Positions 1-64,000 of a DNA stretch of 64,000 nt are shown in pieces. The notes below the pieces were generated by a model. That model was not told where the DNA came from, ran no database searches, and saw only the letters and a program-made list of their open reading frames with translations. This stretch comes from Actinoalloteichus fjordicus (GTDB lineage: Bacteria; Actinomycetota; Actinomycetes; Mycobacteriales; Pseudonocardiaceae), in the NCBI RefSeq assembly GCF_001941625.1, contig NZ_CP016076.1, positions 5,316,001 to 5,380,000 of the forward strand. Direction: 5' to 3'. Position 1 is the first letter of the stretch. The number at the start of each line of letters is the position of its first letter. The position numbers were made by a program, and so were the translations under genes.

Positions 1-74
1 GGCCCCGCTGACAGCGCCACCCCGACCAGACCCAGCCTGCCTCACGCCCTCGGTCATCACGACGACGGAGAGCG

Positions 75-1223
75 TCACAGCCAGGACGGCGGACCACTCT
101 CGACACCCGGCCCGCCGTGCCGCGAGTCGTCGGGCGCGGCGACGACGTGGCAGGCGCCTCGGCCGTCGGCCCGGGCGACGATCCGGCCGGACTCGATCCG
201 GACGGCGATCTCGGTCCCGTCGCTGACCGCAGGCACTCCGGCGGCCGAGGCCAGGGCGCCCGACTCGTCCAGTACCACCTGGAGCCGGGGCCACGCGGAC
301 TCGGGGAAGGCCTGCCGAAGGCAGCCCGCCAGGTCCGCGAGCACCAGCCTGGCCAACGGCGCCAACTCGCCCGTCTCCCCGGTGACCAGCACGGCGGTGA
401 CGCGCGTACCGGCAGGCACGGCACGCACGGCGTCCTCGGCGGCGGCGAGGCGATGCAGCCCGAGCACGGCCACCACCCCGTCGCCGAACTCGGCGGGAAC
501 GTCCCGGACCAGGTCGATCGACGCAGGAGGGGACCACGAGGCGTCGACCGGCTCGGCCTGAGTGAGGAACGGCGGGACCGTCCAGCCGTCGTCGAGATCG
601 AGATCCACCGCCTGCTCACAGGCCTTGACGACGTTGAACGGTTCGAGGAAGCCGGGAGCGGCGGCGGCGAGTTGGCTCGCGCCGTGCAGGGTCGTCAGCA
701 CCGTCTCCGCCACCCGCACCAGCCTGCCCGGTCGCGCACCCCGCAGCGCCGGTCGTCGCGCGGCGACATCCTTGCGGGTCAGGTTCTCCAGCGCCAGCCC
801 CAGCAGGAGCGCGTCCAGCTGCATGAGCTGCGCGAAGGGCTGCCTGGTCCGCCGCTCCACGAGGATCTCGGAGAACAGCTCCATGCCGAGCCGTGCCGAG
901 CCGTGGGGCTCCTCGGTGTCGGCGAGCGGAAGTCGGGCGACCCAGGCGCGGGCCAGGGCGCCGAGCGCCTCGCGGGGCGTGCGGCCGGGCTCCTGATAGG
1001 ACGGTGCGGGCTGCTGCCCGGCGATCTCGGCCAGGACGGCGAAGTACAGGGCCCGTTTGCCGGGGAAATTGGAGTAGACGGCGCCTCGGGTGAGCTCGGC
1101 CCGCTCGGCGATGGCGTCGACCTTCGCGTCGCGGAACCCGCGATCGGCGAACTCCTCGCGCGCCGCCGCCAGCACTCTGGCCCGGTTGCGCTCCTGCATC
1201 TCCGCCCGGTTGAGCCTGGCCAT
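75..1223 (-). CDS. TetR/AcrR-family transcriptional regulator
   Basis: A 382-residue TetR-type repressor. The N-terminal helix-turn-helix covers about residues 10-60 (ARVLAAAREEFADRGF, then AIAERAELTRGAVYSNFPGK), which is the classic TetR pattern. The long C-terminal half is ligand-binding and not assigned to a known effector. The ATG at 1223 is preferred over an upstream in-frame start because GAGGAG lies 5 nt before it. It is longer than the usual 190-230 residues, so the last 150 residues form an extra segment without a recognised domain. It is divergent from the P450 gene with about 105 bp between them, so local control of the P450 and of itself is likely but inferred. Confidence 0.85.
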   Translation of the reverse strand: MARLNRAEMQERNRARVLAAAREEFADRGFRDAKVDAIAERAELTRGAVYSNFPGKRALYFAVLAEIAGQQPAPSYQEPGRTPREALGALARAWVARLPLADTEEPHGSARLGMELFSEILVERRTRQPFAQLMQLDALLLGLALENLTRKDVAARRPALRGARPGRLVRVAETVLTTLHGASQLAAAAPGFLEPFNVVKACEQAVDLDLDDGWTVPPFLTQAEPVDASWSPPASIDLVRDVPAEFGDGVVAVLGLHRLAAAEDAVRAVPAGTRVTAVLVTGETGELAPLARLVLADLAGCLRQAFPESAWPRLQVVLDESGALASAAGVPAVSDGTEIAVRIESGRIVARADGRGACHVVAAPDDSRHGGPGVESGPPSWL

Positions 1224-1328
1224 CGTGCTCCTCGTCCCGACGATCCGTCGTTCGCCCGTCGGTTCAAGATACCGACGGCATGTATATGATGAGAACATCT
1301 GATTGAAGCATCTGAAATTGGAGCGCGC
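1224..1328. promoter_or_regulatory. Divergent TetR/P450 promoter region
   Basis: An AT-rich patch for this genome lies between the two start codons. It carries a 7-bp direct repeat CATCTGA at 1296-1302 and 1309-1315, and a short dyad GATG-N4-CATC at 1288-1299. These are candidate TetR operator elements that would cover both promoters. GGAG at 1320-1323 serves the P450 start. The operator assignment is inference. Confidence 0.4.
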
Positions 1329-2564
1329 ATGGCAGCCGTCAGTGCCCAGGACCGCATCCCCGAGATCGACCTGTCCGATCCGGAGTTGATGCGGGACCCC
1401 TGGTCCCGGTACGGGGCGGCGCGCGAGCGATCACCACTGGCTCGACTGCTGATCCCCGGACTCGGCACGATGTGGGCCCTGCTGCGACACGACGGCGCCA
1501 GGGCGATGCTGAGCGACCCGCGATTCGAGCTCAATGCGGGCAGTTTCGCCCATCGACCGGCCGTCGCCGAGGAATACCTGCCCTACCTGCGGACCATGCA
1601 GGAGCTGGAGGGACCGGAACACCACCGACTCCGCAGGCTGGTGGCACCCGCGTTCACCGCGCGGCGCGCGGCGCGATTCCGGCCGAGGATCGAGCGCATC
1701 GTCCACCGTCTGCTCGACGAGCTGCCGGACCACGTCGCGGACGGCACCGTGGACCTGCAACGGCACTTCACCCGGCCGCTGCCGATGGACGTGATCTGCG
1801 AGCTGGTCGGCATCCCGGAGTCGGACCGGCCCCGGTGGCGGGAGTACGGCGCGATCATCGCCGCCGGTCACGGTGCCGGGCTGGCCGAGGCGATCCCCGG
1901 CATCGTCGAGGGCGCGACGGCGGCGGTCGCGGTGCGACGCGCCGAGCCCGCCGACGACCTGGTCTCCGATCTCCTCCGTGCCCAGTCCGAGGACGGCGAC
2001 CGACTGGACGACGTCGAGCTGGTCACCCTGATCTGGAATGTCGTGCTCGCGGGCCAGACCCCGACGCACCTGGTGGCGAACTCCGTGGCGGCCCTGCTCG
2101 ACCACCCGCAGCAGCTCGCCGCGCTCCGCGCCGACGACGCACTGCTGCCCGGCGCCGTCGAGGAGCTGACGCGCTGGTGCGGCCCGCAGCTGCTGGCGAT
2201 CCCCCGGCAGGCACGGGAGGACGTCGAGATCCACGGCACGCTGATCAGCAGGGGGGACCGGGTGACGGCGGCGCTGGCGGCCGTCAACGGCGATCCTCGG
2301 GTGTACGCCGACCCCGACCGGCTCAACCTCCAGCGGACGCCGGGCGCGGCGGGACACCTCGGCTTCCTGCACGGTCCGCACTTCTGCCTCGGGGCGTCGA
2401 TCGCCCGCGTGCAGACCGAGGTCGCGCTCGGCGCGCTGCTGCGGCGATTCCCCGACCTGGCGTCGGCAGGCACCCCGCAGCGCGTGCCCGATCCCGGCAA
2501 CTGGCGACTGGCCGCCCTGCCCGTGACGCTCGGGGCGCCTGTCGCCGATCCCGCTCCGTCGTGA
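1329..2564 (+). CDS. Cytochrome P450
   Basis: A 411-residue soluble actinomycete class I P450. The heme-ligand loop FLHGPHFCLG ends at residue 355, with Cys353 as the thiolate ligand. The K-helix ExxR is ELTR at 279-282. The I-helix oxygen-binding motif reads AGQTPT at 241-246, where most members have AGxDT or AGxET, so the usual acidic residue is replaced. No ferredoxin or reductase gene is adjacent, so electron partners must come from elsewhere. The length is normal and the ATG has GGAG upstream. The substrate is unknown; CYP105/107-like hydroxylases of secondary metabolites or xenobiotics are the nearest general type. It is probably controlled by the divergent TetR gene. Confidence 0.93.
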   Translation: MAAVSAQDRIPEIDLSDPELMRDPWSRYGAARERSPLARLLIPGLGTMWALLRHDGARAMLSDPRFELNAGSFAHRPAVAEEYLPYLRTMQELEGPEHHRLRRLVAPAFTARRAARFRPRIERIVHRLLDELPDHVADGTVDLQRHFTRPLPMDVICELVGIPESDRPRWREYGAIIAAGHGAGLAEAIPGIVEGATAAVAVRRAEPADDLVSDLLRAQSEDGDRLDDVELVTLIWNVVLAGQTPTHLVANSVAALLDHPQQLAALRADDALLPGAVEELTRWCGPQLLAIPRQAREDVEIHGTLISRGDRVTAALAAVNGDPRVYADPDRLNLQRTPGAAGHLGFLHGPHFCLGASIARVQTEVALGALLRRFPDLASAGTPQRVPDPGNWRLAALPVTLGAPVADPAPS

Positions 2565-2951
2565 GCGGGAACGGCGTGGACGAGCTGCACGACGACCGGC
2601 AGGAGCCAGGACGGAGTGCTGGCGACCGGCGACGACACCGCAGATCGCCGTGCAGGCCCCCGCGCGACAGGAGGGCAGGGGCCGGCCTCTCTAGCCTCTC
2701 TAGCCGCCGAGGCGCGGCGGGCGTGCTGCCCGCCGGTCGACGGTCGTGCCCGACGGACGCCCGCCCCGGCACTCCGCTGTCGGGTCGATCACGACAGCCG
2801 GGAACCGAAGCGGGGCGCGGAACACGGCCGAGGTCGCGCAGATCCCGCAACGTCGTACCCGGGCGGCGCCGGTAGCGCCGACGTCCACCCCGGACCGGCC
2901 CCGACCACCCACGACCCCACCCGACCCGCCCAGCCGAGGAGACGCGCCCGA
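2565..2951. other. Gene-free stretch before the ClpX paralogue
   Basis: No convincing gene is present. The clpX frame stays open upstream to about 2616, but that extension has no similarity to ClpX and lacks a ribosome site. A short tandem duplication CCTCTCTAG occurs at about 2685-2703. A promoter for the downstream gene presumably lies here, but no clear -10/-35 pair was seen. Confidence 0.5.
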
Positions 2952-4262
2952 GTGCCTGAGATCAGCGAGGAGCCGACCTGCTCGTTCTGCGGAAAGGGCC
3001 GCCGACAGGTTCGGCGGCTCATCGCGGGACCCCTCGGCGTGGCGATCTGCGACGGGTGTGTCGCGCAGTGCACCGAGCTGGTCGCCGACGACGCGGAGTC
3101 CGCCCCCGACGGCGCCGGACCCGTCGAGCCCGACGGCAGGCCCGCGGGTGCGCGGCCGCCCCGCCCGAGGCCGCACGAGATCCACGCGCTGCTCGATCAG
3201 TACGTGGTCGGGCAGGACCAGGCCAAGCGGGTCCTCTCGATCGCGGTCTACAACCACTACAAGCGGATCGACACGAGGACGGCCTCCGTCGGACGTCATG
3301 CCGCCGAGAAGGACACCGTCGAACTCGGCAAGTCGAACGTCCTGCTGATCGGCCCCACCGGCTGCGGCAAGACTCATCTCGCCCAGACGCTCGCCCGCGC
3401 GCTCGACGTGCCGTTCGCCATGGCCGATGCCACCGCCCTCACCGAGGCGGGCTACGTCGGCGAGGACGTGGAGACCATGCTGGCCGCGTTGATCCGGGCC
3501 GCCGATCACGACGTCGAGCGGGCGGAGAGCGGCATCGTCTACCTCGACGAGATCGACAAGATCGCCCGGCGGAGTGCGCATCCGTCAACCACGCGGGACG
3601 TGTCCGGCGAGGGGGTCCAGCAGGCCTTGTTGAGCCTGCTGGCGGGCCGGATCGCGGAGGTCCCCCTCCACGGCGGACGCGGGCGGCCGGGTGACGAGCG
3701 TGTCGCACTCGACACGAGCAACGTGCTGTTCATCCTGGGCGGGGCCTTCACCGGGCTGGACCGGATCGTCGAGTCGCGGTCCGGCGGCGGCCTCGGCTTC
3801 GGCGTCGACATCCGCCCCCGGCAGGCGAGGGCCCCTCTCGAGGTGCTGCCCGCCGATCTCCAGCACTTCGGGCTGATCCCCGAGTTCATCGGCCGGATTC
3901 CGGTGGTGTCGCTGCTCGAGCCGCTGGACACCGCCGCGCTGGCCCGCGTGCTCACCGTGCCGCGCAACGCGCTGATCAAGCAGTACCGACGCCTCTTCGC
4001 CATCGACGGCGTGACACTGGAGTTCACCGAGGACGCCGTGCACGCGGTCGCCGAGCAGGCGCTGCTGCGCGGCACCGGCGCCCGCGCGGCCAGGGCGATC
4101 CTGGAGGAGGTCCTGCTCGACCCGATGTACGAGGTGCCGAGCCGAGCCGACGTGTCCACGGTGGTCATCACCCGAGACACCGTGCTGGCCAAGGTCGATC
4201 CGACGCTGCGGTCCCGATCGCGGCCCGCGTTCTGGTCCGAGCGACACGACCGCTCCGCCTGA
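2952..4262 (+). CDS. clpX: ClpX-family ATP-dependent unfoldase (paralogue)
   Basis: A 436-residue AAA+ unfoldase of the ClpX type. The zinc-binding domain has Cys10, Cys13, Cys33 and Cys36. Walker A GPTGCGKT is at 134-141, Walker B IVYLDEID at 195-202 and the pore loop GYVG at 167-170. The IGF-type ClpP-docking tripeptide appears as LGF (in GGGLGFG), so ClpP partnership is plausible. The GTG at 2952 starts exactly where ClpX homology begins, with GAGGAG about 10 nt upstream. No clpP or tig gene is adjacent, unlike the housekeeping clpX locus. This is therefore more likely a second, specialised ClpX than the main copy, but the main copy cannot be checked in this window. Confidence 0.9.
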   Translation: MPEISEEPTCSFCGKGRRQVRRLIAGPLGVAICDGCVAQCTELVADDAESAPDGAGPVEPDGRPAGARPPRPRPHEIHALLDQYVVGQDQAKRVLSIAVYNHYKRIDTRTASVGRHAAEKDTVELGKSNVLLIGPTGCGKTHLAQTLARALDVPFAMADATALTEAGYVGEDVETMLAALIRAADHDVERAESGIVYLDEIDKIARRSAHPSTTRDVSGEGVQQALLSLLAGRIAEVPLHGGRGRPGDERVALDTSNVLFILGGAFTGLDRIVESRSGGGLGFGVDIRPRQARAPLEVLPADLQHFGLIPEFIGRIPVVSLLEPLDTAALARVLTVPRNALIKQYRRLFAIDGVTLEFTEDAVHAVAEQALLRGTGARAARAILEEVLLDPMYEVPSRADVSTVVITRDTVLAKVDPTLRSRSRPAFWSERHDRSA

Positions 4263-4270
4263 CCTTCGAC

Positions 4271-4295
4271 GGGCGCCGAGACCGGCGAGGCGCCC
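4271..4295. terminator. Hairpin between convergent genes
   Basis: A perfect 7-bp inverted repeat GGGCGCC / GGCGCCC with an 11-nt loop sits between the convergent stops of the ClpX gene and the methyltransferase gene. It has no T-run, as is common for actinobacterial terminators. A bidirectional role is inferred from position. Confidence 0.4.
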
Positions 4296-4334
4296 GAGGC
4301 CCGCAAGACCCGGTGCCGGTGGCGCCGCCTCGCC

Positions 4335-5078
4335 TCAGCCCGCCCGGCGGGCGAAGGTGATGATCTCGATGCTCTGCTCGGTGACCGGGCTGCGGTCCCA
4401 GTCGCCGAACTGCTCCTCGACGACCAGCCCCGCCTCGGTCAGGAAGCTCGCCAGCTCCTCGACGTCCAGGAAGCGCAGCGTGCTCCGGCTCGTCTCGGGC
4501 TCCGCACGGTCGGAGGAAACGAAGGTGGTGGTGAAGCTGACCGTCCGGCCGTCGACGGGGGTGTCCACCTGGTTCCAGGTCCGGATCGTCGCGCCGGTCG
4601 GGCCGGTGATCTCCCGGACGTACTCGTCGGTCCACCGTTCCCAGGCGCGGGCGGACGGATTGCGCGTCTCGAAGGCGAACCGGCCGCCCTCGGTCAGCGC
4701 CGCGCGGATCGCGGCGAGCGAGCTGCGCAGCTCCTCGTCGGTGACGAACACCTGGAAGGCGTGGCCGGACATGACGACGAGGTCGAACTCGCCATCCCAC
4801 GACGTCGAGCCGAGGTCGCCCTCGATCCACTCCACGTCCTCGCGAGTGCGGGCCTGGGCCAGCATCCCGGCGGCGGGGTCGAGGCCGCAGAGCCGCCCGG
4901 TGTGGCCCTCGTCGCGCGCCCGGTGCAGCAGGGTGCCGGTTCCGCAGCCGACGTCGAGCACCGCATCGGCGGCCAGCACCAACGGCAGGTAGAAGCCGAA
5001 GTCGCCGCGGCGCTCCCAGGTGTACTGCCGGTCGTAGAGCGCGGCGAGACCGGCATCGGCGAACTGGTGATCGACCAC
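4335..5078 (-). CDS. Class I SAM-dependent methyltransferase
   Basis: About 247 residues. Motif I LDVGCGTG at residues 41-48 binds SAM, an acidic residue follows the second strand (CGLDPAAG), and DLVVMSGHAFQVF resembles the motif IV region. This matches small-molecule methyltransferases of the Methyltransf_25 type. The start is uncertain. GTG 5078 is chosen because homology begins just after it (VVDHQFADAGLAALYDRQY); the frame is open far upstream without a better start. The substrate is unknown. It runs convergently with the ClpX gene and is divergent from the metallo-beta-lactamase gene. Confidence 0.78.
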   Translation of the reverse strand: MVDHQFADAGLAALYDRQYTWERRGDFGFYLPLVLAADAVLDVGCGTGTLLHRARDEGHTGRLCGLDPAAGMLAQARTREDVEWIEGDLGSTSWDGEFDLVVMSGHAFQVFVTDEELRSSLAAIRAALTEGGRFAFETRNPSARAWERWTDEYVREITGPTGATIRTWNQVDTPVDGRTVSFTTTFVSSDRAEPETSRSTLRFLDVEELASFLTEAGLVVEEQFGDWDRSPVTEQSIEIITFARRAG

Positions 5079-5255
5079 GCGGCTGAGGCTGTCATACCGC
5101 CCATCGCCCGCACCAGCGATTATCGGCCGTGGAGAGGGTCCACGGCGGGCCGGGACGGCCACGGGGCCGGACCTGCCGGTGGTTCGACCGTCGTCCCGCC
5201 CGACCGAGCCGCCGTCCGGTGCCGCAACCGGGCGCCTGCGGGATACCGTGCGCGG

Positions 5256-6116
5256 ATGAGCCGTGTCACGAAGCCCGCGTCGACCAGCGGAGACCTCGAC
5301 GTCGGTTGGCATGCGGGCTGGCCGTCGCCCAAGCACGATCCGGCTCCGGAGATCCAGGTGCACGCTTACGACGAGCGCACCGTCATCCTGCGGCAGAACA
5401 TGTCGGTGCACTTCGAGGCCCCGTTCCTGTTCCTGCTCCTCGGGGCGGACCGGGCCCTGCTCCTCGACACCGGGGCGACCGAGGCGGCAGAGCACTTCCC
5501 CCTGCGACGGGTGGTCGACTCCCTGCTGGCGGATCGGATCCGACATCGCCCCGACTACGCCCTCGTGGTCGCGCACACCCACGGCCACGGCGATCATGTG
5601 GCGGGCGACCCGCAGTTCGTCGACCGCCCGAACACCACGATCGTGGGTCGGGAACTGGCCGACGTCGTCGGCTTCTTCGGGCTCCGGGACTGGCCCGCCG
5701 TCACTGGCGAGTTCGACCTGGGCGACCGACTGATCGACGTGATCCCCGGACCGGGCCATCAGGCAGCCGCCGTCGTGTTCCACGATCGCGACACCGGGCT
5801 GTTGTTCACCGGGGACACCTTCTATCCCGGCAGGCTGTACGTCGAGGACTGGCCTGCCTTCGCGGCCACCGTCGACCGGCTCACGGAGTTCTGCGCCCGA
5901 CGCTCGGTGAGCGGCATCCTCGGCTGTCACATCGAGATGACCACCACGCCGGGGGTCGACTATCCGCGCGGCACCACCCACCAGCCTGCCGAGCCGCCGT
6001 TGGCGATGACCGTCGATCAGCTGGGGGACCTGCGTCGCGCGGTCGCCGAGATCGACGGGCGTCCCGGCGTCCACCGCTTCGACGACTTCATCATCCACAA
6101 TCGCGGCGGCGAGTGA
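5256..6116 (+). CDS. Metallo-beta-lactamase-fold hydrolase
   Basis: A 286-residue MBL-fold protein. The dinuclear metal motif HTHGHGDH lies at residues 107-114. Downstream metal ligands are carried by the GPGHQ and FTGDTFYPG segments, and a late HIEM segment may supply the last His. The N-terminal part has the buried-strand pattern ALLLDTGA typical of the fold. The family includes glyoxalase II-like thioesterases, lactonases and lactamases; nothing here picks one. The ATG at 5256 is the only start near the beginning of homology. The intergenic region shared with the divergent methyltransferase holds both promoters. Confidence 0.85.
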   Translation: MSRVTKPASTSGDLDVGWHAGWPSPKHDPAPEIQVHAYDERTVILRQNMSVHFEAPFLFLLLGADRALLLDTGATEAAEHFPLRRVVDSLLADRIRHRPDYALVVAHTHGHGDHVAGDPQFVDRPNTTIVGRELADVVGFFGLRDWPAVTGEFDLGDRLIDVIPGPGHQAAAVVFHDRDTGLLFTGDTFYPGRLYVEDWPAFAATVDRLTEFCARRSVSGILGCHIEMTTTPGVDYPRGTTHQPAEPPLAMTVDQLGDLRRAVAEIDGRPGVHRFDDFIIHNRGGE

Positions 6117-6226
6117 GGGTCGGCCCGTCGCGCCGTCAAGGGCGCCGGCGACGCCGTGCGTTCTCGCCGTACTCTCCGCACCGAGGACGCCGTCCACGAT
6201 CGACCGTCGCCGAAGGGCCGCCGCAC

Positions 6227-6625
6227 ATGACACCGCAGGAGTTCATCGACATCGCGCTGTGGTTCCCGGAGTCGACCGAGACGCAGCCCTACGGCCCCGG
6301 CGCACTGGTCTACAAGGTCGCCGAGAAGTCGTTCGCGATCCTGGCCGACGGGCCCGCCGAGGAGCCGTCCCGGATTACCCTGAAGTGCGAACCGAGCCTC
6401 GCCGTGGAGCTGCGCGCGCAGTTCCCGAGCGTGACGCCCGGCTACCACACGGACAAGCGCCATTGGAACACGATCCTCTTGGACGGCACGGTCCCCGACG
6501 ACGAGCTGGTGGAGATGACCGTGCACTCCTACCAGCGGGTCGTCGCCGGGCTGCGCAAGGCCGATCGGGACCGCCTCCGCGCCGTCCTCGGCGACGACGT
6601 GCCGCAGCTCCCGGCGGCGGGCTGA
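6227..6625 (+). CDS. MmcQ/YjbR-family protein
   Basis: 132 residues matching the MmcQ/YjbR (CyaY-fold, double-wing) family. Seen features are the N-terminal ALWFPESTE, the central KVAEKSFAILAD, LKCEPSLAVELR, and the hallmark Y-H-T-D-K-R-H-W-N segment near residue 85, followed by LVEMTVHSYQRVVAGL. Family members are small cytosolic proteins proposed to bind DNA, but their role is unsettled. It follows the MBL gene by 110 bp and may be transcribed with it. The length is normal. Confidence 0.85.
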   Translation: MTPQEFIDIALWFPESTETQPYGPGALVYKVAEKSFAILADGPAEEPSRITLKCEPSLAVELRAQFPSVTPGYHTDKRHWNTILLDGTVPDDELVEMTVHSYQRVVAGLRKADRDRLRAVLGDDVPQLPAAG

Positions 6626-6859
6626 CCGCCCCGGCGTCGAAGGACACGCGGCCGCAGGGCGCCGAGACGGACCGGGGACGGCCTTCCGGCAGTCCAGCGT
6701 GTCTTCGACGACGTCGATCCAGCCGCCAACCGCGCCTCGCCGCATTTTGCGTCAAGGCGGACCGAGGCGACTTCAGGCGGCCGAATCATCCGGGCGTGGC
6801 AACGGTCCGAGTCGATCGAACCAAGCTTGGACGGCGTCCACTCCTGTCCGAAGTAGACA

Positions 6860-7630
6860 TCAATCCTCCGTCGCCGGAACGTCGGCCCGCTGTTCGAGGC
6901 GGTCGAGCCGGTCGAGGATCGGCCGGAGCTCATGGCGGACCGCCGTGGCCAGCATGGCGCCGACGTCCGCCGAGGCCGGGGCCGCCTGCGCGTTCGCTGC
7001 GGTCTGGGCACGCAGATGGACATACCCGGTGAGTGCGGCGGTGACCGCCCGGCGGGTCGACCGCAGATCGACGCCCAGCCCCCGGAGGACCTCCCCCGCC
7101 GCGCCGTCGGACTCGGCGACCAGGCCGAGCAGCAGGTGCTCACAGCCGACGTAGTCGTGTCCCAGCGCGATGGCCTCGGTGACCGTCAGTTCCAGGGCGT
7201 TGGCGGCGGAACCGCTGAACCGCAGCGCGGCGGGCCGCTCGGCACCGTCGCCGACCGTCGCCGAGACCCGCTCCAACTCCCGCCCGATCCGATCGGGCTC
7301 GATCTCCATGACCCGCAGCACCGGCAGCGCCAGGTTGCCGCCCTCGGCGAGCATTCCGCCGAGCAGGTGCTCGGTGCCGACGGTCGCGGCGCGCTGCTCG
7401 CGGGCCCGCGTGATCGCCAGCGAGATCACCGTGCGAGCACGATCGGTGAACCGGGACAGCCGAGCCGTCGGATCGTCCCCGTCCAGGTTGTCCAGCACGG
7501 TCCCGCGAATCGCGTTCACCCGCCGCACCGACGTCTCCAACGCCCGCTGGCAGATCGCCGACACGGGGATGCCGGACTCCCGGACCCCCTCGGCCAGCTC
7601 GTCCGGCAGATAGATATTGATCTTCGGCAT
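6860..7630 (-). CDS. Ribbon-helix-helix / Clp N-domain regulator-like protein
   Basis: 256 residues with an unusual architecture. The first about 40 residues (MPKINIYLPDELAEGVRESG, then VSAICQRALE) resemble a ribbon-helix-helix DNA-binding arm. They are followed by a double Clp N motif (about 60-205: TVISLAITRAREQRAATVGTEHLL ... AIALGHDYVGCEHLLLGL), the substrate/adaptor-recognition module of ClpA/C. No AAA+ module follows. Such RHH-ClpN proteins are known in actinobacteria as hypothetical regulators. ATG 7630 is chosen because the RHH begins there; a GTG 18 nt upstream is possible. A perfect 10-bp-arm palindrome 41 bp upstream suggests autoregulation. Confidence 0.82.
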   Translation of the reverse strand: MPKINIYLPDELAEGVRESGIPVSAICQRALETSVRRVNAIRGTVLDNLDGDDPTARLSRFTDRARTVISLAITRAREQRAATVGTEHLLGGMLAEGGNLALPVLRVMEIEPDRIGRELERVSATVGDGAERPAALRFSGSAANALELTVTEAIALGHDYVGCEHLLLGLVAESDGAAGEVLRGLGVDLRSTRRAVTAALTGYVHLRAQTAANAQAAPASADVGAMLATAVRHELRPILDRLDRLEQRADVPATED

Positions 7631-7670
7631 CACGATCACCCTCGTCACTTCTCGAAGACTATGACCCCAG

Positions 7671-7694
7671 TTATAACCCCACTAGGGGTTATAA
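7671..7694. promoter_or_regulatory. Perfect palindrome upstream of the RHH-ClpN gene
   Basis: Two perfect 10-bp arms, TTATAACCCC and its reverse complement, are separated by ACTA. The site lies 41-64 bp upstream of the start codon at 7630. A partial further half-site (GACCCC) lies just downstream at about 7662-7667. AT-rich arms in a GC-rich setting and the position over the expected promoter fit an operator for the RHH domain. A terminator role is less likely because no gene ends nearby on this side. Confidence 0.6.
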
Positions 7695-7883
7695 ACAAGG
7701 AGGGGCTCCGACGAGTCCGCAGGAGAACGAGGTTGCACTCGATCTGCGCCGCACGGCGGCTCCCTCGCCGCCCTGCCGCTCGCCGGTGCCACCCGACACC
7801 CGACCTGACAGGTTCGACCGAGCTGGTCGCGTCCTCGGTGAAACGGGTCATGTCTTCCCGGCGGAGCCGGCCGGAACACGCGC

Positions 7884-7914
7884 AGGGGACCCGCTCAGAC
7901 GAAACGGGTCCCCT
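7884..7914 (-). terminator. Strong hairpin downstream of the MerR gene
   Basis: A perfect 10-bp stem AGGGGACCCG / CGGGTCCCCT with an 11-nt loop lies about 75 nt beyond the stop of the leftward MerR gene. It is a good factor-independent terminator candidate without a T-tract. Confidence 0.6.
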
Positions 7915-7988
7915 GGCGGATGTGATCGCGCCGCACTACGGCAGGTCGCCTGCCGTCGTCGAGCGCAGGCGTAGCGTCCGGCCCGGCG

Positions 7989-8813
7989 TCAGCCCTCGGC
8001 CAGCAACGGCTCCTGGAACTCGGTGACCCAGGCGGACTCGTCCGCCGAGGTCTCCAGGTAGACCTCGCGGGCGTACCCGGTGCCGACCCGTCCCGACGCC
8101 TCGATCCAGCGGGCGATCTCCTGGACCACGGCGTCGGCCTCCGTCATCGAGCCGCGATGCACGATGGTCGCGGCCTCGACTGCGGGCAGGTCCACCACCG
8201 CGAGCGCGCCGGGAGCGGCAGGCCGCGGTTCCGCCGCCGCGACCGGGCAGGTTGCGTGCACCCGCACCCCTTCGCCGAGCGGCTCGTAGTAGGCGATGCC
8301 CGGCCCGATCGGGTGCAGGCCCTCCTCGACGAGCCTGCGGTGGAGCTCGTCGAACATCGGCGCGATGACCGGGCCGATGTCCTGCGCGGCGTAGCTCTCC
8401 GCCACCGCGCTCAACTCGGCCACCCGGACGGCGGGGACGTGCTTCACCAGTACCTCGTCGACGGACATGAGTCCCTCCTTCTCGATCACGAAGAGCCTCG
8501 CCTCGACTCTGGCCAGCCGCGCCCGATCCGCCGCCACCGCCGCCGCCAGCTCGGCGCGACGCAGCCGCAGCATGCCCTGCAACTCGGTCACGTCGATCTT
8601 CTCGTCGAGGATCGCGGCCACCTGTGCCAGCGTGAAGCCCAGGTCTTTCAGTGCGATGAGGCGGTTGAGCCTGGCGAGCTGAGCGGCGTCGTAATAGCGG
8701 TAGCCGCTCCACTCGTCGACGCGGGCCGGGCGAAGCAGCCCGATCGCGTCGTAGTGCCGCAGCATCCGCACCGACACGCGGCCGAGCCTGGCGAAGTCTC
8801 CGATGGTGAACAT
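7989..8813 (-). CDS. MerR-family regulator with effector-binding domain
   Basis: 274 residues. The N-terminal winged helix reads FTIGDFARLGRVSVRMLRHYDAIGL (residues 2-26) followed by YRYYDAAQLARLNRLIALKDLGF, the MerR signature. A coiled-coil dimerisation helix spans about 75-115, then a GyrI-like/AraC effector-binding domain from about 125 to the end. This resembles BmrR/TipAL-type multidrug-sensing activators. No cysteine cluster for metal sensing is seen. The first ATG fits the family start. A 7-1-7 dyad sits 21-35 bp upstream. Target genes are not evident; the NUDIX gene is divergent. Confidence 0.9.
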   Translation of the reverse strand: MFTIGDFARLGRVSVRMLRHYDAIGLLRPARVDEWSGYRYYDAAQLARLNRLIALKDLGFTLAQVAAILDEKIDVTELQGMLRLRRAELAAAVAADRARLARVEARLFVIEKEGLMSVDEVLVKHVPAVRVAELSAVAESYAAQDIGPVIAPMFDELHRRLVEEGLHPIGPGIAYYEPLGEGVRVHATCPVAAAEPRPAAPGALAVVDLPAVEAATIVHRGSMTEADAVVQEIARWIEASGRVGTGYAREVYLETSADESAWVTEFQEPLLAEG

Positions 8814-8833
8814 GACGACCTCAGGGATACGGC

Positions 8834-8848
8834 CTCACACGGTGTGAG
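8834..8848. promoter_or_regulatory. Dyad upstream of the MerR gene
   Basis: Perfect inverted repeat CTCACAC-G-GTGTGAG, 21 bp before the MerR start codon. It is a candidate operator. MerR proteins usually bind a longer dyad inside a 19-20 bp promoter spacer, so another regulator may bind here instead. Confidence 0.4.
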
Positions 8849-9005
8849 AGTCACGTGGCGAGTGTCGGACACCGGGCTGCCTGCTGCCTCCTGACGACCG
8901 TGCACCCGCCCGGCGGCACGCCCCGGCCCGTCCCCTCGGCGCCCCGCCCGCCCGACGCGGTCGCCGCACGCGCGGCGAGTCCGCGCAGGCGGCACACTCG
9001 GCGGG

Positions 9006-9473
9006 ATGACGGGCAGACACAGCGCCGGACTCCTGCTGTTCCGCACGCCAGGGCCGGACGTCGAGGTGCTCCTGGGTCACATGGGCGGGCCGTTCTGGGC
9101 CCGCCGCGACGCGGGCGCCTGGTCACTGCCCAAGGGCGAGTACCTCGAGGACGAGCCGCCCGAGGCGGCGGCGCGACGCGAGTTCCAGGAGGAGCTGGGC
9201 CTGCCCGCCCCGACCGGCGAACTGCTCCCCCTCGGGGAGGTGCGGCAGTCCGGCGGGAAGATCGTGACCGCCTGGGCCGTGGCGGGCGAGGTGGACCCGC
9301 ATCGGGTGGTGCCCGGCACCTTCGACCTGGAATGGCCTCGGGGTTCGGGCCGGGTCCGGCAGTTCCCGGAGGTCGATCGCGTCCAGTGGTTCACGCTGCC
9401 CGAGGCCGCAGAACGGATCGTGGCGGCTCAGCGGGTGTTCCTGGATCGACTGGCGGAGCGGCTCGCTCCCTGA
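9006..9473 (+). CDS. NUDIX hydrolase
   Basis: 155 residues. The full Nudix box G-x5-E-x7-REUxEExGU is present as GEYLEDEPPE...RREFQEELGL (about residues 44-66), so the metal-dependent pyrophosphohydrolase site is intact. The family cleaves nucleoside diphosphates linked to another moiety. The N-terminal SAGLLLFRTP and the SLPKGEY strand are typical of the MutT/Ap4A-type subgroup that contains mycobacterial MutT1-like proteins, but no C-terminal phosphatase domain is attached. Single gene. The substrate cannot be told from sequence. Confidence 0.92.
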   Translation: MTGRHSAGLLLFRTPGPDVEVLLGHMGGPFWARRDAGAWSLPKGEYLEDEPPEAAARREFQEELGLPAPTGELLPLGEVRQSGGKIVTAWAVAGEVDPHRVVPGTFDLEWPRGSGRVRQFPEVDRVQWFTLPEAAERIVAAQRVFLDRLAERLAP

Positions 9474-9924
9474 GCTGCGGCGGCCGGTCTGCTCTAGCCG
9501 CCGCGCGCGGACCCGCTGACCGCCGCCAGCCGGCTAGGCTGAGAACCGCGACCCCCGTGGGCGGCCGAGGAGACGCGGACGGCCCGGCGGTCGACGTCGT
9601 CGAGGTCGGGAGGCGTGCCGTGCGCGAGGGTTCGGTCGTACTCGACAGACCACAGTGGACTTCGGGACCACTGTGGACCTCGGCATCGGCTCGTCCGCCG
9701 GGCAGCACCGGCACACCCGATCTGACGCGGACGCCGGATGAGCGAGCAGGCGGCCGTCGGACGACAGACCGCCGCCCGCCGATGCGGGCCCGCCGCGAGA
9801 CCGAAGCCGCCGCGCCGCGACACCTCGATCCCGACGGCGGGCCGATGCGGCGACCTCGGGCGGCGGGCCCCCACGGCCGGGCCGCACGCCGCCGCCGGGC
9901 TTCGCCGCAGGCAGTCGCGCGCAC
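9474..9924. other. Gene-free stretch before the protease-NTPase gene
   Basis: No coding sequence with family resemblance was found on either strand. Open frames here are GC-rich artefacts full of Arg/Pro/Ala. Short direct repeats of CCACAGTGGACTTCGG / CCACTGTGGACCTCGG type occur at about 9649-9683, close enough to the gene to be regulatory. Confidence 0.4.
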
Positions 9925-12900
9925 ATGACCGTCGTCGGGGAGCGCGTCGCGGCGATCTGGACTCGTCGGTCGGACGGGCGCTGGCGGCTCGCGGGCTCCG
10001 GCTACGCCGTCGGCGGCGGGCTGGTCCTCACCGCCGCGCATGTGGTGGGCGACCGGCCGGTCCGAGTGCGACTGCTGGACGACTCCGGCGGGCTCGGGCG
10101 CACCCGCAGCGGCTCGACGGTGTGGCGGCGACTGGACGAGGGCTGCGACGCGGCCGTGGTGCGGCTTGCCGAGCCGCCCGCCGCCGCGCCCGTGCGCTGG
10201 GGCAGGCTGACCGGCCGCGCGCCGGGGGTCCGCTGCACGGCCGTCGGGTTTCCGCTGTTCAACGACGAGGCGGGACAGCCTGCCCCGGAGCAGCTCGACG
10301 GGCGGATCAACCCGATCACCCTGGGAACGCGGGGCAGGCAGGTCGTCGACGTCGAGAGTTGGCCGGGCGGTGCCGCCGAGGAACGGTCGCCGTGGAGCGG
10401 GATGTCGGGCGCCTCGGTCGTCGCGGGCGGCCGGGTGATCGGGGTGATCCGATTCGATGAGCGGGAGTTCGACGGCCGCCGCCTCTCGGCGACCCCGATC
10501 ACCACGCTGCTGGCCGACGAGGAGTTCACGGCGCTGCTGCGGGAGTCGCTGCTCGACGACACGGCGGAGTCCGTCGAGCTGGCCGAGCTGCTCCGGCCGC
10601 TGCGGCGTCCCTCGGCGCGCAGCTCCCCCGTGGCACTGCTGCGCCCGGAGTTCGCCTCGGTGCCCTTCTACGGCCGCGACGCCGAACTGGCCGACCTCGC
10701 CGACTGGTGCGCCGATCCCGATGCGCAGCGGGTCGCCCTGATCGTCGGCGGCGGCGGGCAGGGCAAGACCAGGCTGGCCTACGAGCTGCTGCATCGTCAG
10801 CGGGAACAGGGCTGGGTCTGCGGCGTCCTCACCACCGCCGTCCCCGCCGCACGGACGCCCTTCGCCGCACTGCGCGACACGGCGCATCCGGTGCTGCTCG
10901 TCCTGGACTACGCGGAGACCCGCGTCGAGTACGTGCACGAGTTCGTCCGGGCACTGACGGACACCGTCGACCTCCGGCCGGTCCGCCTGCTGCTGCTGGC
11001 GCGCTCCGCAGGAGACTGGTGGCTGCACCTGCGCCGCCGGGAGGACTTCCTCAGCGACGCGCTGCCCGCCCGGCCGATGTTCACGCTGGCCCAGATGGAA
11101 CCGACCGTCGAAGGACGTCGCCGAGCGTTCGACGAGGCGGTGCAGGCCCTGGCGGCCCGGCTGTCCGATCGACCGGATCTGCCGCACCACTCCGTCGACT
11201 CGGCGGCCTCCGAGTGGACACCGGATCTCGCGGGCGACGCCTACGGTCGCGTGCTCACGATCCACATCGCCGCGCTGGTGGCGCTGCTGCGTGACGGCCG
11301 CACCGTCCCCGCCACGACGGATCGCGGCCCCGGCCCGGTGATCCGACCGGCGGCGTACCCCGGTGGGCGGGCCGATCCCGCCCGAGGCGAATCGGAGCGC
11401 GACGACACGACGGCCTCGGCCGCCGGGCGCGCGGCGCAGAAGCGGGTCACCGCCGTGTCGACCACCGGCACGGCCTCGTCCGGACCCGCCGCCACGGCAG
11501 CCGAGACAGCCCCCGCCGGGCCGGGTCGCAGCGATCCTCTCGCGAGCGGATCGGGCCGGGCGCACGACATCGGCACGGCAGGAGGCCGCCCGACCGCCCG
11601 ATCCGCCGCGACGACGACCGACGGCCGAGCGGGCGAGGCGTCGCTCGTCCTCGCGGGCGACTCGCGCGCGGCCGATCCCGCGCAGCGCCTCATCGACCAC
11701 GAGCGGCGGTACTGGGATCGGATGGCCGTGCAGCACGGCATCGGCTATGCGTCGCTGCGGGAACGGGCCGTCGCCGCACTGCTGCTGCATCGCCCCGCCG
11801 ACTCCGAGACGGCGATGACGCTCGTCGGACGGGCGATGATGAACGTGCCCGACGCAGGCGACCGCCGGGAGATCGCCCAGTGGGCACGGGCGCTGTATCC
11901 GCCGGAGGACGCCAGTGACGGATATCTGGGCGGCTTCCACCCCGACCTGCTCATGGAGCACTTCCTCGGTGAGCTGCTCGCCAGTGAGAACGATCTGTTG
12001 CCCGCGATCATCCCCGGCATCGACGGCGCCTCGGCGGTCCGGCTGCTGACCCAGATCGCCCGGGCCGCAGAGCATCCGGAGTTCTTCCCGTGGCTCGGCA
12101 GACGCATCGGCGACCTGATCAGGAGCTTCCCGCACGAACTCGCCGTCGCCGCCGTCGCGGTGGCCCCCTCCGCGCGATATCCCCGGCCGATCGCGGAGGC
12201 GCTCAGCGCCGTGCTGCGGGAGGAGGCGGACCACGGGCTCATCGCCGCGCTGCACCAGGCGATGCCGGAGCGGTCGCTGGCGCTGGCGGAACCGGCGGTG
12301 GAGGCGACCCGCCGGATGATCGACGCACTGGACGCGGACCCCGCCGCCGCGAACGCCACGGCACCGGCAGGCGGCACGTCGGGCGCGAACACGATCGCCG
12401 CGCAGGCCGTGCTGGCCGAGTCGCTGCGCAAGCTGGTCGTCCAGCTCGTCAACACCGATCGCGCCTCCGAGGCGCTGGACGCCGCGGGCCGCGCGGAGTC
12501 CGTCTACGGGAGCCTGGCCGCCCTCGACCCGGCCCGGTTCGCGGTGGACCTGGTCGAGGCGGGCGCGGTCACCGCGGCTCGCTGTGCCGAGGTCGGGCTG
12601 ACCTCGGCGGCGATGCTCGCCATCCAGCGCGCCCTTGCCGTGTTCAACGGGCTCGGCGAGCAGGGTCCACGACATCGTCCGGTGTCGGCTCGGCTGCTGG
12701 CCTGCTATGCCCGCATCCTCCAGGACACCCCGGACGACGGGTTGAGCACCTTCATGTCGAACCGCGCCGTCGCCCTGTACGAGGGGCTGTACCGGGAGAA
12801 CCCGCGCGATCACCGGGAGCCGCTCGCCGAGTGCCTCACCGACCGGGCCGATCACCTGTGCGAGGTCGGCAGTCCCGACGACGCCGTGCGCGATCTGGAC

Positions 12901-14025
12901 ACCGCGATGGCGCTGTACGAGGTGCTGAGCGACGAATGGCCGGACCGGTACGACGCCGTCATCGTCGGGGTGATTCATCGCAAGGCCGTCGCCCTGCTGC
13001 TCGCGGACCGGCCTGCCGAGGCCGAAGAGCACATCACTCGCGTCGTCGCCTTCCTCCGGCCGGCCGAGCAGGACGAATCGGCGGGCAGCGGGCGACTGGT
13101 GTCGGCTCTGCTCACCCACAGCGCCGCCGCCCTGCGCCAGGGTGACCTGCTCACCGCGCTGAACACGGCGGAGGAGGCAGGCAAGCTGGCCGACGCACTC
13201 GGCGAGGACGACATCCTGGCGCATCTGCCCTCGGCCTCCGAGGCGCGCAGGCACCTCGCCGACTGCTACGGGGCCTCCGGCAGCTTCGACGTGGCGATCT
13301 CCCATGCGGCAGCCGCCGTCGAGTCCTTCCAGATGATGAGCGAACGGGAGCCGGATCGCTACGAGCCCGCACTGGCGGTGGCGATGAACACGATGGTCCG
13401 CTGGCTGATCGCGGGTGGTCAGGGCCCTGCGGGCCTCACCTCCGCCGAGGAGGCGCTGGCATTGAGCACCAGGCTGGCCCGCCGAAGCCCCCGACGGCAC
13501 CGCGACGAGCTGGCGGATGCGCTGTCCCTGCTGACCCGGTGTCGCAGCGCGGCGGGTCTGTCCGCCGAGGCCGCCGAGACCGCCGAGGAGGCGGTGGCCT
13601 GCTGGGAGCAGCTCGTGTCCGATCGCGGGCTCGGGCGGCATCGGGAGGAGCTGGCCGTCGCTCTGGTCGAGCTGGCGCGTCTTCGTCGTGCGGCAGGCAC
13701 GGTCGAGACCGCACTGCCCCTGTTCAAGCGGGCCTTTCTCCTGCGGTCCGATCTCGCCGCCGAGCACCCGGAACGGGGCCGGTCGGCCGTGGCGAACCTC
13801 GCCGTCGAGTGGGCCGCCGTGCTGCGGTCGGTGGGCAGGCCCGAGGCGGCGAGCGCGATGGCGGCGCATGCCTGGCGACTCGCGACGGCCGACGGGATCG
13901 AGCAGGCGCACACCGCGTTACGCCGGGAGCTGCCCCGGCTGTACTCGGCCGCACCGGACGCCCTGGCCGAGGCCTGGCGGTCGGAGTCCGGGGGCGAGCT
14001 GCCCGACTGGGTGCGTGGCGAGTAG
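9925..14025 (+). CDS. Trypsin-like protease / P-loop NTPase / TPR multidomain protein
   Basis: 1366 residues. (1) Residues 1-195: trypsin-like serine protease, with His39 (TAAHVV), Asp75 (CDAAVV) and Ser161 in GMSG; no signal peptide, so cytosolic. (2) Residues 248-450: STAND-like NTPase opening with FYGRDAEL, Walker A GGGGQGKT at 275-282, Walker B VLLVLDYAE at 323-331 and an RLLLLARS sensor strand. (3) About 455-580: Ala/Thr/Asp-rich linker. (4) About 580-1350: helical repeats, TPR-like from about 810. This layout of effector, switch NTPase and sensor repeats is that of STAND proteins in bacterial conflict systems and signalling. Activation of the protease on ligand sensing is inference. It is convergent with a TPR-membrane/AAA+ pair. 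Confidence 0.85.
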   Translation: MTVVGERVAAIWTRRSDGRWRLAGSGYAVGGGLVLTAAHVVGDRPVRVRLLDDSGGLGRTRSGSTVWRRLDEGCDAAVVRLAEPPAAAPVRWGRLTGRAPGVRCTAVGFPLFNDEAGQPAPEQLDGRINPITLGTRGRQVVDVESWPGGAAEERSPWSGMSGASVVAGGRVIGVIRFDEREFDGRRLSATPITTLLADEEFTALLRESLLDDTAESVELAELLRPLRRPSARSSPVALLRPEFASVPFYGRDAELADLADWCADPDAQRVALIVGGGGQGKTRLAYELLHRQREQGWVCGVLTTAVPAARTPFAALRDTAHPVLLVLDYAETRVEYVHEFVRALTDTVDLRPVRLLLLARSAGDWWLHLRRREDFLSDALPARPMFTLAQMEPTVEGRRRAFDEAVQALAARLSDRPDLPHHSVDSAASEWTPDLAGDAYGRVLTIHIAALVALLRDGRTVPATTDRGPGPVIRPAAYPGGRADPARGESERDDTTASAAGRAAQKRVTAVSTTGTASSGPAATAAETAPAGPGRSDPLASGSGRAHDIGTAGGRPTARSAATTTDGRAGEASLVLAGDSRAADPAQRLIDHERRYWDRMAVQHGIGYASLRERAVAALLLHRPADSETAMTLVGRAMMNVPDAGDRREIAQWARALYPPEDASDGYLGGFHPDLLMEHFLGELLASENDLLPAIIPGIDGASAVRLLTQIARAAEHPEFFPWLGRRIGDLIRSFPHELAVAAVAVAPSARYPRPIAEALSAVLREEADHGLIAALHQAMPERSLALAEPAVEATRRMIDALDADPAAANATAPAGGTSGANTIAAQAVLAESLRKLVVQLVNTDRASEALDAAGRAESVYGSLAALDPARFAVDLVEAGAVTAARCAEVGLTSAAMLAIQRALAVFNGLGEQGPRHRPVSARLLACYARILQDTPDDGLSTFMSNRAVALYEGLYRENPRDHREPLAECLTDRADHLCEVGSPDDAVRDLDTAMALYEVLSDEWPDRYDAVIVGVIHRKAVALLLADRPAEAEEHITRVVAFLRPAEQDESAGSGRLVSALLTHSAAALRQGDLLTALNTAEEAGKLADALGEDDILAHLPSASEARRHLADCYGASGSFDVAISHAAAAVESFQMMSEREPDRYEPALAVAMNTMVRWLIAGGQGPAGLTSAEEALALSTRLARRSPRRHRDELADALSLLTRCRSAAGLSAEAAETAEEAVACWEQLVSDRGLGRHREELAVALVELARLRRAAGTVETALPLFKRAFLLRSDLAAEHPERGRSAVANLAVEWAAVLRSVGRPEAASAMAAHAWRLATADGIEQAHTALRRELPRLYSAAPDALAEAWRSESGGELPDWVRGE

Positions 14026-14054
14026 AGGACCCGCGTGGTCAATGCCCCGCATGG

Positions 14055-15509
14055 TCAGGATCCCGGTTGGTTCGATGCTCGCCAGCCGGAGCCCGCCCGC
14101 GCATTCTGTCGACGGCCGACGGCCCAGAACACCGACGACAGCATGAGCAGCAGGCCGCCCGCCATGCCCCAGCCCGATCCCGGTCCCCAGGCCAGCAGCC
14201 CGGCCGCCGTGGCCATCGAGGCGTTCGCGGCGGCGATGGCGATCCGGCCGGGAAAGCGCAGTTGCTCCTCGGCGCGGGGGTTGGCGGGCAGGCTCAGCAG
14301 CACGAGGGCGACCGGCGCCGCGGTCATCACCCCCACCGCGACGGCGGCGGACTCCCAGCCCAGCAGCGTCAACAGCACGACGACGACGACGGTGGCCGCC
14401 GTCCAGAGCATGGACTTCTCCTGCTGGCGCCACGAGCCCACCGAGAGCACGTTCGCAGGCACCTCGGTGAGCAGGCTGCGTCGCACCCGGACCTGCGCCC
14501 ACACGGCGGTGACGTAGGCCAGCACGCCGACGCCGATCGGCAGCCAGACCACCGAGGCGGGCACCACGGACGCCGTGATCCCGCACACCGCCGTCAGCCC
14601 GCCCGACCAGACGTACAGCGGTTCCCTGGGGACCGCGTCGCGCAGGAAGCGTCGGGTCTGCCGGGGCATGGTCAGCTGGCCGATGGCCGAGGGAGACAGC
14701 AGCACCGCGACGACGACGCCGGTCACCAGGCGAGGCACCGCCGACCAGTCCGCGCTCAGTTGTAACCAGCTCAGCACGCCCGCCGTCACCAGCAGGGCAC
14801 CGCCGAGCACCAGATACTGCGCCACGAGCTGCATCAGCCGAAGGACGATCGGCACCCTGGTATTGCGCAGCGCCGAGGAGTCCAGCGAGTTGGCCGTCTC
14901 CCACAGGCGCCAGGCGTGGGCGGGCTGGGCGGCCGGGTCCCGACTCATGCCCAGCGCGGTGATCAGCTGCGGCGACTGCGGGTGACGCGCGACGGCCGCC
15001 TCCAGGATCTCGACGGCCTGCATCCGCCTGCCGACCAGCAGCAGGGCCATGCCGACGTTCGCGGCCACGACCGGGCTCACGGGCGAGTCGAGCGCCAGGG
15101 CCCGCTCGGCCATGGCGATCACCTCCGCCGCCGAGTGCCCGTCCAGGCCCTGGACGATCCCCAGCGCGAGGGTCTGCGCCCGAACCGAGTGGCACCAGGC
15201 GTCCTCCGGACACAGACCCACCGCGATGGCCGAGGCGAGCCGGGCCTCGGCGAACTCCCCCGTCTCCACCAACACCTGCGCGTGCAGCGCATGGGCCTCG
15301 CCGTCGTCGGGGAAGGCGGCGAGCGCCTCACGGACCGCGTGCAGCGCCTCCTGGTTCTGCCCGCGCGCCAGGTGCACCGAGGTGCGCAGCGCCCAGGCCT
15401 CGCCGTCGTCGGGGTCGCGGGCCAGCGCCTCGCCGATCAACCGCATCGCCGCGTCGTGCTTGCCTGCCGACAGCAGCAGCATCGCGCGTTCGCCCTGATC
15501 CTCGTCCAT
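14055..15509 (-). CDS. TPR-repeat integral membrane protein
   Basis: 484 residues. Residues 1-190 hold several TPR-like helical pairs (GERAMLLLSAGKHDAAMRLI, AWALRTSVHLARGQNQEALH, AHALHAQVLVETGEFAEARL). From about 225 to the end there are roughly eight or nine hydrophobic segments, including a WTAATVVVVVLLTLLG helix. So it has a cytosolic protein-interaction head on a membrane domain of unknown function. It starts 4 nt after the stop of the AAA+ gene, so the two are almost certainly one operon and one functional unit. No enzyme motif was seen. Confidence 0.75.
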   Translation of the reverse strand: MDEDQGERAMLLLSAGKHDAAMRLIGEALARDPDDGEAWALRTSVHLARGQNQEALHAVREALAAFPDDGEAHALHAQVLVETGEFAEARLASAIAVGLCPEDAWCHSVRAQTLALGIVQGLDGHSAAEVIAMAERALALDSPVSPVVAANVGMALLLVGRRMQAVEILEAAVARHPQSPQLITALGMSRDPAAQPAHAWRLWETANSLDSSALRNTRVPIVLRLMQLVAQYLVLGGALLVTAGVLSWLQLSADWSAVPRLVTGVVVAVLLSPSAIGQLTMPRQTRRFLRDAVPREPLYVWSGGLTAVCGITASVVPASVVWLPIGVGVLAYVTAVWAQVRVRRSLLTEVPANVLSVGSWRQQEKSMLWTAATVVVVVLLTLLGWESAAVAVGVMTAAPVALVLLSLPANPRAEEQLRFPGRIAIAAANASMATAAGLLAWGPGSGWGMAGGLLLMLSSVFWAVGRRQNARAGSGWRASNQPGS

Positions 15510-15513
15510 CTCG

Positions 15514-16764
15514 TCACACCACCCGGCGACGACGCAGATAGCTGATCAGCTCGTCATAGGAGTTGTCGTGATTGGCGAACTGCGCGACCTGCCGGGCGGC
15601 GTGAAACCAGCTCTTGGTGGACGGCTTCACGTCTTTCAGCGCCGTGGTGAAGTCCGACGTCTCGATGTCGCGAATCCGATTCGTACGAATCGAGTCGAGC
15701 ATCGCGCGTTCGGCAGCGGCCTGACACAGATAGGTCAGATCGGCGCCGGAGAAGTCCTCGGTCCGATGCACCAGCGAGGCGTAGTCGAGACTGCCGACGG
15801 GACGACCACGCATGTTCAGCCGAATGATCGCCAGCCGCGCGGACTCGTCGGGCGGCGTCACGAACAGCATCCGGTCCAGCCTGCCCGGCCTGCGCAGCGC
15901 GGAGTCGATGTCCCAGGGATGGTTCGTGGCGCCGAGGACGAAGACGCCCTTGTTGTCGGAGTCCACCGAGTCCATCTCGGTGAGGAGCTGGGAGACGACG
16001 TTCTTCATCGGGCTGTGCGCCATGGCGGCGCGCTTGCCGCCGATGGCGTCGATCTCGTCGATGAACAGCACACAGGGCGCGCTCGCCCTGGCCGTGTTGA
16101 AGATCGCCCGGACGTTCTTCTCGCTGGCGCCCATCCACATGTCCAGGGCGTCGGCCAGCGAGACGGACAGGAACTTCGCGCCGAGTTCGCCTGCCACGGC
16201 TCGGGCGATGAACGTCTTCCCGCAGCCCGGCGGGCCGTAGAGCAGCAGGCCGCCCCGTAACGAGTGACCGTAGGCGCGGGCGACCTCCAGGTTGCGCATC
16301 GGGGCGAGGAAGGCCGCCTCCAGCCGCTCCTTGACGCTCTCCATCCCGGCGACGTCGGCCAGTCGCACGGCCTCGGATCGCACGTCGACGAGAGTCTCGG
16401 CGTCGGTTCCGTCCGGCGGGGCGGCCGTCACCGGCACCCGCTCCACGTCGCCGGGCCCTGGCGAGGCCGCCTCGGTCGAGAGCGGCGGTGCGGCACCGGA
16501 CGCCGGAGGGACCTGCGTCGAGGCGGTCGGTTCCGGGGCGGCCGGTGTCGGGCTCACCAGCCTGCGCATCAGGTCGGTGGCCGCCGCCGAGGACGGGTCA
16601 CGGGCCAGGATCTCCACCAGCCCGCGCATCGCCTCCTCGGTCCGGCCGTCATCGATCAGCACCTCGATCAGTTGGAGTCGGGCGTCGTCGTCGTGGCTGT
16701 CGACGCCGAGAACGGCTTTCAGGGCGTCGATCTTGGCCTGGCGTTGCGCGGCGGAGTCGTTCAC
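15514..16764 (-). CDS. AAA+ ATPase with TPR-like N-terminus
   Basis: 416 residues. The first about 70 residues are helical repeats (DDARLQLIEVLIDDGRTEEAMRGLVEIL), then a Pro/Ala-rich linker (72-130), then a classic-clade AAA+ module: Walker A GPPGCGKT 177-184, pore-like DMWMGASEKN 208-217, Walker B CVLFIDEID 231-239, sensor-1 LGATNHPWDID and arginine-finger box RRPGRLDR. This resembles FtsH/VPS4/Cdc48-type ATPases but has no protease domain. It is the first gene of a two-gene operon with the TPR-membrane protein. A role in remodelling complexes at the membrane is inferred. The start codon lies well before the repeat helices. Confidence 0.85.
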   Translation of the reverse strand: MNDSAAQRQAKIDALKAVLGVDSHDDDARLQLIEVLIDDGRTEEAMRGLVEILARDPSSAAATDLMRRLVSPTPAAPEPTASTQVPPASGAAPPLSTEAASPGPGDVERVPVTAAPPDGTDAETLVDVRSEAVRLADVAGMESVKERLEAAFLAPMRNLEVARAYGHSLRGGLLLYGPPGCGKTFIARAVAGELGAKFLSVSLADALDMWMGASEKNVRAIFNTARASAPCVLFIDEIDAIGGKRAAMAHSPMKNVVSQLLTEMDSVDSDNKGVFVLGATNHPWDIDSALRRPGRLDRMLFVTPPDESARLAIIRLNMRGRPVGSLDYASLVHRTEDFSGADLTYLCQAAAERAMLDSIRTNRIRDIETSDFTTALKDVKPSTKSWFHAARQVAQFANHDNSYDELISYLRRRRVV

Positions 16765-17303
16765 GGTCTCTGCTGCTCCTCGACGTCGGCGAACGGCATT
16801 CGAGTCCTCGGATCAGCCCCCACAGGTCGGACTCTTTCAGGAATACCGCGCGCATTTCGATCTTATCGCCTCCGCGATCGAGGGGGTGGTTTTTCCGGCG
16901 ACGAAGGAGAATGGCGATCTTCGTCCGATAAGGACGAACGGTGATTCCGTTGCGGGCTGCGACATCGCGCGGTTCTGGTTCGATGGTCGACCTATTCCCG
17001 ACACCGGTCCGGACGACGGCTCGGCCGATTCTCACCGGCCGTCGGACGAAGGGCGCCGCCTCGGCGCCGGGCCGGCTGGCGGTGCGTCCCCGCCCCAGCC
17101 GGATCTCGCTGCGCCGGGGCCGGGACGCGCACGCGTCCGTCGGACGGACATCGAGCCCCCGTCGGCCGGACCGGTCGCGGGGCAGCCGGGCGCGCCCCCG
17201 GCCTCGCCGATCGTGTCGCTCCGAGGACCACCACGCCCCGACATCTCACGCAGAGTGTCGACATGGCAACCGTTAGCCACCCTAACTAGGGCATCCCACC
17301 AGC
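16765..17303. other. Long upstream region between AAA+ and leader-peptide genes
   Basis: A region of about 540 bp with no convincing gene. The first 200 bp are less GC-rich (for example around 16840-16940) and probably hold the leftward AAA+ promoter. Near 17258-17288 a TCGACA ... TAACTA pair with a 19-nt spacer could be the rightward promoter for the leader peptide; this is weak. Confidence 0.4.
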
Positions 17304-17318
17304 GAGAATGTCATTCTC
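17304..17318. promoter_or_regulatory. 7-1-7 inverted repeat ahead of the leader peptide
   Basis: Perfect dyad GAGAATG-T-CATTCTC ending 5 nt before the AAGGAG ribosome site of the leader peptide. Geometry and AT-rich arms resemble Fur/Zur-family boxes, though the match to a named consensus is incomplete. It is a likely operator for the ABC operon. Confidence 0.5.
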
Positions 17319-17337
17319 ATTACAAGGAGCGACGACG

Positions 17338-17472
17338 GTGCGGGCCGACGGGCATACTCGCGTCGTGGGCCAACACTTCTACGCCGTCTCGCGGCGACAC
17401 GTCGACCTGCTGCGGGTGTGCAGCAGCGCCTGTCGTCTGCGGGCCGCGACCTCCGGCGCAGGCCCGCGCTGA
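17338..17472 (+). CDS. Putative leader peptide (HVDLLRVCSSAC type)
   Basis: A 44-residue ORF starting at GTG 17338 with a strong AAGGAG 8 nt upstream. Its middle reads SRRHVDLLRVCSSACR. R-H/R-V-D-L-x-R-V-x-S-A-x-C is the hallmark of the short actinobacterial leader peptides usually found before sulfur, cysteine or ABC-transport operons. Cys29 and Cys33 (counting the GTG as residue 1) lie in the signature. It precedes the ABC operon by about 400 nt. By analogy, ribosome progress through the Arg/Cys codons could control downstream expression; the mechanism here is inference. Confidence 0.75.
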   Translation: MRADGHTRVVGQHFYAVSRRHVDLLRVCSSACRLRAATSGAGPR

Positions 17473-17873
17473 TCCCTGCCTCGGCCAGGACGACGGCCGC
17501 CCGGCAGTTCTCGACTCCCGCCCCACGATGACCGCGACGACCAGGCAGGCTTCCTGCCCGGCTCCGCGCCGTCGATCCTGCGGCGGATCGATCGCTGTCC
17601 GATCTGCGCCGTCGCCGTCCCCGCGCCCCGTCCCGTGGTCTCGTACCGCGTAAGTCGGGGCCGCCCCCTGGCACGCACGGGCTCGGCGGGCTGATCGCCC
17701 GATCCGCGTGCCCGCTCCGCGCAGGCTGCACGGGCCCCGCCGAGACTCCGGCGTCATTCCGTCCGGCAGCACCCCCGGTCGGCGCCCCCGGTGCCCGACC
17801 GACACCACCTCCCGACCGACACCACTCCCGGCCGGTTTCCCGCCCGGCATCTCCCGCGACAAGGAGCGCCGCC
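17473..17873 (+). promoter_or_regulatory. Long leader between leader peptide and ABC operon
   Basis: About 400 nt without a gene. It is rich in potential stems, including CTCGGCGG at about 17680 pairing with CCGCCGAG at about 17737. If transcription starts ahead of the leader peptide, this is a long untranslated region that could form an attenuator. AAGGAG stands before the SBP start. No T-run terminator was seen. Confidence 0.35.
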
Positions 17874-19385
17874 ATGCGCCGCAGCGCGCTGTATACCGCC
17901 CTCGCCGTCCCGCCTCTGCTGCTCGCCGCCGCGTGCGGCGGGGGCGGCGGCGCGACCTCCACCGGCGAACCCGATCCGGAGGCCGTCGTGGTCATCGGCT
18001 CACAGAACGAGCCGACCAGCCTGGACTCCAACGTCGGCGGCTCCTCCGGGCTGTCCGAGGTGCTGCTGCGCAACGTCTACGAAGGCCTGGTGGCCCTGGA
18101 CGACGAGGGCGAGATCGTGCCCGCGCTCGCCGAGTCCTGGGACGTCTCCGAGGACGGTCTCGACTACACCTTCCACCTGGCGCCGGACGTGACCTTCCAC
18201 GACGGCACGGAGTTCAGCGCCGACGACGTCGTGTGGAGCATCGAACGCACCATCGCCCCCGACTCGGTCAACCCGAAGAAGCAGAGCCTGGCGGGCATCA
18301 CCTCGGTGACGGCCGAGGACCCCGACACCGTGGCGGTCAGCCTCGGCGAGCGCAGCAACGAGTTCCTGTTCGGCCTGACCACCTCGGCCGGGCTGATCTT
18401 CCAGGAGGACGCCGCCGATCTGGCCGAGCAGGCGGTGGGCACCGGCCCGTTCACCTTCGACGAGTGGAAGCGCGGCGACAGCATCACGCTGAGCCGCTAC
18501 CCCGACTACTGGGGCGAGACCGCCGCCTCGGCCTCGGTGGTGTTCCGCTACTTCGACGACGCGACCGCGATGAGCAACGCGCTCCAGGGCGGCCAGGTCG
18601 ACCTGCTCGCCTCGGTGCCCTCCCCCGAGCTGCTCGCGGCCTTCGAGGGCAATCCGCAGTTCGTGATCACCGAAGGCGCGTCCAACACGAAGACGCTGCT
18701 GGCGTTCAACAACGAGCGGGAGCCGCTGACCGATTCGCGGGTGCGCCGCGCGCTGCGGGCCGCGATCGACCATCAGGCCGTGCTGGACGCGGTGTGGGAC
18801 GGCTACGGCCAGCTGATCGGCAGCGGCATCCCGCCCACCGACCCCTGGTATGAGGACCTGACCGCCAACGTGGCACACGATCCCGAGCTGGCCAGGGAAC
18901 TGCTCGCGGAGGCGGGCCACGAGGACGGCCTCACACTGAGCCTGGACGTCCCCTCCGAGGACAAGCTGCTCACCGTCGCCCAGCTCGTGCAGGACCAGCT
19001 CGCCGAGGTCGGCGTCACCGTGGACCTCAACGCCATCGAGGGCGCCACCTGGTACGACAAGGTGTTCACCCAGGTCGACTACGACCTGACCATCCAGAAC
19101 CACGTCAACCCGCACGACGTCTTCTGGTACGCCAACCCCGACTTCTACTGGCGCTACGACGACCCGCAGGTTCAGGAATGGGTCGCGCAGGCCGACGTCG
19201 CCGAGACGGAGGAGGAGCGCGTCGAGCTGCTCCGGCAGGTCGGCGAGCGGATCTCCGAGGAGGCCGCCAGCGACTGGCTGTTCCTCAACCCGCTGGTCCG
19301 GGTCGCCCGCGACGGCGTCACCGGCTACCCGGAGACCGCACTGGCCGACAGCCTGTACCTGCCCGAGATCACCAAGGCGGGCTGA
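17874..19385 (+). CDS. ABC transporter substrate-binding lipoprotein (family 5)
   Basis: 503 residues. The lipoprotein signal is MRRSALYTALAVPPLLLAAAC, with lipobox LAAAC near Cys21 followed by a Gly-rich spacer, so it is anchored outside the membrane. The mature part matches SBP_bac_5 (oligopeptide/nickel/opine-type): NEPTSLDSNVG, LAESWDVSEDGLDYTFHLAPDVTFHDG and GTGPFTFDEWKRGDSITLSRYPDYWG are characteristic. First gene of a five-gene transporter set plus DUF1684, with AAGGAG upstream. The ligand is not evident; the leader peptide context suggests a sulfur-containing or peptide nutrient, which is inference. Confidence 0.92.
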   Translation: MRRSALYTALAVPPLLLAAACGGGGGATSTGEPDPEAVVVIGSQNEPTSLDSNVGGSSGLSEVLLRNVYEGLVALDDEGEIVPALAESWDVSEDGLDYTFHLAPDVTFHDGTEFSADDVVWSIERTIAPDSVNPKKQSLAGITSVTAEDPDTVAVSLGERSNEFLFGLTTSAGLIFQEDAADLAEQAVGTGPFTFDEWKRGDSITLSRYPDYWGETAASASVVFRYFDDATAMSNALQGGQVDLLASVPSPELLAAFEGNPQFVITEGASNTKTLLAFNNEREPLTDSRVRRALRAAIDHQAVLDAVWDGYGQLIGSGIPPTDPWYEDLTANVAHDPELARELLAEAGHEDGLTLSLDVPSEDKLLTVAQLVQDQLAEVGVTVDLNAIEGATWYDKVFTQVDYDLTIQNHVNPHDVFWYANPDFYWRYDDPQVQEWVAQADVAETEEERVELLRQVGERISEEAASDWLFLNPLVRVARDGVTGYPETALADSLYLPEITKAG

Positions 19386-19435
19386 GCGATGACGCCGTCC
19401 ACGCGCCGGGGCGCCCGCCGGGAGGTCCGCCGCCG

Positions 19436-20386
19436 ATGATCCGGTACGTGCTGCGGCGGGTGCTGCTGCTGGCGGGCTCGCTGATCGCGGCGAGCGCGCT
19501 GACGTTCCTGCTGCTGTCCCTGCTGCCCGGCAATCCCGCGCGGACGATGCTCGGCGTGGAGGCCACCGAGGAGCAGGTGGCGGAGCTGAGTCGGCAGCTC
19601 GGCACCGACCAGCCCGCGCCGATCCGCTATCTGCACTGGCTGGGCGATCTGCTGACCGGCGACCTGGGGCGGTCCTATGTCAGTCAACAGCCGGTCGGGC
19701 CGGAGATCCTGGACCGGATGACGGTGACGGTCCCCCTGGGGCTGTCGGCCTTCGTGCTGTCGGTGCTGATCGCGGTGCCGCTGGGCGTGTGGGCCGCCCT
19801 GCGACACCGCAGCCCGGTGGGCGTGGTCGTCTCGGCGATCAGCCAGCTCGGCGTGGCGGTGCCGATCTTCTGGATCGGCATCCTGCTGGTGGCGGTGTTC
19901 GCCCTGAACCTGGGCTGGGCGCCGCCGGGCGGATTCCCCGTCGCGGGCTGGGCCGAGCCGGGCGAGGCGGTGCGGTCACTGGTGCTGCCGGTGGTGACCC
20001 TCGCGGTGGCACAGGCCTCCGCGCTGCTGCGCTATGTCCGCTCCGCCACGCTCGACGTGGTCGATCAGGACTTCCTGCGCACCGCGAGATCGGTGGGCTG
20101 GACGCGCTCGCAGGCCCTGTGGCGGCACGGACTGCGCAACGCGTGCGTGCCGGTGCTGTCGGTCCTCGGCGTGCAGCTGGCCGGTTCGCTGCTCGGGGCG
20201 GTGATCGTGGAGAGCGTCTTCACGCTGCCGGGACTGGGAAGGATGTTGTTGACCGACGTGGGAAACCGTGACCTGGTCAAGGTGCAGGCCACCGTGTTCC
20301 TGATGACGGCGGTGGTGCTGGTGGTGGGCTTCCTGGTCGACGTGGCGCAGCGCGCGCTGGACCCGAGACTGCGAGCGGCCCGATGA
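19436..20386 (+). CDS. ABC transporter permease (DppB/OppB type)
   Basis: 316 residues with six predicted membrane helices. The N-terminal MIRYVLRRVLLLAGSLIAASALTFLLL-type segment and LPGNPARTMLG are the DppB signature. The EAA loop region reads RTARSVGWTRSQALWRHGLRNA, which docks to the ATPase. ATG 19436 has GGAGG about 10 nt upstream. It lies 50 nt after the binding-protein gene and overlaps the next permease by 4 nt (ATGA). Confidence 0.92.
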   Translation: MIRYVLRRVLLLAGSLIAASALTFLLLSLLPGNPARTMLGVEATEEQVAELSRQLGTDQPAPIRYLHWLGDLLTGDLGRSYVSQQPVGPEILDRMTVTVPLGLSAFVLSVLIAVPLGVWAALRHRSPVGVVVSAISQLGVAVPIFWIGILLVAVFALNLGWAPPGGFPVAGWAEPGEAVRSLVLPVVTLAVAQASALLRYVRSATLDVVDQDFLRTARSVGWTRSQALWRHGLRNACVPVLSVLGVQLAGSLLGAVIVESVFTLPGLGRMLLTDVGNRDLVKVQATVFLMTAVVLVVGFLVDVAQRALDPRLRAAR

Positions 20387-21276
20387 CCCCCGCGCTGCGC
20401 TCGGCTCCCGGCGGGACGGAGCCCACCCCGCGCGTCGCCGCCTCCCGAGTCCGGGCCCGTACTCGACGCAGACGCGGACCCGCGCTGATCACCGGCGCCG
20501 TGCTGGTGGGACTCGTCGTCCTGGCCGCGCTGGTCTCCCTGGTGTGGACGCCCTTCGACCACGACGCGACCGGTGTGGGCGGCCGGTTGGAGACGCCGAG
20601 CGCGACCCATTGGATGGGCACCGACCGACTCGGTCGCGACGTGTTCAGCCAGTTCCTCGTCGGGGCTCGGCTTGCCTTGGGCATCGGGACGGCGTCGGTG
20701 CTGATCGCAGCCGTGCTGGGCATCACCCTCGGGCTGCTGGCGGCGCTGGCGCCGAGGAAGGCCGACGACGCCGTGGTGCACGGCATCGACGTGCTCATCG
20801 CGTTCCCCACGCTGCTGCTGGCGATGGTGCTGGTGGCGGTGCGGGGCGCGTCGACGCTCACCGCCGTGCTGGCGATCGGCCTGGCGACGTCGGCCGTGGT
20901 GGCCCGCGTGACGCGCATCGCCGCCCGTCGGGTGCTCGTGCAGGACTACGTCCTGGCGGCGACCGCGTCAGGCACCGGCCGTCTCGGCATCCTGCTGCGG
21001 CACGTGCTGCCCAACATCTATCCGATCCTGTTGGTGCAGCTCTCGTTGGAGTTCGGTCTCGCGGTGGTGGCCGAGGCGGCGTTGTCCTATCTCGGCCTGG
21101 GTTCGCCGCCGCCGAACCCGTCCTGGGGCCAGATGCTGCGCGACGCACAGGCGGTGCTCGGCGTGCAGCTGTGGCCTGCGGTGTTCCCCGGCCTGGCGAT
21201 CGTGATCACGGTGCTGGGCCTGAATCTGCTCGGCGACGGCCTGCGTGAGTACGCCGATCCGGAGCTGTCCCGATGA
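20383..21276 (+). CDS. ABC transporter permease (DppC/OppC type)
   Basis: 297 residues. The second permease half has the DppC signature ATHWMGTDRLGRDVFSQFLVGARLAL and the EAA-like segment AATASGTGRLGILLRHVLPNIYPILL. A basic 30-residue N-terminus precedes the first helix. It overlaps the upstream permease by ATGA, indicating coupled translation. Length and helix count are normal for the family. Confidence 0.92.
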   Translation: MTPALRSAPGGTEPTPRVAASRVRARTRRRRGPALITGAVLVGLVVLAALVSLVWTPFDHDATGVGGRLETPSATHWMGTDRLGRDVFSQFLVGARLALGIGTASVLIAAVLGITLGLLAALAPRKADDAVVHGIDVLIAFPTLLLAMVLVAVRGASTLTAVLAIGLATSAVVARVTRIAARRVLVQDYVLAATASGTGRLGILLRHVLPNIYPILLVQLSLEFGLAVVAEAALSYLGLGSPPPNPSWGQMLRDAQAVLGVQLWPAVFPGLAIVITVLGLNLLGDGLREYADPELSR

Positions 21277-21325
21277 GCGCGCGCGAGGTCGGCGCCGGGA
21301 ACTCGATCGGCAGGAGGAGGTCAGG

Positions 21326-22135
21326 ATGAGCCTGCTGAGGGTGCGGGATCTGACGGTGCGGCGCCGCGACGGCCACGAGCTGATCGCGGGCGTCGATCTG
21401 GATCTCGCCGAGGGCGACCGCCTCGGCGTGGTCGGCGAGTCCGGCTCCGGCAAGTCGCTGACCGCGCTGGCCGTGGCCGGTCTGCTGCCCGAGGGGATGA
21501 CCGTCTCGGGCTCGGTGCGGCTGGACGGCGTCGAGCTGCTGGAGCTGTCCGAGCAGGCGATGACGCGGGTGCGCGGCAGCGGGGTGGCGATGGTGTTCCA
21601 GGAGCCGCTGACCGCGCTGGACCCGCTGATGCGGGTGGGCAGGCAGATCGCGGGCCCGTTGCGCCGACATCGCGGTCTCAACCGTCGGGAGGCCGACGCC
21701 GAGGCGGTCGAGCTGTGCCGCCGGGTCCGGCTGCCGGAGCCTGCCGAGTCGGCGCGGGCCTACCCGCATCAGCTCTCGGGCGGGCAGCGGCAGCGGGTGG
21801 GGCTGGCATTGGCGTTGGCCTGTCGGCCTCGGCTGCTGATCGCCGACGAGCCGACCACCGCTCTCGACGTCACCGTGCAGGCCGAGATCCTGGAGCTGAT
21901 CCTCGAATCGGTGGCGGCGGAGGGGGCCGGGCTGCTGTTCATCAGTCACGACCTGCCGGTGATCGCCTCGGTGAGCGATCGACTCGCCGTGATGCGCGAC
22001 GGCGCCGTGGTCGAACAGGGCGCGGTCGAGCCGGTGCTCGCCGCTCCGCAGCACCCCTACACACGGGAGCTGCTGACCTCGGCGGTGGCGGCGGGCAGGC
22101 TGCCGGGAGATCCGGGATGGGAGGCAGGTCGATGA
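21326..22135 (+). CDS. ABC transporter ATP-binding protein (DppD-like)
   Basis: 269 residues. Walker A GESGSGKS, Q-loop VFQEPLTALDP, signature LSGGQRQRVGLALALA and Walker [14 protein letters not shown] with H-loop ISHDLPV are all intact. ATG 21326 is chosen: AGGAGG sits just upstream and the ABC fold begins immediately. The usual C-terminal oligopeptide-transporter extension with its Cys cluster is absent, so the protein is shorter than typical DppD. Confidence 0.92.
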   Translation: MSLLRVRDLTVRRRDGHELIAGVDLDLAEGDRLGVVGESGSGKSLTALAVAGLLPEGMTVSGSVRLDGVELLELSEQAMTRVRGSGVAMVFQEPLTALDPLMRVGRQIAGPLRRHRGLNRREADAEAVELCRRVRLPEPAESARAYPHQLSGGQRQRVGLALALACRPRLLIADEPTTALDVTVQAEILELILESVAAEGAGLLFISHDLPVIASVSDRLAVMRDGAVVEQGAVEPVLAAPQHPYTRELLTSAVAAGRLPGDPGWEAGR

Positions 22136-23145
22136 CCAGTCCGACGACGGAGACCGCAGGTACGGAGACGGCGGCGGGTGCCGTGTTGTGGGAGGCCCGC
22201 GGCCTGACCAGACGATTCCGGGCGCCCCGAACGGCGAGGTCGTCCGGGGTCGGTCGGGCAGGGGCAACGACGCGGACCGCACTGTCCGATGTGGACCTGA
22301 CGATCCGCGAGGGCGAGGCGCTGGGCATCGTGGGCGAGTCCGGCGCAGGCAAGTCCACGCTCCTGCGGCTGCTGCTCGCCCTGGACCGGCCCGACGAGGG
22401 CGAACTGCACTACCGGGGCGCCCCGCTCGGGTCCGATCGGCGGAGCCTGCGGGCGTTTCGGCGGGACGTCCAGGTGGTGTTCCAGGACCCGCGCGGTTCG
22501 CTCAACCCCAGGATGCCGGTGTCGGCGATCGTCGCCGAGCCGCTGCGCAGCCTGCGCATCCCCGGCGACCACGCCGCGCGCGTGCGGGAGGTGCTCGGCG
22601 AGGTGGGCCTCGGCCTGGACGCGGCCGACCGCTACCCGCACGAGTTCTCCGGCGGGCAGCGGCAGCGGATCGCCATCGCCAGGGCCTTGGCACCGCGTCC
22701 CCGGGTGCTGGTGGGTGACGAGCCGGTCAGCGCGCTGGACGTGTCCGTGCGGGCCCAGATCCTCGATCTGCTCGCGGGTCTGGCGGCCGAGCACGCCATG
22801 ACGCTGGTGCTGGTCTCGCACGATCTGGCGGTGGTGGGACGGCTGTGTCCTCGGGTGCTGGTCCTGCATCAGGGCAGGGTGGTGGAGACCGGCCCCACCG
22901 AACGTGTGTACTCGACGCCGGAGCAGGACTACACGCGGCGGTTGCTCGCGGCGATCCCCCGGCTGCCCGCCGGGGTGCTCGCCGGTCTCGACGACGCGGG
23001 GCAGGGCGGGGCGGCGGTCCCGGCCACCTCGCCGGACGCCACCGCCGAGGACACCGCGCAGGCACCCGCCGGACAGCGGGCACCATCCCGCAGCGACGCC
23101 ATCGCGCCGGGCGCACCGGCCGACGAGGAACGGAGCACGACATGA
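22132..23145 (+). CDS. ABC transporter ATP-binding protein (DppF-like)
   Basis: 337 residues. Walker A GESGAGKS, VFQDPRGSLNPRM, signature FSGGQRQRIAIARAL, Walker B VLVGDEPVSALDVS. About 30 extra residues precede the first ABC strand and about 65 Ala/Pro-rich residues follow the core; the latter replace the usual Cys-rich OppF tail. It overlaps both neighbours by 4 nt (ATGA), so the two ATPases and DUF1684 are tightly coupled. Confidence 0.92.
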   Translation: MTSPTTETAGTETAAGAVLWEARGLTRRFRAPRTARSSGVGRAGATTRTALSDVDLTIREGEALGIVGESGAGKSTLLRLLLALDRPDEGELHYRGAPLGSDRRSLRAFRRDVQVVFQDPRGSLNPRMPVSAIVAEPLRSLRIPGDHAARVREVLGEVGLGLDAADRYPHEFSGGQRQRIAIARALAPRPRVLVGDEPVSALDVSVRAQILDLLAGLAAEHAMTLVLVSHDLAVVGRLCPRVLVLHQGRVVETGPTERVYSTPEQDYTRRLLAAIPRLPAGVLAGLDDAGQGGAAVPATSPDATAEDTAQAPAGQRAPSRSDAIAPGAPADEERSTT

Positions 23146-23966
23146 CGGAGACGATCAGCGACCAGGACGCCCGGCGGTACTGGCAGGACTGGCGCGCGGG
23201 GCGTCGCCGATCGCTCACGGGCCCGCAGGGCAACCTCGCGCTCGTGGACACCTACTGGCCCGAGACGGACTCCGTGTTCGATGAGCTGCCGGGCACCTGG
23301 ACCGTGCGGGCGGATCGGGTCTGGCTCACCGCGACGGCCGCCGACGAGGTGCGCGTCGGCGACGAGGTCGTGGACGGCGAGATCCCCGTCTCCCACGCCG
23401 ACGGAACGGCCTCGCCGTGGGTGCAGTTCCCCGGCGGCAGTGCGACGGTGGTCCGTCGTGGCGATCAACTCGGCATCCGCCGATTCGACCCGAAGGCCCC
23501 GGCGGTGGCGGATTTCGAGGACGTCGAGGCCTTCGACTTCGCCCCCGAATGGCAGCTCACCGGCACCTTCACCCGCTTCGCCGAGGCCACCACTGTCGAC
23601 TACGAGAAGATGCTGGAGGACTCGCCGACGCCGACGAACGTGCCCGGCGAGCTGCGGTTCACCGTGGCGGGGCAGGAGTACACCACCACGCCGATGCTCT
23701 CCGGCGGCCTGCTGCTGCTCGTGTTCGCCGACGAGACGACCGGCGTGAGCACCTACCGCCCCGGCCGGTTCCTCCGCGTCGCGCTGCCCGACTCGGCGCC
23801 GGGCGAACCGGTGTCGGTGCGGCTGGACTTCAACCGCGCATACCTGCCGCCCTGTGCGTTCTCCGCGCACTTCAACTGCCCCTTGCCGCCTGCGGGACAC
23901 CGCATCGCGGTGGCCGTGGAGGCCGGCGAGAAGCAGGCCAGGCTGCGGACGTCACAGCCGAGCTGA
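23142..23966 (+). CDS. DUF1684 domain protein
   Basis: 274 residues matching DUF1684: the N-terminal YWQDWRAGRRRSLTGPQGNLALV and the conserved C-terminal LDFNRAYLPPCAFSAHFNCPLPPAGHRI are family hallmarks. Function is unknown. There is no signal peptide, so it is cytosolic. Its start overlaps the end of the DppF-like gene (ATGA), so it is very likely part of the transporter's pathway, perhaps processing the imported compound. The Cys pair in PPCAF...NCPLPP is conserved in the family. Confidence 0.85.
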   Translation: MTETISDQDARRYWQDWRAGRRRSLTGPQGNLALVDTYWPETDSVFDELPGTWTVRADRVWLTATAADEVRVGDEVVDGEIPVSHADGTASPWVQFPGGSATVVRRGDQLGIRRFDPKAPAVADFEDVEAFDFAPEWQLTGTFTRFAEATTVDYEKMLEDSPTPTNVPGELRFTVAGQEYTTTPMLSGGLLLLVFADETTGVSTYRPGRFLRVALPDSAPGEPVSVRLDFNRAYLPPCAFSAHFNCPLPPAGHRIAVAVEAGEKQARLRTSQPS

Positions 23967-24419
23967 GCGGGCGGGCGCGCACGCTACGGTAGGCGGATTG
24001 CCTGCGGGACGGCCGACACCGCGATGGCGAGGTCTCGCCTCGCGGTGCCGCTGAGGACGGCGGCGAGGGTGCGTTCCGGCGATCTCCCCGACCCGGGCTG
24101 CTCGTCGCCGAGCAGCCCGTCGAAGGCGGTGCGTGGCGAGGAGAAGCGTCGGGCCGGGCGGCCCATGTCGGGTCGCCCGACCTGATCCGCGTCCGATGCG
24201 GATGGACGCCGGTGAAGATGTCCATTGTGGATGGCTGCGATGTCCGTCCCGGCATGGCGACCGGTCAGAACGCCGGAACCGCCTGGTCGCATCGTGATCC
24301 GAGGCCGCGCCCGCCGCCGAGGCGACGCATCATCCACTGAGGACTGTCGGCTTCCGCCTGCCTGCCCTTCCGTCAGATCATCGATCTCGTGCGCTCAGTC
24401 GAACCTCCCTGGGCGCAGC
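23967..24419. other. Gene-free stretch after the ABC operon
   Basis: About 450 bp between the stop of DUF1684 and the stop of the leftward PPOX gene. Nothing recognisable was found in any frame; no clear terminator hairpin was noted. Confidence 0.4.
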
Positions 24420-24854
24420 TCAGCCCGCCCACGGGCCGATGCCGCCGATACGAGTCGGACCGATCCGGCCGATCAGCGTGGTGTCGGACTCTCGGTTGGG
24501 GTAGGGATAGTCGGTGCCGTAGTACCGCCGAGCCTGCCGGTCCATGAAGGCGGCGAACTCCTGGGCGATGCCCGGCCCCTCGAACCGCACCGTGCCATGG
24601 ACGACCAGATGCTGGCGCAGGCCGACCGGCGAGTCCTCCTCGTCCTCGATCACCAGCGTGACCCGCGGATCACGACGCAGGTTGCGCACCTTGCGCCTGC
24701 TGCTCTCGACGCCGAACACGAGTTCGTCGCCGTCGCGAGACACCCACATCAGACTGGCCTGGGGCGATCCGTCGGGATCGATGGTGATGAAGACGACGTT
24801 GAGGGCTCGGTCGAACAGGCGGTGGGTGCTCTCGGGAAGCACGAGGCTCGTCAT
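24420..24854 (-). CDS. PPOX-class F420/FMN-dependent protein
   Basis: 144 residues of split-barrel fold: NVVFITIDPDGSPQASLMWVSRDGDELVFGVESSRRKVRNLRRDPRVTLVIED is the typical PPOX/pyridoxamine-oxidase core used by F420-dependent reductases of actinobacteria. The substrate is unknown. ATG 24854 is preferred over two earlier in-frame ATGs because homology starts at once. It is divergent from an HxlR regulator gene with a 50-bp gap, the usual pairing in which HxlR controls the oxidoreductase. Confidence 0.85.
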   Translation of the reverse strand: MTSLVLPESTHRLFDRALNVVFITIDPDGSPQASLMWVSRDGDELVFGVESSRRKVRNLRRDPRVTLVIEDEEDSPVGLRQHLVVHGTVRFEGPGIAQEFAAFMDRQARRYYGTDYPYPNRESDTTLIGRIGPTRIGGIGPWAG

Positions 24855-24904
24855 GCCTGCGAGCGTAGGAACCGCCATGGGCACCGCTGGGTAACCTGCC
24901 TGGT

Positions 24905-25297
24905 GTGGACGACTTCGACACCTCCAACGACGTCTTCCTCGCCGACTGCCCCGCCCGGCTGGCCGTGGAGATCATCGCCGACAAATGGGCCGTGGTCGTG
25001 CTCTACGCCCTGAGCAAGGGCCCCCGGCGGCACGGCGTGCTGATCGACCTGATCGGCGGAATCTCCAAGAAGGTGCTCACCGAGACGGTGCGCAGACTCG
25101 CCCGGCACGGCCTCGTCGAACGGCATGCGTTCCGCGAAGTGCCGAGGAGGGTCGAGTACGAGCTGACCGAGCTGGGTCAGACGCTGATCGAGCCCATCAG
25201 GGTGTTGACCCGCTGGTCGGAGGACAACGGCGCCGCGATTCTGGCCGCGCAGGAGGAGTCCGACGCCCGTTCGGCCCCGGCCGAGGCGAGGGCCTGA
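24905..25297 (+). CDS. HxlR-family transcriptional regulator
   Basis: 130 residues. The winged helix has the HxlR pattern: a conserved early cysteine in ADCPARLAVEIIADKWAVVVLYAL, then RHGVLIDLIGGISKKVLTETVRRLARHGLVERHAF and VEYELTELGQTLIEPI. Such proteins often sense redox stress or quinones through that Cys. The start is GTG 24905. It is divergent from the PPOX gene, which is the probable target. Confidence 0.9.
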   Translation: MDDFDTSNDVFLADCPARLAVEIIADKWAVVVLYALSKGPRRHGVLIDLIGGISKKVLTETVRRLARHGLVERHAFREVPRRVEYELTELGQTLIEPIRVLTRWSEDNGAAILAAQEESDARSAPAEARA

Positions 25298-25497
25298 GGA
25301 GTTCCGCCAGCCGGACGGGGACCTTTCGGCCACCGGACGGCGATCGGTTTCCGACGCCCGGTGCGCGATCTGCTGCCTGCTGTCCAGCCGCCCTGCCAGG
25401 CGTGCGGGTACTCAGAGGTAACGTTGTGCGACCGTTCGGCAGTCCGTTCGGGGTCCGCACCGTCACGGGTGGATCAGTCGCGATCAGGAGGCTCGTC

Positions 25498-26358
25498 ATG
25501 GCTGCACCGGCCGACCTTCCCGACGAGGCACGGCAGGCCGAGGGCGCGCCCGAGCCGGAGTCCAGCGAGCGACCAGGCGGCGTGCGGGACGTGAAGTCCG
25601 CCGCCCGCACGCTAGAACTACTCGAACTGCTGGCCGCAAGACAGAACCGGCCCGCCAGGCTTCGCGAGCTGAGCGAGGCGCTCGGGATGCCCCGAAGCAG
25701 CTGTTATGCGTTGCTGCGCACGCTGGCGAAGTACGGCTGGGTGCGCACCGACACCTCCGGGACGATGTACGGCATCGGCATCCGGGCGTTGATCGCGGGA
25801 ACGAGCTACCTGGACACCGATCCGTATCTGCGGATCGCCAAGCCGGTGTTGGACCACCTCGGCGAGCAGCTCGACGAGACCTTCCACTTCGGCAGGCTCG
25901 ACGGCACCGACGTGGTGTACCTCGCCACCCGCGAATCGGGTCAGTACCTCCGCCCGTACAGCAGGGTGGGCCGCAGACTGCCCGCCTACTCGACGTCGCT
26001 CGGCAAGGCGCTGCTGGCCGAACGTCCCGCCGAGGAGCTGGCGAATCATCTGCCGCCGACCCTGGCCGCGCTGACCCCGCACACCCTGACCGACCGGGAG
26101 GCGCTGGTCGAGGACCTGGCCCACACGAGGGAACGCGGCTACGCCGTCGACCAGCAGGAGAACAGCGTCGGCCTGCACTGCGTCGCGCTGCCGATGCGCT
26201 ACGCGACCCCGCCGCTGGACGCCATCAGCTGCTCGGTCCCCCTGGCCCGACTGACTCCCGCACGCGAGGCCGACATCGTCGCCGCGATGCGCCGGGCCCG
26301 CGAGGAGATGGAACGCTCGGCGACGTCGGTCGCGATGGGCATCGCGGGCGGAATCTGA
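25498..26358 (+). CDS. IclR-family transcriptional regulator
   Basis: 286 residues. After a 30-residue acidic N-tail comes the IclR winged helix (VKSAARTLELLELLAARQ ... LRELSEALGMPRSSCYALLRTLAKYGWV), then the GAF-like effector domain ending in ENSVGLHCVALPMRY and ISCSVPLARL, both typical of IclR. ATG 25498 has AGGAGG about 10 nt upstream. No catabolic gene is adjacent: the CRISPR array lies downstream and HxlR upstream, so its target is unknown. A second IclR in the window (61.2 kb) sits in the sugar-acid cluster. Confidence 0.9.
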   Translation: MAAPADLPDEARQAEGAPEPESSERPGGVRDVKSAARTLELLELLAARQNRPARLRELSEALGMPRSSCYALLRTLAKYGWVRTDTSGTMYGIGIRALIAGTSYLDTDPYLRIAKPVLDHLGEQLDETFHFGRLDGTDVVYLATRESGQYLRPYSRVGRRLPAYSTSLGKALLAERPAEELANHLPPTLAALTPHTLTDREALVEDLAHTRERGYAVDQQENSVGLHCVALPMRYATPPLDAISCSVPLARLTPAREADIVAAMRRAREEMERSATSVAMGIAGGI

Positions 26359-26533
26359 GGCCGGGGCGATCCGGAGGGCGGATGTTCCGCTGCTGCCGTG
26401 GGGTTCGCCCGGGCGAGTCGGCCGCTCCCTGGCCGGCACGGCCTGATTCGCGCCGCTGGGGGTAGCCGGCGGGTCGGGGTTGCCTTGGCTGTGCGGATGA
26501 TCCTCTTCAACAATCCCGGTGGCCTTCGCAGCG

Positions 26534-26863
26534 GGAACAGCCCTGCGGGCGGGGAGAACGGACTACCGGCGGGGCAGCTCCCCGCGTTCTGCGGAACAGC
26601 CCCGCGTGCGCGGGGAGAACGGCACATGCCAGCCACCGCAGCTTCCTTCCTGAGGAACAGCCCGCGTGCGCGGGGAGAACCCGTCGCGCTTGCCGCTGAG
26701 CAGCTTCCTAATGGGAACAGCCCCGCGTGCGCGGGGAGAACGGGCCGCAGGCGAACGGCTTCTACGACCTGACGGGAACAGCCCCGCGTGCGCGGGGAGA
26801 ACGACAGCGCCCTGGCCCACCGGATCTACGCCAACGGAACAGCCCCGCGTGCGCGGGGAGAAC
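26534..26863 (-). CRISPR. CRISPR array, type I-E-like, 6 repeats
   Basis: Six repeats at 26534-26559 (degenerate, 26 nt), 26593-26620, 26654-26680 (one base short), 26714-26741, 26775-26802 and 26836-26863. Five 33-nt spacers give an exact 61-nt period. The full repeat is 28 nt; on the minus strand it begins GTTCTCCCCGCG and contains the CCCCGCG...CGCGGGG stem of type I-E repeats. The degenerate repeat at the left marks the trailer, so the leader is at the right and transcription is leftward. At least two spacers read as plausible protein-coding fragments (for example GPQANGFYDLT). No cas genes lie in the window. Confidence 0.95.
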
Positions 26864-26923
26864 ACTTGCTGACCTGGGACTCTACTCGCGAGTAACAGGA
26901 TTCTCGTTCACTCGGATCGAGTC
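26864..26923 (-). repeat. CRISPR leader, copy 1
   Basis: The 60 nt next to the last repeat are 78% identical without gaps (47 of 60) to the 60 nt next to the CRISPR remnant at 35202-35271. The block AACAGGATTC is identical in both. It sits at the leader end of the array and is AT-richer than its surroundings. Confidence 0.75.
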
Positions 26924-27079
26924 TAACGGGCCATCCGGAACGGCGGCGCTGACACCGAAATATCGCCGACGGCCTTCCTCGCGACCCTCGCTCTTGCATC
27001 GATCGCCCGGAGCCACCGGCGCAAGATCACGGGGAACACACAGGCTACAAAGTCGGCCCGTGCGCGTCGGCCCAGTTGA

Positions 27080-28228
27080 TCAGCCGAGATCGCGGAGGAC
27101 ATTCGCGGGTTCGTCCAGCCAGAGTGTGTGGCGCCCACCCGCTGTGACAGTCAGCCCGAATCGGTCTATACCGGGGCGGCCTGCCGCATGCCACGCATCG
27201 AGGATGGGCACGAGTTCGGTCCAGAGTCGCCTCGGTCCCGCCTGGCGAATGGTCACGCCGTCGGCGTCGAGATCCGCCCTGGCCCAGGAGCCCGACGCGA
27301 CATGAGTCCAGTGGTAAGCGTCGGGTGCGTCTGCCTCCGCCCCGGAGGAGACCAGCCTGCTGCGTTCTGCGACGAGTGCGGCGAAGAACGAGGCCATCAC
27401 GAAGGGCAGGCCAGCAACGGCAGAAGCAGGCATCGAGTCCACGCTGTCCGGCGTGATCTCTGTAGCCGCCAGCACGTCTCGGGGCGACGTCGAAATCGGA
27501 TCGGCGGCGTGCGGTGAACGCAGCGGCATGAACCCCGCCTGACTCAGGAACCGGCCGGACACCCCGCTGCCGTCACGACGCAGCAGCACAATGCCCTTGC
27601 TGACGTTGACCAGAATCGCACCCGCTTCGGACAGTTGCGCGAGCCAGGCAGACGGCACGCGGTCGACCCCACACGTGGCCAAGATCCGGTCGAACGGGGC
27701 TCTGTCGCCCACTCCCACGGCCCCATCGCCGCAACGCGTGTCGGGTGTGTAGCCGCAGGCGGCGAGGGCAGTCCTGGCATCGGCGACCAGGTCGGGATCG
27801 ACGTCGATGGTGGTGACGACGTCGTCACCAAGGCCGACGCAGAGCAGGGCAGCGTTGTAGCCGGTTCCGGTCCCGATCTCAAGGACGCGGCCGCCTGAAG
27901 CGATGTCGAGCTGCTCCAGCATGGCTGCCATGAGGCTGGGTTCGGTGGAAGAACTGATGGGGACTCCGTCGTCGTCGAACCGCGTGATCAGCGTGTCGTC
28001 GCGGTAGGCCGCAGTCATCGCCTTCGCCCGGCGCACCGGATCATCATCCTGGACGTCGTGCTGGTCGAACGAGTTGTGGACTGCGTCGTACACGGCGAAA
28101 CGCGGGGCGAACAGGTGCCGGGGAACTGCGAGGAATGCACTGCGCCAGACGTCAGACGTCAGGACGCTCGACAGGTCCTCCGCGAGACCAGTCCGAAGCC
28201 GGGAGGTGTTGTCGTCAAGGGTGGTCAT
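27080..28228 (-). CDS. tgmC: Graspetide-cluster protein-L-isoaspartate-type methyltransferase
   Basis: 382 residues. The SAM motif GGRVLEIGTGTGYNAALL and the PIMT-like N-terminus (VWRSAFLAVPRHLFAPRF) match the methyltransferase of ATP-grasp peptide maturase systems. A C-terminal domain of about 170 residues extends beyond the PIMT core. In studied clusters this enzyme methylates an Asp of the cyclised peptide, leading to aspartimide. The start at 28228 overlaps the stop of the ATP-grasp gene (ATGA). Third gene of the leftward operon precursor-ligase-methyltransferase. The reaction here is inferred from the family. Confidence 0.88.
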   Translation of the reverse strand: MTTLDDNTSRLRTGLAEDLSSVLTSDVWRSAFLAVPRHLFAPRFAVYDAVHNSFDQHDVQDDDPVRRAKAMTAAYRDDTLITRFDDDGVPISSSTEPSLMAAMLEQLDIASGGRVLEIGTGTGYNAALLCVGLGDDVVTTIDVDPDLVADARTALAACGYTPDTRCGDGAVGVGDRAPFDRILATCGVDRVPSAWLAQLSEAGAILVNVSKGIVLLRRDGSGVSGRFLSQAGFMPLRSPHAADPISTSPRDVLAATEITPDSVDSMPASAVAGLPFVMASFFAALVAERSRLVSSGAEADAPDAYHWTHVASGSWARADLDADGVTIRQAGPRRLWTELVPILDAWHAAGRPGIDRFGLTVTAGGRHTLWLDEPANVLRDLG

Positions 28229-29196
28229 GATGGTCCTTCTCCGATGAGTTCGTCGGCCATGGCGACAGTGACGGGTCCACGAAGGGCATCGATCCACGCC
28301 CACTGGCCATTGGGGTTGAGGTCGCCGAGGAAGTGCCACCGTCCGTCGTGGTCGACGACGAAATCAGGCGCTGCGAAGTTCAGTCCGAGGGCCTTCAGCA
28401 TGCAGCTGACCCCAGCCGACACATCGTCGGGTACGCCGATGGGCGTGTACTGAAGACGGGCGTGCTCAGCACGCCAATCCACGGTGTCCGTACCAGCAGG
28501 CAGATCGATCCGGGTGGCGAAGAACCGTCGTCCAACCACGGCGAGCCGCACCGAATAGGCACAGGGAACCCGCGCCTGAAACAGATGCGTGGTGCGACGG
28601 ACGCCTGCAGTGATGTCGTCGGCAGTGACAGGCGCCGCGCGGAGAGCGACACGACGGCCGGATTCGCTGCCGGGTCCGCCATCCAACGGTTTGTAGATCA
28701 CGCCTCCGGAGTGCGCGACGCAGAATTCCCGAGCCGCGTCCGGGCTGTTGGTGAGTAACGACGGGGGAACCGTCAGACCGGCAGCTGCGGCGAGAGCCAT
28801 CTGCAGCGGCTTGTGGCCGGCAGCTGCGATGCGATCCGGCCTGCTGATCCAGTGCACGTTGAGGGAGGCAAGCAGGCCGCCGAAGCCGTGAAAAGCCTCT
28901 GCGACGGCCCATCTCCGCTCTGTCGAAGACAGCCCGTGGTAAGGCACGAAGGGCGCGGGTTTCCGATACCAGATCGCGCGGAGGACCGACAGGTCCAGCT
29001 CATGTAGATCGTCACGTAGCGTTCCCGTCCACTCCCGGTGACCGGGCTCCAGATAGGAAACCTGTTCGAGGCGCTCGGGGAACGCCGCGACGTCGAACCG
29101 GGTGACCGCAACCCCACGGGCAGCAAGTTCGGCGATGACCAGATCTGCCGTGATGTCCTGGTCTCGGGTGATCACAGCGATGGTAGCGGCAGTCAT
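28225..29196 (-). CDS. tgmB: ATP-grasp ribosomal peptide maturase (graspetide ligase)
   Basis: 323 residues with the ATP-grasp layout of TgmB/MvdD-type ligases: an N-terminal Rossmann-like part (IAVITRDQDITADLVIAEL), IWYRKPAPF, the nucleotide-binding Lys in GGVIYKPLDGG, and the metal-binding end FVVDHDGRWHFLGDLNPNGQWAW. It joins Asp/Glu side chains to Ser/Thr or Lys side chains, forming lactones or lactams in a ribosomal peptide. It starts 6 nt after the precursor gene and overlaps the methyltransferase gene, so it is one operon. Confidence 0.92.
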   Translation of the reverse strand: MTAATIAVITRDQDITADLVIAELAARGVAVTRFDVAAFPERLEQVSYLEPGHREWTGTLRDDLHELDLSVLRAIWYRKPAPFVPYHGLSSTERRWAVAEAFHGFGGLLASLNVHWISRPDRIAAAGHKPLQMALAAAAGLTVPPSLLTNSPDAAREFCVAHSGGVIYKPLDGGPGSESGRRVALRAAPVTADDITAGVRRTTHLFQARVPCAYSVRLAVVGRRFFATRIDLPAGTDTVDWRAEHARLQYTPIGVPDDVSAGVSCMLKALGLNFAAPDFVVDHDGRWHFLGDLNPNGQWAWIDALRGPVTVAMADELIGEGPS

Positions 29197-29202
29197 CTCC
29201 GG

Positions 29203-29484
29203 TCAGTCCTTGTCGGTGACCCAGGTCATATCGAATTTTGTATCGTAATGAGTGGCCGCGTGAATCGGACGATCGGCGTTGACAACCGCTTGGTCGCGAC
29301 CGTCGACGTTGAGCTGCCGAGACCGGTCGTAGGTGATTCCGTTCACCGCGATCATGTCGGCATCCGCCGCCTCCACACGTGTCAGGCCGAACGGACGCGC
29401 GTCGCCGATACTCGGTTCATCCTCGGAGATCGTGAGGTCAGACGGGCGCACGGGCAAACCGGAGGGCACAATCGAAGATTTCAC
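29203..29484 (-). CDS. tgmA: Graspetide precursor peptide
   Basis: 93 residues starting at GTG 29484 with GAGGA about 7 nt upstream. It carries the conserved leader motifs of putative ATP-grasp-modified RiPPs: ARPFGLTR at 29-36 and YDRSRQLNVDGR at 52-63. The presumed core THYDTKFDMTWVTDKD (78-93) has four Thr and four Asp, suited to ester crosslinks, and an Asp that the methyltransferase could convert to aspartimide. Core limits and ring pattern are inference. First gene of the operon. Confidence 0.88.
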   Translation of the reverse strand: MKSSIVPSGLPVRPSDLTISEDEPSIGDARPFGLTRVEAADADMIAVNGITYDRSRQLNVDGRDQAVVNADRPIHAATHYDTKFDMTWVTDKD

Positions 29485-30098
29485 AAAAAGTCCTCACTTT
29501 CTATCCGGCCGATGTCCCACATCGTGCTCTTCTCCCTGTATCCGTTATCTGTCCGCTGAACCTGCCACTAGGCTGATGCTCTCCCGCCGTCACACTTCTC
29601 GACGGGCTGATCCATCCTCGCCGACGGCGATCCGTAGGTACGGCACCCTGCTTGATCTCGCATCGCGTCGAGCGGCGTCCCACCGTAGTGGAGACAACTG
29701 CGATCTGTCCTGCTTGCAGGAAATCACCACAAGCGCTCGAACATCGCGATGCACACGGCGTCCGTACCCGCTGAGCCGAGGGACCAGATATGAGATGCGC
29801 CCAGGACGTCCGATCACTCATCGGCCCAGTTTCGGACCGTCTACCTGTCCGTTCGTCCGAACCCCCGTTTCGCCCGACCTCGGTCAGCGAGGTTGACCGA
29901 GGCTCCGCGTCCAGTCGATGCCCTGATCACCATGGCTGGCGCCGACTGTAGCGACCGGCGCGACGACGGGGCCAGAAGTTTGCTCGGATTTGCTCGCCGA
30001 TACCTTCTCCTGGGGTGATTTCTTGACGGAATATCCCAGGCACGACGACCATGAAGTCACCCAGCACCCCGCGCACGTCCCTGGTGGAAGGTGTAGTC
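29485..30098. other. Intergenic region upstream of the graspetide operon
   Basis: About 610 bp between two divergent units, with no gene of recognisable family. It must hold the graspetide promoter. A perfect 9-bp inverted repeat CCTCGGTCA / TGACCGAGG with a 7-nt loop lies at 29878-29902, an operator or terminator-like hairpin. GC content is lower than in flanking DNA, consistent with acquired DNA. Confidence 0.45.
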
Positions 30099-30428
30099 AT
30101 GCAGCTGATGTTCCTCGGCAAGGAGACACAGGGCGGAGGCTCTCCTGCCCTGTACGCGACCGACCGAGGCACCTACGTGGTGCAAGGATGGAAGGTCAGC
30201 GGACACGCGACACGAGTCGAGATCCCCCATCGCCTGCTAGGACACGTCGAGAAGGGAAAATGCCTGGATACCCGACTCGACGACACCGGCCGTGGAAGTT
30301 TCATCCTCTCCGGGGAGCCCGTGACCGACGCCGAGACGTTGGCACAGCTGGACATCCCTGGACACGAGACGTGCGTCGAGATTCCGACGAGCAAGGAGGT
30401 TTGGGTCAGTGGAGCTGCTACAGGGTGA
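30099..30428 (+). CDS. Small conserved protein paired with DUF6879
   Basis: 109 residues beginning MQLMFLGKETQGGGSPALYATDRGTYVVQGWKV, a conserved actinomycete opening found next to DUF6879 genes. Beta-rich, no membrane segment or signal. ATG 30099 has GGAAGG upstream; an in-frame ATG 48 nt earlier lacks a ribosome site. It overlaps the start of the DUF6879 gene by 20 nt. Function unknown. Confidence 0.75.
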   Translation: MQLMFLGKETQGGGSPALYATDRGTYVVQGWKVSGHATRVEIPHRLLGHVEKGKCLDTRLDDTGRGSFILSGEPVTDAETLAQLDIPGHETCVEIPTSKEVWVSGAATG

Positions 30429-30942
30429 GGCGTTCGACGCGCTCTTCCGCGACTTCGCACGGGAAGCGTTTCACCTGGAAGTCCAGGACGCCTACCACAC
30501 GCCGGAGGAATCGGGGCCTTTCCATCAGTTTCTCACCGGCCAGGCCGATGACTTCGGTTGGTTTCAACCATGGCTCGACCTGGTCCGCACGGCGACCGCA
30601 GCAGGGCGGGTCGTTCGTCGAGCACGAGTGGTGACTGTGCCGCACGCCGACTACACGAGGTGGGGCCTCACCGTGGCCGAGCACAATATCGCCGCCGGCG
30701 AGGAGATCCGGTGGCTTCCTCGCCATATGATCGACCCCGGTAGATTGTCGGCCGACGACTTCTGGCTCTTCGACGATTCGCTCGTGGTGTTCACGGTCTT
30801 CGAACCCGGCGGTCGGTTCGGCGGCGGCGCGGCCACGAGCGACTCCGTCATCGTGGACCATTGCCGCGCGGTGCGCGATCGAGTCTGGCAGGCAGCGATC
30901 CCGCACCGTCAATACCGGGATACCGATCACGTCACGACGTAG
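30409..30942 (+). CDS. DUF6879 family protein
   Basis: 177 residues matching DUF6879: AFDALFRDFAREAFHLEVQDAY near the start, RRARVVTVPHADYTRWGL in the middle and DDFWLFDDSLVVFTVFEPGG towards the end. The start is GTG 30409 with a perfect AAGGAGGT 9 nt upstream. These proteins are usually encoded beside a DUF5753-type HTH regulator, as here. No enzymatic motif is known; a partner role with that regulator is inferred. Confidence 0.85.
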   Translation: MELLQGEAFDALFRDFAREAFHLEVQDAYHTPEESGPFHQFLTGQADDFGWFQPWLDLVRTATAAGRVVRRARVVTVPHADYTRWGLTVAEHNIAAGEEIRWLPRHMIDPGRLSADDFWLFDDSLVVFTVFEPGGRFGGGAATSDSVIVDHCRAVRDRVWQAAIPHRQYRDTDHVTT

Positions 30943-30953
30943 GACCCGGTCTA

Positions 30954-31796
30954 GTGACGCACGCCCTCCACGAAGCACGACGCTCCCTCGGCCAGCAGCT
31001 ACGTGATCTACGCAAAGACGCGGGGCTGACCGGCCGAGGCCTGGCTGCCCTCGCTGGTTGGCATAGCTCGAAGATCTCCAAGATCGAACATGGCGGGCAG
31101 ACCCCATCCGAGGAAGACATTCGCGCCTGGTGTCAGCACAGCTCAGCCGACAGCCAGATTCCTGATCTGATCGCCGCCGTCCGCAACATCGAGTCAATGT
31201 ACGTAGAATGGCGGCGAGTGCTGCGCACTGGGACGCGCCGCCGCCAAAGCGCGTCGCGACGACTGGAGTCGAGTACCAGGATAATGCGATGGTACGAACC
31301 GGTCCTCATACCGGGACTGCTACAGACGGCCGAGTATGCCCGCGAAGTCATGCGTCCCGTGATCGAGTTCTACGCAGTCCCGGATGATCTCGACTCGGGT
31401 GTCGAGGAACGCATGGAACGGCAAAAGATTCTCCGGCGTGACGATCGCCGCTTTCATTTCATCATCAGCCAACAGGCCTTGAGGACGACGGTGGGCAGCA
31501 CCGAGACCATGATCGGCCAGCTGAATCGACTTTTGACCGCACGGTCACTTCCTCGCGTCAGTTTCGGAATTATCCCAGACAATGCCGAATACCGGACACC
31601 GACAAATCAATTCATCATCTTCGACAGACACCTCATTCAAGTGGAGACGATTTCAGCTGAACTGAGCATAAGTCAGCCACGAGAAATCGCACTCTACGAT
31701 AAGGCTTTTCGGCAACTCGCCCGGCAGGCAGTCACCGGGGTGGCGGCCGTATCACTGATCAACACCGCCCTCGATGAGCTTCAGGCACAGCGATGA
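30954..31796 (+). CDS. Helix-turn-helix regulator with DUF5753 domain
   Basis: 280 residues. XRE-type HTH at about 10-65 (LGQQLRDLRKDAGLTGRGLAALAGWHSSKISKIEHG), followed by the DUF5753 region: MRWYEPVLIPGLLQTAEYAREVM, RQKILRRDDRRFHFIISQQALRT, and RVSFGIIPDNAEYRT. Such regulators pair with small DUF397/DUF6879-type partners in actinomycete developmental and stress circuits. The start is GTG 30954, 11 nt after the DUF6879 stop, so it is the same operon. A second, separate regulator of this type lies at 35.6 kb. Confidence 0.9.
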   Translation: MTHALHEARRSLGQQLRDLRKDAGLTGRGLAALAGWHSSKISKIEHGGQTPSEEDIRAWCQHSSADSQIPDLIAAVRNIESMYVEWRRVLRTGTRRRQSASRRLESSTRIMRWYEPVLIPGLLQTAEYAREVMRPVIEFYAVPDDLDSGVEERMERQKILRRDDRRFHFIISQQALRTTVGSTETMIGQLNRLLTARSLPRVSFGIIPDNAEYRTPTNQFIIFDRHLIQVETISAELSISQPREIALYDKAFRQLARQAVTGVAAVSLINTALDELQAQR

Positions 31797-32177
31797 CATT
31801 CATCTTGACGCACGCCGCAGACTCCGCAGGCATCATTTCACTTGGAGGCACTTCAGAGTCGCGATTCTGACCGACTTCTTCGAAGGTCCGTTCTTCTACC
31901 GTGTGCCAGGCGTGTTCTCCACCAACCACGCCGTCCAGCATGCGGCGCAGGACCTTGGTCTCAGCGCCGGCCTCGTCGCAGACCTGGAGGCCTGGGACGC
32001 CGACACCTACGACGGAAGCTACCCGCCGGACTCGGCCTTCCCACCCCCGAAGCCGAGACGACCTGGATCGAGCGCGGTAAGGAACTCGCCGCCCGCGTCA
32101 AACAGGAGTTCCCGTTGGTCGCCAGCGTGGACTATCAGGCCGACGGCCACTATCAGGACGGCACCTACGTCCTCTGA
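31774..32177 (+). pseudogene. Frameshifted paralogue of the gene at 32201
   Basis: Two frames together recreate a protein like the next gene: FFEGPFFYRVPGVFSTNHAV, LGLSAGLVADLEAWD and SYPPDSAFP in one frame, then EAETTWIERGKELAARVKQ and ASVDYQADG in another. Aligning DNA with the intact paralogue places a 1-nt deletion at about 32031-32044. The start is also unclear; the frame opens at ATG 31774 inside the regulator's end. A sequencing error or programmed slip is possible but unsupported. Confidence 0.75.
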
Positions 32178-32200
32178 TCCGCTTCACACCACGAACGGAC

Positions 32201-32554
32201 ATGATGACCCAGATGACGATCACAGTGTCCATGCTCGCAGGCTACGGCGAGGGACCGCTCTTCTTCGACATGGACGACACGATGCGGTGCAACCACACCG
32301 TCGCTGAAGCAGCCTCTTACCTCGGTCTCAGCAAGGCCACCGCCACCGACCTGGAGGACTGGGATCAGGAGTACCAGCGCACGCTGGATCACACCTATCC
32401 GCCCGATTCCCGCTTTCCCAGCCCCGAAGCGAAACGTGCCTGGATCGAGCGCGGCAAGGAACTGGCCGCCCGGATCAAGCAGGATTCCTCGATCGTGGCC
32501 AGCGTCGACTACCAGGCCAACGGCTGCTACGAGAACGGCACCTGCGTCTTCTGA
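32201..32554 (+). CDS. Unknown small protein (intact tandem paralogue)
   Basis: 117 residues, no family recognised. It has an acidic N-terminal half (GPLFFDMDDTMRCNHTVAEAASYLGLSKATATDLEDWDQEYQ), then YPPDSRFPSPEAKRAWIERGKELAARIKQ, which looks like a helix, and a C-terminal VASVDYQANGCYENGTCVF with two Cys. No membrane segment. The start could also be ATG 32204 or 32213. It is a tandem duplicate of the broken gene just upstream and about 160 bp ahead of the cofE-like gene. Confidence 0.65.
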   Translation: MMTQMTITVSMLAGYGEGPLFFDMDDTMRCNHTVAEAASYLGLSKATATDLEDWDQEYQRTLDHTYPPDSRFPSPEAKRAWIERGKELAARIKQDSSIVASVDYQANGCYENGTCVF

Positions 32555-32717
32555 ACGCCGGCACGTGCGGGCTCGGACGCGAGGAGGAACCGGCTGAGAC
32601 CGACAGGTCAGGGTCGCCGGGCGCACGACACGCCACCACTCGGCAGCGGGCCGGCACACTCGCCGCCGCGCACGCCCACCTACATACCGCCGTCCGCACT
32701 CCCGCAGGAGCCCGCCG

Positions 32718-33446
32718 ATGACTGCCGTCCCGACCTCCGGCTTCTCCGCCTTCGGGCTGGAGCCCTTCCCCGAGCTCCAACCCGGTGACGACCTGGCGGG
32801 CACCATCAGCGACGTGCTTACCCGCACCGGAACCGAACTGCGCGACGGGGACATCGTCGTCGTCGCCAGCAAGGTGGTGTCCATCGCGGAGAAGCGCTAC
32901 GCCGACCTGGCCGGCATCACTCCCAGCCCCGAGGCCCTGGGCATCTCCTCCCGGACCGGCAAGCCCCCCGAGATCGTGCAATTGATCCTGGACAACTCAA
33001 CACAGCACTTCCTGGCCACGGAACGCGGCCCGATCATCGCCCGGCACACCCTGGGCTACGAGCTCACCTCCGCCGGGATCGACCGCGTCGGCACCGAGGG
33101 CGCGTGGCTGTTGCCTGTGGACCCGGACGCCTCCGCCCGCGCCCTGCGCGATGCCCTGACCACCTACACCGGTGCGGTCATCGCCGTGGTGGTCGCGGAC
33201 TCGGACGGCCGCGCCGACCGGCGCGGCGCTACCGTCATCTCCATCGGAGCGGCTGGCGTAGGCCCCCTGCGGACGACCGAGCACGGCGGAAAGCGGCAGG
33301 AGGAGACCTTCACCGACCTGATCGCCGCGGCGGCCGGGCTCATCCTCGGGCAGCGCGGCCGGGGCGCTCCGGTCGCCGTCCTGCGCGGCGTGTCCTACGT
33401 GCCGAGTGACGAGGGCGTGGCGGCGATGCTGCACCACCGGCCGTGA
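32718..33446 (+). CDS. CofE-like coenzyme F420:L-glutamate ligase family protein
   Basis: 242 residues matching the CofE / FbiB N-terminal domain: LQPGDDLAGTISDVLTRTGTELRDGDIVVVASKVVSIAEKR, GPIIARHTLGYELTSAGID and VVADSDGRADRRG are motifs of the GTP/metal-binding fold. The nitroreductase-like C-terminal half of FbiB is absent. The usual F420 genes (fbiA, fbiC) are not nearby, and the downstream SDR and aroE fragments suggest a role outside F420 synthesis. AGGAG 8 nt upstream supports ATG 32718. Confidence 0.82.
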   Translation: MTAVPTSGFSAFGLEPFPELQPGDDLAGTISDVLTRTGTELRDGDIVVVASKVVSIAEKRYADLAGITPSPEALGISSRTGKPPEIVQLILDNSTQHFLATERGPIIARHTLGYELTSAGIDRVGTEGAWLLPVDPDASARALRDALTTYTGAVIAVVVADSDGRADRRGATVISIGAAGVGPLRTTEHGGKRQEETFTDLIAAAAGLILGQRGRGAPVAVLRGVSYVPSDEGVAAMLHHRP

Positions 33447-34195
33447 CGTTGCTGATCACCGGGGCCTGCGGGACCATCGGCAGCCACGTGGCCGCCGACC
33501 TCGCCGCCCAGGGGATACCCCTGCGTCTGCTGGACCGGCGGCTCCCGGACGCCGGTCCGCCAGAGGGTGCCGAGTTCATCCAGGCCGACCTGCGTGAGCA
33601 GTCCGTGGTGGAGCAGGCTGCCTCCGGGTGCTCTGCAGTCATCCACCTCGCGGGTGTCACTCAGGAGGGGCCGTTCGCCGAGATGGTCGAGCACAACATC
33701 ACCGGCACCCACCACGTGCTGGAAGCGGCCCGCCGACAGCGGGTGCTGCGGGTGGTGCTGGCCAGCAGCCACCACGTTACCGGCCTGAGCCCCGTCGGCT
33801 GTTCGGCGCTGCTGGCGCCAGACAGCTTCTACGCCGTCAGCAAGGTCACCACCGAGGCCCTGGGCCACCTCTACGCCCACAAGACCGACATACAGGTCGT
33901 CGCCGTTCGTATCGGCAGCTACCGCTCCCAGCCCACCGAGCCCCGCCACCGGGCGACCTGGCTCAGCTCTCGGGACGCCACCGCCCTGCTGTACTCCGCC
34001 GCCACCCGGCCCCTGAACTCCCCGTTCCTTACCGTGTACGGCTCCTCGCGTAACACGGAGTCCTGGTGGCCGCGCACTGGCTGGGACGTCCTCGGCTACC
34101 AGCCCGCCGACAACGCCGCCCAGCATCCCGAAACCGGGCCGCTTACCGACCGCTTCATGGGCGGCGCCTTCGCCGAGCACGACCTCCCAACGTGA
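33443..34195 (+). CDS. NAD(P)-dependent extended SDR / epimerase-type protein
   Basis: 250 residues. Rossmann motif GACGTIGSHVA (7-17), Ser in LASSHHV and YxxxK in YAVSKVTTEALGHLY. RIGSYRSQPTEPRHRATWLSSRDATALL resembles uronate dehydrogenase and related sugar-acid SDRs. The start GTG 33443 overlaps the cofE stop (GTGA), so translation is coupled. The substrate is unknown; a sugar acid is a guess from resemblance. Confidence 0.85.
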   Translation: MTLLITGACGTIGSHVAADLAAQGIPLRLLDRRLPDAGPPEGAEFIQADLREQSVVEQAASGCSAVIHLAGVTQEGPFAEMVEHNITGTHHVLEAARRQRVLRVVLASSHHVTGLSPVGCSALLAPDSFYAVSKVTTEALGHLYAHKTDIQVVAVRIGSYRSQPTEPRHRATWLSSRDATALLYSAATRPLNSPFLTVYGSSRNTESWWPRTGWDVLGYQPADNAAQHPETGPLTDRFMGGAFAEHDLPT

Positions 34196-34457
34196 GGGAA
34201 CCGAAGCAGCTCGCTGTCCATGGCTCCCCGATCGGACAGACCCTCTCCCCTGCACCGCGCCGCTTACATCGCGCTGGGGCTGGACTGGAGCTACCGCGCC
34301 ATCGACTGCATGTCCGAGGGGCTCGTAGCCTTCCTCGTCGGTCTGGACGATGACTGGGCGGGGTTGTCGCCGACCATGCCGCTCAAACGCGCCGCCATCC
34401 TCATGCTCGACGAGGTCTCGGTCATCGTGGCTGCCAGCAGCACCGCGAACACCGTCA
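34192..34457 (+). pseudogene. aroE: Truncated, frameshifted shikimate dehydrogenase fragment
   Basis: A GTG overlapping the SDR stop opens a frame reading KQLAVHGSPIGQTLSP, the start of AroE. After an indel at about 34250 the match continues in another frame: HRAAYIALGLDWSYRAIDC, LVAFLVGLDDDWAGLSPTM and PLKRAAILMLDEVS, fading after ANTV near 34457. Only about 90 N-terminal residues remain of about 270, and the NADP-binding half is missing. Loss appears recent because codon positions are still readable. Confidence 0.8.
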
Positions 34458-34595
34458 GGAGGAAGCGGCTAAGACCGACCCGCAAGGATCAACCGGACCG
34501 CCTGCGCACCAGAAAACCTCCCCGGCAAAGGACAGCGTGTTCGAGGAGAGTCCTGGTGCGCGACGGCCCCGGCGGTCTGATCAGCTGATCTCTCG

Positions 34596-35069
34596 TCAGC
34601 CGAACTGGCCGATCGTGTAGTCGCCTGCGGGCTGCTGAACGATCACGTTCAGCCGGTTCACGGCGTTCATGAAGGCGATCAGCGACACCAGTGCGGCGAG
34701 TTGATCCTCGTCGAAGTACTTGGCGGCGTTCGCCCAGACGTCGTCCGAGACACCACCGGCCGCGTCGGCGATGCGGGTGGCCTCCTCGGAGAGTGCCAGG
34801 GCGGCGCGCTCAGCGTCGGTGAACACCGTCGCCTCCCGCCAGACCGCGATCAGGTGGAGGCGCTGCGCGGTCTCCCCTGCGTGCGCGGCCTCTTTGGTGT
34901 GCATGTCGGTGCAGAAGCCACAGCCGTTGATCTGGCTGACGCGGATCTTCACCAATTCCTGCGTCTCGGCGGATAACGTCGAATCCGCGACCGCCTTGCC
35001 TGCCCCGACGATGTGCCGCAGCGCCTTGGCCGAGACCGGGTTGTCGAAGAGGTTCAAGCGAGCACTCAT
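34596..35069 (-). CDS. Carboxymuconolactone decarboxylase / AhpD-like protein
   Basis: 157 residues of the CMD/AhpD fold. The redox motif CxxC with following His appears in INGCGFCTDMHTKEA (about 47-61), typical of alkylhydroperoxidase AhpD-like proteins. FTDAERAALALSEEATRI and LVSLIAFMNAVNRLNV are further family marks. Probable thiol-dependent peroxide defence. Single gene with its own upstream region; no ahpC partner is adjacent. Confidence 0.9.
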   Translation of the reverse strand: MSARLNLFDNPVSAKALRHIVGAGKAVADSTLSAETQELVKIRVSQINGCGFCTDMHTKEAAHAGETAQRLHLIAVWREATVFTDAERAALALSEEATRIADAAGGVSDDVWANAAKYFDEDQLAALVSLIAFMNAVNRLNVIVQQPAGDYTIGQFG

Positions 35070-35201
35070 GGTGCACTCCCTGTGGTTGTCCGTGGTGACA
35101 CCTCTCTGACCGGACAGCCCGCCGAGATATGACAGCGGAGGAAGGTGACGTGCGCCTCATCCGGCGCGCTTCGACACCAGGTGCCGCCTGATCGAGCGAC
35201 A

Positions 35202-35271
35202 AGCAAAACCCCGCGTACTCGGGGGCAACGTGATGCGAGCTGTGGCGCAGCCCCGCATACGCGGGGACGAC
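35202..35271 (-). CRISPR. CRISPR remnant, two degenerate repeats
   Basis: A 28-nt repeat at 35244-35271, which on the minus strand begins GTCGTCCCCGCG, and a more decayed one at 35202-35229 are separated by only 14 nt instead of 33. Both keep the CCCCGC...GGGG stem. The right-hand repeat abuts a leader copy like that of the array at 26.5 kb, in the same orientation. It is a relic of a second array. Confidence 0.75.
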
Positions 35272-35331
35272 ACTTGCCGACCTGGGCTCCTACTGGTGGG
35301 TAACAGGATTCGCATTCACCTGGAATGAGTC
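35272..35331 (-). repeat. CRISPR leader, copy 2
   Basis: 60 nt matching the leader beside the main array (47 of 60 identical, no gaps), including the fully shared AACAGGATTC block. It directly follows the remnant repeat at 35244-35271. Confidence 0.75.
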
Positions 35332-35390
35332 GAGACTTAGTGGCAAACCCCGGACACCATGAACTGGCGTCCGGGGCACATGCCGTGGCC

Positions 35391-35597
35391 TCAGTCCAGG
35401 TGCCCTTCCTTGATCGAGACGATCAGGGCGCCGAACGTCTCCAGCGTGACCGCGAGCGTCCCGCCCTTGCGGTGCTTGCTATCTCGGATGCCGACGAGGC
35501 CGGAGGCATGGCCGATCTCGACGCATTCGCCGCCGTTGCCGCCGCTGTGACTGCTGGTTCGCCAGTTCGCGCGAGACAGCGCTGAAGTGTCGATCAT
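35391..35597 (-). CDS. DUF397 protein
   Basis: 68 residues with the DUF397 pattern: WRTSSHSGGNGGECVEIGHA, then VGIRDSKHRKGGTLAVT. These small proteins are the usual partner of DUF5753-type HTH regulators in actinomycetes, often as antagonist or co-regulator. It starts 12 nt after the regulator gene ends, with AAGGAG 6 nt upstream. Confidence 0.92.
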   Translation of the reverse strand: MIDTSALSRANWRTSSHSGGNGGECVEIGHASGLVGIRDSKHRKGGTLAVTLETFGALIVSIKEGHLD

Positions 35598-35609
35598 GCC
35601 TCGCTCCTT

Positions 35610-36482
35610 TCAGTGCTTTCGCAGGTGTGCGGTCAGGCTAGCCAGTAGCTCGCGAGTCTCGGCTGACGAGTGGGCTGCTTGCTCCACCCGACGCCAGATG
35701 GTGAGGTACCTGCCGATGTCACCCGGCCGTTCCTGGAAGAGCCCACCGCGCTCGTTCTCCAGATAGACGGCTTCGGGTCCCGCATCGGGCTCCCCGTCCT
35801 CCGCAGGGAAGGCCAGCAGTGTGAACGGCGAGACCATCGCCGCATGCGCACCGACGGTGAAAGGCAACACGCGGATGGCGATCTGAGCGCCGTCTCCGAG
35901 TTCGATCAGATGCTCCAACTGCTCGCGCATCACCGCTTCCCCACCGACGAGCCGCCGGACAGCACCCTCGCCGATCACCGCAGTCAGCTTGAGCGGTGCC
36001 GGGTGCCTGGTAAGGATGCGTTGCCGTGCCCGGCGAAGCTCGACCAGACGGTCCACCTCGCTCGGCGGATGGTCCGGACGGCTCGCGGTGATCACCGCAC
36101 GCATGTACGCGGGCGTCTGCAACAGACCATGCAGGAGGTCCGGGTGCCAGGTGCGCAGCTCCGAAGCATCCGATTCGAGGCCGATGTAGTCGCGGAACCA
36201 CTGCGGCACAGTGTCTCCGTAGGTCGCCCACCAGCCACGTTCGTTCGCCTCCTCGGTCAACCGGAGGAGCGCATCCAGGTCTGGCGACCCGATCTCATAG
36301 AAGATCGCGAGTAGCCGGACGTGCGCCACTTGCACGGCTTGTTTGCCCTTCTCGATCTTGTTGATCGTCGAGAGCGCCACACCGAGGTACTTCGCCGCGT
36401 CCTTCGGGCTGATGCCGCGCTGTTCACGAAGCTGCCGAAGGGTTCCGCCGAGCTGACGACGGCGAATAGCTGGTCCGGGCAC
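35610..36482 (-). CDS. Helix-turn-helix regulator with DUF5753 domain
   Basis: 290 residues. XRE HTH (RQLGGTLRQLREQRGISPKDAAKYLGVALSTINKIEKG) then DUF5753: LRTWHPDLLHGLLQTPAYMRAVI, RQRILTRHPAPLKLTAVIGEGAVRR, AIRVLPFTVGAHAAM. GTG 36482 is chosen over ATG 36551 because AGAAGGAG stands just upstream. It forms an operon with the DUF397 gene, matching the whiJ/abaA-type regulator-partner units of Streptomyces. The target is unknown. Confidence 0.9.
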   Translation of the reverse strand: MPGPAIRRRQLGGTLRQLREQRGISPKDAAKYLGVALSTINKIEKGKQAVQVAHVRLLAIFYEIGSPDLDALLRLTEEANERGWWATYGDTVPQWFRDYIGLESDASELRTWHPDLLHGLLQTPAYMRAVITASRPDHPPSEVDRLVELRRARQRILTRHPAPLKLTAVIGEGAVRRLVGGEAVMREQLEHLIELGDGAQIAIRVLPFTVGAHAAMVSPFTLLAFPAEDGEPDAGPEAVYLENERGGLFQERPGDIGRYLTIWRRVEQAAHSSAETRELLASLTAHLRKH

Positions 36483-36757
36483 TGCTGCTCCTTCTGAAGA
36501 GTCGTGGCGACAGTCTGCATCCTGGACGAAACCGCTCTCACGAACCTTCATCCAATCAGGTCATCGCGCAACGAAATTTCGTCTAGTAGGTTTCGTACAG
36601 TCGGCCCAGCCGACCGCCGGGTGCTTCCGGCTTTCGCAGGTGTGGGAGCACCCGGTGCTCGAAATCGAAGTGCTGAGTCGTCCTGCGTCCACACAGGACG
36701 AGGGGGCCGGGCCACTGCCAGGCCGCCCGACCCCCTCTGATGGAGAGGAGCGACGCC

Positions 36758-37291
36758 ATGAACGTCGCATCACAATCCGTGACGATCCTAGTCACGGACC
36801 GTCCGAGCATTCGGGGCGGGAGCCTGCTGGAGGAACACCTGTTGTCGGTGCTCACCTGGGTAGGCGCCTCCCTGATGATCTTCGGCGGTCTCGACCTGGC
36901 GTGGCGCTGGTGGCGCGCGCGACATCCGCCACGCCGTCCGCCGTCCACAAAGGACTGGCGACGGATTCGCGCCGCCGAACGACGTTCCCAAGCCCGCCGC
37001 CCCTGGGCTGCGCAGGCAGACTCTCGTTCCTCCGCGCGGCTGGTGATCGCCCGTGTTCACGCGGAGGCGGCAGCAGCGGCGGTCGCCGGGTCGCCGCGTC
37101 TGGTGTCGAGTGGCGCATCCCCCGCGTTGCCGCAGCCCTGCACACCGACGCGGTTCGCCGAGGCGGCACCTCGCCGTCCCGCCACCCCGACGCGCTCCGG
37201 AACAGCCGGCAGCCGCCACACCGCCGACCGCGTGGCCGTACCCGCGCCGGCCGACGGGTGGGTTCGGGTGCTCTCGGGGAGCCTGCGGTGA
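36758..37291 (+). CDS. Small single-span membrane protein
   Basis: 177 residues. One hydrophobic helix at about 25-47 (LLSVLTWVGASLMIFGGLDLAW) is followed by a basic, low-complexity Ala/Arg/Pro tail. GGAGAGGAG precedes ATG 36758. No family recognised. First of five genes joined by 4-nt overlaps. The tail composition could be partly misread coding potential, but the overlap chain supports it. Confidence 0.55.
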   Translation: MNVASQSVTILVTDRPSIRGGSLLEEHLLSVLTWVGASLMIFGGLDLAWRWWRARHPPRRPPSTKDWRRIRAAERRSQARRPWAAQADSRSSARLVIARVHAEAAAAAVAGSPRLVSSGASPALPQPCTPTRFAEAAPRRPATPTRSGTAGSRHTADRVAVPAPADGWVRVLSGSLR

Positions 37292-37509
37292 GGCGGGCCG
37301 TGATCTGGGCGATCACCGAGACACTCGTCTTCCTGCTGCCTTGTCGGCGAAGCGGCAGGCCGTGCGCGGGTCGGCCGCCTGCCGCCCCGCCCACGGGCGG
37401 GAATTCGGCCGTCCGAGTTCGGGTGTCCCCGTTCTGGCGGGTGCCCACGGCGCGGTCGTCGCGAATCCGGCCGTACGTATGGCATCGGACCTGGGGACGT
37501 GCCCGATGA
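37288..37509 (+). CDS. Small basic protein, overlap chain gene 2
   Basis: 73 residues, starting at GTG 37288 that overlaps the previous stop (GTGA) and ending on an ATGA overlap with the next gene. Short hydrophobic start (VIWAITETLVFLLP), then Arg/Pro-rich. No family recognised. Supported mainly by its place in the chain. Confidence 0.45.
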   Translation: MRRAVIWAITETLVFLLPCRRSGRPCAGRPPAAPPTGGNSAVRVRVSPFWRVPTARSSRIRPYVWHRTWGRAR

Positions 37510-37799
37510 ACGACACGCGCCGGGGCCGAAGCCGACCGTCGACACCGTCCACGGTGCCGACCGCCGAAGCCGCCGCCCCCGCCGCCGTGCAAAAGCCCGT
37601 GGCAGCCGATACGGCCGCGCCGGAGACCGCGCAGCACGACATCCGGTGGATGGGTCGGTTCCGCCGCATCGAGCATCGCCGCGACCCCGTCTACCAGGAC
37701 ACGGCCGTGTCGGTGTGCGGCTGCGTCATCACCGTCGCCGCCGAGAACCTGCGTCTGCTGCGCTGCCGTGCGTGCTTCCCGCCGGGGGTCGCCCCATGA
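37506..37799 (+). CDS. Small Cys-rich protein, overlap chain gene 3
   Basis: 97 residues. Disordered Ala/Pro/Thr-rich first half, then DIRWMGRFRRIEHRR and a Cys-rich end, CGCVITVAAENLRLLRCRAC, with paired CxC and CxxC that could bind zinc. ATGA overlaps at both ends. No family recognised. Confidence 0.55.
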   Translation: MNDTRRGRSRPSTPSTVPTAEAAAPAAVQKPVAADTAAPETAQHDIRWMGRFRRIEHRRDPVYQDTAVSVCGCVITVAAENLRLLRCRACFPPGVAP

Positions 37800-38035
37800 T
37801 CGCCTCGGCCTGGTTCGTGCGCTCGGTGCGCATGGGTGACACCCACCTCGGCGACGCCGACTGGGACGGGCGCAGGCAGGTCCGGCCTGCCTGCGAGCCG
37901 TCCGCCCGGTTCACGCCGCTCAATCACCTGCCGTTGCACGACCTCTACTACGACGACCAGTCCTGCGCGGACTGTCTCGCCACACTCCACCGGCCCGCCC
38001 ACACCCGGCGGCCGACCCTGACGGTGGCGCGATGA
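37796..38035 (+). CDS. Small CxxC protein, overlap chain gene 4
   Basis: 79 residues with a patterned sequence WFVRSVRMGDTHLGDADWDG, LHDLYYDDQSCADCLATLH. The late CADC and following His suggest a small zinc knuckle. ATGA overlaps at both ends. Function unknown. Confidence 0.6.
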   Translation: MIASAWFVRSVRMGDTHLGDADWDGRRQVRPACEPSARFTPLNHLPLHDLYYDDQSCADCLATLHRPAHTRRPTLTVAR

Positions 38036-38565
38036 ACGACGACGACCAGCCGTGGTTCACCCAGGACACCCGCCCGCAGGCCGGTCTCTGTCTGGAACGA
38101 CATCTGATCGTCGGGCACCGGCCGGCAGACGGACGCCCGGTCGTGGCGCTGTGCGGACGGATGATGCTCGTGGGACCGCCACCGGAGGTCGACGTCGACG
38201 AGGTGGCATTCCAGGCGGTCCGGCCCTGCTGGCACTGCCACGACGTCATGACCGGCCACCGTCCCCCACCAACGGCGCCCACCGAGCCGACGCCCCTTCT
38301 GCTCGTCGAAGTGCCCGCCGCAGCGGACGGGGCACTGGTGGCGCACCTCTGCCAGGACTCCTCGGCGGAGGCGAACCTGCTTCGCACGCGGTGCGGTCGG
38401 CGGGCGCAGTCCTTGCTGGACAGACAGCGCCTCGGCGCGCTGTTCTGCGGTGCGTGTCTGGGTGCGTCGTCGCCGTCGGTCGGCCTCCCGCCCCCTCTTC
38501 CGTCTCCGATCGCACTCCCCGGAGACGGGCGGCCCGGCCTTCCTCCCACGCGCACCCCCGCGTAG
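38032..38565 (+). CDS. Cys-rich protein, overlap chain gene 5
   Basis: 177 residues. Cys/His pairs occur in two blocks: VALCGRMM ... PCWHCHDVM and TRCGRRAQSLLD ... FCGACLG, a layout like paired zinc ribbons. Pro-rich C-terminus. It starts by ATGA overlap with gene 4 and is followed after 88 bp by the EEP-family gene. No family recognised. Confidence 0.6.
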   Translation: MNDDDQPWFTQDTRPQAGLCLERHLIVGHRPADGRPVVALCGRMMLVGPPPEVDVDEVAFQAVRPCWHCHDVMTGHRPPPTAPTEPTPLLLVEVPAAADGALVAHLCQDSSAEANLLRTRCGRRAQSLLDRQRLGALFCGACLGASSPSVGLPPPLPSPIALPGDGRPGLPPTRTPA

Positions 38566-38653
38566 GTCGGGCCGACGGGCGGCGCGGGACGTCCTGCGGC
38601 CCGCGCCGTCCTGCTCGGCGAACTCGTACGTCATCATCGCGAAAGGACTGTTC

Positions 38654-39583
38654 ATGAGTGGTGTGTTCACGATCGGTACGTTCAATTATGAGAACGGTGG
38701 GTTGCGGGAGGATGGTCGTATCGAGCTTGGTCCGTTGATCGAGACGATTGCTCGATGTCCGGTGGATGTGTTGATGCTCGGGGAGTGTCCGCAGTATCGC
38801 CGTGACGGGGAGCGGCCGCTGTGGGAGGCGACCAACCGACTGTCCGAACTCCTCGGCGGCTCGGCCCGCTATCTGCCGTTCTATTCTCAGCGCGTCGGAC
38901 GGAAGAACCATCCGATGCTGTTGGTGAGTTCGGATGTCGTGGAGCCCGTGCAGTGGCACGACCCGATGGTCGCCGACACCGGTTACTCGGTGGCCGGATT
39001 CCTCCGTGCTCGGGTGCTCGGCGTGCCGATGTGGCTGTCGTCGATCCACTGGCCCGGCGGCGCCGGCCGGGCCGAGTTCGACCGGCAGGCCGCGATCTTG
39101 ACCGAGCGGTCGGTGAAGCCCACGATCATCGCCGGGGACTTCAACGCCACCAGCTCGTGGGAGAAGGACATCCGCCCCACCGACTGGGGCGCCGCGCATC
39201 TCGAGCGCGGATCGTGGTGGAAGCCCCTCCAGAAGGGCCGCTACGACACCACGTCCGGGCGGTGGGTCGTCGACACCGCCCAGCTTGACTACCTGCGCCA
39301 CGACCTGCAGTTCCGGGACTTCGGCGAGCTGGCCGACGATCCGACACCCACGACTCACGAGCAGAACTGTTCGATGCGCATCGACCGGATCATGGCCTCC
39401 ACGGCCGTCCCCGGCACGCTGGTAGCAGGCTCGTATCGGGTGCATCGTCCCTCTGATGCCGAGGCCGTCTCCGACCACGACTACGTCACCGCCGCCTGGG
39501 ACCTCGCCCCCGCCCGCACCGTCGAGCGGCGGCAGCTCGGCAGCGCCGACGCGAGCCGGCCGGCAGGCACGCGAACCAGCTGA
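38654..39583 (+). CDS. Endonuclease/exonuclease/phosphatase-family protein
   Basis: 309 residues of the EEP (DNase I-like) fold: FTIGTFNYENGG near the start, VLMLGECPQ carrying the catalytic Glu, IIAGDFNATSSW (metal/phosphate-binding Asp-Asn), and SDHDYVTAAW with the final catalytic Asp-His. The family spans nucleases, phosphatases and phospholipases; the substrate is unknown. GAAAGGA precedes ATG 38654. The first about 50 codons are unusually rich in T at third position compared with the rest of the gene. Confidence 0.87.
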   Translation: MSGVFTIGTFNYENGGLREDGRIELGPLIETIARCPVDVLMLGECPQYRRDGERPLWEATNRLSELLGGSARYLPFYSQRVGRKNHPMLLVSSDVVEPVQWHDPMVADTGYSVAGFLRARVLGVPMWLSSIHWPGGAGRAEFDRQAAILTERSVKPTIIAGDFNATSSWEKDIRPTDWGAAHLERGSWWKPLQKGRYDTTSGRWVVDTAQLDYLRHDLQFRDFGELADDPTPTTHEQNCSMRIDRIMASTAVPGTLVAGSYRVHRPSDAEAVSDHDYVTAAWDLAPARTVERRQLGSADASRPAGTRTS

Positions 39584-39850
39584 CGACCACGCCGCCGACC
39601 AGGCGAGCCGCGATTCGAGGCCCGCGACCTGGCCCCGGCGCGGTCTCCCGATGGAGTGCGCAGGCGCGGCCGGTTGGCGGGCGGAGCAGTCAGGGAGTCA
39701 AGCAATAGTGAGAGGCCGTCACTGACCTGAGAAGAGTTGCATCGGCACGCCTGCCTAACAACCAGTAACTTTCCTGATAGCTTCCCACCAGGCGTGATGA
39801 GCCGGGAGCGCGGCGGGAGCGTCGATCAGCCGACTAGGAGAAGGCGGGCC

Positions 39851-40498
39851 ATGGCCGACACCGAGGCAACGACCCCCCGTCTGCGCTACCGCGCTCAGGT
39901 ACGCGAGGAGATCAAGGACCACGCGCGGCAGCAGATCGCCGCTGCGGGCACCTCCGCGCTCTCCCTCAACGCGATCGCCAAGCAGATGGGCCTGAGCGGC
40001 CCCGCGCTCTACCGGTACTACGCCAGCCGCGACGAGCTGATCACCGAACTCATCCGAGACGCCTACCGCAGCCTCGCCGACGCCGTCCAGCAGACCGCCG
40101 CGACCGAGGGCGCCGACCCGAGGGCCCTCGCCCACACCCTGCGACGCTGGGCGTTGGCCGACCCCCACCGATACCTGCTGATCTACGGCACCCCGATTCC
40201 GGGATACCACGCCCCCGCCGACACCACCGCCATCTCCGGCGAGATCATGAGCGTCCTGCTCGACGCGTATGTCACGCTGCCGAGACGGCCCCCGACACCG
40301 TTGGCCATCCACCTCCACGACCATCGGCACTGGGCGGCAGGCCACTGGGCGTCACCTGAGGTGCTGCATCGGGCCCTGACCTTCTGGACCCGACTCCACG
40401 GCGTCCTCTCCCTGGAACTCGCAGGCCACTTCACCGCCATGGGTTTCGACCCCGCACAGCTCTTCGCCGCCGAGGTGGACGACCTCGTCCGACGATGA
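39851..40498 (+). CDS. TetR/AcrR-family transcriptional regulator
   Basis: 215 residues. HTH of TetR type at about 14-60 (VREEIKDHARQQIAAAGTSALSLNAIAKQMGLSGPALYRYYASRDELI) and a C-terminal domain like the TetR_C_33/WHG group (HTLRRWALADPHRYLLIYGTPIPGYHAP). ATG 39851 has AGGAGAAGG upstream. No neighbour is an obvious target; the effector is unknown. Confidence 0.9.
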   Translation: MADTEATTPRLRYRAQVREEIKDHARQQIAAAGTSALSLNAIAKQMGLSGPALYRYYASRDELITELIRDAYRSLADAVQQTAATEGADPRALAHTLRRWALADPHRYLLIYGTPIPGYHAPADTTAISGEIMSVLLDAYVTLPRRPPTPLAIHLHDHRHWAAGHWASPEVLHRALTFWTRLHGVLSLELAGHFTAMGFDPAQLFAAEVDDLVRR

Positions 40499-40769
40499 GC
40501 CGCAGGCCGCCCCGGAGCAGGCTGCACCAGTCGACGACGGAACCCGTCGTCGGCCGACCGGCCCGTGTCCAGCGGACGCACCGGACGTGACGACGGCCCT
40601 TGCCGGGCCTGCTCGTCGGCGTCGGCAGGCGGCGTGTCCTGGTCCGCCGGGACCGACGAACGCGTTCGTCCACATCGGACGACGTCGAGTCCGCCGCCTG
40701 CACCGAAGCAGGCGTCCGACCGCGAACGACTCCGGACCGCCGGCCGCCGGACGCGGGCATACTGGCCGG

Positions 40770-41132
40770 GTGACCACGAATGCCGAAGCGAGTCTCCGCG
40801 AGGTCCGCGACCTGCTCATGACCTTCAAGACCCCGGCCTGCATCCATCGCGCCAGCGAACTGGACGGCGCCGCCGACAGGGTCATCGCCTGCGCCGTGGA
40901 GCTGCTCGACCCCGAGGCGGAGCATCTCCAACGGCGTCTCGCATCCGCGGTCCGGGCGATCCAGGCGGCGGAGAAGGCGGCGGAGGCCCATCTGCGCAAT
41001 CCGTTGACCCGGCCGATCTCCCAGGCACGCTTCGCCATGCAGACGGGTTCGGCGACGGGCGCCATCCAGATCGTCCTGGAGGAACTGAACCCGGCGGAAA
41101 CGGCCGCCCGGGATCAGTTCCGGAATCGGTAG
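40770..41132 (+). CDS. Hypothetical helical protein
   Basis: 120 residues starting at GTG 40770. Mostly amphipathic helix (LREVRDLLMTFKTPACIHRASELDGAADRVIACAVELLDPEAEHLQRRLASAVRAIQAAEKAAEAHL), no membrane segment, no recognised family. Coding use of G/C at third position is normal for this genome, which supports it as a real gene. It ends at a hairpin shared with the convergent dehydrogenase gene. Confidence 0.6.
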   Translation: MTTNAEASLREVRDLLMTFKTPACIHRASELDGAADRVIACAVELLDPEAEHLQRRLASAVRAIQAAEKAAEAHLRNPLTRPISQARFAMQTGSATGAIQIVLEELNPAETAARDQFRNR

Positions 41133-41166
41133 CCGACGGCGGCGGGCCGATCGCGGCACACTCGCC

Positions 41167-41186
41167 GGAAGCGAGCACCGGCTTCC
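41167..41186. terminator. Hairpin between convergent genes
   Basis: GGAAGC / GCTTCC stem with an 8-nt loop, extendable by CCGG pairing on the flanks, between the stop at 41132 and the stop at 41227 of the leftward dehydrogenase. Probable bidirectional terminator without T-run. Confidence 0.35.
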
Positions 41187-41226
41187 ACCGGCACACTGCC
41201 TGATCAGCCCGTGTCGACCGCGCGTC

Positions 41227-42186
41227 TCAGGCGCGCGGCACCGGAGTCACCAGCGTCCCGTCGGTCATGAACTGGTGCAGGTTGCGATAGGCGAGGTCGC
41301 CCATCGCCTCCCGGGTCTCGTGGGTGCCGCTGGCGATGTGCGGCAGGAGCACGACGGAGTCCAGGTCGAGCAGCTCGGCGGGAACGTTCGGCTCGTCGAC
41401 GAACACGTCCAGCGCCGCCCCGGCGATCCGCCGCTCCACCAGCGCCGAGACCAGCGCCTTCTCATCGACGACGCTGCCTCGCGCGACGTTGACGAGGTAA
41501 CCAGACGGCCCTAGGGCGGCCAAGACCTCCTCGGACACCAGCCCGGTGGTCTCCGCACCTCCCGACGTGGTGACCACCAGGATGTCCGAGTCAGCCGCAA
41601 GTTGCGTGGCCGACTCGACGTGTCGGTACGGCACCGCCGACACCGGACGACGCGAGTGATAGCTCAGCTCGACGTCGAAGCCCGCGAGTCGACGAGCGAC
41701 CGCCTGCCCGATCCGGCCGAGGCCCAGGATTCCGACGCGCTTCCTGCTGACCTTGGTGGTGAGCGGGTAGGCACCTCGCTGCCAGTCGCCCCGCCGCACG
41801 TAGCGGTCCGCCGCCGACAGCCCGCGCAGCACGTCGATCAACGCGCCCACCGCGAGGTCGGCCACGCAGTCGGTGAGCACGTCCGGAGTGTTCGACACGT
41901 CGATGCCCCGGCTGCGTGCCCTGATCACGTCGGTCGTGTCGTAGCCGACGCCGAAGTGGACGATCGCACCCAGGTTGGGCAGGGCGTCCATCAGGTCGTT
42001 GCCGACGCCGATGCGTGCCGTGGTGACGGCCGCGACCACCTCGGCGCCGTGTTCGGCGAGGTAGGCCGCCGGATCAGGCTGTTCACCGAGCACCACGGTG
42101 CGATGCCCGGTGGCGAGCGCCGCCGTTAGCGAGGGCAGCAGCGGGCTGACCTGGAGGACCGTGCCGTTCGGTGCTGGGGGGTTCAT
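41227..42186 (-). CDS. D-isomer-specific 2-hydroxyacid dehydrogenase
   Basis: 319 residues. Dinucleotide motif GLGRIG at 155-160 with Ser178-Arg-Arg after the second strand, which favours NADP(H). Catalytic Arg236 (NVARGSVVDE), Glu265 (DVFVDEPN) and His283 (LLPHIASG) are all present. It resembles glyoxylate/hydroxypyruvate and 2-ketogluconate reductases. ATG 42186 is the start where homology begins, with GGAG upstream. It lies downstream of the glucarate-pathway operon in the same direction, so a role in sugar-acid metabolism is likely. Confidence 0.9.
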   Translation of the reverse strand: MNPPAPNGTVLQVSPLLPSLTAALATGHRTVVLGEQPDPAAYLAEHGAEVVAAVTTARIGVGNDLMDALPNLGAIVHFGVGYDTTDVIRARSRGIDVSNTPDVLTDCVADLAVGALIDVLRGLSAADRYVRRGDWQRGAYPLTTKVSRKRVGILGLGRIGQAVARRLAGFDVELSYHSRRPVSAVPYRHVESATQLAADSDILVVTTSGGAETTGLVSEEVLAALGPSGYLVNVARGSVVDEKALVSALVERRIAGAALDVFVDEPNVPAELLDLDSVVLLPHIASGTHETREAMGDLAYRNLHQFMTDGTLVTPVPRA

Positions 42187-42487
42187 CACTGCTCCTGCGT
42201 GTCTCGGGCCTGCGGTCCCGTCCTGCGGCGGCACGTGGTGGTGTCCGTCGGCGTTCACCGCACCCTCCTCTTAGCGGGGTTCGGCGAGGCGGGTGGGGCG
42301 AGGTGGCGGCGGGATCGGAGGTCACCGCCGCCACCTCGAGTCGTGGCGGCCGAACCGGTCGAGACCGAGGGCACGCCTGTGGCGCGGTCGACATCGGCCC
42401 GGCGGAGCCGAGGTCACGCCGTGCGCAGCGGCGCGGGCGGGTTCGCCCCGCAGCACGGCAGACGGCCGACTCCGCCGGAGCCCCTGA
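42187..42487. other. Gap between semialdehyde and 2-hydroxyacid dehydrogenase genes
   Basis: 300 bp with no gene seen. Short GC-rich hairpins such as CTCCG-G-CGGAG occur just after the upstream stop. The downstream dehydrogenase may use its own promoter here or read-through from the operon. Confidence 0.35.
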
Positions 42488-44116
42488 TCAGACCCGACCG
42501 GGTTCGCCGTCGACCCGCCGTCGAATCCCGAGTGGATTGTCGGCCCGCAGCTCCGACGGCAGCAGGGCGTCGGGCACGTTCTGGTAACTCACCGGGCGCA
42601 GGAACCGCTCGATCGCCCTGGTGCCGACCGAGGTCGTGGCCGGCGCGGAGGTCGCCGGGAACGGGCCGCCGTGGACGACCGCGTGGCCGACCTCGACGCC
42701 GGTCGGCCAGCCGCCGAACAGCACGCGCCCCGCGAGCAGCTCCAACGTCGGCAGCAGCGTGGCCGCCGTCGGGTGATCCGACTCCACCGCGTGCACGGTG
42801 GCGGTCAGCTGGCCCTCCAGCCCGTCGAGGATCTCGCGGAGCTGGTCGAGATCGCGCACCCGGACGACCAGCGAGGTGGCGCCGAAGATCTCGTCGCGCA
42901 GCGACTCGTCCGCCAGGAACGTCGCGCCGTCGGTGACGTAGAGGCCCACCCGGCCGCAGGCGTCGATCGACTCGTCGGAGGCTCCGGCGGCCACGGCGGT
43001 GACGCCGGGTCGGGCGGCCAGGCGGTCGACGCCCTCCTGGTAGGCGCGGGCGATACCCGTGGTGAGCATCGCCGCAGCGGGCGCCTGCTCCACCGAGGCG
43101 GCGGCCGCCGCGAGGAAGGCGTCCGTCGCCGCCGCATCGGCGTCCACGGCGAACACCAGGCCGGGACTGGTGCAGAGCTGGCCCGCTCCGGTGGTCACCG
43201 ACGCGATGAACTCAGCGCCCAGCGCGGCGCCCTTCTCGGCCAGCGCGCCGGGCAGCAGCACGACCGGATTGACGCTGGACATCTCCGCGTACACCGGGAT
43301 CGGCACCGCGCGCCCGGCCGCCGCCTCGACGAGCGCGAGGCCGCCGGAGCGGGAGCCGGTGAAGCCGACGGCGGCGATCCGGGGGTCCCGAACCAGGGCG
43401 GTGCCCAGGTCGCGACCGGCGCCGAACAGCAGCGAGAACGTGCCCTCGGGCAGACCGTGCTCCGCCACCGCCGCGCGCACCGCGCGGCCGACCAGCTCGG
43501 AGGTGCCGGGGTGGCTGCTGTGGGCCTTCACGACCACCGGGGCCCCGGCGGCCAGCGCCGACGCCGTGTCGCCGCCCGCGACGGAGAAGGCGAGCGGGAA
43601 GTTGCTCGCGGCGAACACCGCGACCGGGCCGAGCGGGATCTTGCGCTGGCGCAGGTCCGGCTTGGGCAGCGGCGCGCGGGTCGGGTCGGGGGTGTCCAGC
43701 CGGGCGCCGAGCCAGTCGCCCGCCCGCACGGTCGCGGCGAACAGGCGAAGCTGGTTGGTGGTGCGGGCCAGCTCGCCGCGCACCCGCGCCTCCGGGATGC
43801 CGCTCTCGGCGACGACCCGGCCGACGAGCACGTCGCCGAGGGCCTCGATGTTGCTCGCTGCGCTGTCCAGGAAGGCCGCGCGGGCCTCGGGCGAGGTCTG
43901 GCGGTAGACGCCGAAGGCCTCCTGGGCCAGCCGGGTCGCGCGTTCCACCTCGGCCGTGCCGCCGAGCCCGTAGGCGGGTTCGAGGGACTCGCCGGTCCGC
44001 GGATCGACGCCGCGCACCTCGCCGTGCTCGCCGTGCACGTCCTGGGCGCCGATCAGCATCGCCCCGCTGACGGCCGTGGGGTTCGCAGGCGGGCCTGCGG
44101 AGTCGGAGGAGGTCAT
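42488..44116 (-). CDS. 2-oxoglutarate semialdehyde dehydrogenase (NADP)
   Basis: 542 residues of the ALDH superfamily, closest in layout to alpha-ketoglutaric semialdehyde dehydrogenase. Catalytic Cys315 ([10 protein letters not shown]), Glu278 ([10 protein letters not shown]), Asn172 ([10 protein letters not shown]) and the FTGS loop at 252-255 are present. In the glucarate/galactarate route it oxidises the product of KdgD to 2-oxoglutarate. The start 44116 overlaps the kdgD stop (ATGA), confirming the pair as one operon. Confidence 0.9.
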
Positions 44117-45033
44117 GCCTTGATCACCTTCGTCACGAGTGCGGTGAGGTCGTCGAGTTCGGCGGTTGTCAGGTCGGTCAGCGGCGGCCGCACCGGGCCT
44201 GCGCCGCGCCCGATGGCGGTCAGGCCCGCCTTGACGATGGAGACCGCGTACCCGGCACGCCGGTTGCGGATGTCCAGGTAGGGCAGCACGAACTCGTCGA
44301 GCTTGCGGTAGACCGTCGCGGCGTCCCGCGCGCGGACCGCGTCGTAGAACTCGACGGCAAACTCCGGCGCGAAGTTGAAGATCGCCGAGGAGTAGGTGGT
44401 GACGCCCATCTCCAGGTACGGCAGGGCGTAGGTCTCCGCGGTGGGCAGTCCGCCGATCGACAGCAGGCGGTCGCCGAGGGCCGAGTAGATGCGCGTCATC
44501 AGGTCGACGTCGCCGACGCCGTCCTTGAAGCCGATGAAGGTGGGGCACTCGTCGGCGAGCCTGCGCACCGCGTCGAAGCCGAAGGCGGCGTTCGCGCGGT
44601 GATAGACCACCACGCCCAGCGAGGTCGCCTCGCAGACCGCCTTGACGTGGGCGATGAGCCCTTCCTGGGACAGCTCGGTGAGATACGGCGGCAGCAGGAA
44701 CACGCCGTGCGCGCCTGCTGCCTCGGCGTCGCGGGCCATCGCGACGGCCTGCGCGGTGCCGTAGCCGGCCGGGGCGATCACCGGCCTGCCGTCGGGGGTG
44801 GCCGCGACGGCGGCGCGCACGACGCGGCCGACCTCGTCGGGGAGGAGGGAGAAGAACTCGCCGGTGCCGCCTGCGGCGAAGACGCCAGAGGCGGCGAAGG
44901 TGCCGAGCCAGGCCACGTGCTCGCGGTAGCCGTCCTCGTCGAAGGCGAAGTCAGGTGTCGCGTGCGTGACCGGGAAGGTCAGCAGGCCAGTCCCGAGGAC
45001 GGACCGCAGATCCTCTGGGGTGAACAGCGTCAT
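44113..45033 (-). CDS. kdgD: 5-dehydro-4-deoxyglucarate dehydratase
   Basis: 306 residues of the DHDPS/NAL fold. Schiff-base Lys170 in GFKDGVGD, Tyr144 in VVVYHRAN and the carboxylate-binding GGTGEF at 55-60 are present. [23 protein letters not shown] is typical of KdgD. It converts 5-keto-4-deoxyglucarate to 2-oxoglutarate semialdehyde with loss of CO2 and water. It is divergent from the LysR gene and coupled by ATGA to the dehydrogenase. Confidence 0.92.
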
Positions 45034-45146
45034 GGCTCAGGCTCCAGTGTCGAGGGACTCCCGCCGAGGCTAAGGAGTTCGACCAATACCTGTCTAACAC
45101 GAAATACGCATCGATTGATACCTTCAACGCATCGAGAGGAGACCCG
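45034..45146. promoter_or_regulatory. Divergent kdgD/LysR control region
   Basis: 113 bp between divergent starts. A 9-bp direct repeat ACGCATCGA at 45106-45114 and 45127-45135 has 21-bp spacing, about two helical turns, and there are AT-rich stretches with two AATAC elements. This is the usual position for LysR binding and activation of the neighbouring operon; the site assignment is inferred. Confidence 0.5.
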
Positions 45147-46037
45147 GTGGCCGCGCCGTTCACGTTGGATCAGCTTCGAGGCTTCGTCGCCGTGGTCGAG
45201 GAGGCCCACTTCGGCCGGGCCGCCGCCCGCCTGCGGATGACCCAGCCGCCGTTGAGCCGTCAGGTGCAGAAGCTGGAGCGGTCACTCGGGGTGGAACTGC
45301 TGGTCCGCGCCGCGCGGGCCGTGATCCCCACGCAGGCGGGCGAGGCCTTTCTGGCCGAGGCGAGGCGCATCCTGAGCCTGGTCGACGCCGCGCCGCTGGC
45401 CGCGCAGCATGCCGCCGAGGGCACCACGGGTGTGCTGCGCATCGGGTTCACCGCCGTCTCCGCCCAGACCGTGCTCGGCAGCTGGATCAAGACGGCGGCC
45501 GTTCATCTGCCCGCCGTCCGGCTGACCCTCACCGAGATGGTGACCAGGGACCAGGTGGAGGCCCTGCTGGCCGGGGAGCTCAGTGTCGGGCTGGCCAGGG
45601 GCGTCACCCCGACCGACGTGCTCAGCGTGCGGCGCGTGCACGCCGAGAGCCTGATCCTGGCCTGTCCCGGCGACCATCCGCTGACCCGACTCGGCCGCCC
45701 GCCCAGGCTCGCCGACGTCGCCGAGCACGCCGTCATCACCTACAGCCCCGTCGAGGCGCGCTACCTGCACGAACTCATCATCACGGTGTTCCGCAACGCG
45801 GGCGTCGAGCCGCGCTACGTCCAGCGGGTCGGGCAGGTGCAGAGCCTGTTGGCCCTAGTGGACGCGGGCCTGGGCGTCGCGCTCGTGCCGAGGTCGTCCT
45901 CCCGGCTCCGGCTGCCCAACCTGGCGTTCACCGAGATCGCGGGTCTTGCGCCGGACCTGGTGGAGGCGCACTGTGTCTGGCGGAGTGACCACGACGATCC
46001 GGCGCTGGACGCGCTGCTGAGGCTGACCGCTCTCTGA
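45147..46037 (+). CDS. LysR-family transcriptional regulator
   Basis: 296 residues. N-terminal HTH FTLDQLRGFVAVVEEAHFGRAAARLRMTQPPLSRQVQKLE (5-44) is typical LysR, and the rest is the periplasmic-binding-like effector domain (VLRIGFTAVSAQTVLGSWIKTA, VDAGLGVALVPRSSS). The start is GTG 45147 after GAGAGGAG. It is divergent from kdgD and probably activates the kdgD-semialdehyde dehydrogenase operon in response to a sugar acid. Confidence 0.92.
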   Translation: MAAPFTLDQLRGFVAVVEEAHFGRAAARLRMTQPPLSRQVQKLERSLGVELLVRAARAVIPTQAGEAFLAEARRILSLVDAAPLAAQHAAEGTTGVLRIGFTAVSAQTVLGSWIKTAAVHLPAVRLTLTEMVTRDQVEALLAGELSVGLARGVTPTDVLSVRRVHAESLILACPGDHPLTRLGRPPRLADVAEHAVITYSPVEARYLHELIITVFRNAGVEPRYVQRVGQVQSLLALVDAGLGVALVPRSSSRLRLPNLAFTEIAGLAPDLVEAHCVWRSDHDDPALDALLRLTAL

Positions 46038-46050
46038 TCTCGTCGAAGTC

Positions 46051-46098
46051 TTGACGCTCTCCGGTGGCAGGCCTACGGTCTGTCTACCCATACAGACC
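46051..46098 (+). promoter_or_regulatory. Promoter and operator of the 46-52 kb ABC operon
   Basis: TTGACG at 46051-46056 and TACGGT at 46074-46079 have an ideal 17-nt spacer. Overlapping the expected start site is the dyad GGTCTGT-N8-ACAGACC (46077-46098). Inside it, GTCTAC-CCAT-ACAGAC (46082-46097) matches 13 of 16 bases of a site upstream of the glucarate dehydratase gene. Placement over the start site fits a repressor. Confidence 0.6.
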
Positions 46099-46169
46099 AA
46101 GTGCGCGTTTGTAGACACTCTGGCGCCAGATCGGCCCGTTCAGCACCCACCACGACTCTCGGAGAGACG

Positions 46170-47750
46170 ATGTTGTCTTCCGTGCACCGCCCCGTCCGCA
46201 TCGGACGGTCCCGAGCCAGGAGCGGCCTCGCCGCGATGTTGGTGTTCGCCGCCGCCACGAGTGCCTGCACCGTGGCCAACAGCGACAGCACGGGCGACGC
46301 GGGTGAGGCCGGGGACTCCCTGCGCATCGTCCTCGACCAGGAGCCGCCGACCTTGGAGCCGTGTGAGGCGTCGCTGACGTCCACCGGCGTGGTCACCCGC
46401 TCGAACATCAGCGAGCCGCTCATCGAGCGCGACCCGACCACCGGCGAGCTGGAGCCCCTGCTGGCCACCGCCTGGGAACAGGTCACCGACACCGAGTGGC
46501 GAATGGAGGTCCGCGACGACGTCACCTTCCACGACGGCGCCGCCTTCACCGCCGAGGACGCCGCGTTCTCGATCGACCGGGCCGTCAACAACTCCGCGCT
46601 CGCGTGCAATGTGGACGGCTACGTCTTCGGCGATCAGGAGTTGGGCCTGGAGGTCGTCAATGACACGACCCTCACCATCACCACCGACGTGGCCGACCCG
46701 ATCCTCCCGCTGCGGCTGAGCTTCATCGAGGTCGTCCCGCGCACCACCAGCACCGAGGCCAAGGTCCGGGAGCCGATCGGCACCGGCCCCTATGCCGTCG
46801 CGGCCTGGGACACCGGCGTCTCCATCAGCCTGCGCCGCCACGACGACTACTGGGGCGAGGCACCCGCCTTCGCCCGCGTCCGGTACGTCTGGCGGACGGA
46901 GTCCAGCGTGCGCGCGGCGATGATCGCCACCGACGAGGCCGACATCGCCACCGGCCTCAACCCCGAGGACGCCACGCCGGAGAACTCGCTGCCCTACCCC
47001 AACAACGAGACGACCGCGCTGCGGCTGGACGGCCGGGAGGCCCCGCTCGACGACATCCGCGTGCGCCGCGCGATCGATCTGGCCATCGACCGACACGGCA
47101 TCACCGACGCGCTCTTCGACGGCATGGCCGTGCCCGCCGCGCAACTGGTGCCCGAGGGGGTGGTCGGCCACAACTCGGAGCTGACCGTGGGCGCCGCCGA
47201 TCCAGACGCGGCCCGCGCCCTGGTCGAGGAGGCCGCCGCCGACGGCGTCCCGGTCGACCGCGAGATCACGCTGATCGCCCGCAACGGCCAGTTCCCCAAG
47301 GTCGCCGAGACCGCCGAGGCCCTGCAGTACCAGCTGGCCCAGGCAGGCCTCCAGGTACGCATCCAGATGGCCGACACCGCCGCCCACCTGGAGTATCAGC
47401 TCCGGCCCCTCCCCGAGGACGTGGGCCCCGTCGCCTTGTTGATCATGCACGGCAACCAGGCGGGCGACGCCGGATTCACCACCAGCCAGTACCTGCTCTC
47501 CGATGGTCCACAGTCGACCTTCGGGACCCCGGAGCTCGACGAGCTGATCGCCGAGGCCGATCAGACCGCAGGCGACGATCGGCAGGACGCCTTCGCCGGG
47601 GTCTTCGCGGAGCAGAACGACACCCTTGCGCAGTACGCCTACCTAGCCCACATGCAGGGACTGCTGGGCATCTCCCCTCGGGTCTCCTACGAGCCGAACT
47701 CCGCCACCGGCGACGAGCTGCGGCTCGCCGACGTCCGGCCCGAGCGCTGA
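46170..47750 (+). CDS. ABC transporter substrate-binding lipoprotein (family 5)
   Basis: 526 residues. Lipoprotein signal: basic start, hydrophobic LAAMLVFAAATSAC with lipobox TSAC, then Thr/Asp-rich spacer. SBP_bac_5 marks: EPPTLEPCEASL, WRMEVRDDVTFHDGAAF, GTGPYAVAAWDTGVSISLRRHDDYWG. ATG 46170 has GGAGAG about 9 nt upstream. First gene of a six-gene operon. Shared operator with glucarate dehydratase suggests a sugar-acid-linked ligand, although this family classically binds peptides. Confidence 0.9.
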   Translation: MLSSVHRPVRIGRSRARSGLAAMLVFAAATSACTVANSDSTGDAGEAGDSLRIVLDQEPPTLEPCEASLTSTGVVTRSNISEPLIERDPTTGELEPLLATAWEQVTDTEWRMEVRDDVTFHDGAAFTAEDAAFSIDRAVNNSALACNVDGYVFGDQELGLEVVNDTTLTITTDVADPILPLRLSFIEVVPRTTSTEAKVREPIGTGPYAVAAWDTGVSISLRRHDDYWGEAPAFARVRYVWRTESSVRAAMIATDEADIATGLNPEDATPENSLPYPNNETTALRLDGREAPLDDIRVRRAIDLAIDRHGITDALFDGMAVPAAQLVPEGVVGHNSELTVGAADPDAARALVEEAAADGVPVDREITLIARNGQFPKVAETAEALQYQLAQAGLQVRIQMADTAAHLEYQLRPLPEDVGPVALLIMHGNQAGDAGFTTSQYLLSDGPQSTFGTPELDELIAEADQTAGDDRQDAFAGVFAEQNDTLAQYAYLAHMQGLLGISPRVSYEPNSATGDELRLADVRPER

Positions 47751-47761
47751 GAGGACTCACC

Positions 47762-48691
47762 ATGCTGACCTTCCTGCGCAAGCGCATCATCTCCAGCGCC
47801 ATCCCGCTGGTCGTCGTCGTCTTCGGCGTCTTCCTCCTCGCCCGGCTCACCGGCGATCCGACCAACCTCTACCTGCCGGTCAGCGCGACGGCGGAACAGC
47901 GTGCCGAGTTCGCCGCCGCGAACGGATTCGACCAGCCGATCTACGTCCAGCTCTGGGACTACCTCGGCCAGGTGATCCGCTTCGACTTCGGCGTCTCGCT
48001 GCGCACGGGGCAGCCCGCGGGCGACATGGTGCTCGCGGCCTTCCCCGCCACGCTTCAGCTCGCCGCCGTCACGATGCTCATCGCGATCGTCGGCGCGGTG
48101 CTGCTGGGCAGCCTGGCCGCCTACCGGCCGAACTCCCCCGCCGACCGTTCGGCCAGCTTCCTGTCGATGACCGCCGCCAGCATCCCGGACTTCTGGTTCG
48201 CCATCATGGGCGTGCTGATCCTCGGCGTCGGTCTGGAGTGGCTGCCCACCTCGGGCGTCGACGGCGGCCTCGAGGTGTGGATCCTGCCGATCGCGACGCT
48301 GCTCATCCGGCCCTTCGGCGTGCTGGTGCAGGTCGTGCGCGGCGCAATGGTCGCCGCGCTGTCCGCGCCGTACGTGAAGGTGGCCCGCAGCAAGGGAGCG
48401 AGCGAGCCGAGGGTGGTGTTCGGCCACGCCCTGCGCAACGCCTCGGTGCCCGCGCTGACCGTGGCGGGAGACCTGACGATCGGTCTGGTCAACGGGGCCG
48501 TGGTGGTCGAGACGATCTTCGGCTGGCCGGGCATCGGCAAGCTGATGATCGACTCGATCCTCCAACGTGACTTCGCCGTCCTCCAGACCGCCGTGCTGCT
48601 GACGGCGGTGACGATCTTCGTCCTGAACATCGTGATCGACGTCTGCTACGCCCTGCTCGACAACCGCGTCCGCCAGACCGTCCCCGCGTGA
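47762..48691 (+). CDS. ABC transporter permease (DppB/OppB type)
   Basis: 309 residues, six predicted helices. The N-terminal FLRKRIISSAIPLVVVVFGVFLLARL, the GDPTNLYL loop and the EAA segment KVARSKGASEPRVVFGHALRNASVPAL are typical of the first oligopeptide permease. It lies 11 nt after the binding-protein gene. Confidence 0.92.
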   Translation: MLTFLRKRIISSAIPLVVVVFGVFLLARLTGDPTNLYLPVSATAEQRAEFAAANGFDQPIYVQLWDYLGQVIRFDFGVSLRTGQPAGDMVLAAFPATLQLAAVTMLIAIVGAVLLGSLAAYRPNSPADRSASFLSMTAASIPDFWFAIMGVLILGVGLEWLPTSGVDGGLEVWILPIATLLIRPFGVLVQVVRGAMVAALSAPYVKVARSKGASEPRVVFGHALRNASVPALTVAGDLTIGLVNGAVVVETIFGWPGIGKLMIDSILQRDFAVLQTAVLLTAVTIFVLNIVIDVCYALLDNRVRQTVPA

Positions 48692-48708
48692 GGAAGGAGC
48701 CACTCTCG

Positions 48709-49671
48709 ATGACCCAGTCTCTCGACGACCCGGCGCGGGCCGAGGCGGCCTCGCCCCGCACCCGACGTCGTACGCGATGGTGGACCCTGCTCGGCCGGGA
48801 CCGTTTCGCCGCCGTCGCCGCCGTGCTCCTCGGCGGGATCGTGCTGGTCTCGGCCGCCGCACCGCTGTTCCTTGGCGACCGTGCGGTCCGGCAGGACCTC
48901 GGTGACTCGCTGCGTCCGCCGTCCTTCGATCACGGCTTTTTCGGCCTGCTCGGCACCGACGTCCTCGGCCGCAGCGTGCTGGCGAGGTTGATCGAGGCGG
49001 GCGGCACCACCCTGTCCGTCGCCATCCCCGCCGTGCTGCTCTCGCTGTTGATCGGCTCGTCCTGGGGCATGTGGGCGGGCTACAGCGGCGGCTGGCGGGA
49101 GAACGTCTCGATGCGCGTCGCCGACGTCATCCTCAGCTTCCCGTCGCTGCTGCTGGCCGTGGTCGTGCTGTACGTGTTCGAGCCCAGCGTGGCCAACATC
49201 GTGGCCATCCTCGCCGTGGCCCGCATCCCGGTCTATCTGCGGACCGCCCGCGCCGAGGCGGCGGAGTTGAAGAGCAGGCTGTTCGTCGACGCCGCCCGCA
49301 CCTTCGGCACCAGGACCGGTCCGACGCTCGTCCGGCACGTCGCGCCCATCGCGCTGCCCACCCTGCTCACCGTCGCGACCCTGGACTTCTGCTTCGTGAT
49401 GCTCACCGAGTCGTCGCTGAGCTTCCTGGGCATCGGCATCCAGCCGCCCGAGGTGAGCTGGGGGCTGATGGTCGCCCAGGGCAGGCAGTATCTCCAGACC
49501 GCCTGGTGGATCGCCGTGCTGCCCGGGGTCGCGATCGTGGTCACGACCGTCTCCGCCACCATCCTCGCCGCCTGGGTCCGGCTCGCCACCGATCCCGGCC
49601 AGCGGTGGCGACTCACCCTGCCGCGCCGAAAGCGCGGTGCAGGCCCCGCCGCCCCGGAGGTCACCTCATGA
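48709..49671 (+). CDS. ABC transporter permease (DppC/OppC type)
   Basis: 320 residues. GTDVLGRSVLARLIEAGGTTL and the EAA region DAARTFGTRTGPTLVRHVAPIALPTL mark the second permease. ATG 48709 is preferred over GTG 48688 because AAGGAG stands 9 nt before it. Its stop overlaps the next start (ATGA). Confidence 0.92.
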   Translation: MTQSLDDPARAEAASPRTRRRTRWWTLLGRDRFAAVAAVLLGGIVLVSAAAPLFLGDRAVRQDLGDSLRPPSFDHGFFGLLGTDVLGRSVLARLIEAGGTTLSVAIPAVLLSLLIGSSWGMWAGYSGGWRENVSMRVADVILSFPSLLLAVVVLYVFEPSVANIVAILAVARIPVYLRTARAEAAELKSRLFVDAARTFGTRTGPTLVRHVAPIALPTLLTVATLDFCFVMLTESSLSFLGIGIQPPEVSWGLMVAQGRQYLQTAWWIAVLPGVAIVVTTVSATILAAWVRLATDPGQRWRLTLPRRKRGAGPAAPEVTS

Positions 49672-50690
49672 GCGTCACGACTCGTTCCGCACGCCAGCAG
49701 GGCGGCACCACGGACGGAGCGGCGTTGGAGGTCGAGCGGCTCTGCGTCGACCTGCGCACCGCTGCGGGCGAGGTCCGCGCCGTCGATCAGGTCAGTTTCG
49801 CCGCCCACTCCGGGCGAACGCTGGCCCTGCTCGGCGAGTCCGGCTGCGGGAAGTCCATCACCGCCCAGGCGGTCGTCGGTCTGCTCGATCCGGTCGCCGA
49901 GGTCACCGGCGGCTCGGTCCGCGTCGCGGGCACCGACGTCATCGGCCTCGATCGGCGCAGCAGGCGCAAGCTCGCCGGCCCGGTGCTGTCCATCGTCTTC
50001 CAGGACGCGCTGACGGCGATGAACCCGGTGCAGACGGTCGGCGCCCAGCTCGGCGAGCCGTTCCGCATCCACGAGGGCGCGTCCCGCCGCGAGGCACGCA
50101 AGCGGGCCGTGGAGCTGATGGACCTCGTCGGCATCCCGGAGCCGCACGTCCGCGCGCGGTCCTATCCGCACCAGTTCTCCGGCGGCATGCGGCAACGGCT
50201 GCTGATCGCGATGGCCGTCGCGCTGAATCCGGCGGTGCTGATCGCCGACGAGCCGACCACCGCACTCGACGTCACGGTGCAGGCCCAGATCATGCGGCTG
50301 CTCAAGGACCTCCAGGTCAAGCAGGACATGGCGGTCGTGCTGATCACCCATGACCTCGCGGTGGTCGCCGAGCACGCCGACGACGTCGCGATCATGTACG
50401 CCGGGAGCGTCGTGGAGACGGGATTGGTGGACGAGGTGTTCGCCAGCCCCCGTCACCCGTACACGCGCGGCCTGCTCGACTCGGTCCCGGAGCGGGTCGC
50501 CAAGGGCGAGCGGCTCCCATCGGTGCCGGGCAGTCCGCCGCAGCTCAGCGCCGTGCCCACCGGCTGCGTGTTCCAGGCCCGATGCCCGATGGCCAGGGAC
50601 CGCTGTGTCGAGGAACGTCCGGTGCTCGCGCCCACCGGCCCCGGCCGCGCCGCCGCGTGCCATTTCTCGGAGGAGCTCGCCCGTGTCTGA
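49668..50690 (+). CDS. ABC transporter ATP-binding protein (DppD/OppD type)
   Basis: 340 residues. Walker [22 protein letters not shown], signature [16 protein letters not shown], Walker [14 protein letters not shown], and the C-terminal oligopeptide-transporter extension with [14 protein letters not shown] cysteines, which in some relatives holds an iron-sulfur cluster. Full-length member. Coupled to the permease by ATGA. Confidence 0.93.
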
Positions 50691-51855
50691 GACCGCCACC
50701 CTCCCCCGCCGCTCCGCCGCCGACCGGGGGCCGCTGCTCTCGGCGACGGGAGTCACCAAGACGTTCCGCGTCGCCAGGAACAGCTCCGGCAACACCAGAC
50801 TGACGGCGCTGGACGGCGTCGACCTGCGGTTGGGCCGGGGCGAGACCCTCGGCCTCGTCGGCGAGTCCGGGTGCGGCAAGTCCACGCTCGCCCGCGTGCT
50901 GCTGTTGTTGGAGCGCCCGGACTCCGGCGAGATCCGGTTCGACGGCGTCGATCCCTTCGCGCTGAAGGGTCGGGAACTGCTGGCGTGGCGACGCCGGGTG
51001 CAGATGGTCTTCCAGGACCCGTACGCGTCGCTCAACGCGCGGATGACCGCCGCCGACATCATCGCCGAACCCTGGCGCACCCACCGCGACGTGATGCCGA
51101 CGGCCTCGGCCCGCGCCGCCCGGGTTCGGGAGCTGCTCGACCTGGTCGGGCTGCGCGAGGGCGACGCCGAGCGCTATCCGCAGGAGTTCTCCGGCGGGCA
51201 GCGCCAGCGGATCGGCATCGCCCGCGCGCTGGCGCTGGACCCGGAGATCATCGTCTGCGACGAGCCGGTGTCCGCGCTGGACCTGTCGGTGCAGGCCCAG
51301 GTGCTCAACCTGCTGACCGATCTCCAGCAGCAACTCGGCGTCTCCTACGTCTTCATCTCCCACGACCTGTCGGTGGTGCGCCATGTCGCCGACCGGGTCT
51401 CGGTGATGTACCTGGGCAAGGTCATCGAGCAGGGCCCCACCGAAGACGTCTTCGACCGCCCGCTGCACCCGTACACGGCGGCGCTGATGTCGGCCGCGCC
51501 GACGCTGGACCGGTCGCCTGCGGCGCAGGGCCGCAAGCGCATCCTGCTGGAGGGCGAGGTGCCCTCGCCGCTGAATCCGCCGTCGGGCTGTCGATTCCGC
51601 ACCCGCTGCCCGTACGCGGCCGCACGCTGTGCCGAGGTGGAGCCCGCGCCGGTGGTGGCGGGATCGGTGTCGGGATCGGTGTCGGGATCGGTCGACTCGC
51701 CGACGACGCCGGTCGCCGACGACGTCGAGCAGCCCACCGCGACGTCGGCCGCTGCGGCCGGACTAGGTTCGGCTGCTGTGAATCCACGCCATGTCGAACA
51801 CCTCGGTCTCTGTCACTTCCCCTTGGACGCCTCGGGTGCGCCCATTCACTCGTGA
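50683..51855 (+). CDS. ABC transporter ATP-binding protein (DppF/OppF type)
   Basis: 390 residues. Walker [22 protein letters not shown], signature FSGGQRQRIGIARALA, Walker B IIVCDEPVSALDLS and C-terminal CRFRTRCPYAAARC. Between this and the final CHFPLD is an insert of about 60 residues containing GSVSGSVSGSV encoded by a 12-bp tandem repeat (51656-51696). GTG 50683 overlaps the previous stop and has GGAGGAG upstream. Confidence 0.92.
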   Translation: MSETATLPRRSAADRGPLLSATGVTKTFRVARNSSGNTRLTALDGVDLRLGRGETLGLVGESGCGKSTLARVLLLLERPDSGEIRFDGVDPFALKGRELLAWRRRVQMVFQDPYASLNARMTAADIIAEPWRTHRDVMPTASARAARVRELLDLVGLREGDAERYPQEFSGGQRQRIGIARALALDPEIIVCDEPVSALDLSVQAQVLNLLTDLQQQLGVSYVFISHDLSVVRHVADRVSVMYLGKVIEQGPTEDVFDRPLHPYTAALMSAAPTLDRSPAAQGRKRILLEGEVPSPLNPPSGCRFRTRCPYAAARCAEVEPAPVVAGSVSGSVSGSVDSPTTPVADDVEQPTATSAAAAGLGSAAVNPRHVEHLGLCHFPLDASGAPIHS

Positions 51856-52568
51856 GCGTCGCCGAGCTGGTCCTGCTCGGCGTGGTCGTGCTGGTGGGCG
51901 CCTTCCTTCAGGCGTCCATCGGCTTCGGCCTCGGAATGCTGGCGGGACCGGTGATGGCGCTGGTGGAGCCGAGTCTGGTGCCGGTCGGCGTGATGCTGCT
52001 GGCCACCGGGGTCACGGCCGCCACCGTGGTGCTGGAGCGCGAACACCTCGACCTGCGGGGCGCGGGCTGGGCCCTGCTGGGCCGGGTGCCGGGCGTGATC
52101 GCGGGCGCGGCGCTGGTCGCCGTGCTGCCGACCCAGGCGTTGAGTCTGTTCCTGGCGGGTGTCGTACTGCTCGGCGTCTTCATCACGATCCGAGGCTTCG
52201 CCCCACGACCGACGACGGGTGCGGTGATCACCGCCGGGGCGGCCTCCGGCCTCATGGGCACCGCGACCTCGATCGGGGGCCCGCCGATGGCCCTGGTGTG
52301 GCAGGGCAAGGTCGGACCGGCGCTGCGCGGCACGATGGGCGCGTTCTTCCTGGTCGGCTCGGTGATGAGCCTGGTCGCGCTGGCGGTGGCAGGCCAGGTC
52401 ACCGCCGAGATCGTCACCAACACCGCGCTGCTGCTGCCCGCCGCCGCACTCGGGTTGCTGCTGGCCCGCCCGCTGGCCCGCAGGCTCGACGTCCGCCGGA
52501 TCAGATACGTGGTGCTGACGGTGTCGGTGCTGGGGTCCGTGGTGCTGATCGTCCAGCAGTTCGTCTGA
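51852..52568 (+). CDS. TSUP-family membrane permease (TauE/SafE-like)
   Basis: 238 residues, about eight hydrophobic segments. The duplicated TSUP pattern is seen as GAFLQASIGFGLGMLAGP near the start and GAASGLMGTATSIGGPPMALVWQG in the middle. The family exports sulfite, sulfoacetate or other small anions. The start GTG 51852 overlaps the DppF-like stop (GTGA), so it belongs to the transporter operon, which is an uncommon pairing for an oligopeptide-type importer. Confidence 0.87.
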   Translation: MSVAELVLLGVVVLVGAFLQASIGFGLGMLAGPVMALVEPSLVPVGVMLLATGVTAATVVLEREHLDLRGAGWALLGRVPGVIAGAALVAVLPTQALSLFLAGVVLLGVFITIRGFAPRPTTGAVITAGAASGLMGTATSIGGPPMALVWQGKVGPALRGTMGAFFLVGSVMSLVALAVAGQVTAEIVTNTALLLPAAALGLLLARPLARRLDVRRIRYVVLTVSVLGSVVLIVQQFV

Positions 52569-52696
52569 TCGACGGCGGCGGCGAGTCCGCAGGCCGCGGG
52601 GCGCGGCGTCGAGCCCTGCCTGCGCCGACCGAGTCGGGCCGCCGCCTGCCCGGAATTCGCGGGCACCTCGGGTCGCCGATGCGCTAGAAGTAGGGC

Positions 52697-53248
52697 ATGC
52701 GACCCGAGCCGGGACAGGTGCTGCACTTCTCCGAGGACCCCTCGATCAGGAGGTTCGTGCCGCACGTCGCCGTCACGGCGAGGCAGCCGAACGCCTATGT
52801 CTGGGCGGTGGACGACCCTCGCGCCCCGGCCTACTGGTTCCCCCGGGACTGTCCACGCGCGATGGCATGGACGCTGCCCACGACGTCGGCGGCCGACCGC
52901 GAGCGCATCCTCGGCCCCGGTGGCGGGGACCGCGTCCACGCGATCGAGTACAGCCGGGTGGCCGAGTTCCTCGGCGTCCGGTTGTTCGCCTATCGCTTCT
53001 CCGCACAGCACTTCACGCCCTTCGGCGAGCCCGAGCCGAGCGCGATGGTCGCGGTCGAGCCCGTCGAGCCGCTCGGCCCGCCGGAACTCGTCGGTGATCT
53101 CCTCGAACTTCACCGGTCGGCGGGCATCCAACTTCGCGTGCTCGACAACCTGTGGGGCTTCTGGGACTCGGTCGTGACGAGCACGCTCGGGTTCAGCGGC
53201 ATCCGCATGCGGAACGCCGCTGCACGGCCGGGACACCCGGACGGCTGA
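52697..53248 (+). CDS. Conserved protein, probable DUF6886 family
   Basis: 183 residues opening VLHFSEDPSIRRFVPHVAVTA and YVWAVDDPRAPAYWFPRDCPRAMAW, which resembles the DUF6886 family. Cytosolic, no catalytic motif recognised. Also seen: HAIEYSRVAEFLGVRLFAYRFSAQHFTPFG and a late LDNLWGFWDSVVTSTLGFSGIRMRN. Single gene after the TSUP gene with a 128-bp gap. Confidence 0.7.
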   Translation: MRPEPGQVLHFSEDPSIRRFVPHVAVTARQPNAYVWAVDDPRAPAYWFPRDCPRAMAWTLPTTSAADRERILGPGGGDRVHAIEYSRVAEFLGVRLFAYRFSAQHFTPFGEPEPSAMVAVEPVEPLGPPELVGDLLELHRSAGIQLRVLDNLWGFWDSVVTSTLGFSGIRMRNAAARPGHPDG

Positions 53249-53447
53249 CCATCGGCTGATCGTGTTCGGGAATCGCCGTCCGTTCCCTCATCGCCCGACC
53301 GCCCGAATCGCGTCGACGACCTGAGCGCCTCGGACGCGGGTCCGCGCCAGCCTGCCCTCCGATCAGAGGCCCGGCCGAGGCCGGTGGGACGGCAGACGGC
53401 GCGGTCGCCGCGACGAACCCCGTTGCCTACGCCGCCGGGCCGGAGCT

Positions 53448-53484
53448 TATAGTCAACTAACTTGTTGAACAACAGATTGGTTGA
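53448..53484. promoter_or_regulatory. Promoter and ArsR-type operator
   Basis: TATAGT at 53448-53453 is a likely -10. It is followed by nested dyads: perfect TTGTT-G-AACAA at 53462-53472 and an outer imperfect TCAACTAA / TTGGTTGA pair at 53453-53460 and 53477-53484. AT-rich in a GC-rich setting. It fits an autoregulatory site for the ArsR gene immediately downstream. Confidence 0.55.
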
Positions 53485-53491
53485 TCTCACC

Positions 53492-53830
53492 GTGTCTGCC
53501 GATGAGGAGGACCGCCTGGACCGGGCGTTCACCGCGTTGGGTGATCCCGTCCGCCGGGCGCTGATCGCGCGGCTGTCCCGCAGCGACGCGACGGTGAACG
53601 AACTCGCCGAGCCGTTCTCGATCACCAAGCAGGCCGTCTCGCGACACATCCAGGTGTTGGAGGCCGCCGGACTGATCACCCGCAGCAGGGACGGCCAACG
53701 CCGCCCCTGCCACCTCGATCCGGCCGCGCTGGAGGCGTTGACGAGCTGGATCGACACGCACCGACTGGTCGTCGAGCGACGCCACCGCAGTCTCGACGCC
53801 GTCCTCGACACCCTCAAGGAGCAGGAATGA
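53492..53830 (+). CDS. ArsR-family (SdpR-like) transcriptional regulator
   Basis: 112 residues. Winged helix RLDRAFTALGDPVRRALIARLSRSDATVNELAEPFSITKQAVSRHIQVLEAAGLI is the metal-independent ArsR subgroup often paired with SRPBCC proteins. No Cys metal site. GTG 53492 is chosen because relatives start with this SADEEDRLDRAF-type segment; a TTG at 53462 is in frame but lies inside the operator. It overlaps the next gene by ATGA. Confidence 0.88.
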   Translation: MSADEEDRLDRAFTALGDPVRRALIARLSRSDATVNELAEPFSITKQAVSRHIQVLEAAGLITRSRDGQRRPCHLDPAALEALTSWIDTHRLVVERRHRSLDAVLDTLKEQE

Positions 53831-54930
53831 CGAGCCGCGAACCCACCACCATCACGTCCGAACCCCACACCCCGTTCATCGACATCGAGCGAGAGTTCGA
53901 CGCCACGCCCGCGCAGGTCTTCCGCGCCTCGACCGAGCCCGACCTCGTCGCCCGGTGGCTCGGCCCGCGCGAACTGGACCTGCGGGTAGAGGAGTACGAC
54001 GCACGACAGGCGGGCGCCTACCGCTATGTCCACCGCGACGCGGCAGGCGGTCACTACGCCTTCCGAGGCGTCTTCCACACCGTCGTCGCGAACACCCTGA
54101 TCATCAAGACCTTCGAGTACGAAGGCGCCCCGGGCCAGGTCAGCCTGGAGACCACCGAACTCGAGGACCTCGGCGGCCGCACTCGGCTGCGCACCCGCTC
54201 CGTGTTCCCCTCGATCGAGGCCCGCGACGCCGCGATCGACGCGGGCATGGCGCACGGCGTCCGGGACTCGATGGACCGGCTCGCCGAGACGCTGCCGGTC
54301 GAGACGCCGCCCGAGTCGGCCTCCGCCGGTCGGGTCGTCGTGGACATCTCGATGTCGCTGGACGGATACGTCACCGCTGCCGGCGCCGACCTGGAGCACG
54401 GAGTCGGCATCGGCGGCGAGGTCCTGCACGCCTGGGTGATGGGCGAGCAGACCGAGGAGACGGCCGAACTGATCGCGGCCTCCGTCGCCAGAACCGGCGC
54501 GACCATCATGGGACGGCGCACCTTCGACGTCGTCGACGGACCGCACGGCTGGCAGGGCGACCTCGGCTACGGCGGGGAGCGCGACCAGTCGGCCCCGCCG
54601 CCTGCGTTCGTGGTGACCCACTCGGTACCGGAGACGGTGCGACTGGCCGACCGGTTCACCTTCGTCACCGGAGGTCTCGAGCAGGCCCTGCACGAGGCGC
54701 AGGCCGTCGCCGCAGGCAGGGACGTCGTGATCATGGGCGGCGGCGCGCTGGCGAACGAGTTCCTTCGCGCCGGGCTCGTCGACGTCCTCGCACTGCACGT
54801 CGCTCCCGTCGTGCTCGGTGCGGGCACCCCGCTGTTCCCGACGTCGACGGCCGCCGCCGTGCGTCTGGAGCTGCTCGACTCGACGGCCACACCCGCCGCG
54901 CAGCACCTGACCTACCGGGTGCTGCGGTGA
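53827..54930 (+). CDS. SRPBCC (AHSA1-like) and RibD/DHFR-like fusion protein
   Basis: 367 residues. Residues 15-160 form an AHSA1/SRPBCC helix-grip domain (FIDIEREFDATPAQVFRASTEPDLVARWLGP ... GVRDSMDRLAETL). Residues 170-367 form a RibD C-terminal/DHFR-like reductase domain (RVVVDISMSLDGYVTAAGADLEHGVG, TIMGRRTFDVVDGPHGW, DVVIMGGGALANEFLRAGLVD). The two are usually separate proteins; here an ArsR-SRPBCC operon has the reductase fused in frame. Probable NADPH reductase with lipid/hydrophobic ligand module; substrate unknown. Confidence 0.88.
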   Translation: MTSREPTTITSEPHTPFIDIEREFDATPAQVFRASTEPDLVARWLGPRELDLRVEEYDARQAGAYRYVHRDAAGGHYAFRGVFHTVVANTLIIKTFEYEGAPGQVSLETTELEDLGGRTRLRTRSVFPSIEARDAAIDAGMAHGVRDSMDRLAETLPVETPPESASAGRVVVDISMSLDGYVTAAGADLEHGVGIGGEVLHAWVMGEQTEETAELIAASVARTGATIMGRRTFDVVDGPHGWQGDLGYGGERDQSAPPPAFVVTHSVPETVRLADRFTFVTGGLEQALHEAQAVAAGRDVVIMGGGALANEFLRAGLVDVLALHVAPVVLGAGTPLFPTSTAAAVRLELLDSTATPAAQHLTYRVLR

Positions 54931-55394
54931 CCGGCGTCCGGCGAACCTGCCTGCCCGTTCGACTGCGGCTTGTTCGGCTGCGGCCTGCCTCGCCGTAGTC
55001 GTGCCATAGCCTTGCCGCGGGCTGCCTGCGGGGGCCGGCGGCCCAAGTCCTGACGCCCCGATTCGCGGCCGCCGGTCGGTGTCCGCATCGGGGAACGCCG
55101 CTGCCTGCACGACAGGATCGAGCGGGGCACGGCACCCGCTCCGCCGGGTCGATCACTAGGCTCGGCACACTGGCGACGGACTTCGGTGGCAGGCCGAGGC
55201 CGGTTTCAGCGCGCGAGACGCCGAGTTCGGTCGCGCTGGACGACGTCGGTCGGGGCGAGCTCGATACACCTGCCGGCATCGTCCTCATCGTCCGTCCGAA
55301 TCGGACTGCGATGCGGATTCCGAGGTCCCGCACCGAGGGCGCCCCCGCCAGATCCGCAGCCCGCCATTGTCGTCGAGCCGAGGAAGCCACCAGG

Positions 55395-56402
55395 GTGAGC
55401 ACCAACGAGATCGACTTCGAGAACGCGCGTGTCTACGCCATCCCGATGCGCACCCGCTTCCGGGGCATCACCGTGCGAGAGGGGATGCTGCTCGAGGGGC
55501 CTTCGGGGTGGGGCGAGTTCTGCCCGTTCCCGGAGTATGACGACCTGGAGTCGGCCGCCTGGCTGGCCACCGCCGTCGAACAGTGCACCGAGGGCTGGCC
55601 GGAGCCGGTACGCGACCGGATTCCCGTCAACTGCACCGTCCCCGCCGTCGGCCCCGAGCGAGCTCGCGAGATCGTCGAGGCCGCAGGCTGCGAGACCGCG
55701 AAGGTCAAGGTGGCCAGCCACCCCGACTCCTCGGCCGAGGACCTCGCTCGGGTACGAGCGGTTCGCGACGCCCTAGGCCCACACGGCGCGATCCGGGTGG
55801 ACGCCAACGCGGCCTGGGACGTCGACGGCGCGGTGACCGGCATCCGCCTGCTCGACACGGCGGCAGGCGGCCTGGAGTACGTCGAACAGCCGTGCCGGAC
55901 CATCGAGGAACTGGCGGCCGTCCGCCGCCGGGTGACGGTCCCCATCGCCGCCGACGAGTCGATCCGGCGTGCGGAGGACCCGCTGCGGGTGGCCGTGGCG
56001 GGAGCGGCCGACATCGCGGTGCTCAAGTGCACGCCGCTCGGCGGGGTCCGGCGCGCGCTGCGGGTGGCCGAGGCTGCCGGGCTGCCGTGTGTGATCTCCT
56101 CCGCGCTGGAGACCAGCGTCGGGCTCGGCGCCCAACTCGCGCTCGCAGGTGCGCTGCCCGCCCTGGATCTGGCCTGCGGGTTGGGCACGCTGTCGCTGCT
56201 GCGCGGCGACGTGGTCGCCGAGGCGTCGTCCCTGCGGCCCGTCGGCGGCTGGCTTCCGGTGCCCCGCAAGCCCGTCGCGCCCGATCCGGCATTGCTGGCG
56301 ACCTACGAGCCGACCGATCCCGAGCGCGTGCGGTGGTGGCGGGACCGCCTCCGCCGGGTACGCGCCGTGCTCGACGACCGGGGGAGGGCACTACCCGACT
56401 GA
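55395..56402 (+). CDS. menC: o-Succinylbenzoate synthase (MenC-type enolase superfamily)
   Basis: 335 residues of the muconate-lactonising subgroup of the enolase superfamily. KxK Lys103-x-Lys105, metal ligands Asp136, Glu164 (VEQP) and Asp188 (ADES), and Lys211 on the opposite side are all present. The FRGITVREGMLLEGPSGWGEFCPF start is typical of actinobacterial MenC. It would dehydrate SHCHC to o-succinylbenzoate in menaquinone synthesis, though N-acylamino-acid racemase activity is common in the family. No other men genes are nearby. Start GTG 55395. Confidence 0.87.
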   Translation: MSTNEIDFENARVYAIPMRTRFRGITVREGMLLEGPSGWGEFCPFPEYDDLESAAWLATAVEQCTEGWPEPVRDRIPVNCTVPAVGPERAREIVEAAGCETAKVKVASHPDSSAEDLARVRAVRDALGPHGAIRVDANAAWDVDGAVTGIRLLDTAAGGLEYVEQPCRTIEELAAVRRRVTVPIAADESIRRAEDPLRVAVAGAADIAVLKCTPLGGVRRALRVAEAAGLPCVISSALETSVGLGAQLALAGALPALDLACGLGTLSLLRGDVVAEASSLRPVGGWLPVPRKPVAPDPALLATYEPTDPERVRWWRDRLRRVRAVLDDRGRALPD

Positions 56403-57158
56403 TCCACATCGACGCCCGGCAGCCCCGCGTCGCTCGCCGGTTCCTTGCCAGGGTCGTCGAGATCGGGCCGTTCCGCCCCGGTCCGCCCGGGGTGCGCTGC
56501 CGCACCGATCTGCCGTCAGCGTTCGGGCTGCCCTCGCATCAGGATCGCCGACCCGTCGTCGGCGCGATGGCCGGACGACCCGGGGTCATAGGTCCCCCGT
56601 CCCAGCGGAAACCCGCTCACCAGGCCGAACCAGCCCGCAGCCAGGGCCGCGCTCATCCAGTTCCGGCCCAACGGGATGAACCGCAGCAACGCCTCCACCG
56701 CCGCGGCCGGTCGGGAGGACACGCCGCCTCGGGAGACGTCGCAGCCGCGCCTGCGGGTTCGATCCTGAGTATGGACCCGCCGGAGCACAACAGGCTCTCG
56801 TCGGATGATCGCGCGGGTTTCGCCGCGCGGCGAGCTCGGGAGTTCCGACCGCGTCCTCAGGCGATCGGCGCGGGCGAGGGCGGCGAGGGGCGACTGGCGC
56901 GGCGCGACGCCGCAATCACCCGGCGCACGCCGAACCGTTGAGCTGCCGAGCTGTTGAGCTGCCGAGACCTGTCCTGCCTGCGAGCCTGCTCCGAAGAACC
57001 TGCCGAAACGCCGCCGGGGGTGAACGCGGGGCGGTACGTCAGCCGTTCCCGAGCCGCCACGAACTCCCACCGCGTCGGTGAGGCTCTCGTCGGCCGGTCC
57101 AGCCTGCCGGACCCGGGCAGGGCGTCTTCTCCGGTCGACGGGCGCGGCGGCCTGCCCG
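56403..57158. other. Long gap with a weak small ORF and a 16-bp duplication
   Basis: About 750 bp without a convincing gene. A leftward frame at 56516-56722 (68 codons from GTG) has one hydrophobic stretch (MSAALAAGWFGLVSGFPLG) but no family and only weak ribosome signal. A near-perfect tandem duplication of GTTGAGCTGCCGAG lies at 56937-56968 (16-nt unit). Confidence 0.35.
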
Positions 57159-58148
57159 TCACCGCCCCGCGCGCACCACGTTCGTCAGCGGCTCCCCCGC
57201 CGCCAGCCGCCCGATGTTCGCCGCGATCTCGGTCGCCCGGCCGCCGAAGGTCTCCGCCGTGTGCCCGGAGTGGTGCGGCGTGAGCACGACGTTGTCCAGC
57301 GTGTGGAACGGCCGGGTATGACCTCGGGTGCCGACGCCGTCCTTGGGATGCGACCACCAGACGTCCAGCGCCGCACCGCCGATCCGCCGCTGCTCCAACG
57401 CCTCGTACAACGCGTCCTCGTCGACGATCGGGCCGCGCGCGACGTTGACCAGCAGCGCAGTGGGACGCATCGCGGCGATCTCCTCGGCGCCGACCAGGCC
57501 GGTGGTGGCCGCCGACAAGGGCACCGTGACGACCACGACGTCGGAGGCGCCGAGCAGCGTGTCGAGGTCATCGTCGCCGCCGACATGATCCAGTCGCAGG
57601 TCGGCTGGTAGCGGGGCCTGCGGATTCCGGCGGACCGCACGGGCCCGCATTCCCAGCGCGGTCGTCGCCCGCACCACCTGCTGACCGATCTCGCCCAGCC
57701 CGATGACGCCGACCGTACGGCCCGCGAGGCCGAGGCCCAACGGCGCGGAGGAGTCCAACACCACGGACTCCCACTCGCCCGCACGGAACCGACGCTCGAC
57801 GGGCAGGACCCGACGCGAGAGCATCATGGTGACCATCACGACGTGCTCGGCGATGGATCGGCCGTGGTGGAAGGTGTTGCAGACCGTCACGCCAGCGGCC
57901 AACGCGTCCAACGGGATGCGGTCGTAGCCCGCGCCGGTGACGTGCACCAGCCTCAGCCGCTCGGCCCGCTCGGCCATCGCAGGCGTCATCCTGGCGGCCA
58001 CCAGCACGTCGGCGTCGGCGAGTTCCTCGGCCACCTCGTCGTCCTGGCGACCGGCCAGCAGCCGCCAGTCATGGCCGTCGGCGCCCGCAGCGGTCAGCTC
58101 GGGGGTGAAGAACCGGGTCAGCACCGGATCGGTCAGGACGATCTTCAT
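57159..58148 (-). CDS. D-2-hydroxyacid dehydrogenase, FDH-like variant
   Basis: 329 residues. NAD motif GVIGLGEIGQQ and catalytic Arg (NVARGPIVDE) are present, and LTPHHSGHT supplies the His. The usual catalytic Glu of DVFxxEP is replaced: the segment reads ALDVWWSHPKDG, closer to formate dehydrogenase-type active sites. It may reduce or oxidise an unusual 2-oxo/2-hydroxy acid. Clean ATG start at 58148. It flanks the glucarate genes but on its own transcript. Confidence 0.87.
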   Translation of the reverse strand: MKIVLTDPVLTRFFTPELTAAGADGHDWRLLAGRQDDEVAEELADADVLVAARMTPAMAERAERLRLVHVTGAGYDRIPLDALAAGVTVCNTFHHGRSIAEHVVMVTMMLSRRVLPVERRFRAGEWESVVLDSSAPLGLGLAGRTVGVIGLGEIGQQVVRATTALGMRARAVRRNPQAPLPADLRLDHVGGDDDLDTLLGASDVVVVTVPLSAATTGLVGAEEIAAMRPTALLVNVARGPIVDEDALYEALEQRRIGGAALDVWWSHPKDGVGTRGHTRPFHTLDNVVLTPHHSGHTAETFGGRATEIAANIGRLAAGEPLTNVVRAGR

Positions 58149-58717
58149 CGCCTACAGGGTCCTTCCTCGGGATCGCCGTGTCGGTGGCGGGGTGCTGGTG
58201 GCAGGGACTCGGGCCGGGTCTGGACGGCCGGGTCTCGCGCGGAGTTCGGCGGCCGGTCTGGGTGGCGGGTCTAGGCGGCGGGTCTAGGCGGTGAGGTCCT
58301 CAGTAGACGGGTCCTCAGTGGACGGAACTCGGTTACGGGTCCTCTCTGGATGGATTCCTGGTGGCGAGGTCTCGTGCGGAGTTTCGGCAGCACTCTCGGG
58401 CAGGGGCAGGGGCTGGGTGGCAGGGTCGCGGTGGCGGGCCGTGGTCCGGGTGCCGGTTCATACCCGCCGTCTGCCGGTGGCCCAGCCGACCTGGTGTGTC
58501 GGTCCGCAGGTATCCCGTTCGCTGCTGCGGACGGCGCGGCATCGCCAGGGATCGGCGGCGCCGCTGAACGGCTTCGGCATGCGGACCTGCGACGCTCGCC
58601 CGGCGGGCTGCTCGGCGCGCTCGAGGCCGAGGGCGGTCGGGTCAGGCGCCGCCGGGTCAGGCGCCGCCGCCGGACCGCGCGATCCACACTCCACTCGATC
58701 GATATCTTGCCCAAATA

Positions 58718-58729
58718 GAACACATGTTC
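58718..58729. promoter_or_regulatory. SOS-box-like dyad
   Basis: GAAC-ACAT-GTTC, matching the GAACN4GTTC core of actinobacterial/Gram-positive LexA boxes, followed by GA as in the extended consensus, but with TA instead of TC before it. No recognisable DNA-repair gene follows, so function is doubtful. Confidence 0.3.
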
Positions 58730-58756
58730 GATAGTCGTGTCATGGTCATTCACACG

Positions 58757-58862
58757 TTCACCGCACTCACCGCACTCACCGCACTCACCGCACTCACCGC
58801 ACTCACCGCAGTAGCCGCGTTCACCGCAGTGGCCGCGTTCACGGCACTCACCGCAGTGGCCG
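58757..58862. repeat. 9-bp tandem repeat tract
   Basis: About six exact units of CTCACCGCA run into variant 18-bp units (GTAGCCGCGTTCACCGCA-like). All units keep a multiple of 9, so open frames persist on both strands (Thr-Ala-Leu on the plus strand, Glu-Cys-Gly on the minus). Confidence 0.8.
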
Positions 58863-59102
58863 TCTGCACCACATTCGGCGGCCTGGTCGGGCGATATGGG
58901 CGCGCCGCGGCCGACACCACGCTGCCCGGGCTCCCGGTCGCGCCGTGGGAGTCCATGCGCCGGCTCGGTCAACACCTCCCGGCCTGCGCGATCGGGTGGG
59001 CGTCCGATCCGACTGCCGCCCATACCCGATCCCGGCGGCCGCCGCAGGGCTGCCGGCCGCCGGGCCTGCCTTCGGGTCGCCGCACGCGCCGAGGGCACGT
59101 CG

Positions 59103-60392
59103 TCACCAGCGCGGAGCCGTGGGGTCGAAGTCGGGCTGGACCCTGCGCATGTAGCCGGTGTCGTCGCGCTCCCGAATCCCGCTGCTCAGGTACTGCTCGT
59201 GCAGCCTGGCCAGCGCATCACGATCCAGCTCGACGCCGAGGCCCGGGCCGGTGGGCACCGGCACCGCGCCCTGCTCGAAGCGCAGCACGCCGGGCACCAC
59301 CACGTCGTCGTCGGCCGACTTCCACGGCCAGTGCGTGTCGCAGGCGTAGTTGAGGTTCGGCGTGGCCGCTGCGAGATGCGTCATCGCGGCGAGACTGATG
59401 CCCAGGTGGGAGTTCGAGTGCATCGAGAGTCCCATCCCGAAGGTGTCACAGATGCCCGCGAGCACCCGTGAACGGCCGAGACCGCCCCAGAAGTGATGAT
59501 CGGAGAGGATCACGCCGACGGCATCCTGTGCCACGGCGGGCTTGACGTGGTCGAAGGCGACGACGCACATGTTCGTCGCCAGCGGCATCGAGACCTCTCT
59601 GGCGACACTGGCCATGCCCTCGATGCCGGGGGTCGGGTCCTCCAGATATTCCAGGACCCCGTCCAACTCCTTGCCGACGCGGATGGACGTCTCCACCGTC
59701 CATGCGCCGTTGGGGTCGATGCGCAGCGGGTAGTCGGGGAAGGCTCGGCGCAGCGCCCGAATCGCCTCGATCTCCTCTTCGGGAGGGAACACCCCGCCCT
59801 TGAGCTTGATCGCGCTGAAGCCGTACTCGTCGATCATCCGGCGGGCCTGGGCCACGAGCTGGTCCGGGTCGAGGGCGGCGCCCCACTGGTCCTCGGCCCC
59901 GCCGGGGTGACCTGCCCACTTGTAGAAGAGGTAGGCGCTGTAGTCGACCCGATCCCGCACCGCACCACCGAGCAGGTCACTGACCGGACGCCCGATGGCG
60001 TGGCCCTGTATGTCCAGGCAGGCGACTTCGAAAGGAGAGAGCACACGGTCGGCGGTGCTGCTGCCGGTCACCATGCCGCTCATGCCGTGTCCCGCCTTGG
60101 ACGTGTCGGCGGCCAGGGTGGCGTGGACTCGTCGCGCGATCTCGTTGACGTCCCAGACGTCGACGTCGATGAGCTGCGCGGCGGCCAGGCGAATCCGATC
60201 CAGGTGACCCGCGTCGCCGTAGGTCTCACCGAGTCCGACGAGTCCGGAGTCGGTGACGATCTCGATGATCGCGCGCAGCGCGAAGGGTTCATGGACGCCG
60301 ACGACGTTGAGCAGCGGCAGGTCCCGGAAGGCGACCGGGGTCACCCGGACCTCGCGGATGCGATGCGGCTCGGTTGTCACGCTCTCGGGCAC
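59103..60392 (-). CDS. gudD: Glucarate dehydratase
   Basis: 429 residues of the enolase superfamily, glucarate dehydratase group. KxK Lys196-x-Lys198 (AIKLKGG), metal ligands Asp226 (RIDPNGAW), Glu251 (YLEDP) and Asn274 (LATNMCV), then DHHFWGG and catalytic His325 in MHSNSHLG. It dehydrates D-glucarate/L-idarate to 5-keto-4-deoxyglucarate, feeding KdgD at 44.1 kb. GTG 60392 has GGAGG 8 nt upstream and starts at the homology boundary. An operator-like site sits at the promoter. Confidence 0.93.
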   Translation of the reverse strand: MPESVTTEPHRIREVRVTPVAFRDLPLLNVVGVHEPFALRAIIEIVTDSGLVGLGETYGDAGHLDRIRLAAAQLIDVDVWDVNEIARRVHATLAADTSKAGHGMSGMVTGSSTADRVLSPFEVACLDIQGHAIGRPVSDLLGGAVRDRVDYSAYLFYKWAGHPGGAEDQWGAALDPDQLVAQARRMIDEYGFSAIKLKGGVFPPEEEIEAIRALRRAFPDYPLRIDPNGAWTVETSIRVGKELDGVLEYLEDPTPGIEGMASVAREVSMPLATNMCVVAFDHVKPAVAQDAVGVILSDHHFWGGLGRSRVLAGICDTFGMGLSMHSNSHLGISLAAMTHLAAATPNLNYACDTHWPWKSADDDVVVPGVLRFEQGAVPVPTGPGLGVELDRDALARLHEQYLSSGIRERDDTGYMRRVQPDFDPTAPRW

Positions 60393-60467
60393 CAAGGCTC
60401 CTCCGAGGAGTCGACCGACTGCGATCGTCGGCGATCGATGGATACCGGTGCAGTCTAACCAGACGCT

Positions 60468-60493
60468 GTCCACATGGGTAGACGTCAGACATA
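60468..60493 (-). promoter_or_regulatory. gudD promoter/operator
   Basis: On the minus strand a -10-like TATGTC (60488-60493) is followed 4 nt later by GTCTAC-CCAT-GTGGAC (60468-60483), a 16-bp site matching 13 of 16 bases of that in the 46-kb ABC promoter and at the same distance from the -10. Probable shared repressor site. Confidence 0.6.
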
Positions 60494-60720
60494 ATCGAAG
60501 ACAGTTTCGGCCGTCGGGTCGCGGTCCGGCCGACTCGCCCGCCGAGCGGGCCGCCGCGCCGAGTCACGGCATCAGGCACTCAGAAAGCCGTACTCGTACC
60601 GGCGGGCGGCACCCCGGCTGAGCGGCGGACGGCGGTGAGGTCGGCGCGGCTCCCGCAGACGACGACCCCGACGACCCACACCCATTCTGGAGGCAGGCAC
60701 GCTCAGAAAAGCAGATCCGC

Positions 60721-61131
60721 TCAGGAGTCGAGCACGGCCATCGCGTCGATCTCGACCAGCATCTCTTCCCGAGGCAGGCCGGTGAAGACCGTGGTCCTGG
60801 CAGGCAGCACACCCCCGGCGACACGGGCCGAGACGAACTCTCCATAGGCCTCGTTCATCGCAGCGAAGTCGTCGCGAGTGGTCAGGTAGACCCGCAGCAT
60901 CACCACGTCGTCGAAGCTCGCCCCGGCCGCCGCCAGGATCGCCTCGATGTTGCGGAGCGTTCTGGTGGTCTGCGCCCGGACGTCGCCGGGGAAGACGTAG
61001 GCGTTGCTGTCCGGGTCGACCGGCCCCTGCCCGGACACCTGGAGGATCGGGCCCTTGCGAACGCCCTGCGAGAAGGTGTGGGCGGGCGCAGGTGCGGCAT
61101 CGGTGCGGAGAGCGGTCTTGGGGTGCGACAT
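60721..61131 (-). CDS. RidA family protein
   Basis: 136 residues of the YjgF/RidA fold: HTFSQGVRKGPILQVSGQGPVDP, TRTLRNIEAILAAAGASFDDVVMLRVYLT, and the substrate-binding Arg in LPARTTVFTGLPREEMLVEIDAMA. Family members hydrolyse reactive enamine/imine intermediates; here it could handle intermediates of amino- or sugar-acid catabolism. It lies 65 bp after the IclR gene in the same direction. Confidence 0.92.
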   Translation of the reverse strand: MSHPKTALRTDAAPAPAHTFSQGVRKGPILQVSGQGPVDPDSNAYVFPGDVRAQTTRTLRNIEAILAAAGASFDDVVMLRVYLTTRDDFAAMNEAYGEFVSARVAGGVLPARTTVFTGLPREEMLVEIDAMAVLDS

Positions 61132-61196
61132 GGGACGGGTTCCTCTCGATCGGTCTTCGGTGCGGGCGAGCCCGGCACCGACGGTCGGTTCGGGTG

Positions 61197-61940
61197 TCAG
61201 GGATGGAAGCCGCAGTCACGGGAGATCGACGCGGCGGTGGCCAGCAGGTCGGGCAGCAGCTCTAACACCTGCTCATAGCCCAGGACGACGTCGGGCACCG
61301 AGACCGACACGGCGGCGGCGACCCGGCCGCCCGCGTCGTGGACTGGTGCGCCGATGCAGTTGATGAACGACTCGTGTTCCGCGCGGTCGACGGCGTGTCC
61401 CTGGGCGGCGACGCGATCCAGTTCGTCGTGCAGGGCGGCGGCATCGGTGATCGTGCGGTCGGTGAAGCGGACGAAGTCGATCCCGTCGATCACCTGGCGA
61501 CGCTGCGTCGCAGGCATCGCCGCCAGGATCACCTTGGACACCGCCGCGCAGTTCAACGGCGCCCGCAGCCCGATCCTGGAGTACATCCGCACCGGATGAC
61601 GCGAGTCGTACTTGTCCACGTAGACGACCTCACCGCCCTCGAAGGTGGCGAGGTGGACGGTCTGTCCCGTGCGCCGGTTCAGGTCGGCGAGGTGCGGGGC
61701 GGCGATGCCACGGACCTCGCGCTGTTCCAGGGCGAGGCTGGACAACGCGAAGAGCCGCGAGCCGAGGTGGTAGCGATGGCTCTCGTCGCGGAAGACGAAC
61801 CGCTCATCCTCCATCGTCCGCAGCAGTCGTAGCACCGTGGTCTTGTGCACGTCGAGACGCTCGGCGAGTTCGGTGAGCGAGCGTGCCTGCTCACCGAGTT
61901 CGACGAGAATGCGCAATGCCTTGGTCAGGCTCTGACTCAC
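61197..61940 (-). CDS. IclR-family transcriptional regulator
   Basis: 247 residues. Winged helix KALRILVELGEQARSLTELAERLDVHKTTVLRLLRTMEDERFV, then the effector domain with LNRRTGQTVHLATFEGGEVVYVDKYDS and HESFINCIGAPVHDAGGRVAAAVSVSVP. Similar to KdgR-type repressors of sugar-acid catabolism. It sits between the keto-deoxy sugar kinase gene and ridA, all leftward, and is a good candidate for the shared operator at gudD and the ABC operon (inference). Confidence 0.92.
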   Translation of the reverse strand: MSQSLTKALRILVELGEQARSLTELAERLDVHKTTVLRLLRTMEDERFVFRDESHRYHLGSRLFALSSLALEQREVRGIAAPHLADLNRRTGQTVHLATFEGGEVVYVDKYDSRHPVRMYSRIGLRAPLNCAAVSKVILAAMPATQRRQVIDGIDFVRFTDRTITDAAALHDELDRVAAQGHAVDRAEHESFINCIGAPVHDAGGRVAAAVSVSVPDVVLGYEQVLELLPDLLATAASISRDCGFHP

Positions 61941-62010
61941 TTCTTCCGCTCCTCATGACGCGCTCGTCCGCCTCGGCAGTCGCCGCCGAGGCGTCCGTAC
62001 GCTACCGCCG

Positions 62011-63303
62011 TCAGGGCGAGGTCCGGATGCCGTCTGCGCCGACCACGATGCTCGCCCATTGCTGATCGGTGCAGGTCAACAGCGCGTCGACGCTCTCGGG
62101 CGGTGGCGGTGGACCGTGGTCTCCTGCCACCGTCAACGCGAGCGCGGCGCAGAGGTGCCCCAAGCGCAGGCTCTGTCGCGGCGGCAGGCCGCGCAGGGTG
62201 GCGGCGAGGTATCCGGCAGCGAAGCCGTCACCCGCGCCGACCGTGTCGACGACGTCGACACGCAGGGCCTGCACCGTCGTCTGAGCGCCGTCGCGGTCCA
62301 CGGCCACGGCATCGTGTGCGTCGTTCTTGACGACCAGCGTGCGCGGTTCGGGCAGGATCTCCCGCAGTCGCGCGGGATCGGCGGCGCCCAGCACCGCCTC
62401 GGCCTCGTCGGAGCCGAGCAGCACGATGTCGGCGAGCGCGCAGAGCCGGGTCAGTGTCGCGGGATCGCGGTCGTGCCAGAGGATCGGTCGCCAATTGAGG
62501 TCGAAGCTGACGAGGGTGTCTGCGCGAGGCTGGCGGAGCAGTGTGAACAGCAGCTCCGCCGCCGAGTCGGAGATCCCGGCGGTGATGCCGGTGACGTGCA
62601 CCAGGTCTGCGGCAGCGAGCAGTTCGCGTTGTGGGCCGCCTGCCAGCAACGCGGGTGACATGACCGAGGCCGCCGAGCCGGAACGGTAGTAGTGCATCCG
62701 GCGACGCGTGACGTCACCCTGCCCCGCCCCACTGCGGCGGTTCGCGCCACGGCCGTCCGCGCCCGGCCCGTCCGCGCCGTCTCCCGCCGAGGCATCGCCA
62801 GTCGAGACACCGCCCGCCGAGGCATCGGCCGCCGGGCCGACACCGTCCGGGCCGACAGTGTCCGGGCCATCACGGTCCGGGCCGACACCGTCCGGGCCGT
62901 CCGCCGCGCCGTCACCGTCGGCCCGCCGTCCGCCGCCGGAATCAGTGCCGCCGGACTCCCCGGCCTGCTCGGTGTCGAGTCCGCTTCCGGCGGCCGGCGC
63001 GGCCCGTTCCTTGACGTAGAGGCCCGTCGGCCGCAGCGGGTCCAATTCGACGCCGGAGACGTCGACTCCCCTGGCCGCGATGTCGGCGAGCACGTAACGA
63101 CCGAAGCCGTCCGCGCCGAGTCGGGAGAGCCAGCTCGTGGCGATGCCCAACCCGGCGAGGGTTCCCGCCACGTTGGACTCCGCGCCGCCTGCCGACCGGT
63201 GGAACACGGCGCTGTCCTCCAGCGGACCGACCTGATCCGGAACCAGCACGATCATCGACTCGCCGAGGCAGACGGCCCTCGGCTCCGGCGGCGATGTCGG
63301 CAT
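62011..63303 (-). CDS. kdgK: PfkB-family sugar kinase, probable 2-keto-3-deoxygluconate kinase
   Basis: 430 residues. PfkB marks: GGAESNVAGTLAGLG near the start, SFDLNWRPILW, and the ATP/catalytic motif VDTVGAGDGFAAGY. Resembles KDG kinases. Between RPTGLYVKERA (about 101) and MHYYRSGSA (about 203) is an insert of about 100 Gly/Asp/Ala-rich residues with DGxGPDxxG-like repeats that normal kinases (about 310-330 residues) lack. ATG 63303 has GGGAG upstream. Divergent from the aldolase gene; together they convert KDG to pyruvate and glyceraldehyde-3-phosphate. Confidence 0.85.
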   Translation of the reverse strand: MPTSPPEPRAVCLGESMIVLVPDQVGPLEDSAVFHRSAGGAESNVAGTLAGLGIATSWLSRLGADGFGRYVLADIAARGVDVSGVELDPLRPTGLYVKERAAPAAGSGLDTEQAGESGGTDSGGGRRADGDGAADGPDGVGPDRDGPDTVGPDGVGPAADASAGGVSTGDASAGDGADGPGADGRGANRRSGAGQGDVTRRRMHYYRSGSAASVMSPALLAGGPQRELLAAADLVHVTGITAGISDSAAELLFTLLRQPRADTLVSFDLNWRPILWHDRDPATLTRLCALADIVLLGSDEAEAVLGAADPARLREILPEPRTLVVKNDAHDAVAVDRDGAQTTVQALRVDVVDTVGAGDGFAAGYLAATLRGLPPRQSLRLGHLCAALALTVAGDHGPPPPPESVDALLTCTDQQWASIVVGADGIRTSP

Positions 63304-63456
63304 GCGCAGCTCCCTGATCACGTGGCGTGGAGACGGTTACGAGTCGGGGCCGACCGGAGGGACTGCGCCGAGAGACCCGGATCACGTCGAGGGCGCCGAC
63401 TACGCCGAGTCATTGACCTCGATGCGAGCGAATGCTACAACCTCTCCATCGAATTA

Positions 63457-63484
63457 CGCAACGGCCGTTGCAAAATGCGCAACG
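63457..63484. promoter_or_regulatory. Divergent operator region of kinase and aldolase
   Basis: Three related half-sites: CGCAACG (63457-63463), inverted CGTTGC (63466-63471), CGCAACG (63478-63484). The first two form a perfect 14-bp palindrome GCAACGGCCGTTGC (63458-63471). They sit between the divergent kinase and aldolase genes in an AT-richer patch. Probable repressor site; the protein is unknown. Confidence 0.5.
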
Positions 63485-63583
63485 AAGCCGTTCGGGTGGC
63501 GGAATCGGCCGAGTGTCGGCCGGCCCCACGCGCACAACCGACCGGTGCCGGGTCAACCGGACCAGTCCGCAGAGGAGCGACAG

Positions 63584-63631
63584 ATGGACGCGATCGACAC
63601 TCAGGGTGTCCGAGGGTGCGGCCGACGATGA
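63584..63631 (+). CDS. 15-residue upstream ORF coupled to the aldolase
   Basis: MDAIDTQGVRGCGRR, with strong AGAGGAG 6 nt before its ATG and a stop that overlaps the aldolase ATG (ATGA). The aldolase start itself has no good ribosome site, so it is probably translated by coupling to this ORF. No known peptide family. Confidence 0.5.
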   Translation: MDAIDTQGVRGCGRR

Positions 63632-64000
63632 GCATCGACGCCGCCGCGATGCGAGTCATCGAGGCCGATCGGCTGCTGGCGGTCGTCCGCGCGCCGGAGA
63701 TCCCGGACGCGGCAGAGCTGTGCGCCGCGCTGGTGGCGGGCGGCATCCGCGCCGTGGAGTTCACCTTCACCACCCCCGACGTCCTCTCGCACCTCACCGT
63801 CGCGGCCGAGGCGATGGAGTGGCTGGGCGGCGTCGTCGGCGCGGGCACGCTGCGCACGGGTGACCAGGCTCGTCAGGCCGTCGATGCGGGCGCCCGGTTC
63901 CTCGTCACTCCCGGCCTGCGCCGGGACGTCGCCGATGTTGCCCGCCAGAGCGGGACGCCGCTGCTGGGCGGTGCCTTCACCCCCAGCGAGGTGCTCGCCG
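63628..64000 (+). CDS. eda: KDPG/KDPGal-type aldolase, 5' part
   Basis: The first 124 residues are inside the window; the gene runs off the right edge. AAMRVIEADRLLAVVRAPEIPDAAELCAALVAGGIRAVEFTFTTPD (catalytic Glu44) and VVGAGTLRTGDQARQAVDAGARFLVTPG are typical of Eda/DgoA-type aldolases; the Schiff-base Lys should lie past the edge. It cleaves KDPG to pyruvate and glyceraldehyde-3-phosphate, following the divergent kinase. Start coupled by ATGA to the 15-residue ORF. Confidence 0.85.
   Translation, partial: MSIDAAAMRVIEADRLLAVVRAPEIPDAAELCAALVAGGIRAVEFTFTTPDVLSHLTVAAEAMEWLGGVVGAGTLRTGDQARQAVDAGARFLVTPGLRRDVADVARQSGTPLLGGAFTPSEVLA

Follow-up and report, generated by a model that had tools for sequence, protein, structure and literature searches.

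A probable graspimiditide operon in Actinoalloteichus fjordicus with a compact predicted core and a clade-specific ligase motif

Background

Group 13 graspetides, the graspimiditides, are peptides closed by an ATP-grasp ligase in which a homologue of protein isoaspartyl methyltransferase (PIMT), bearing an extra C-terminal domain with the motif WXXXGXP, converts an aspartate of the loop to an aspartimide (PMC13001092). Four of them have been made in E. coli; they contain between two and five cross-links, which are Thr-Asp esters, and the methylated aspartate is followed by glycine in all four, although Met, His, Asn, Ser and Thr are named among the residues possible at this position (PMC13001092). 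The loops of the characterised members comprise 10–12 residues (PMC12291112). The founding member, fuscimiditide, is encoded by thfA-thfB-thfM of Thermobifida fusca. Numbered from Ala1, it consists of the stems TMRVT and DVEKD with the loop Tyr8–Ser17 between them, and is held by the esters T7-D18 and T3-D22 (PMC12291112). Amycolimiditide, albusimiditide and SsfA(BM) belong to the same group and likewise have a PIMT homologue.

Imiditides and type I pamtides resemble this group in that a RiPP-type PIMT generates an aspartimide or isoaspartate, but they lack an ATP-grasp ligase, and the methyltransferase acts on linear precursors (PMC13001092). Microviridin-type graspetides are made by ATP-grasp ligases (MdnB and MdnC) homologous to the TgmB protein described here. 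To our knowledge, their leader and core are different and no PIMT is involved.

Results and discussion

Gene content and family assignment

The window analysed here is a stretch of 64,000 nucleotides from the genome of A. fjordicus. It contains the same set of precursor, ATP-grasp and PIMT-like genes as the fuscimiditide locus, in the order tgmA-tgmB-tgmC and all on the minus strand, at 27080–29484. The features referred to in the text are the following.

29203..29484, minus strand: tgmA, 93-aa precursor with GTG start; leader motifs PFGLTR (aa 31–36) and YDRSRQLNVD (aa 52–61)
29203..29253, minus strand: core of tgmA with the stop codon, T78-HYD-T82-KFDMTWVT-D91-K-D93
28225..29196, minus strand: tgmB, graspetide synthetase (ATP-grasp ligase), ATG start, 323 aa
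27080..28228, minus strand: tgmC, RiPP-type PIMT with WXXXGXP, start corrected to ATG 28228, 382 aa
30409..30942, plus strand: DUF6879 protein (Pfam PF21806), divergent neighbour
30954..31796, plus strand: XRE-type regulator with DUF5753 (WhiJ/Sco1979-like; Pfam HTH_31 and DUF5753), divergent neighbour

A first-pass annotation had described this region as a complete three-gene RiPP operon, and all three reading frames are indeed present and intact at the positions it gave, including both leader motifs of the precursor. It had also reported overlaps and a 6-nt gap. The gap of exactly 6 nt (29197–29202), from the tgmA stop to the tgmB start, is confirmed, but there is a single overlap rather than several, namely the 4-nt ATGA shared by the tgmB stop and the ATG of tgmC at 28228. 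The tgmC reading frame itself is open from 28339; the ATGA overlap and a 382-aa product whose N-terminus is typical of the family make ATG 28228 the likely start. A scan for promoter-like sites of the operon found none, the sigma-70 consensus being weak evidence in an actinomycete, and a terminator scan at the operon gave nothing above chance level. The flanking genes scanned, at positions between about 25 and 40 kb, included none for a transporter or peptidase, in agreement with the earlier remark that no exporter or protease is adjacent. Since no graspimiditide has a known native protease (PMC12291112), this absence is not special.

TgmB matches the TIGR04187 model over its full length with 342.7 bits (E = 1.8e-102), about 7 bits below the cut-off of 350. 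TgmC matches TIGR04188 with 313.4 bits (cut-off 380) over model positions 9–362 of 363, and TgmA matches TIGR04186 with 20.7 bits, just under the cut-off of 25. We interpret these scores, slightly below the NCBIfam cut-offs, as a sign of a divergent sub-clade and not of a wrong family. The Pfam matches are the MvdD pre-ATP-grasp domain in TgmB and PCMT in TgmC. Solved structures homologous to TgmB include MdnC (5ig9), MdnB (5ig8), AMdnB (7m4s), CdnC (7mgv) and PsnB (7drm), and the solved structure nearest to TgmC is that of the Thermotoga maritima PIMT (1dl5). TgmC contains the SAM motif VLEIGTGTGYNA and, in its extra C-terminal domain, the sequence WHAAGRP, which conforms to WXXXGXP. The leader of TgmA shows the group 13 pattern P-F/W-G-L ... 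Y-D-x-x-R-Q, common across the precursor alignment described below. The locus thus combines the ATP-grasp ligase, the PIMT with its C-terminal domain and WXXXGXP, the leader motifs and a core capable of forming a stem-loop, and the graspetide cluster with an isoaspartyl-type methyltransferase that had been annotated can be named more precisely as a group 13 graspetide cluster (TIGR04186/04187/04188). Judged from its genes, it is a correctly recognised member of an already known natural-product family. A survey has reportedly sorted 962 graspimiditides into eight core clusters, among which the tgmA core may already be listed, and we do not claim a new type.

Precursor core and predicted rings

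Another genome contains a fuscimiditide-like locus (L114) whose precursor ends in AGTMRVTYPDGQKPGQSDVEKD, in agreement with every published fuscimiditide position; its ligase and methyltransferase are 41% and 35% identical to the window TgmB and TgmC, respectively. The only DG of this precursor is at D10, three residues after the inner threonine, which is where the target aspartate of fuscimiditide lies (PMC12291112), and D85 of the window precursor likewise follows T82 by three residues. T78 and T82 retain the Thr-x3-Thr spacing of fuscimiditide. From the superposition on T7-D18, T3-D22 and D10, together with the conservation described below, we infer the substrate residues and the ring topology: an inner ester T82-D91, an outer ester T78-D93 nested around it, as in fuscimiditide, and an aspartimide across D85-M86.

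The predicted core also differs from fuscimiditide in several respects. The loop from T82 to D91 has 8 residues instead of 10 and is thus shorter than the 10–12 residues of the characterised type, the target aspartate is followed by methionine (Met86) and not by the glycine of all characterised members, and the C-terminal aspartates are spaced D-x-D instead of D-x3-D, which renders the stem asymmetric, three residues of one side facing a single residue of the other. These differences and the scores below the cut-offs are among the points that speak against the assignment. The fuscimiditide ligase accepts loops of 4–12 residues and one asymmetric stem variant (PMC12291112), and an asymmetric topology with an 8-residue loop is therefore chemically reasonable.

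To assess conservation, the reading frame preceding tgmB was taken as the precursor in about 47 loci from the same genome, its relatives and other actinomycetes. Eighteen of these precursors, from several genera, align without gaps on the core of the window. T/S82, D85 and D91 are present in 18 of 18, T/S78 in 15 and D93 in 13, and several of the cores without D93 have an aspartate at +4 instead. D85 is followed by Met, His, Asn, Ser or Thr and never by Gly. These cores were chosen because they carry the pattern, so the invariance of its residues is partly a product of selection; the independent tests are the TgmB tree and the signature search presented in the next section. The first-pass annotation expected ester or amide rings. 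No lysine occurs at any conserved core position and the characterised members contain Thr-Asp esters (PMC13001092), and for these reasons we expect esters but not amides.

Comparison of the last 73 codons of tgmA between the closely related loci L095 and L096 shows 13 synonymous and 7 non-synonymous codon differences, and 16 of the 23 base changes fall on the third codon position. This mostly synonymous divergence, together with the recurrence of gene order, leader motifs and core in other genera, indicates that the match of the cluster to the family goes beyond chance. We consider it highly probable that tgmABC is a graspimiditide operon with the two nested esters and the aspartimide predicted above.

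The alternative that best withstands the data is a cluster of the same type with a different topology, that is, with three or more esters, with links through T87, T90, D81 or the C-terminal carboxylate, or with the methylated aspartate elsewhere. The core offers four threonines and four aspartates, use of the C-terminal carboxylate has been postulated for SsfA from the same group (PMC13001092, PMC10787088), D81 is kept in 11 of the 18 aligned cores, and D93 is conserved only in part, with an aspartate at +4 in its place in several relatives. Against this, the hydroxyl residues at 87 and 90 are not kept (position 87 is Gln in 16 of the 18 cores, the window having Thr), the remaining relatives have L, Q, I, E, K, A or T at the position of D81, and invariance is limited to T/S82, D85 and D91. 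A different topology is accordingly a real but clearly less likely outcome, to which we would assign about one chance in four.

Ligase motif and its association with the core

The nested arrangement predicted for the window is accompanied by a change in the ligase. The most similar TgmB that we found is that of Saccharopolyspora pogona, encoded on the 85-kb plasmid NZ_CP031144.1, with 65% identity (the annotated tgmA there shows 44%). Its tgmABC locus has the core TSYDTQYDMQWFVDQD and resembles the window in its ligase signature and in an XRE/DUF397 pair, which lies upstream, but it is plasmid-borne, two hypothetical genes precede it, and its methyltransferase lacks an exact WXXXGXP, unlike the WHAAGRP of the window TgmC. 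The signature, F[LHI]GDLNPNGQW, is carried by the TgmB of the window, of S. pogona (L074) and of the loci L075, L076 and L095–L098. Other TgmB proteins, as well as the solved MdnC and AMdnB, have FLE-x-NP or FLExNPNGQW at this site, and the fuscimiditide ligase has EVNPNGQ where the window has GDLNPNGQW. Relative to these, the window clade exhibits a one-residue insertion and a Glu-to-Asp replacement in the conserved E-x-N motif. In ATP-grasp enzymes the glutamate of this motif generally serves as a metal ligand, and the replacement and insertion could alter the activity of TgmB.

In a tree of 47 TgmB sequences built by maximum likelihood, 12 of the 15 loci with the core fall in one supported clade (98/86), and the ligases with the GDLNPNGQW variant form a subset within it. 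The core type requires 2 changes on this tree compared with 12.9 after shuffling of the labels, and none of 500 shuffles reached as low a number. In a separate test, GDLNPNGQW was searched as a DNA pattern without consideration of the precursor. Of 390 genomes from the family of the window's genome, 12 contained the pattern, representing 7 of 46 genera. In a class-wide sample of 394 genomes it was confined to the window's own genome, and no other family sampled had it. Each intact match adjoins a precursor with a D-x-D core, which indicates that the ligase variant and the core type travel together. The two exceptions are remnants (L143 and L148), one of which, L148, still has the core TSTDTRYDSQWFVDKD. 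Most matches come from the clade that had already been sampled, and the search is thus a consistency test within one lineage and not evidence of many origins.

At the level of sequence, the gene identities, the operon layout, the conserved core and its co-occurrence with the ligase variant are established. The compact loop without glycine and the ligase motif linked to it are the unusual features of the locus and appear to define a sub-clade; the first-pass annotation mentioned neither of these, its most distinctive traits. Whether the clade constitutes a distinct biochemical variant, in which ligases with the insertion and Glu-to-Asp change act on D-x-D cores with 8-residue loops and the aspartimide forms at Asp-Met, Asp-His, Asp-Asn or Asp-Ser rather than Asp-Gly, is in our view evenly balanced.

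Genome context and origin of the cluster

The genome of A. fjordicus (7.12 Mb, one contig) harbours eight TgmB loci, at two of which the gene is split between two frames, together with twelve genes for RiPP-type PIMTs, the most among about 350 genomes. No other genome among 296 of the class and 60 relatives had more than about four to five TgmB matches. A scan of genome contigs with TgmB retrieved only five distant relatives. The split genes are located at 6532648–6533585 and 4966560–4967479, and the precursor and methyltransferase genes beside them are apparently intact. At 5435323–5435511 (L037), a RiPP-type PIMT gene has only a short TgmB remnant adjacent to it. Two further RiPP-type PIMT genes of this genome have no ATP-grasp gene, and just upstream of them lie short ORFs of about 36–41 aa rich in Lys, Asp and Gly (L032, 7901–8026; L034, 7306–7413), which resemble precursors of imiditides or type I pamtides.

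Pairs of XRE/DUF5753 and DUF397 regulators co-occur with group 13 clusters (PMC13097080). The divergently transcribed XRE-DUF5753 protein is the probable regulator of the window cluster and the DUF6879 protein probably belongs to the same regulatory neighbourhood. An XRE-DUF397 pair is located about 6 kb from the cluster. In the genome as a whole, 7 of the 12 PIMT loci have a DUF397 gene no more than 10 kb away compared to 1.26 expected (p about 1.5e-4), in agreement with the published association (PMC13097080). A 117-aa protein (32201–32554, plus strand; no Pfam or NCBIfam family) was considered as a part of the system and rejected, as it belongs to a genome-wide family with a far stronger tie to DUF397 than to PIMT loci. 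This expanded family has 49 matches at 20 loci, often in tandem, with partial copies at about 31842–32177, and 15 of these loci have a DUF397 gene at a distance of 5 kb or less compared to 1.2 expected, which ties it to the XRE/DUF397 regulators.

Two other elements were observed in the window. Directly downstream of tgmC, at 26527–26864, is a short CRISPR-like array of six repeats of about 28 nt (GGAACAGCCCCGCGTGCGCGGGGAGAAC, type I-E-like) spaced at 59–61 nt, the first repeat being degenerate. A protein with an endonuclease/exonuclease/phosphatase domain is encoded at 38450–39583 (plus strand). The only other copy found in the genome, 85% identical and containing an in-frame TAG, lies at 4969022–4970071 beside another tgm locus.

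The GC content of the cluster and its neighbours is about 0.60–0.67 compared with 0.70–0.74 for the genome, and their GC3 is 0.72–0.76 compared with 0.85–0.95 in most other genes. These low values and the location of the closest TgmB on the S. pogona plasmid suggest that the cluster likely arrived horizontally. One could suppose that a cluster so acquired is now decaying or silent and its product no longer made, a notion with which the low GC and GC3, the two frame-broken TgmB loci of the same genome, the remnants with the same ligase signature in relatives (L143 and L148) and the lack of a nearby exporter or protease would all be compatible. The three genes of the window are nevertheless intact and translationally spaced or overlapping, the SAM motif, WXXXGXP and the core residues are kept, and tgmA changes among relatives are mostly synonymous; we consider decay improbable. 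That TgmC is a repair-type PIMT for aged proteins, adjacent to the graspetide pair by accident, is scarcely credible, since beyond its match to the general PCMT family the model that fits it best is the RiPP-specific TIGR04188, covered over nearly its full length, the extra C-terminal WXXXGXP domain is present, and a TIGR04188-type methyltransferase accompanies TgmB in every core-group member examined. A linear imiditide or pamtide, in which the PIMT is the sole modifying enzyme, was rejected together with the repair enzyme on account of TIGR04188, WXXXGXP and the ATP-grasp ligase directly upstream of tgmC.

Proposed pathway and implications

The reading of tgmABC as a graspimiditide operon leads us to propose the following pathway. 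TgmB would bind the leader of TgmA through PFGLTR...YDxxRQ and, with ATP, phosphorylate the side-chain carboxylates of the two C-terminal aspartates, D91 and D93, upon which the side-chain esters T82-D91, with its 8-residue loop, and T78-D93 would close in a nested manner. TgmC would recognise only the closed stem-loop peptide and methylate D85 from SAM, and the methyl ester would then collapse spontaneously to the aspartimide across D85-M86. Partial hydrolysis to isoaspartate and aspartate, followed by re-methylation, may occur. The leader would be cut off by a host protease encoded elsewhere.

The eight loci in one genome provide a natural set of parallel leader and ligase pairs. The sub-clade of the window could show the lower limit of loop size for the methyltransferase and whether the lifetime of the aspartimide is set by the residue that follows the aspartate, and the change in the ligase motif could serve as a probe of the chemistry of the metal and the acyl phosphate in ATP-grasp peptide cyclases.
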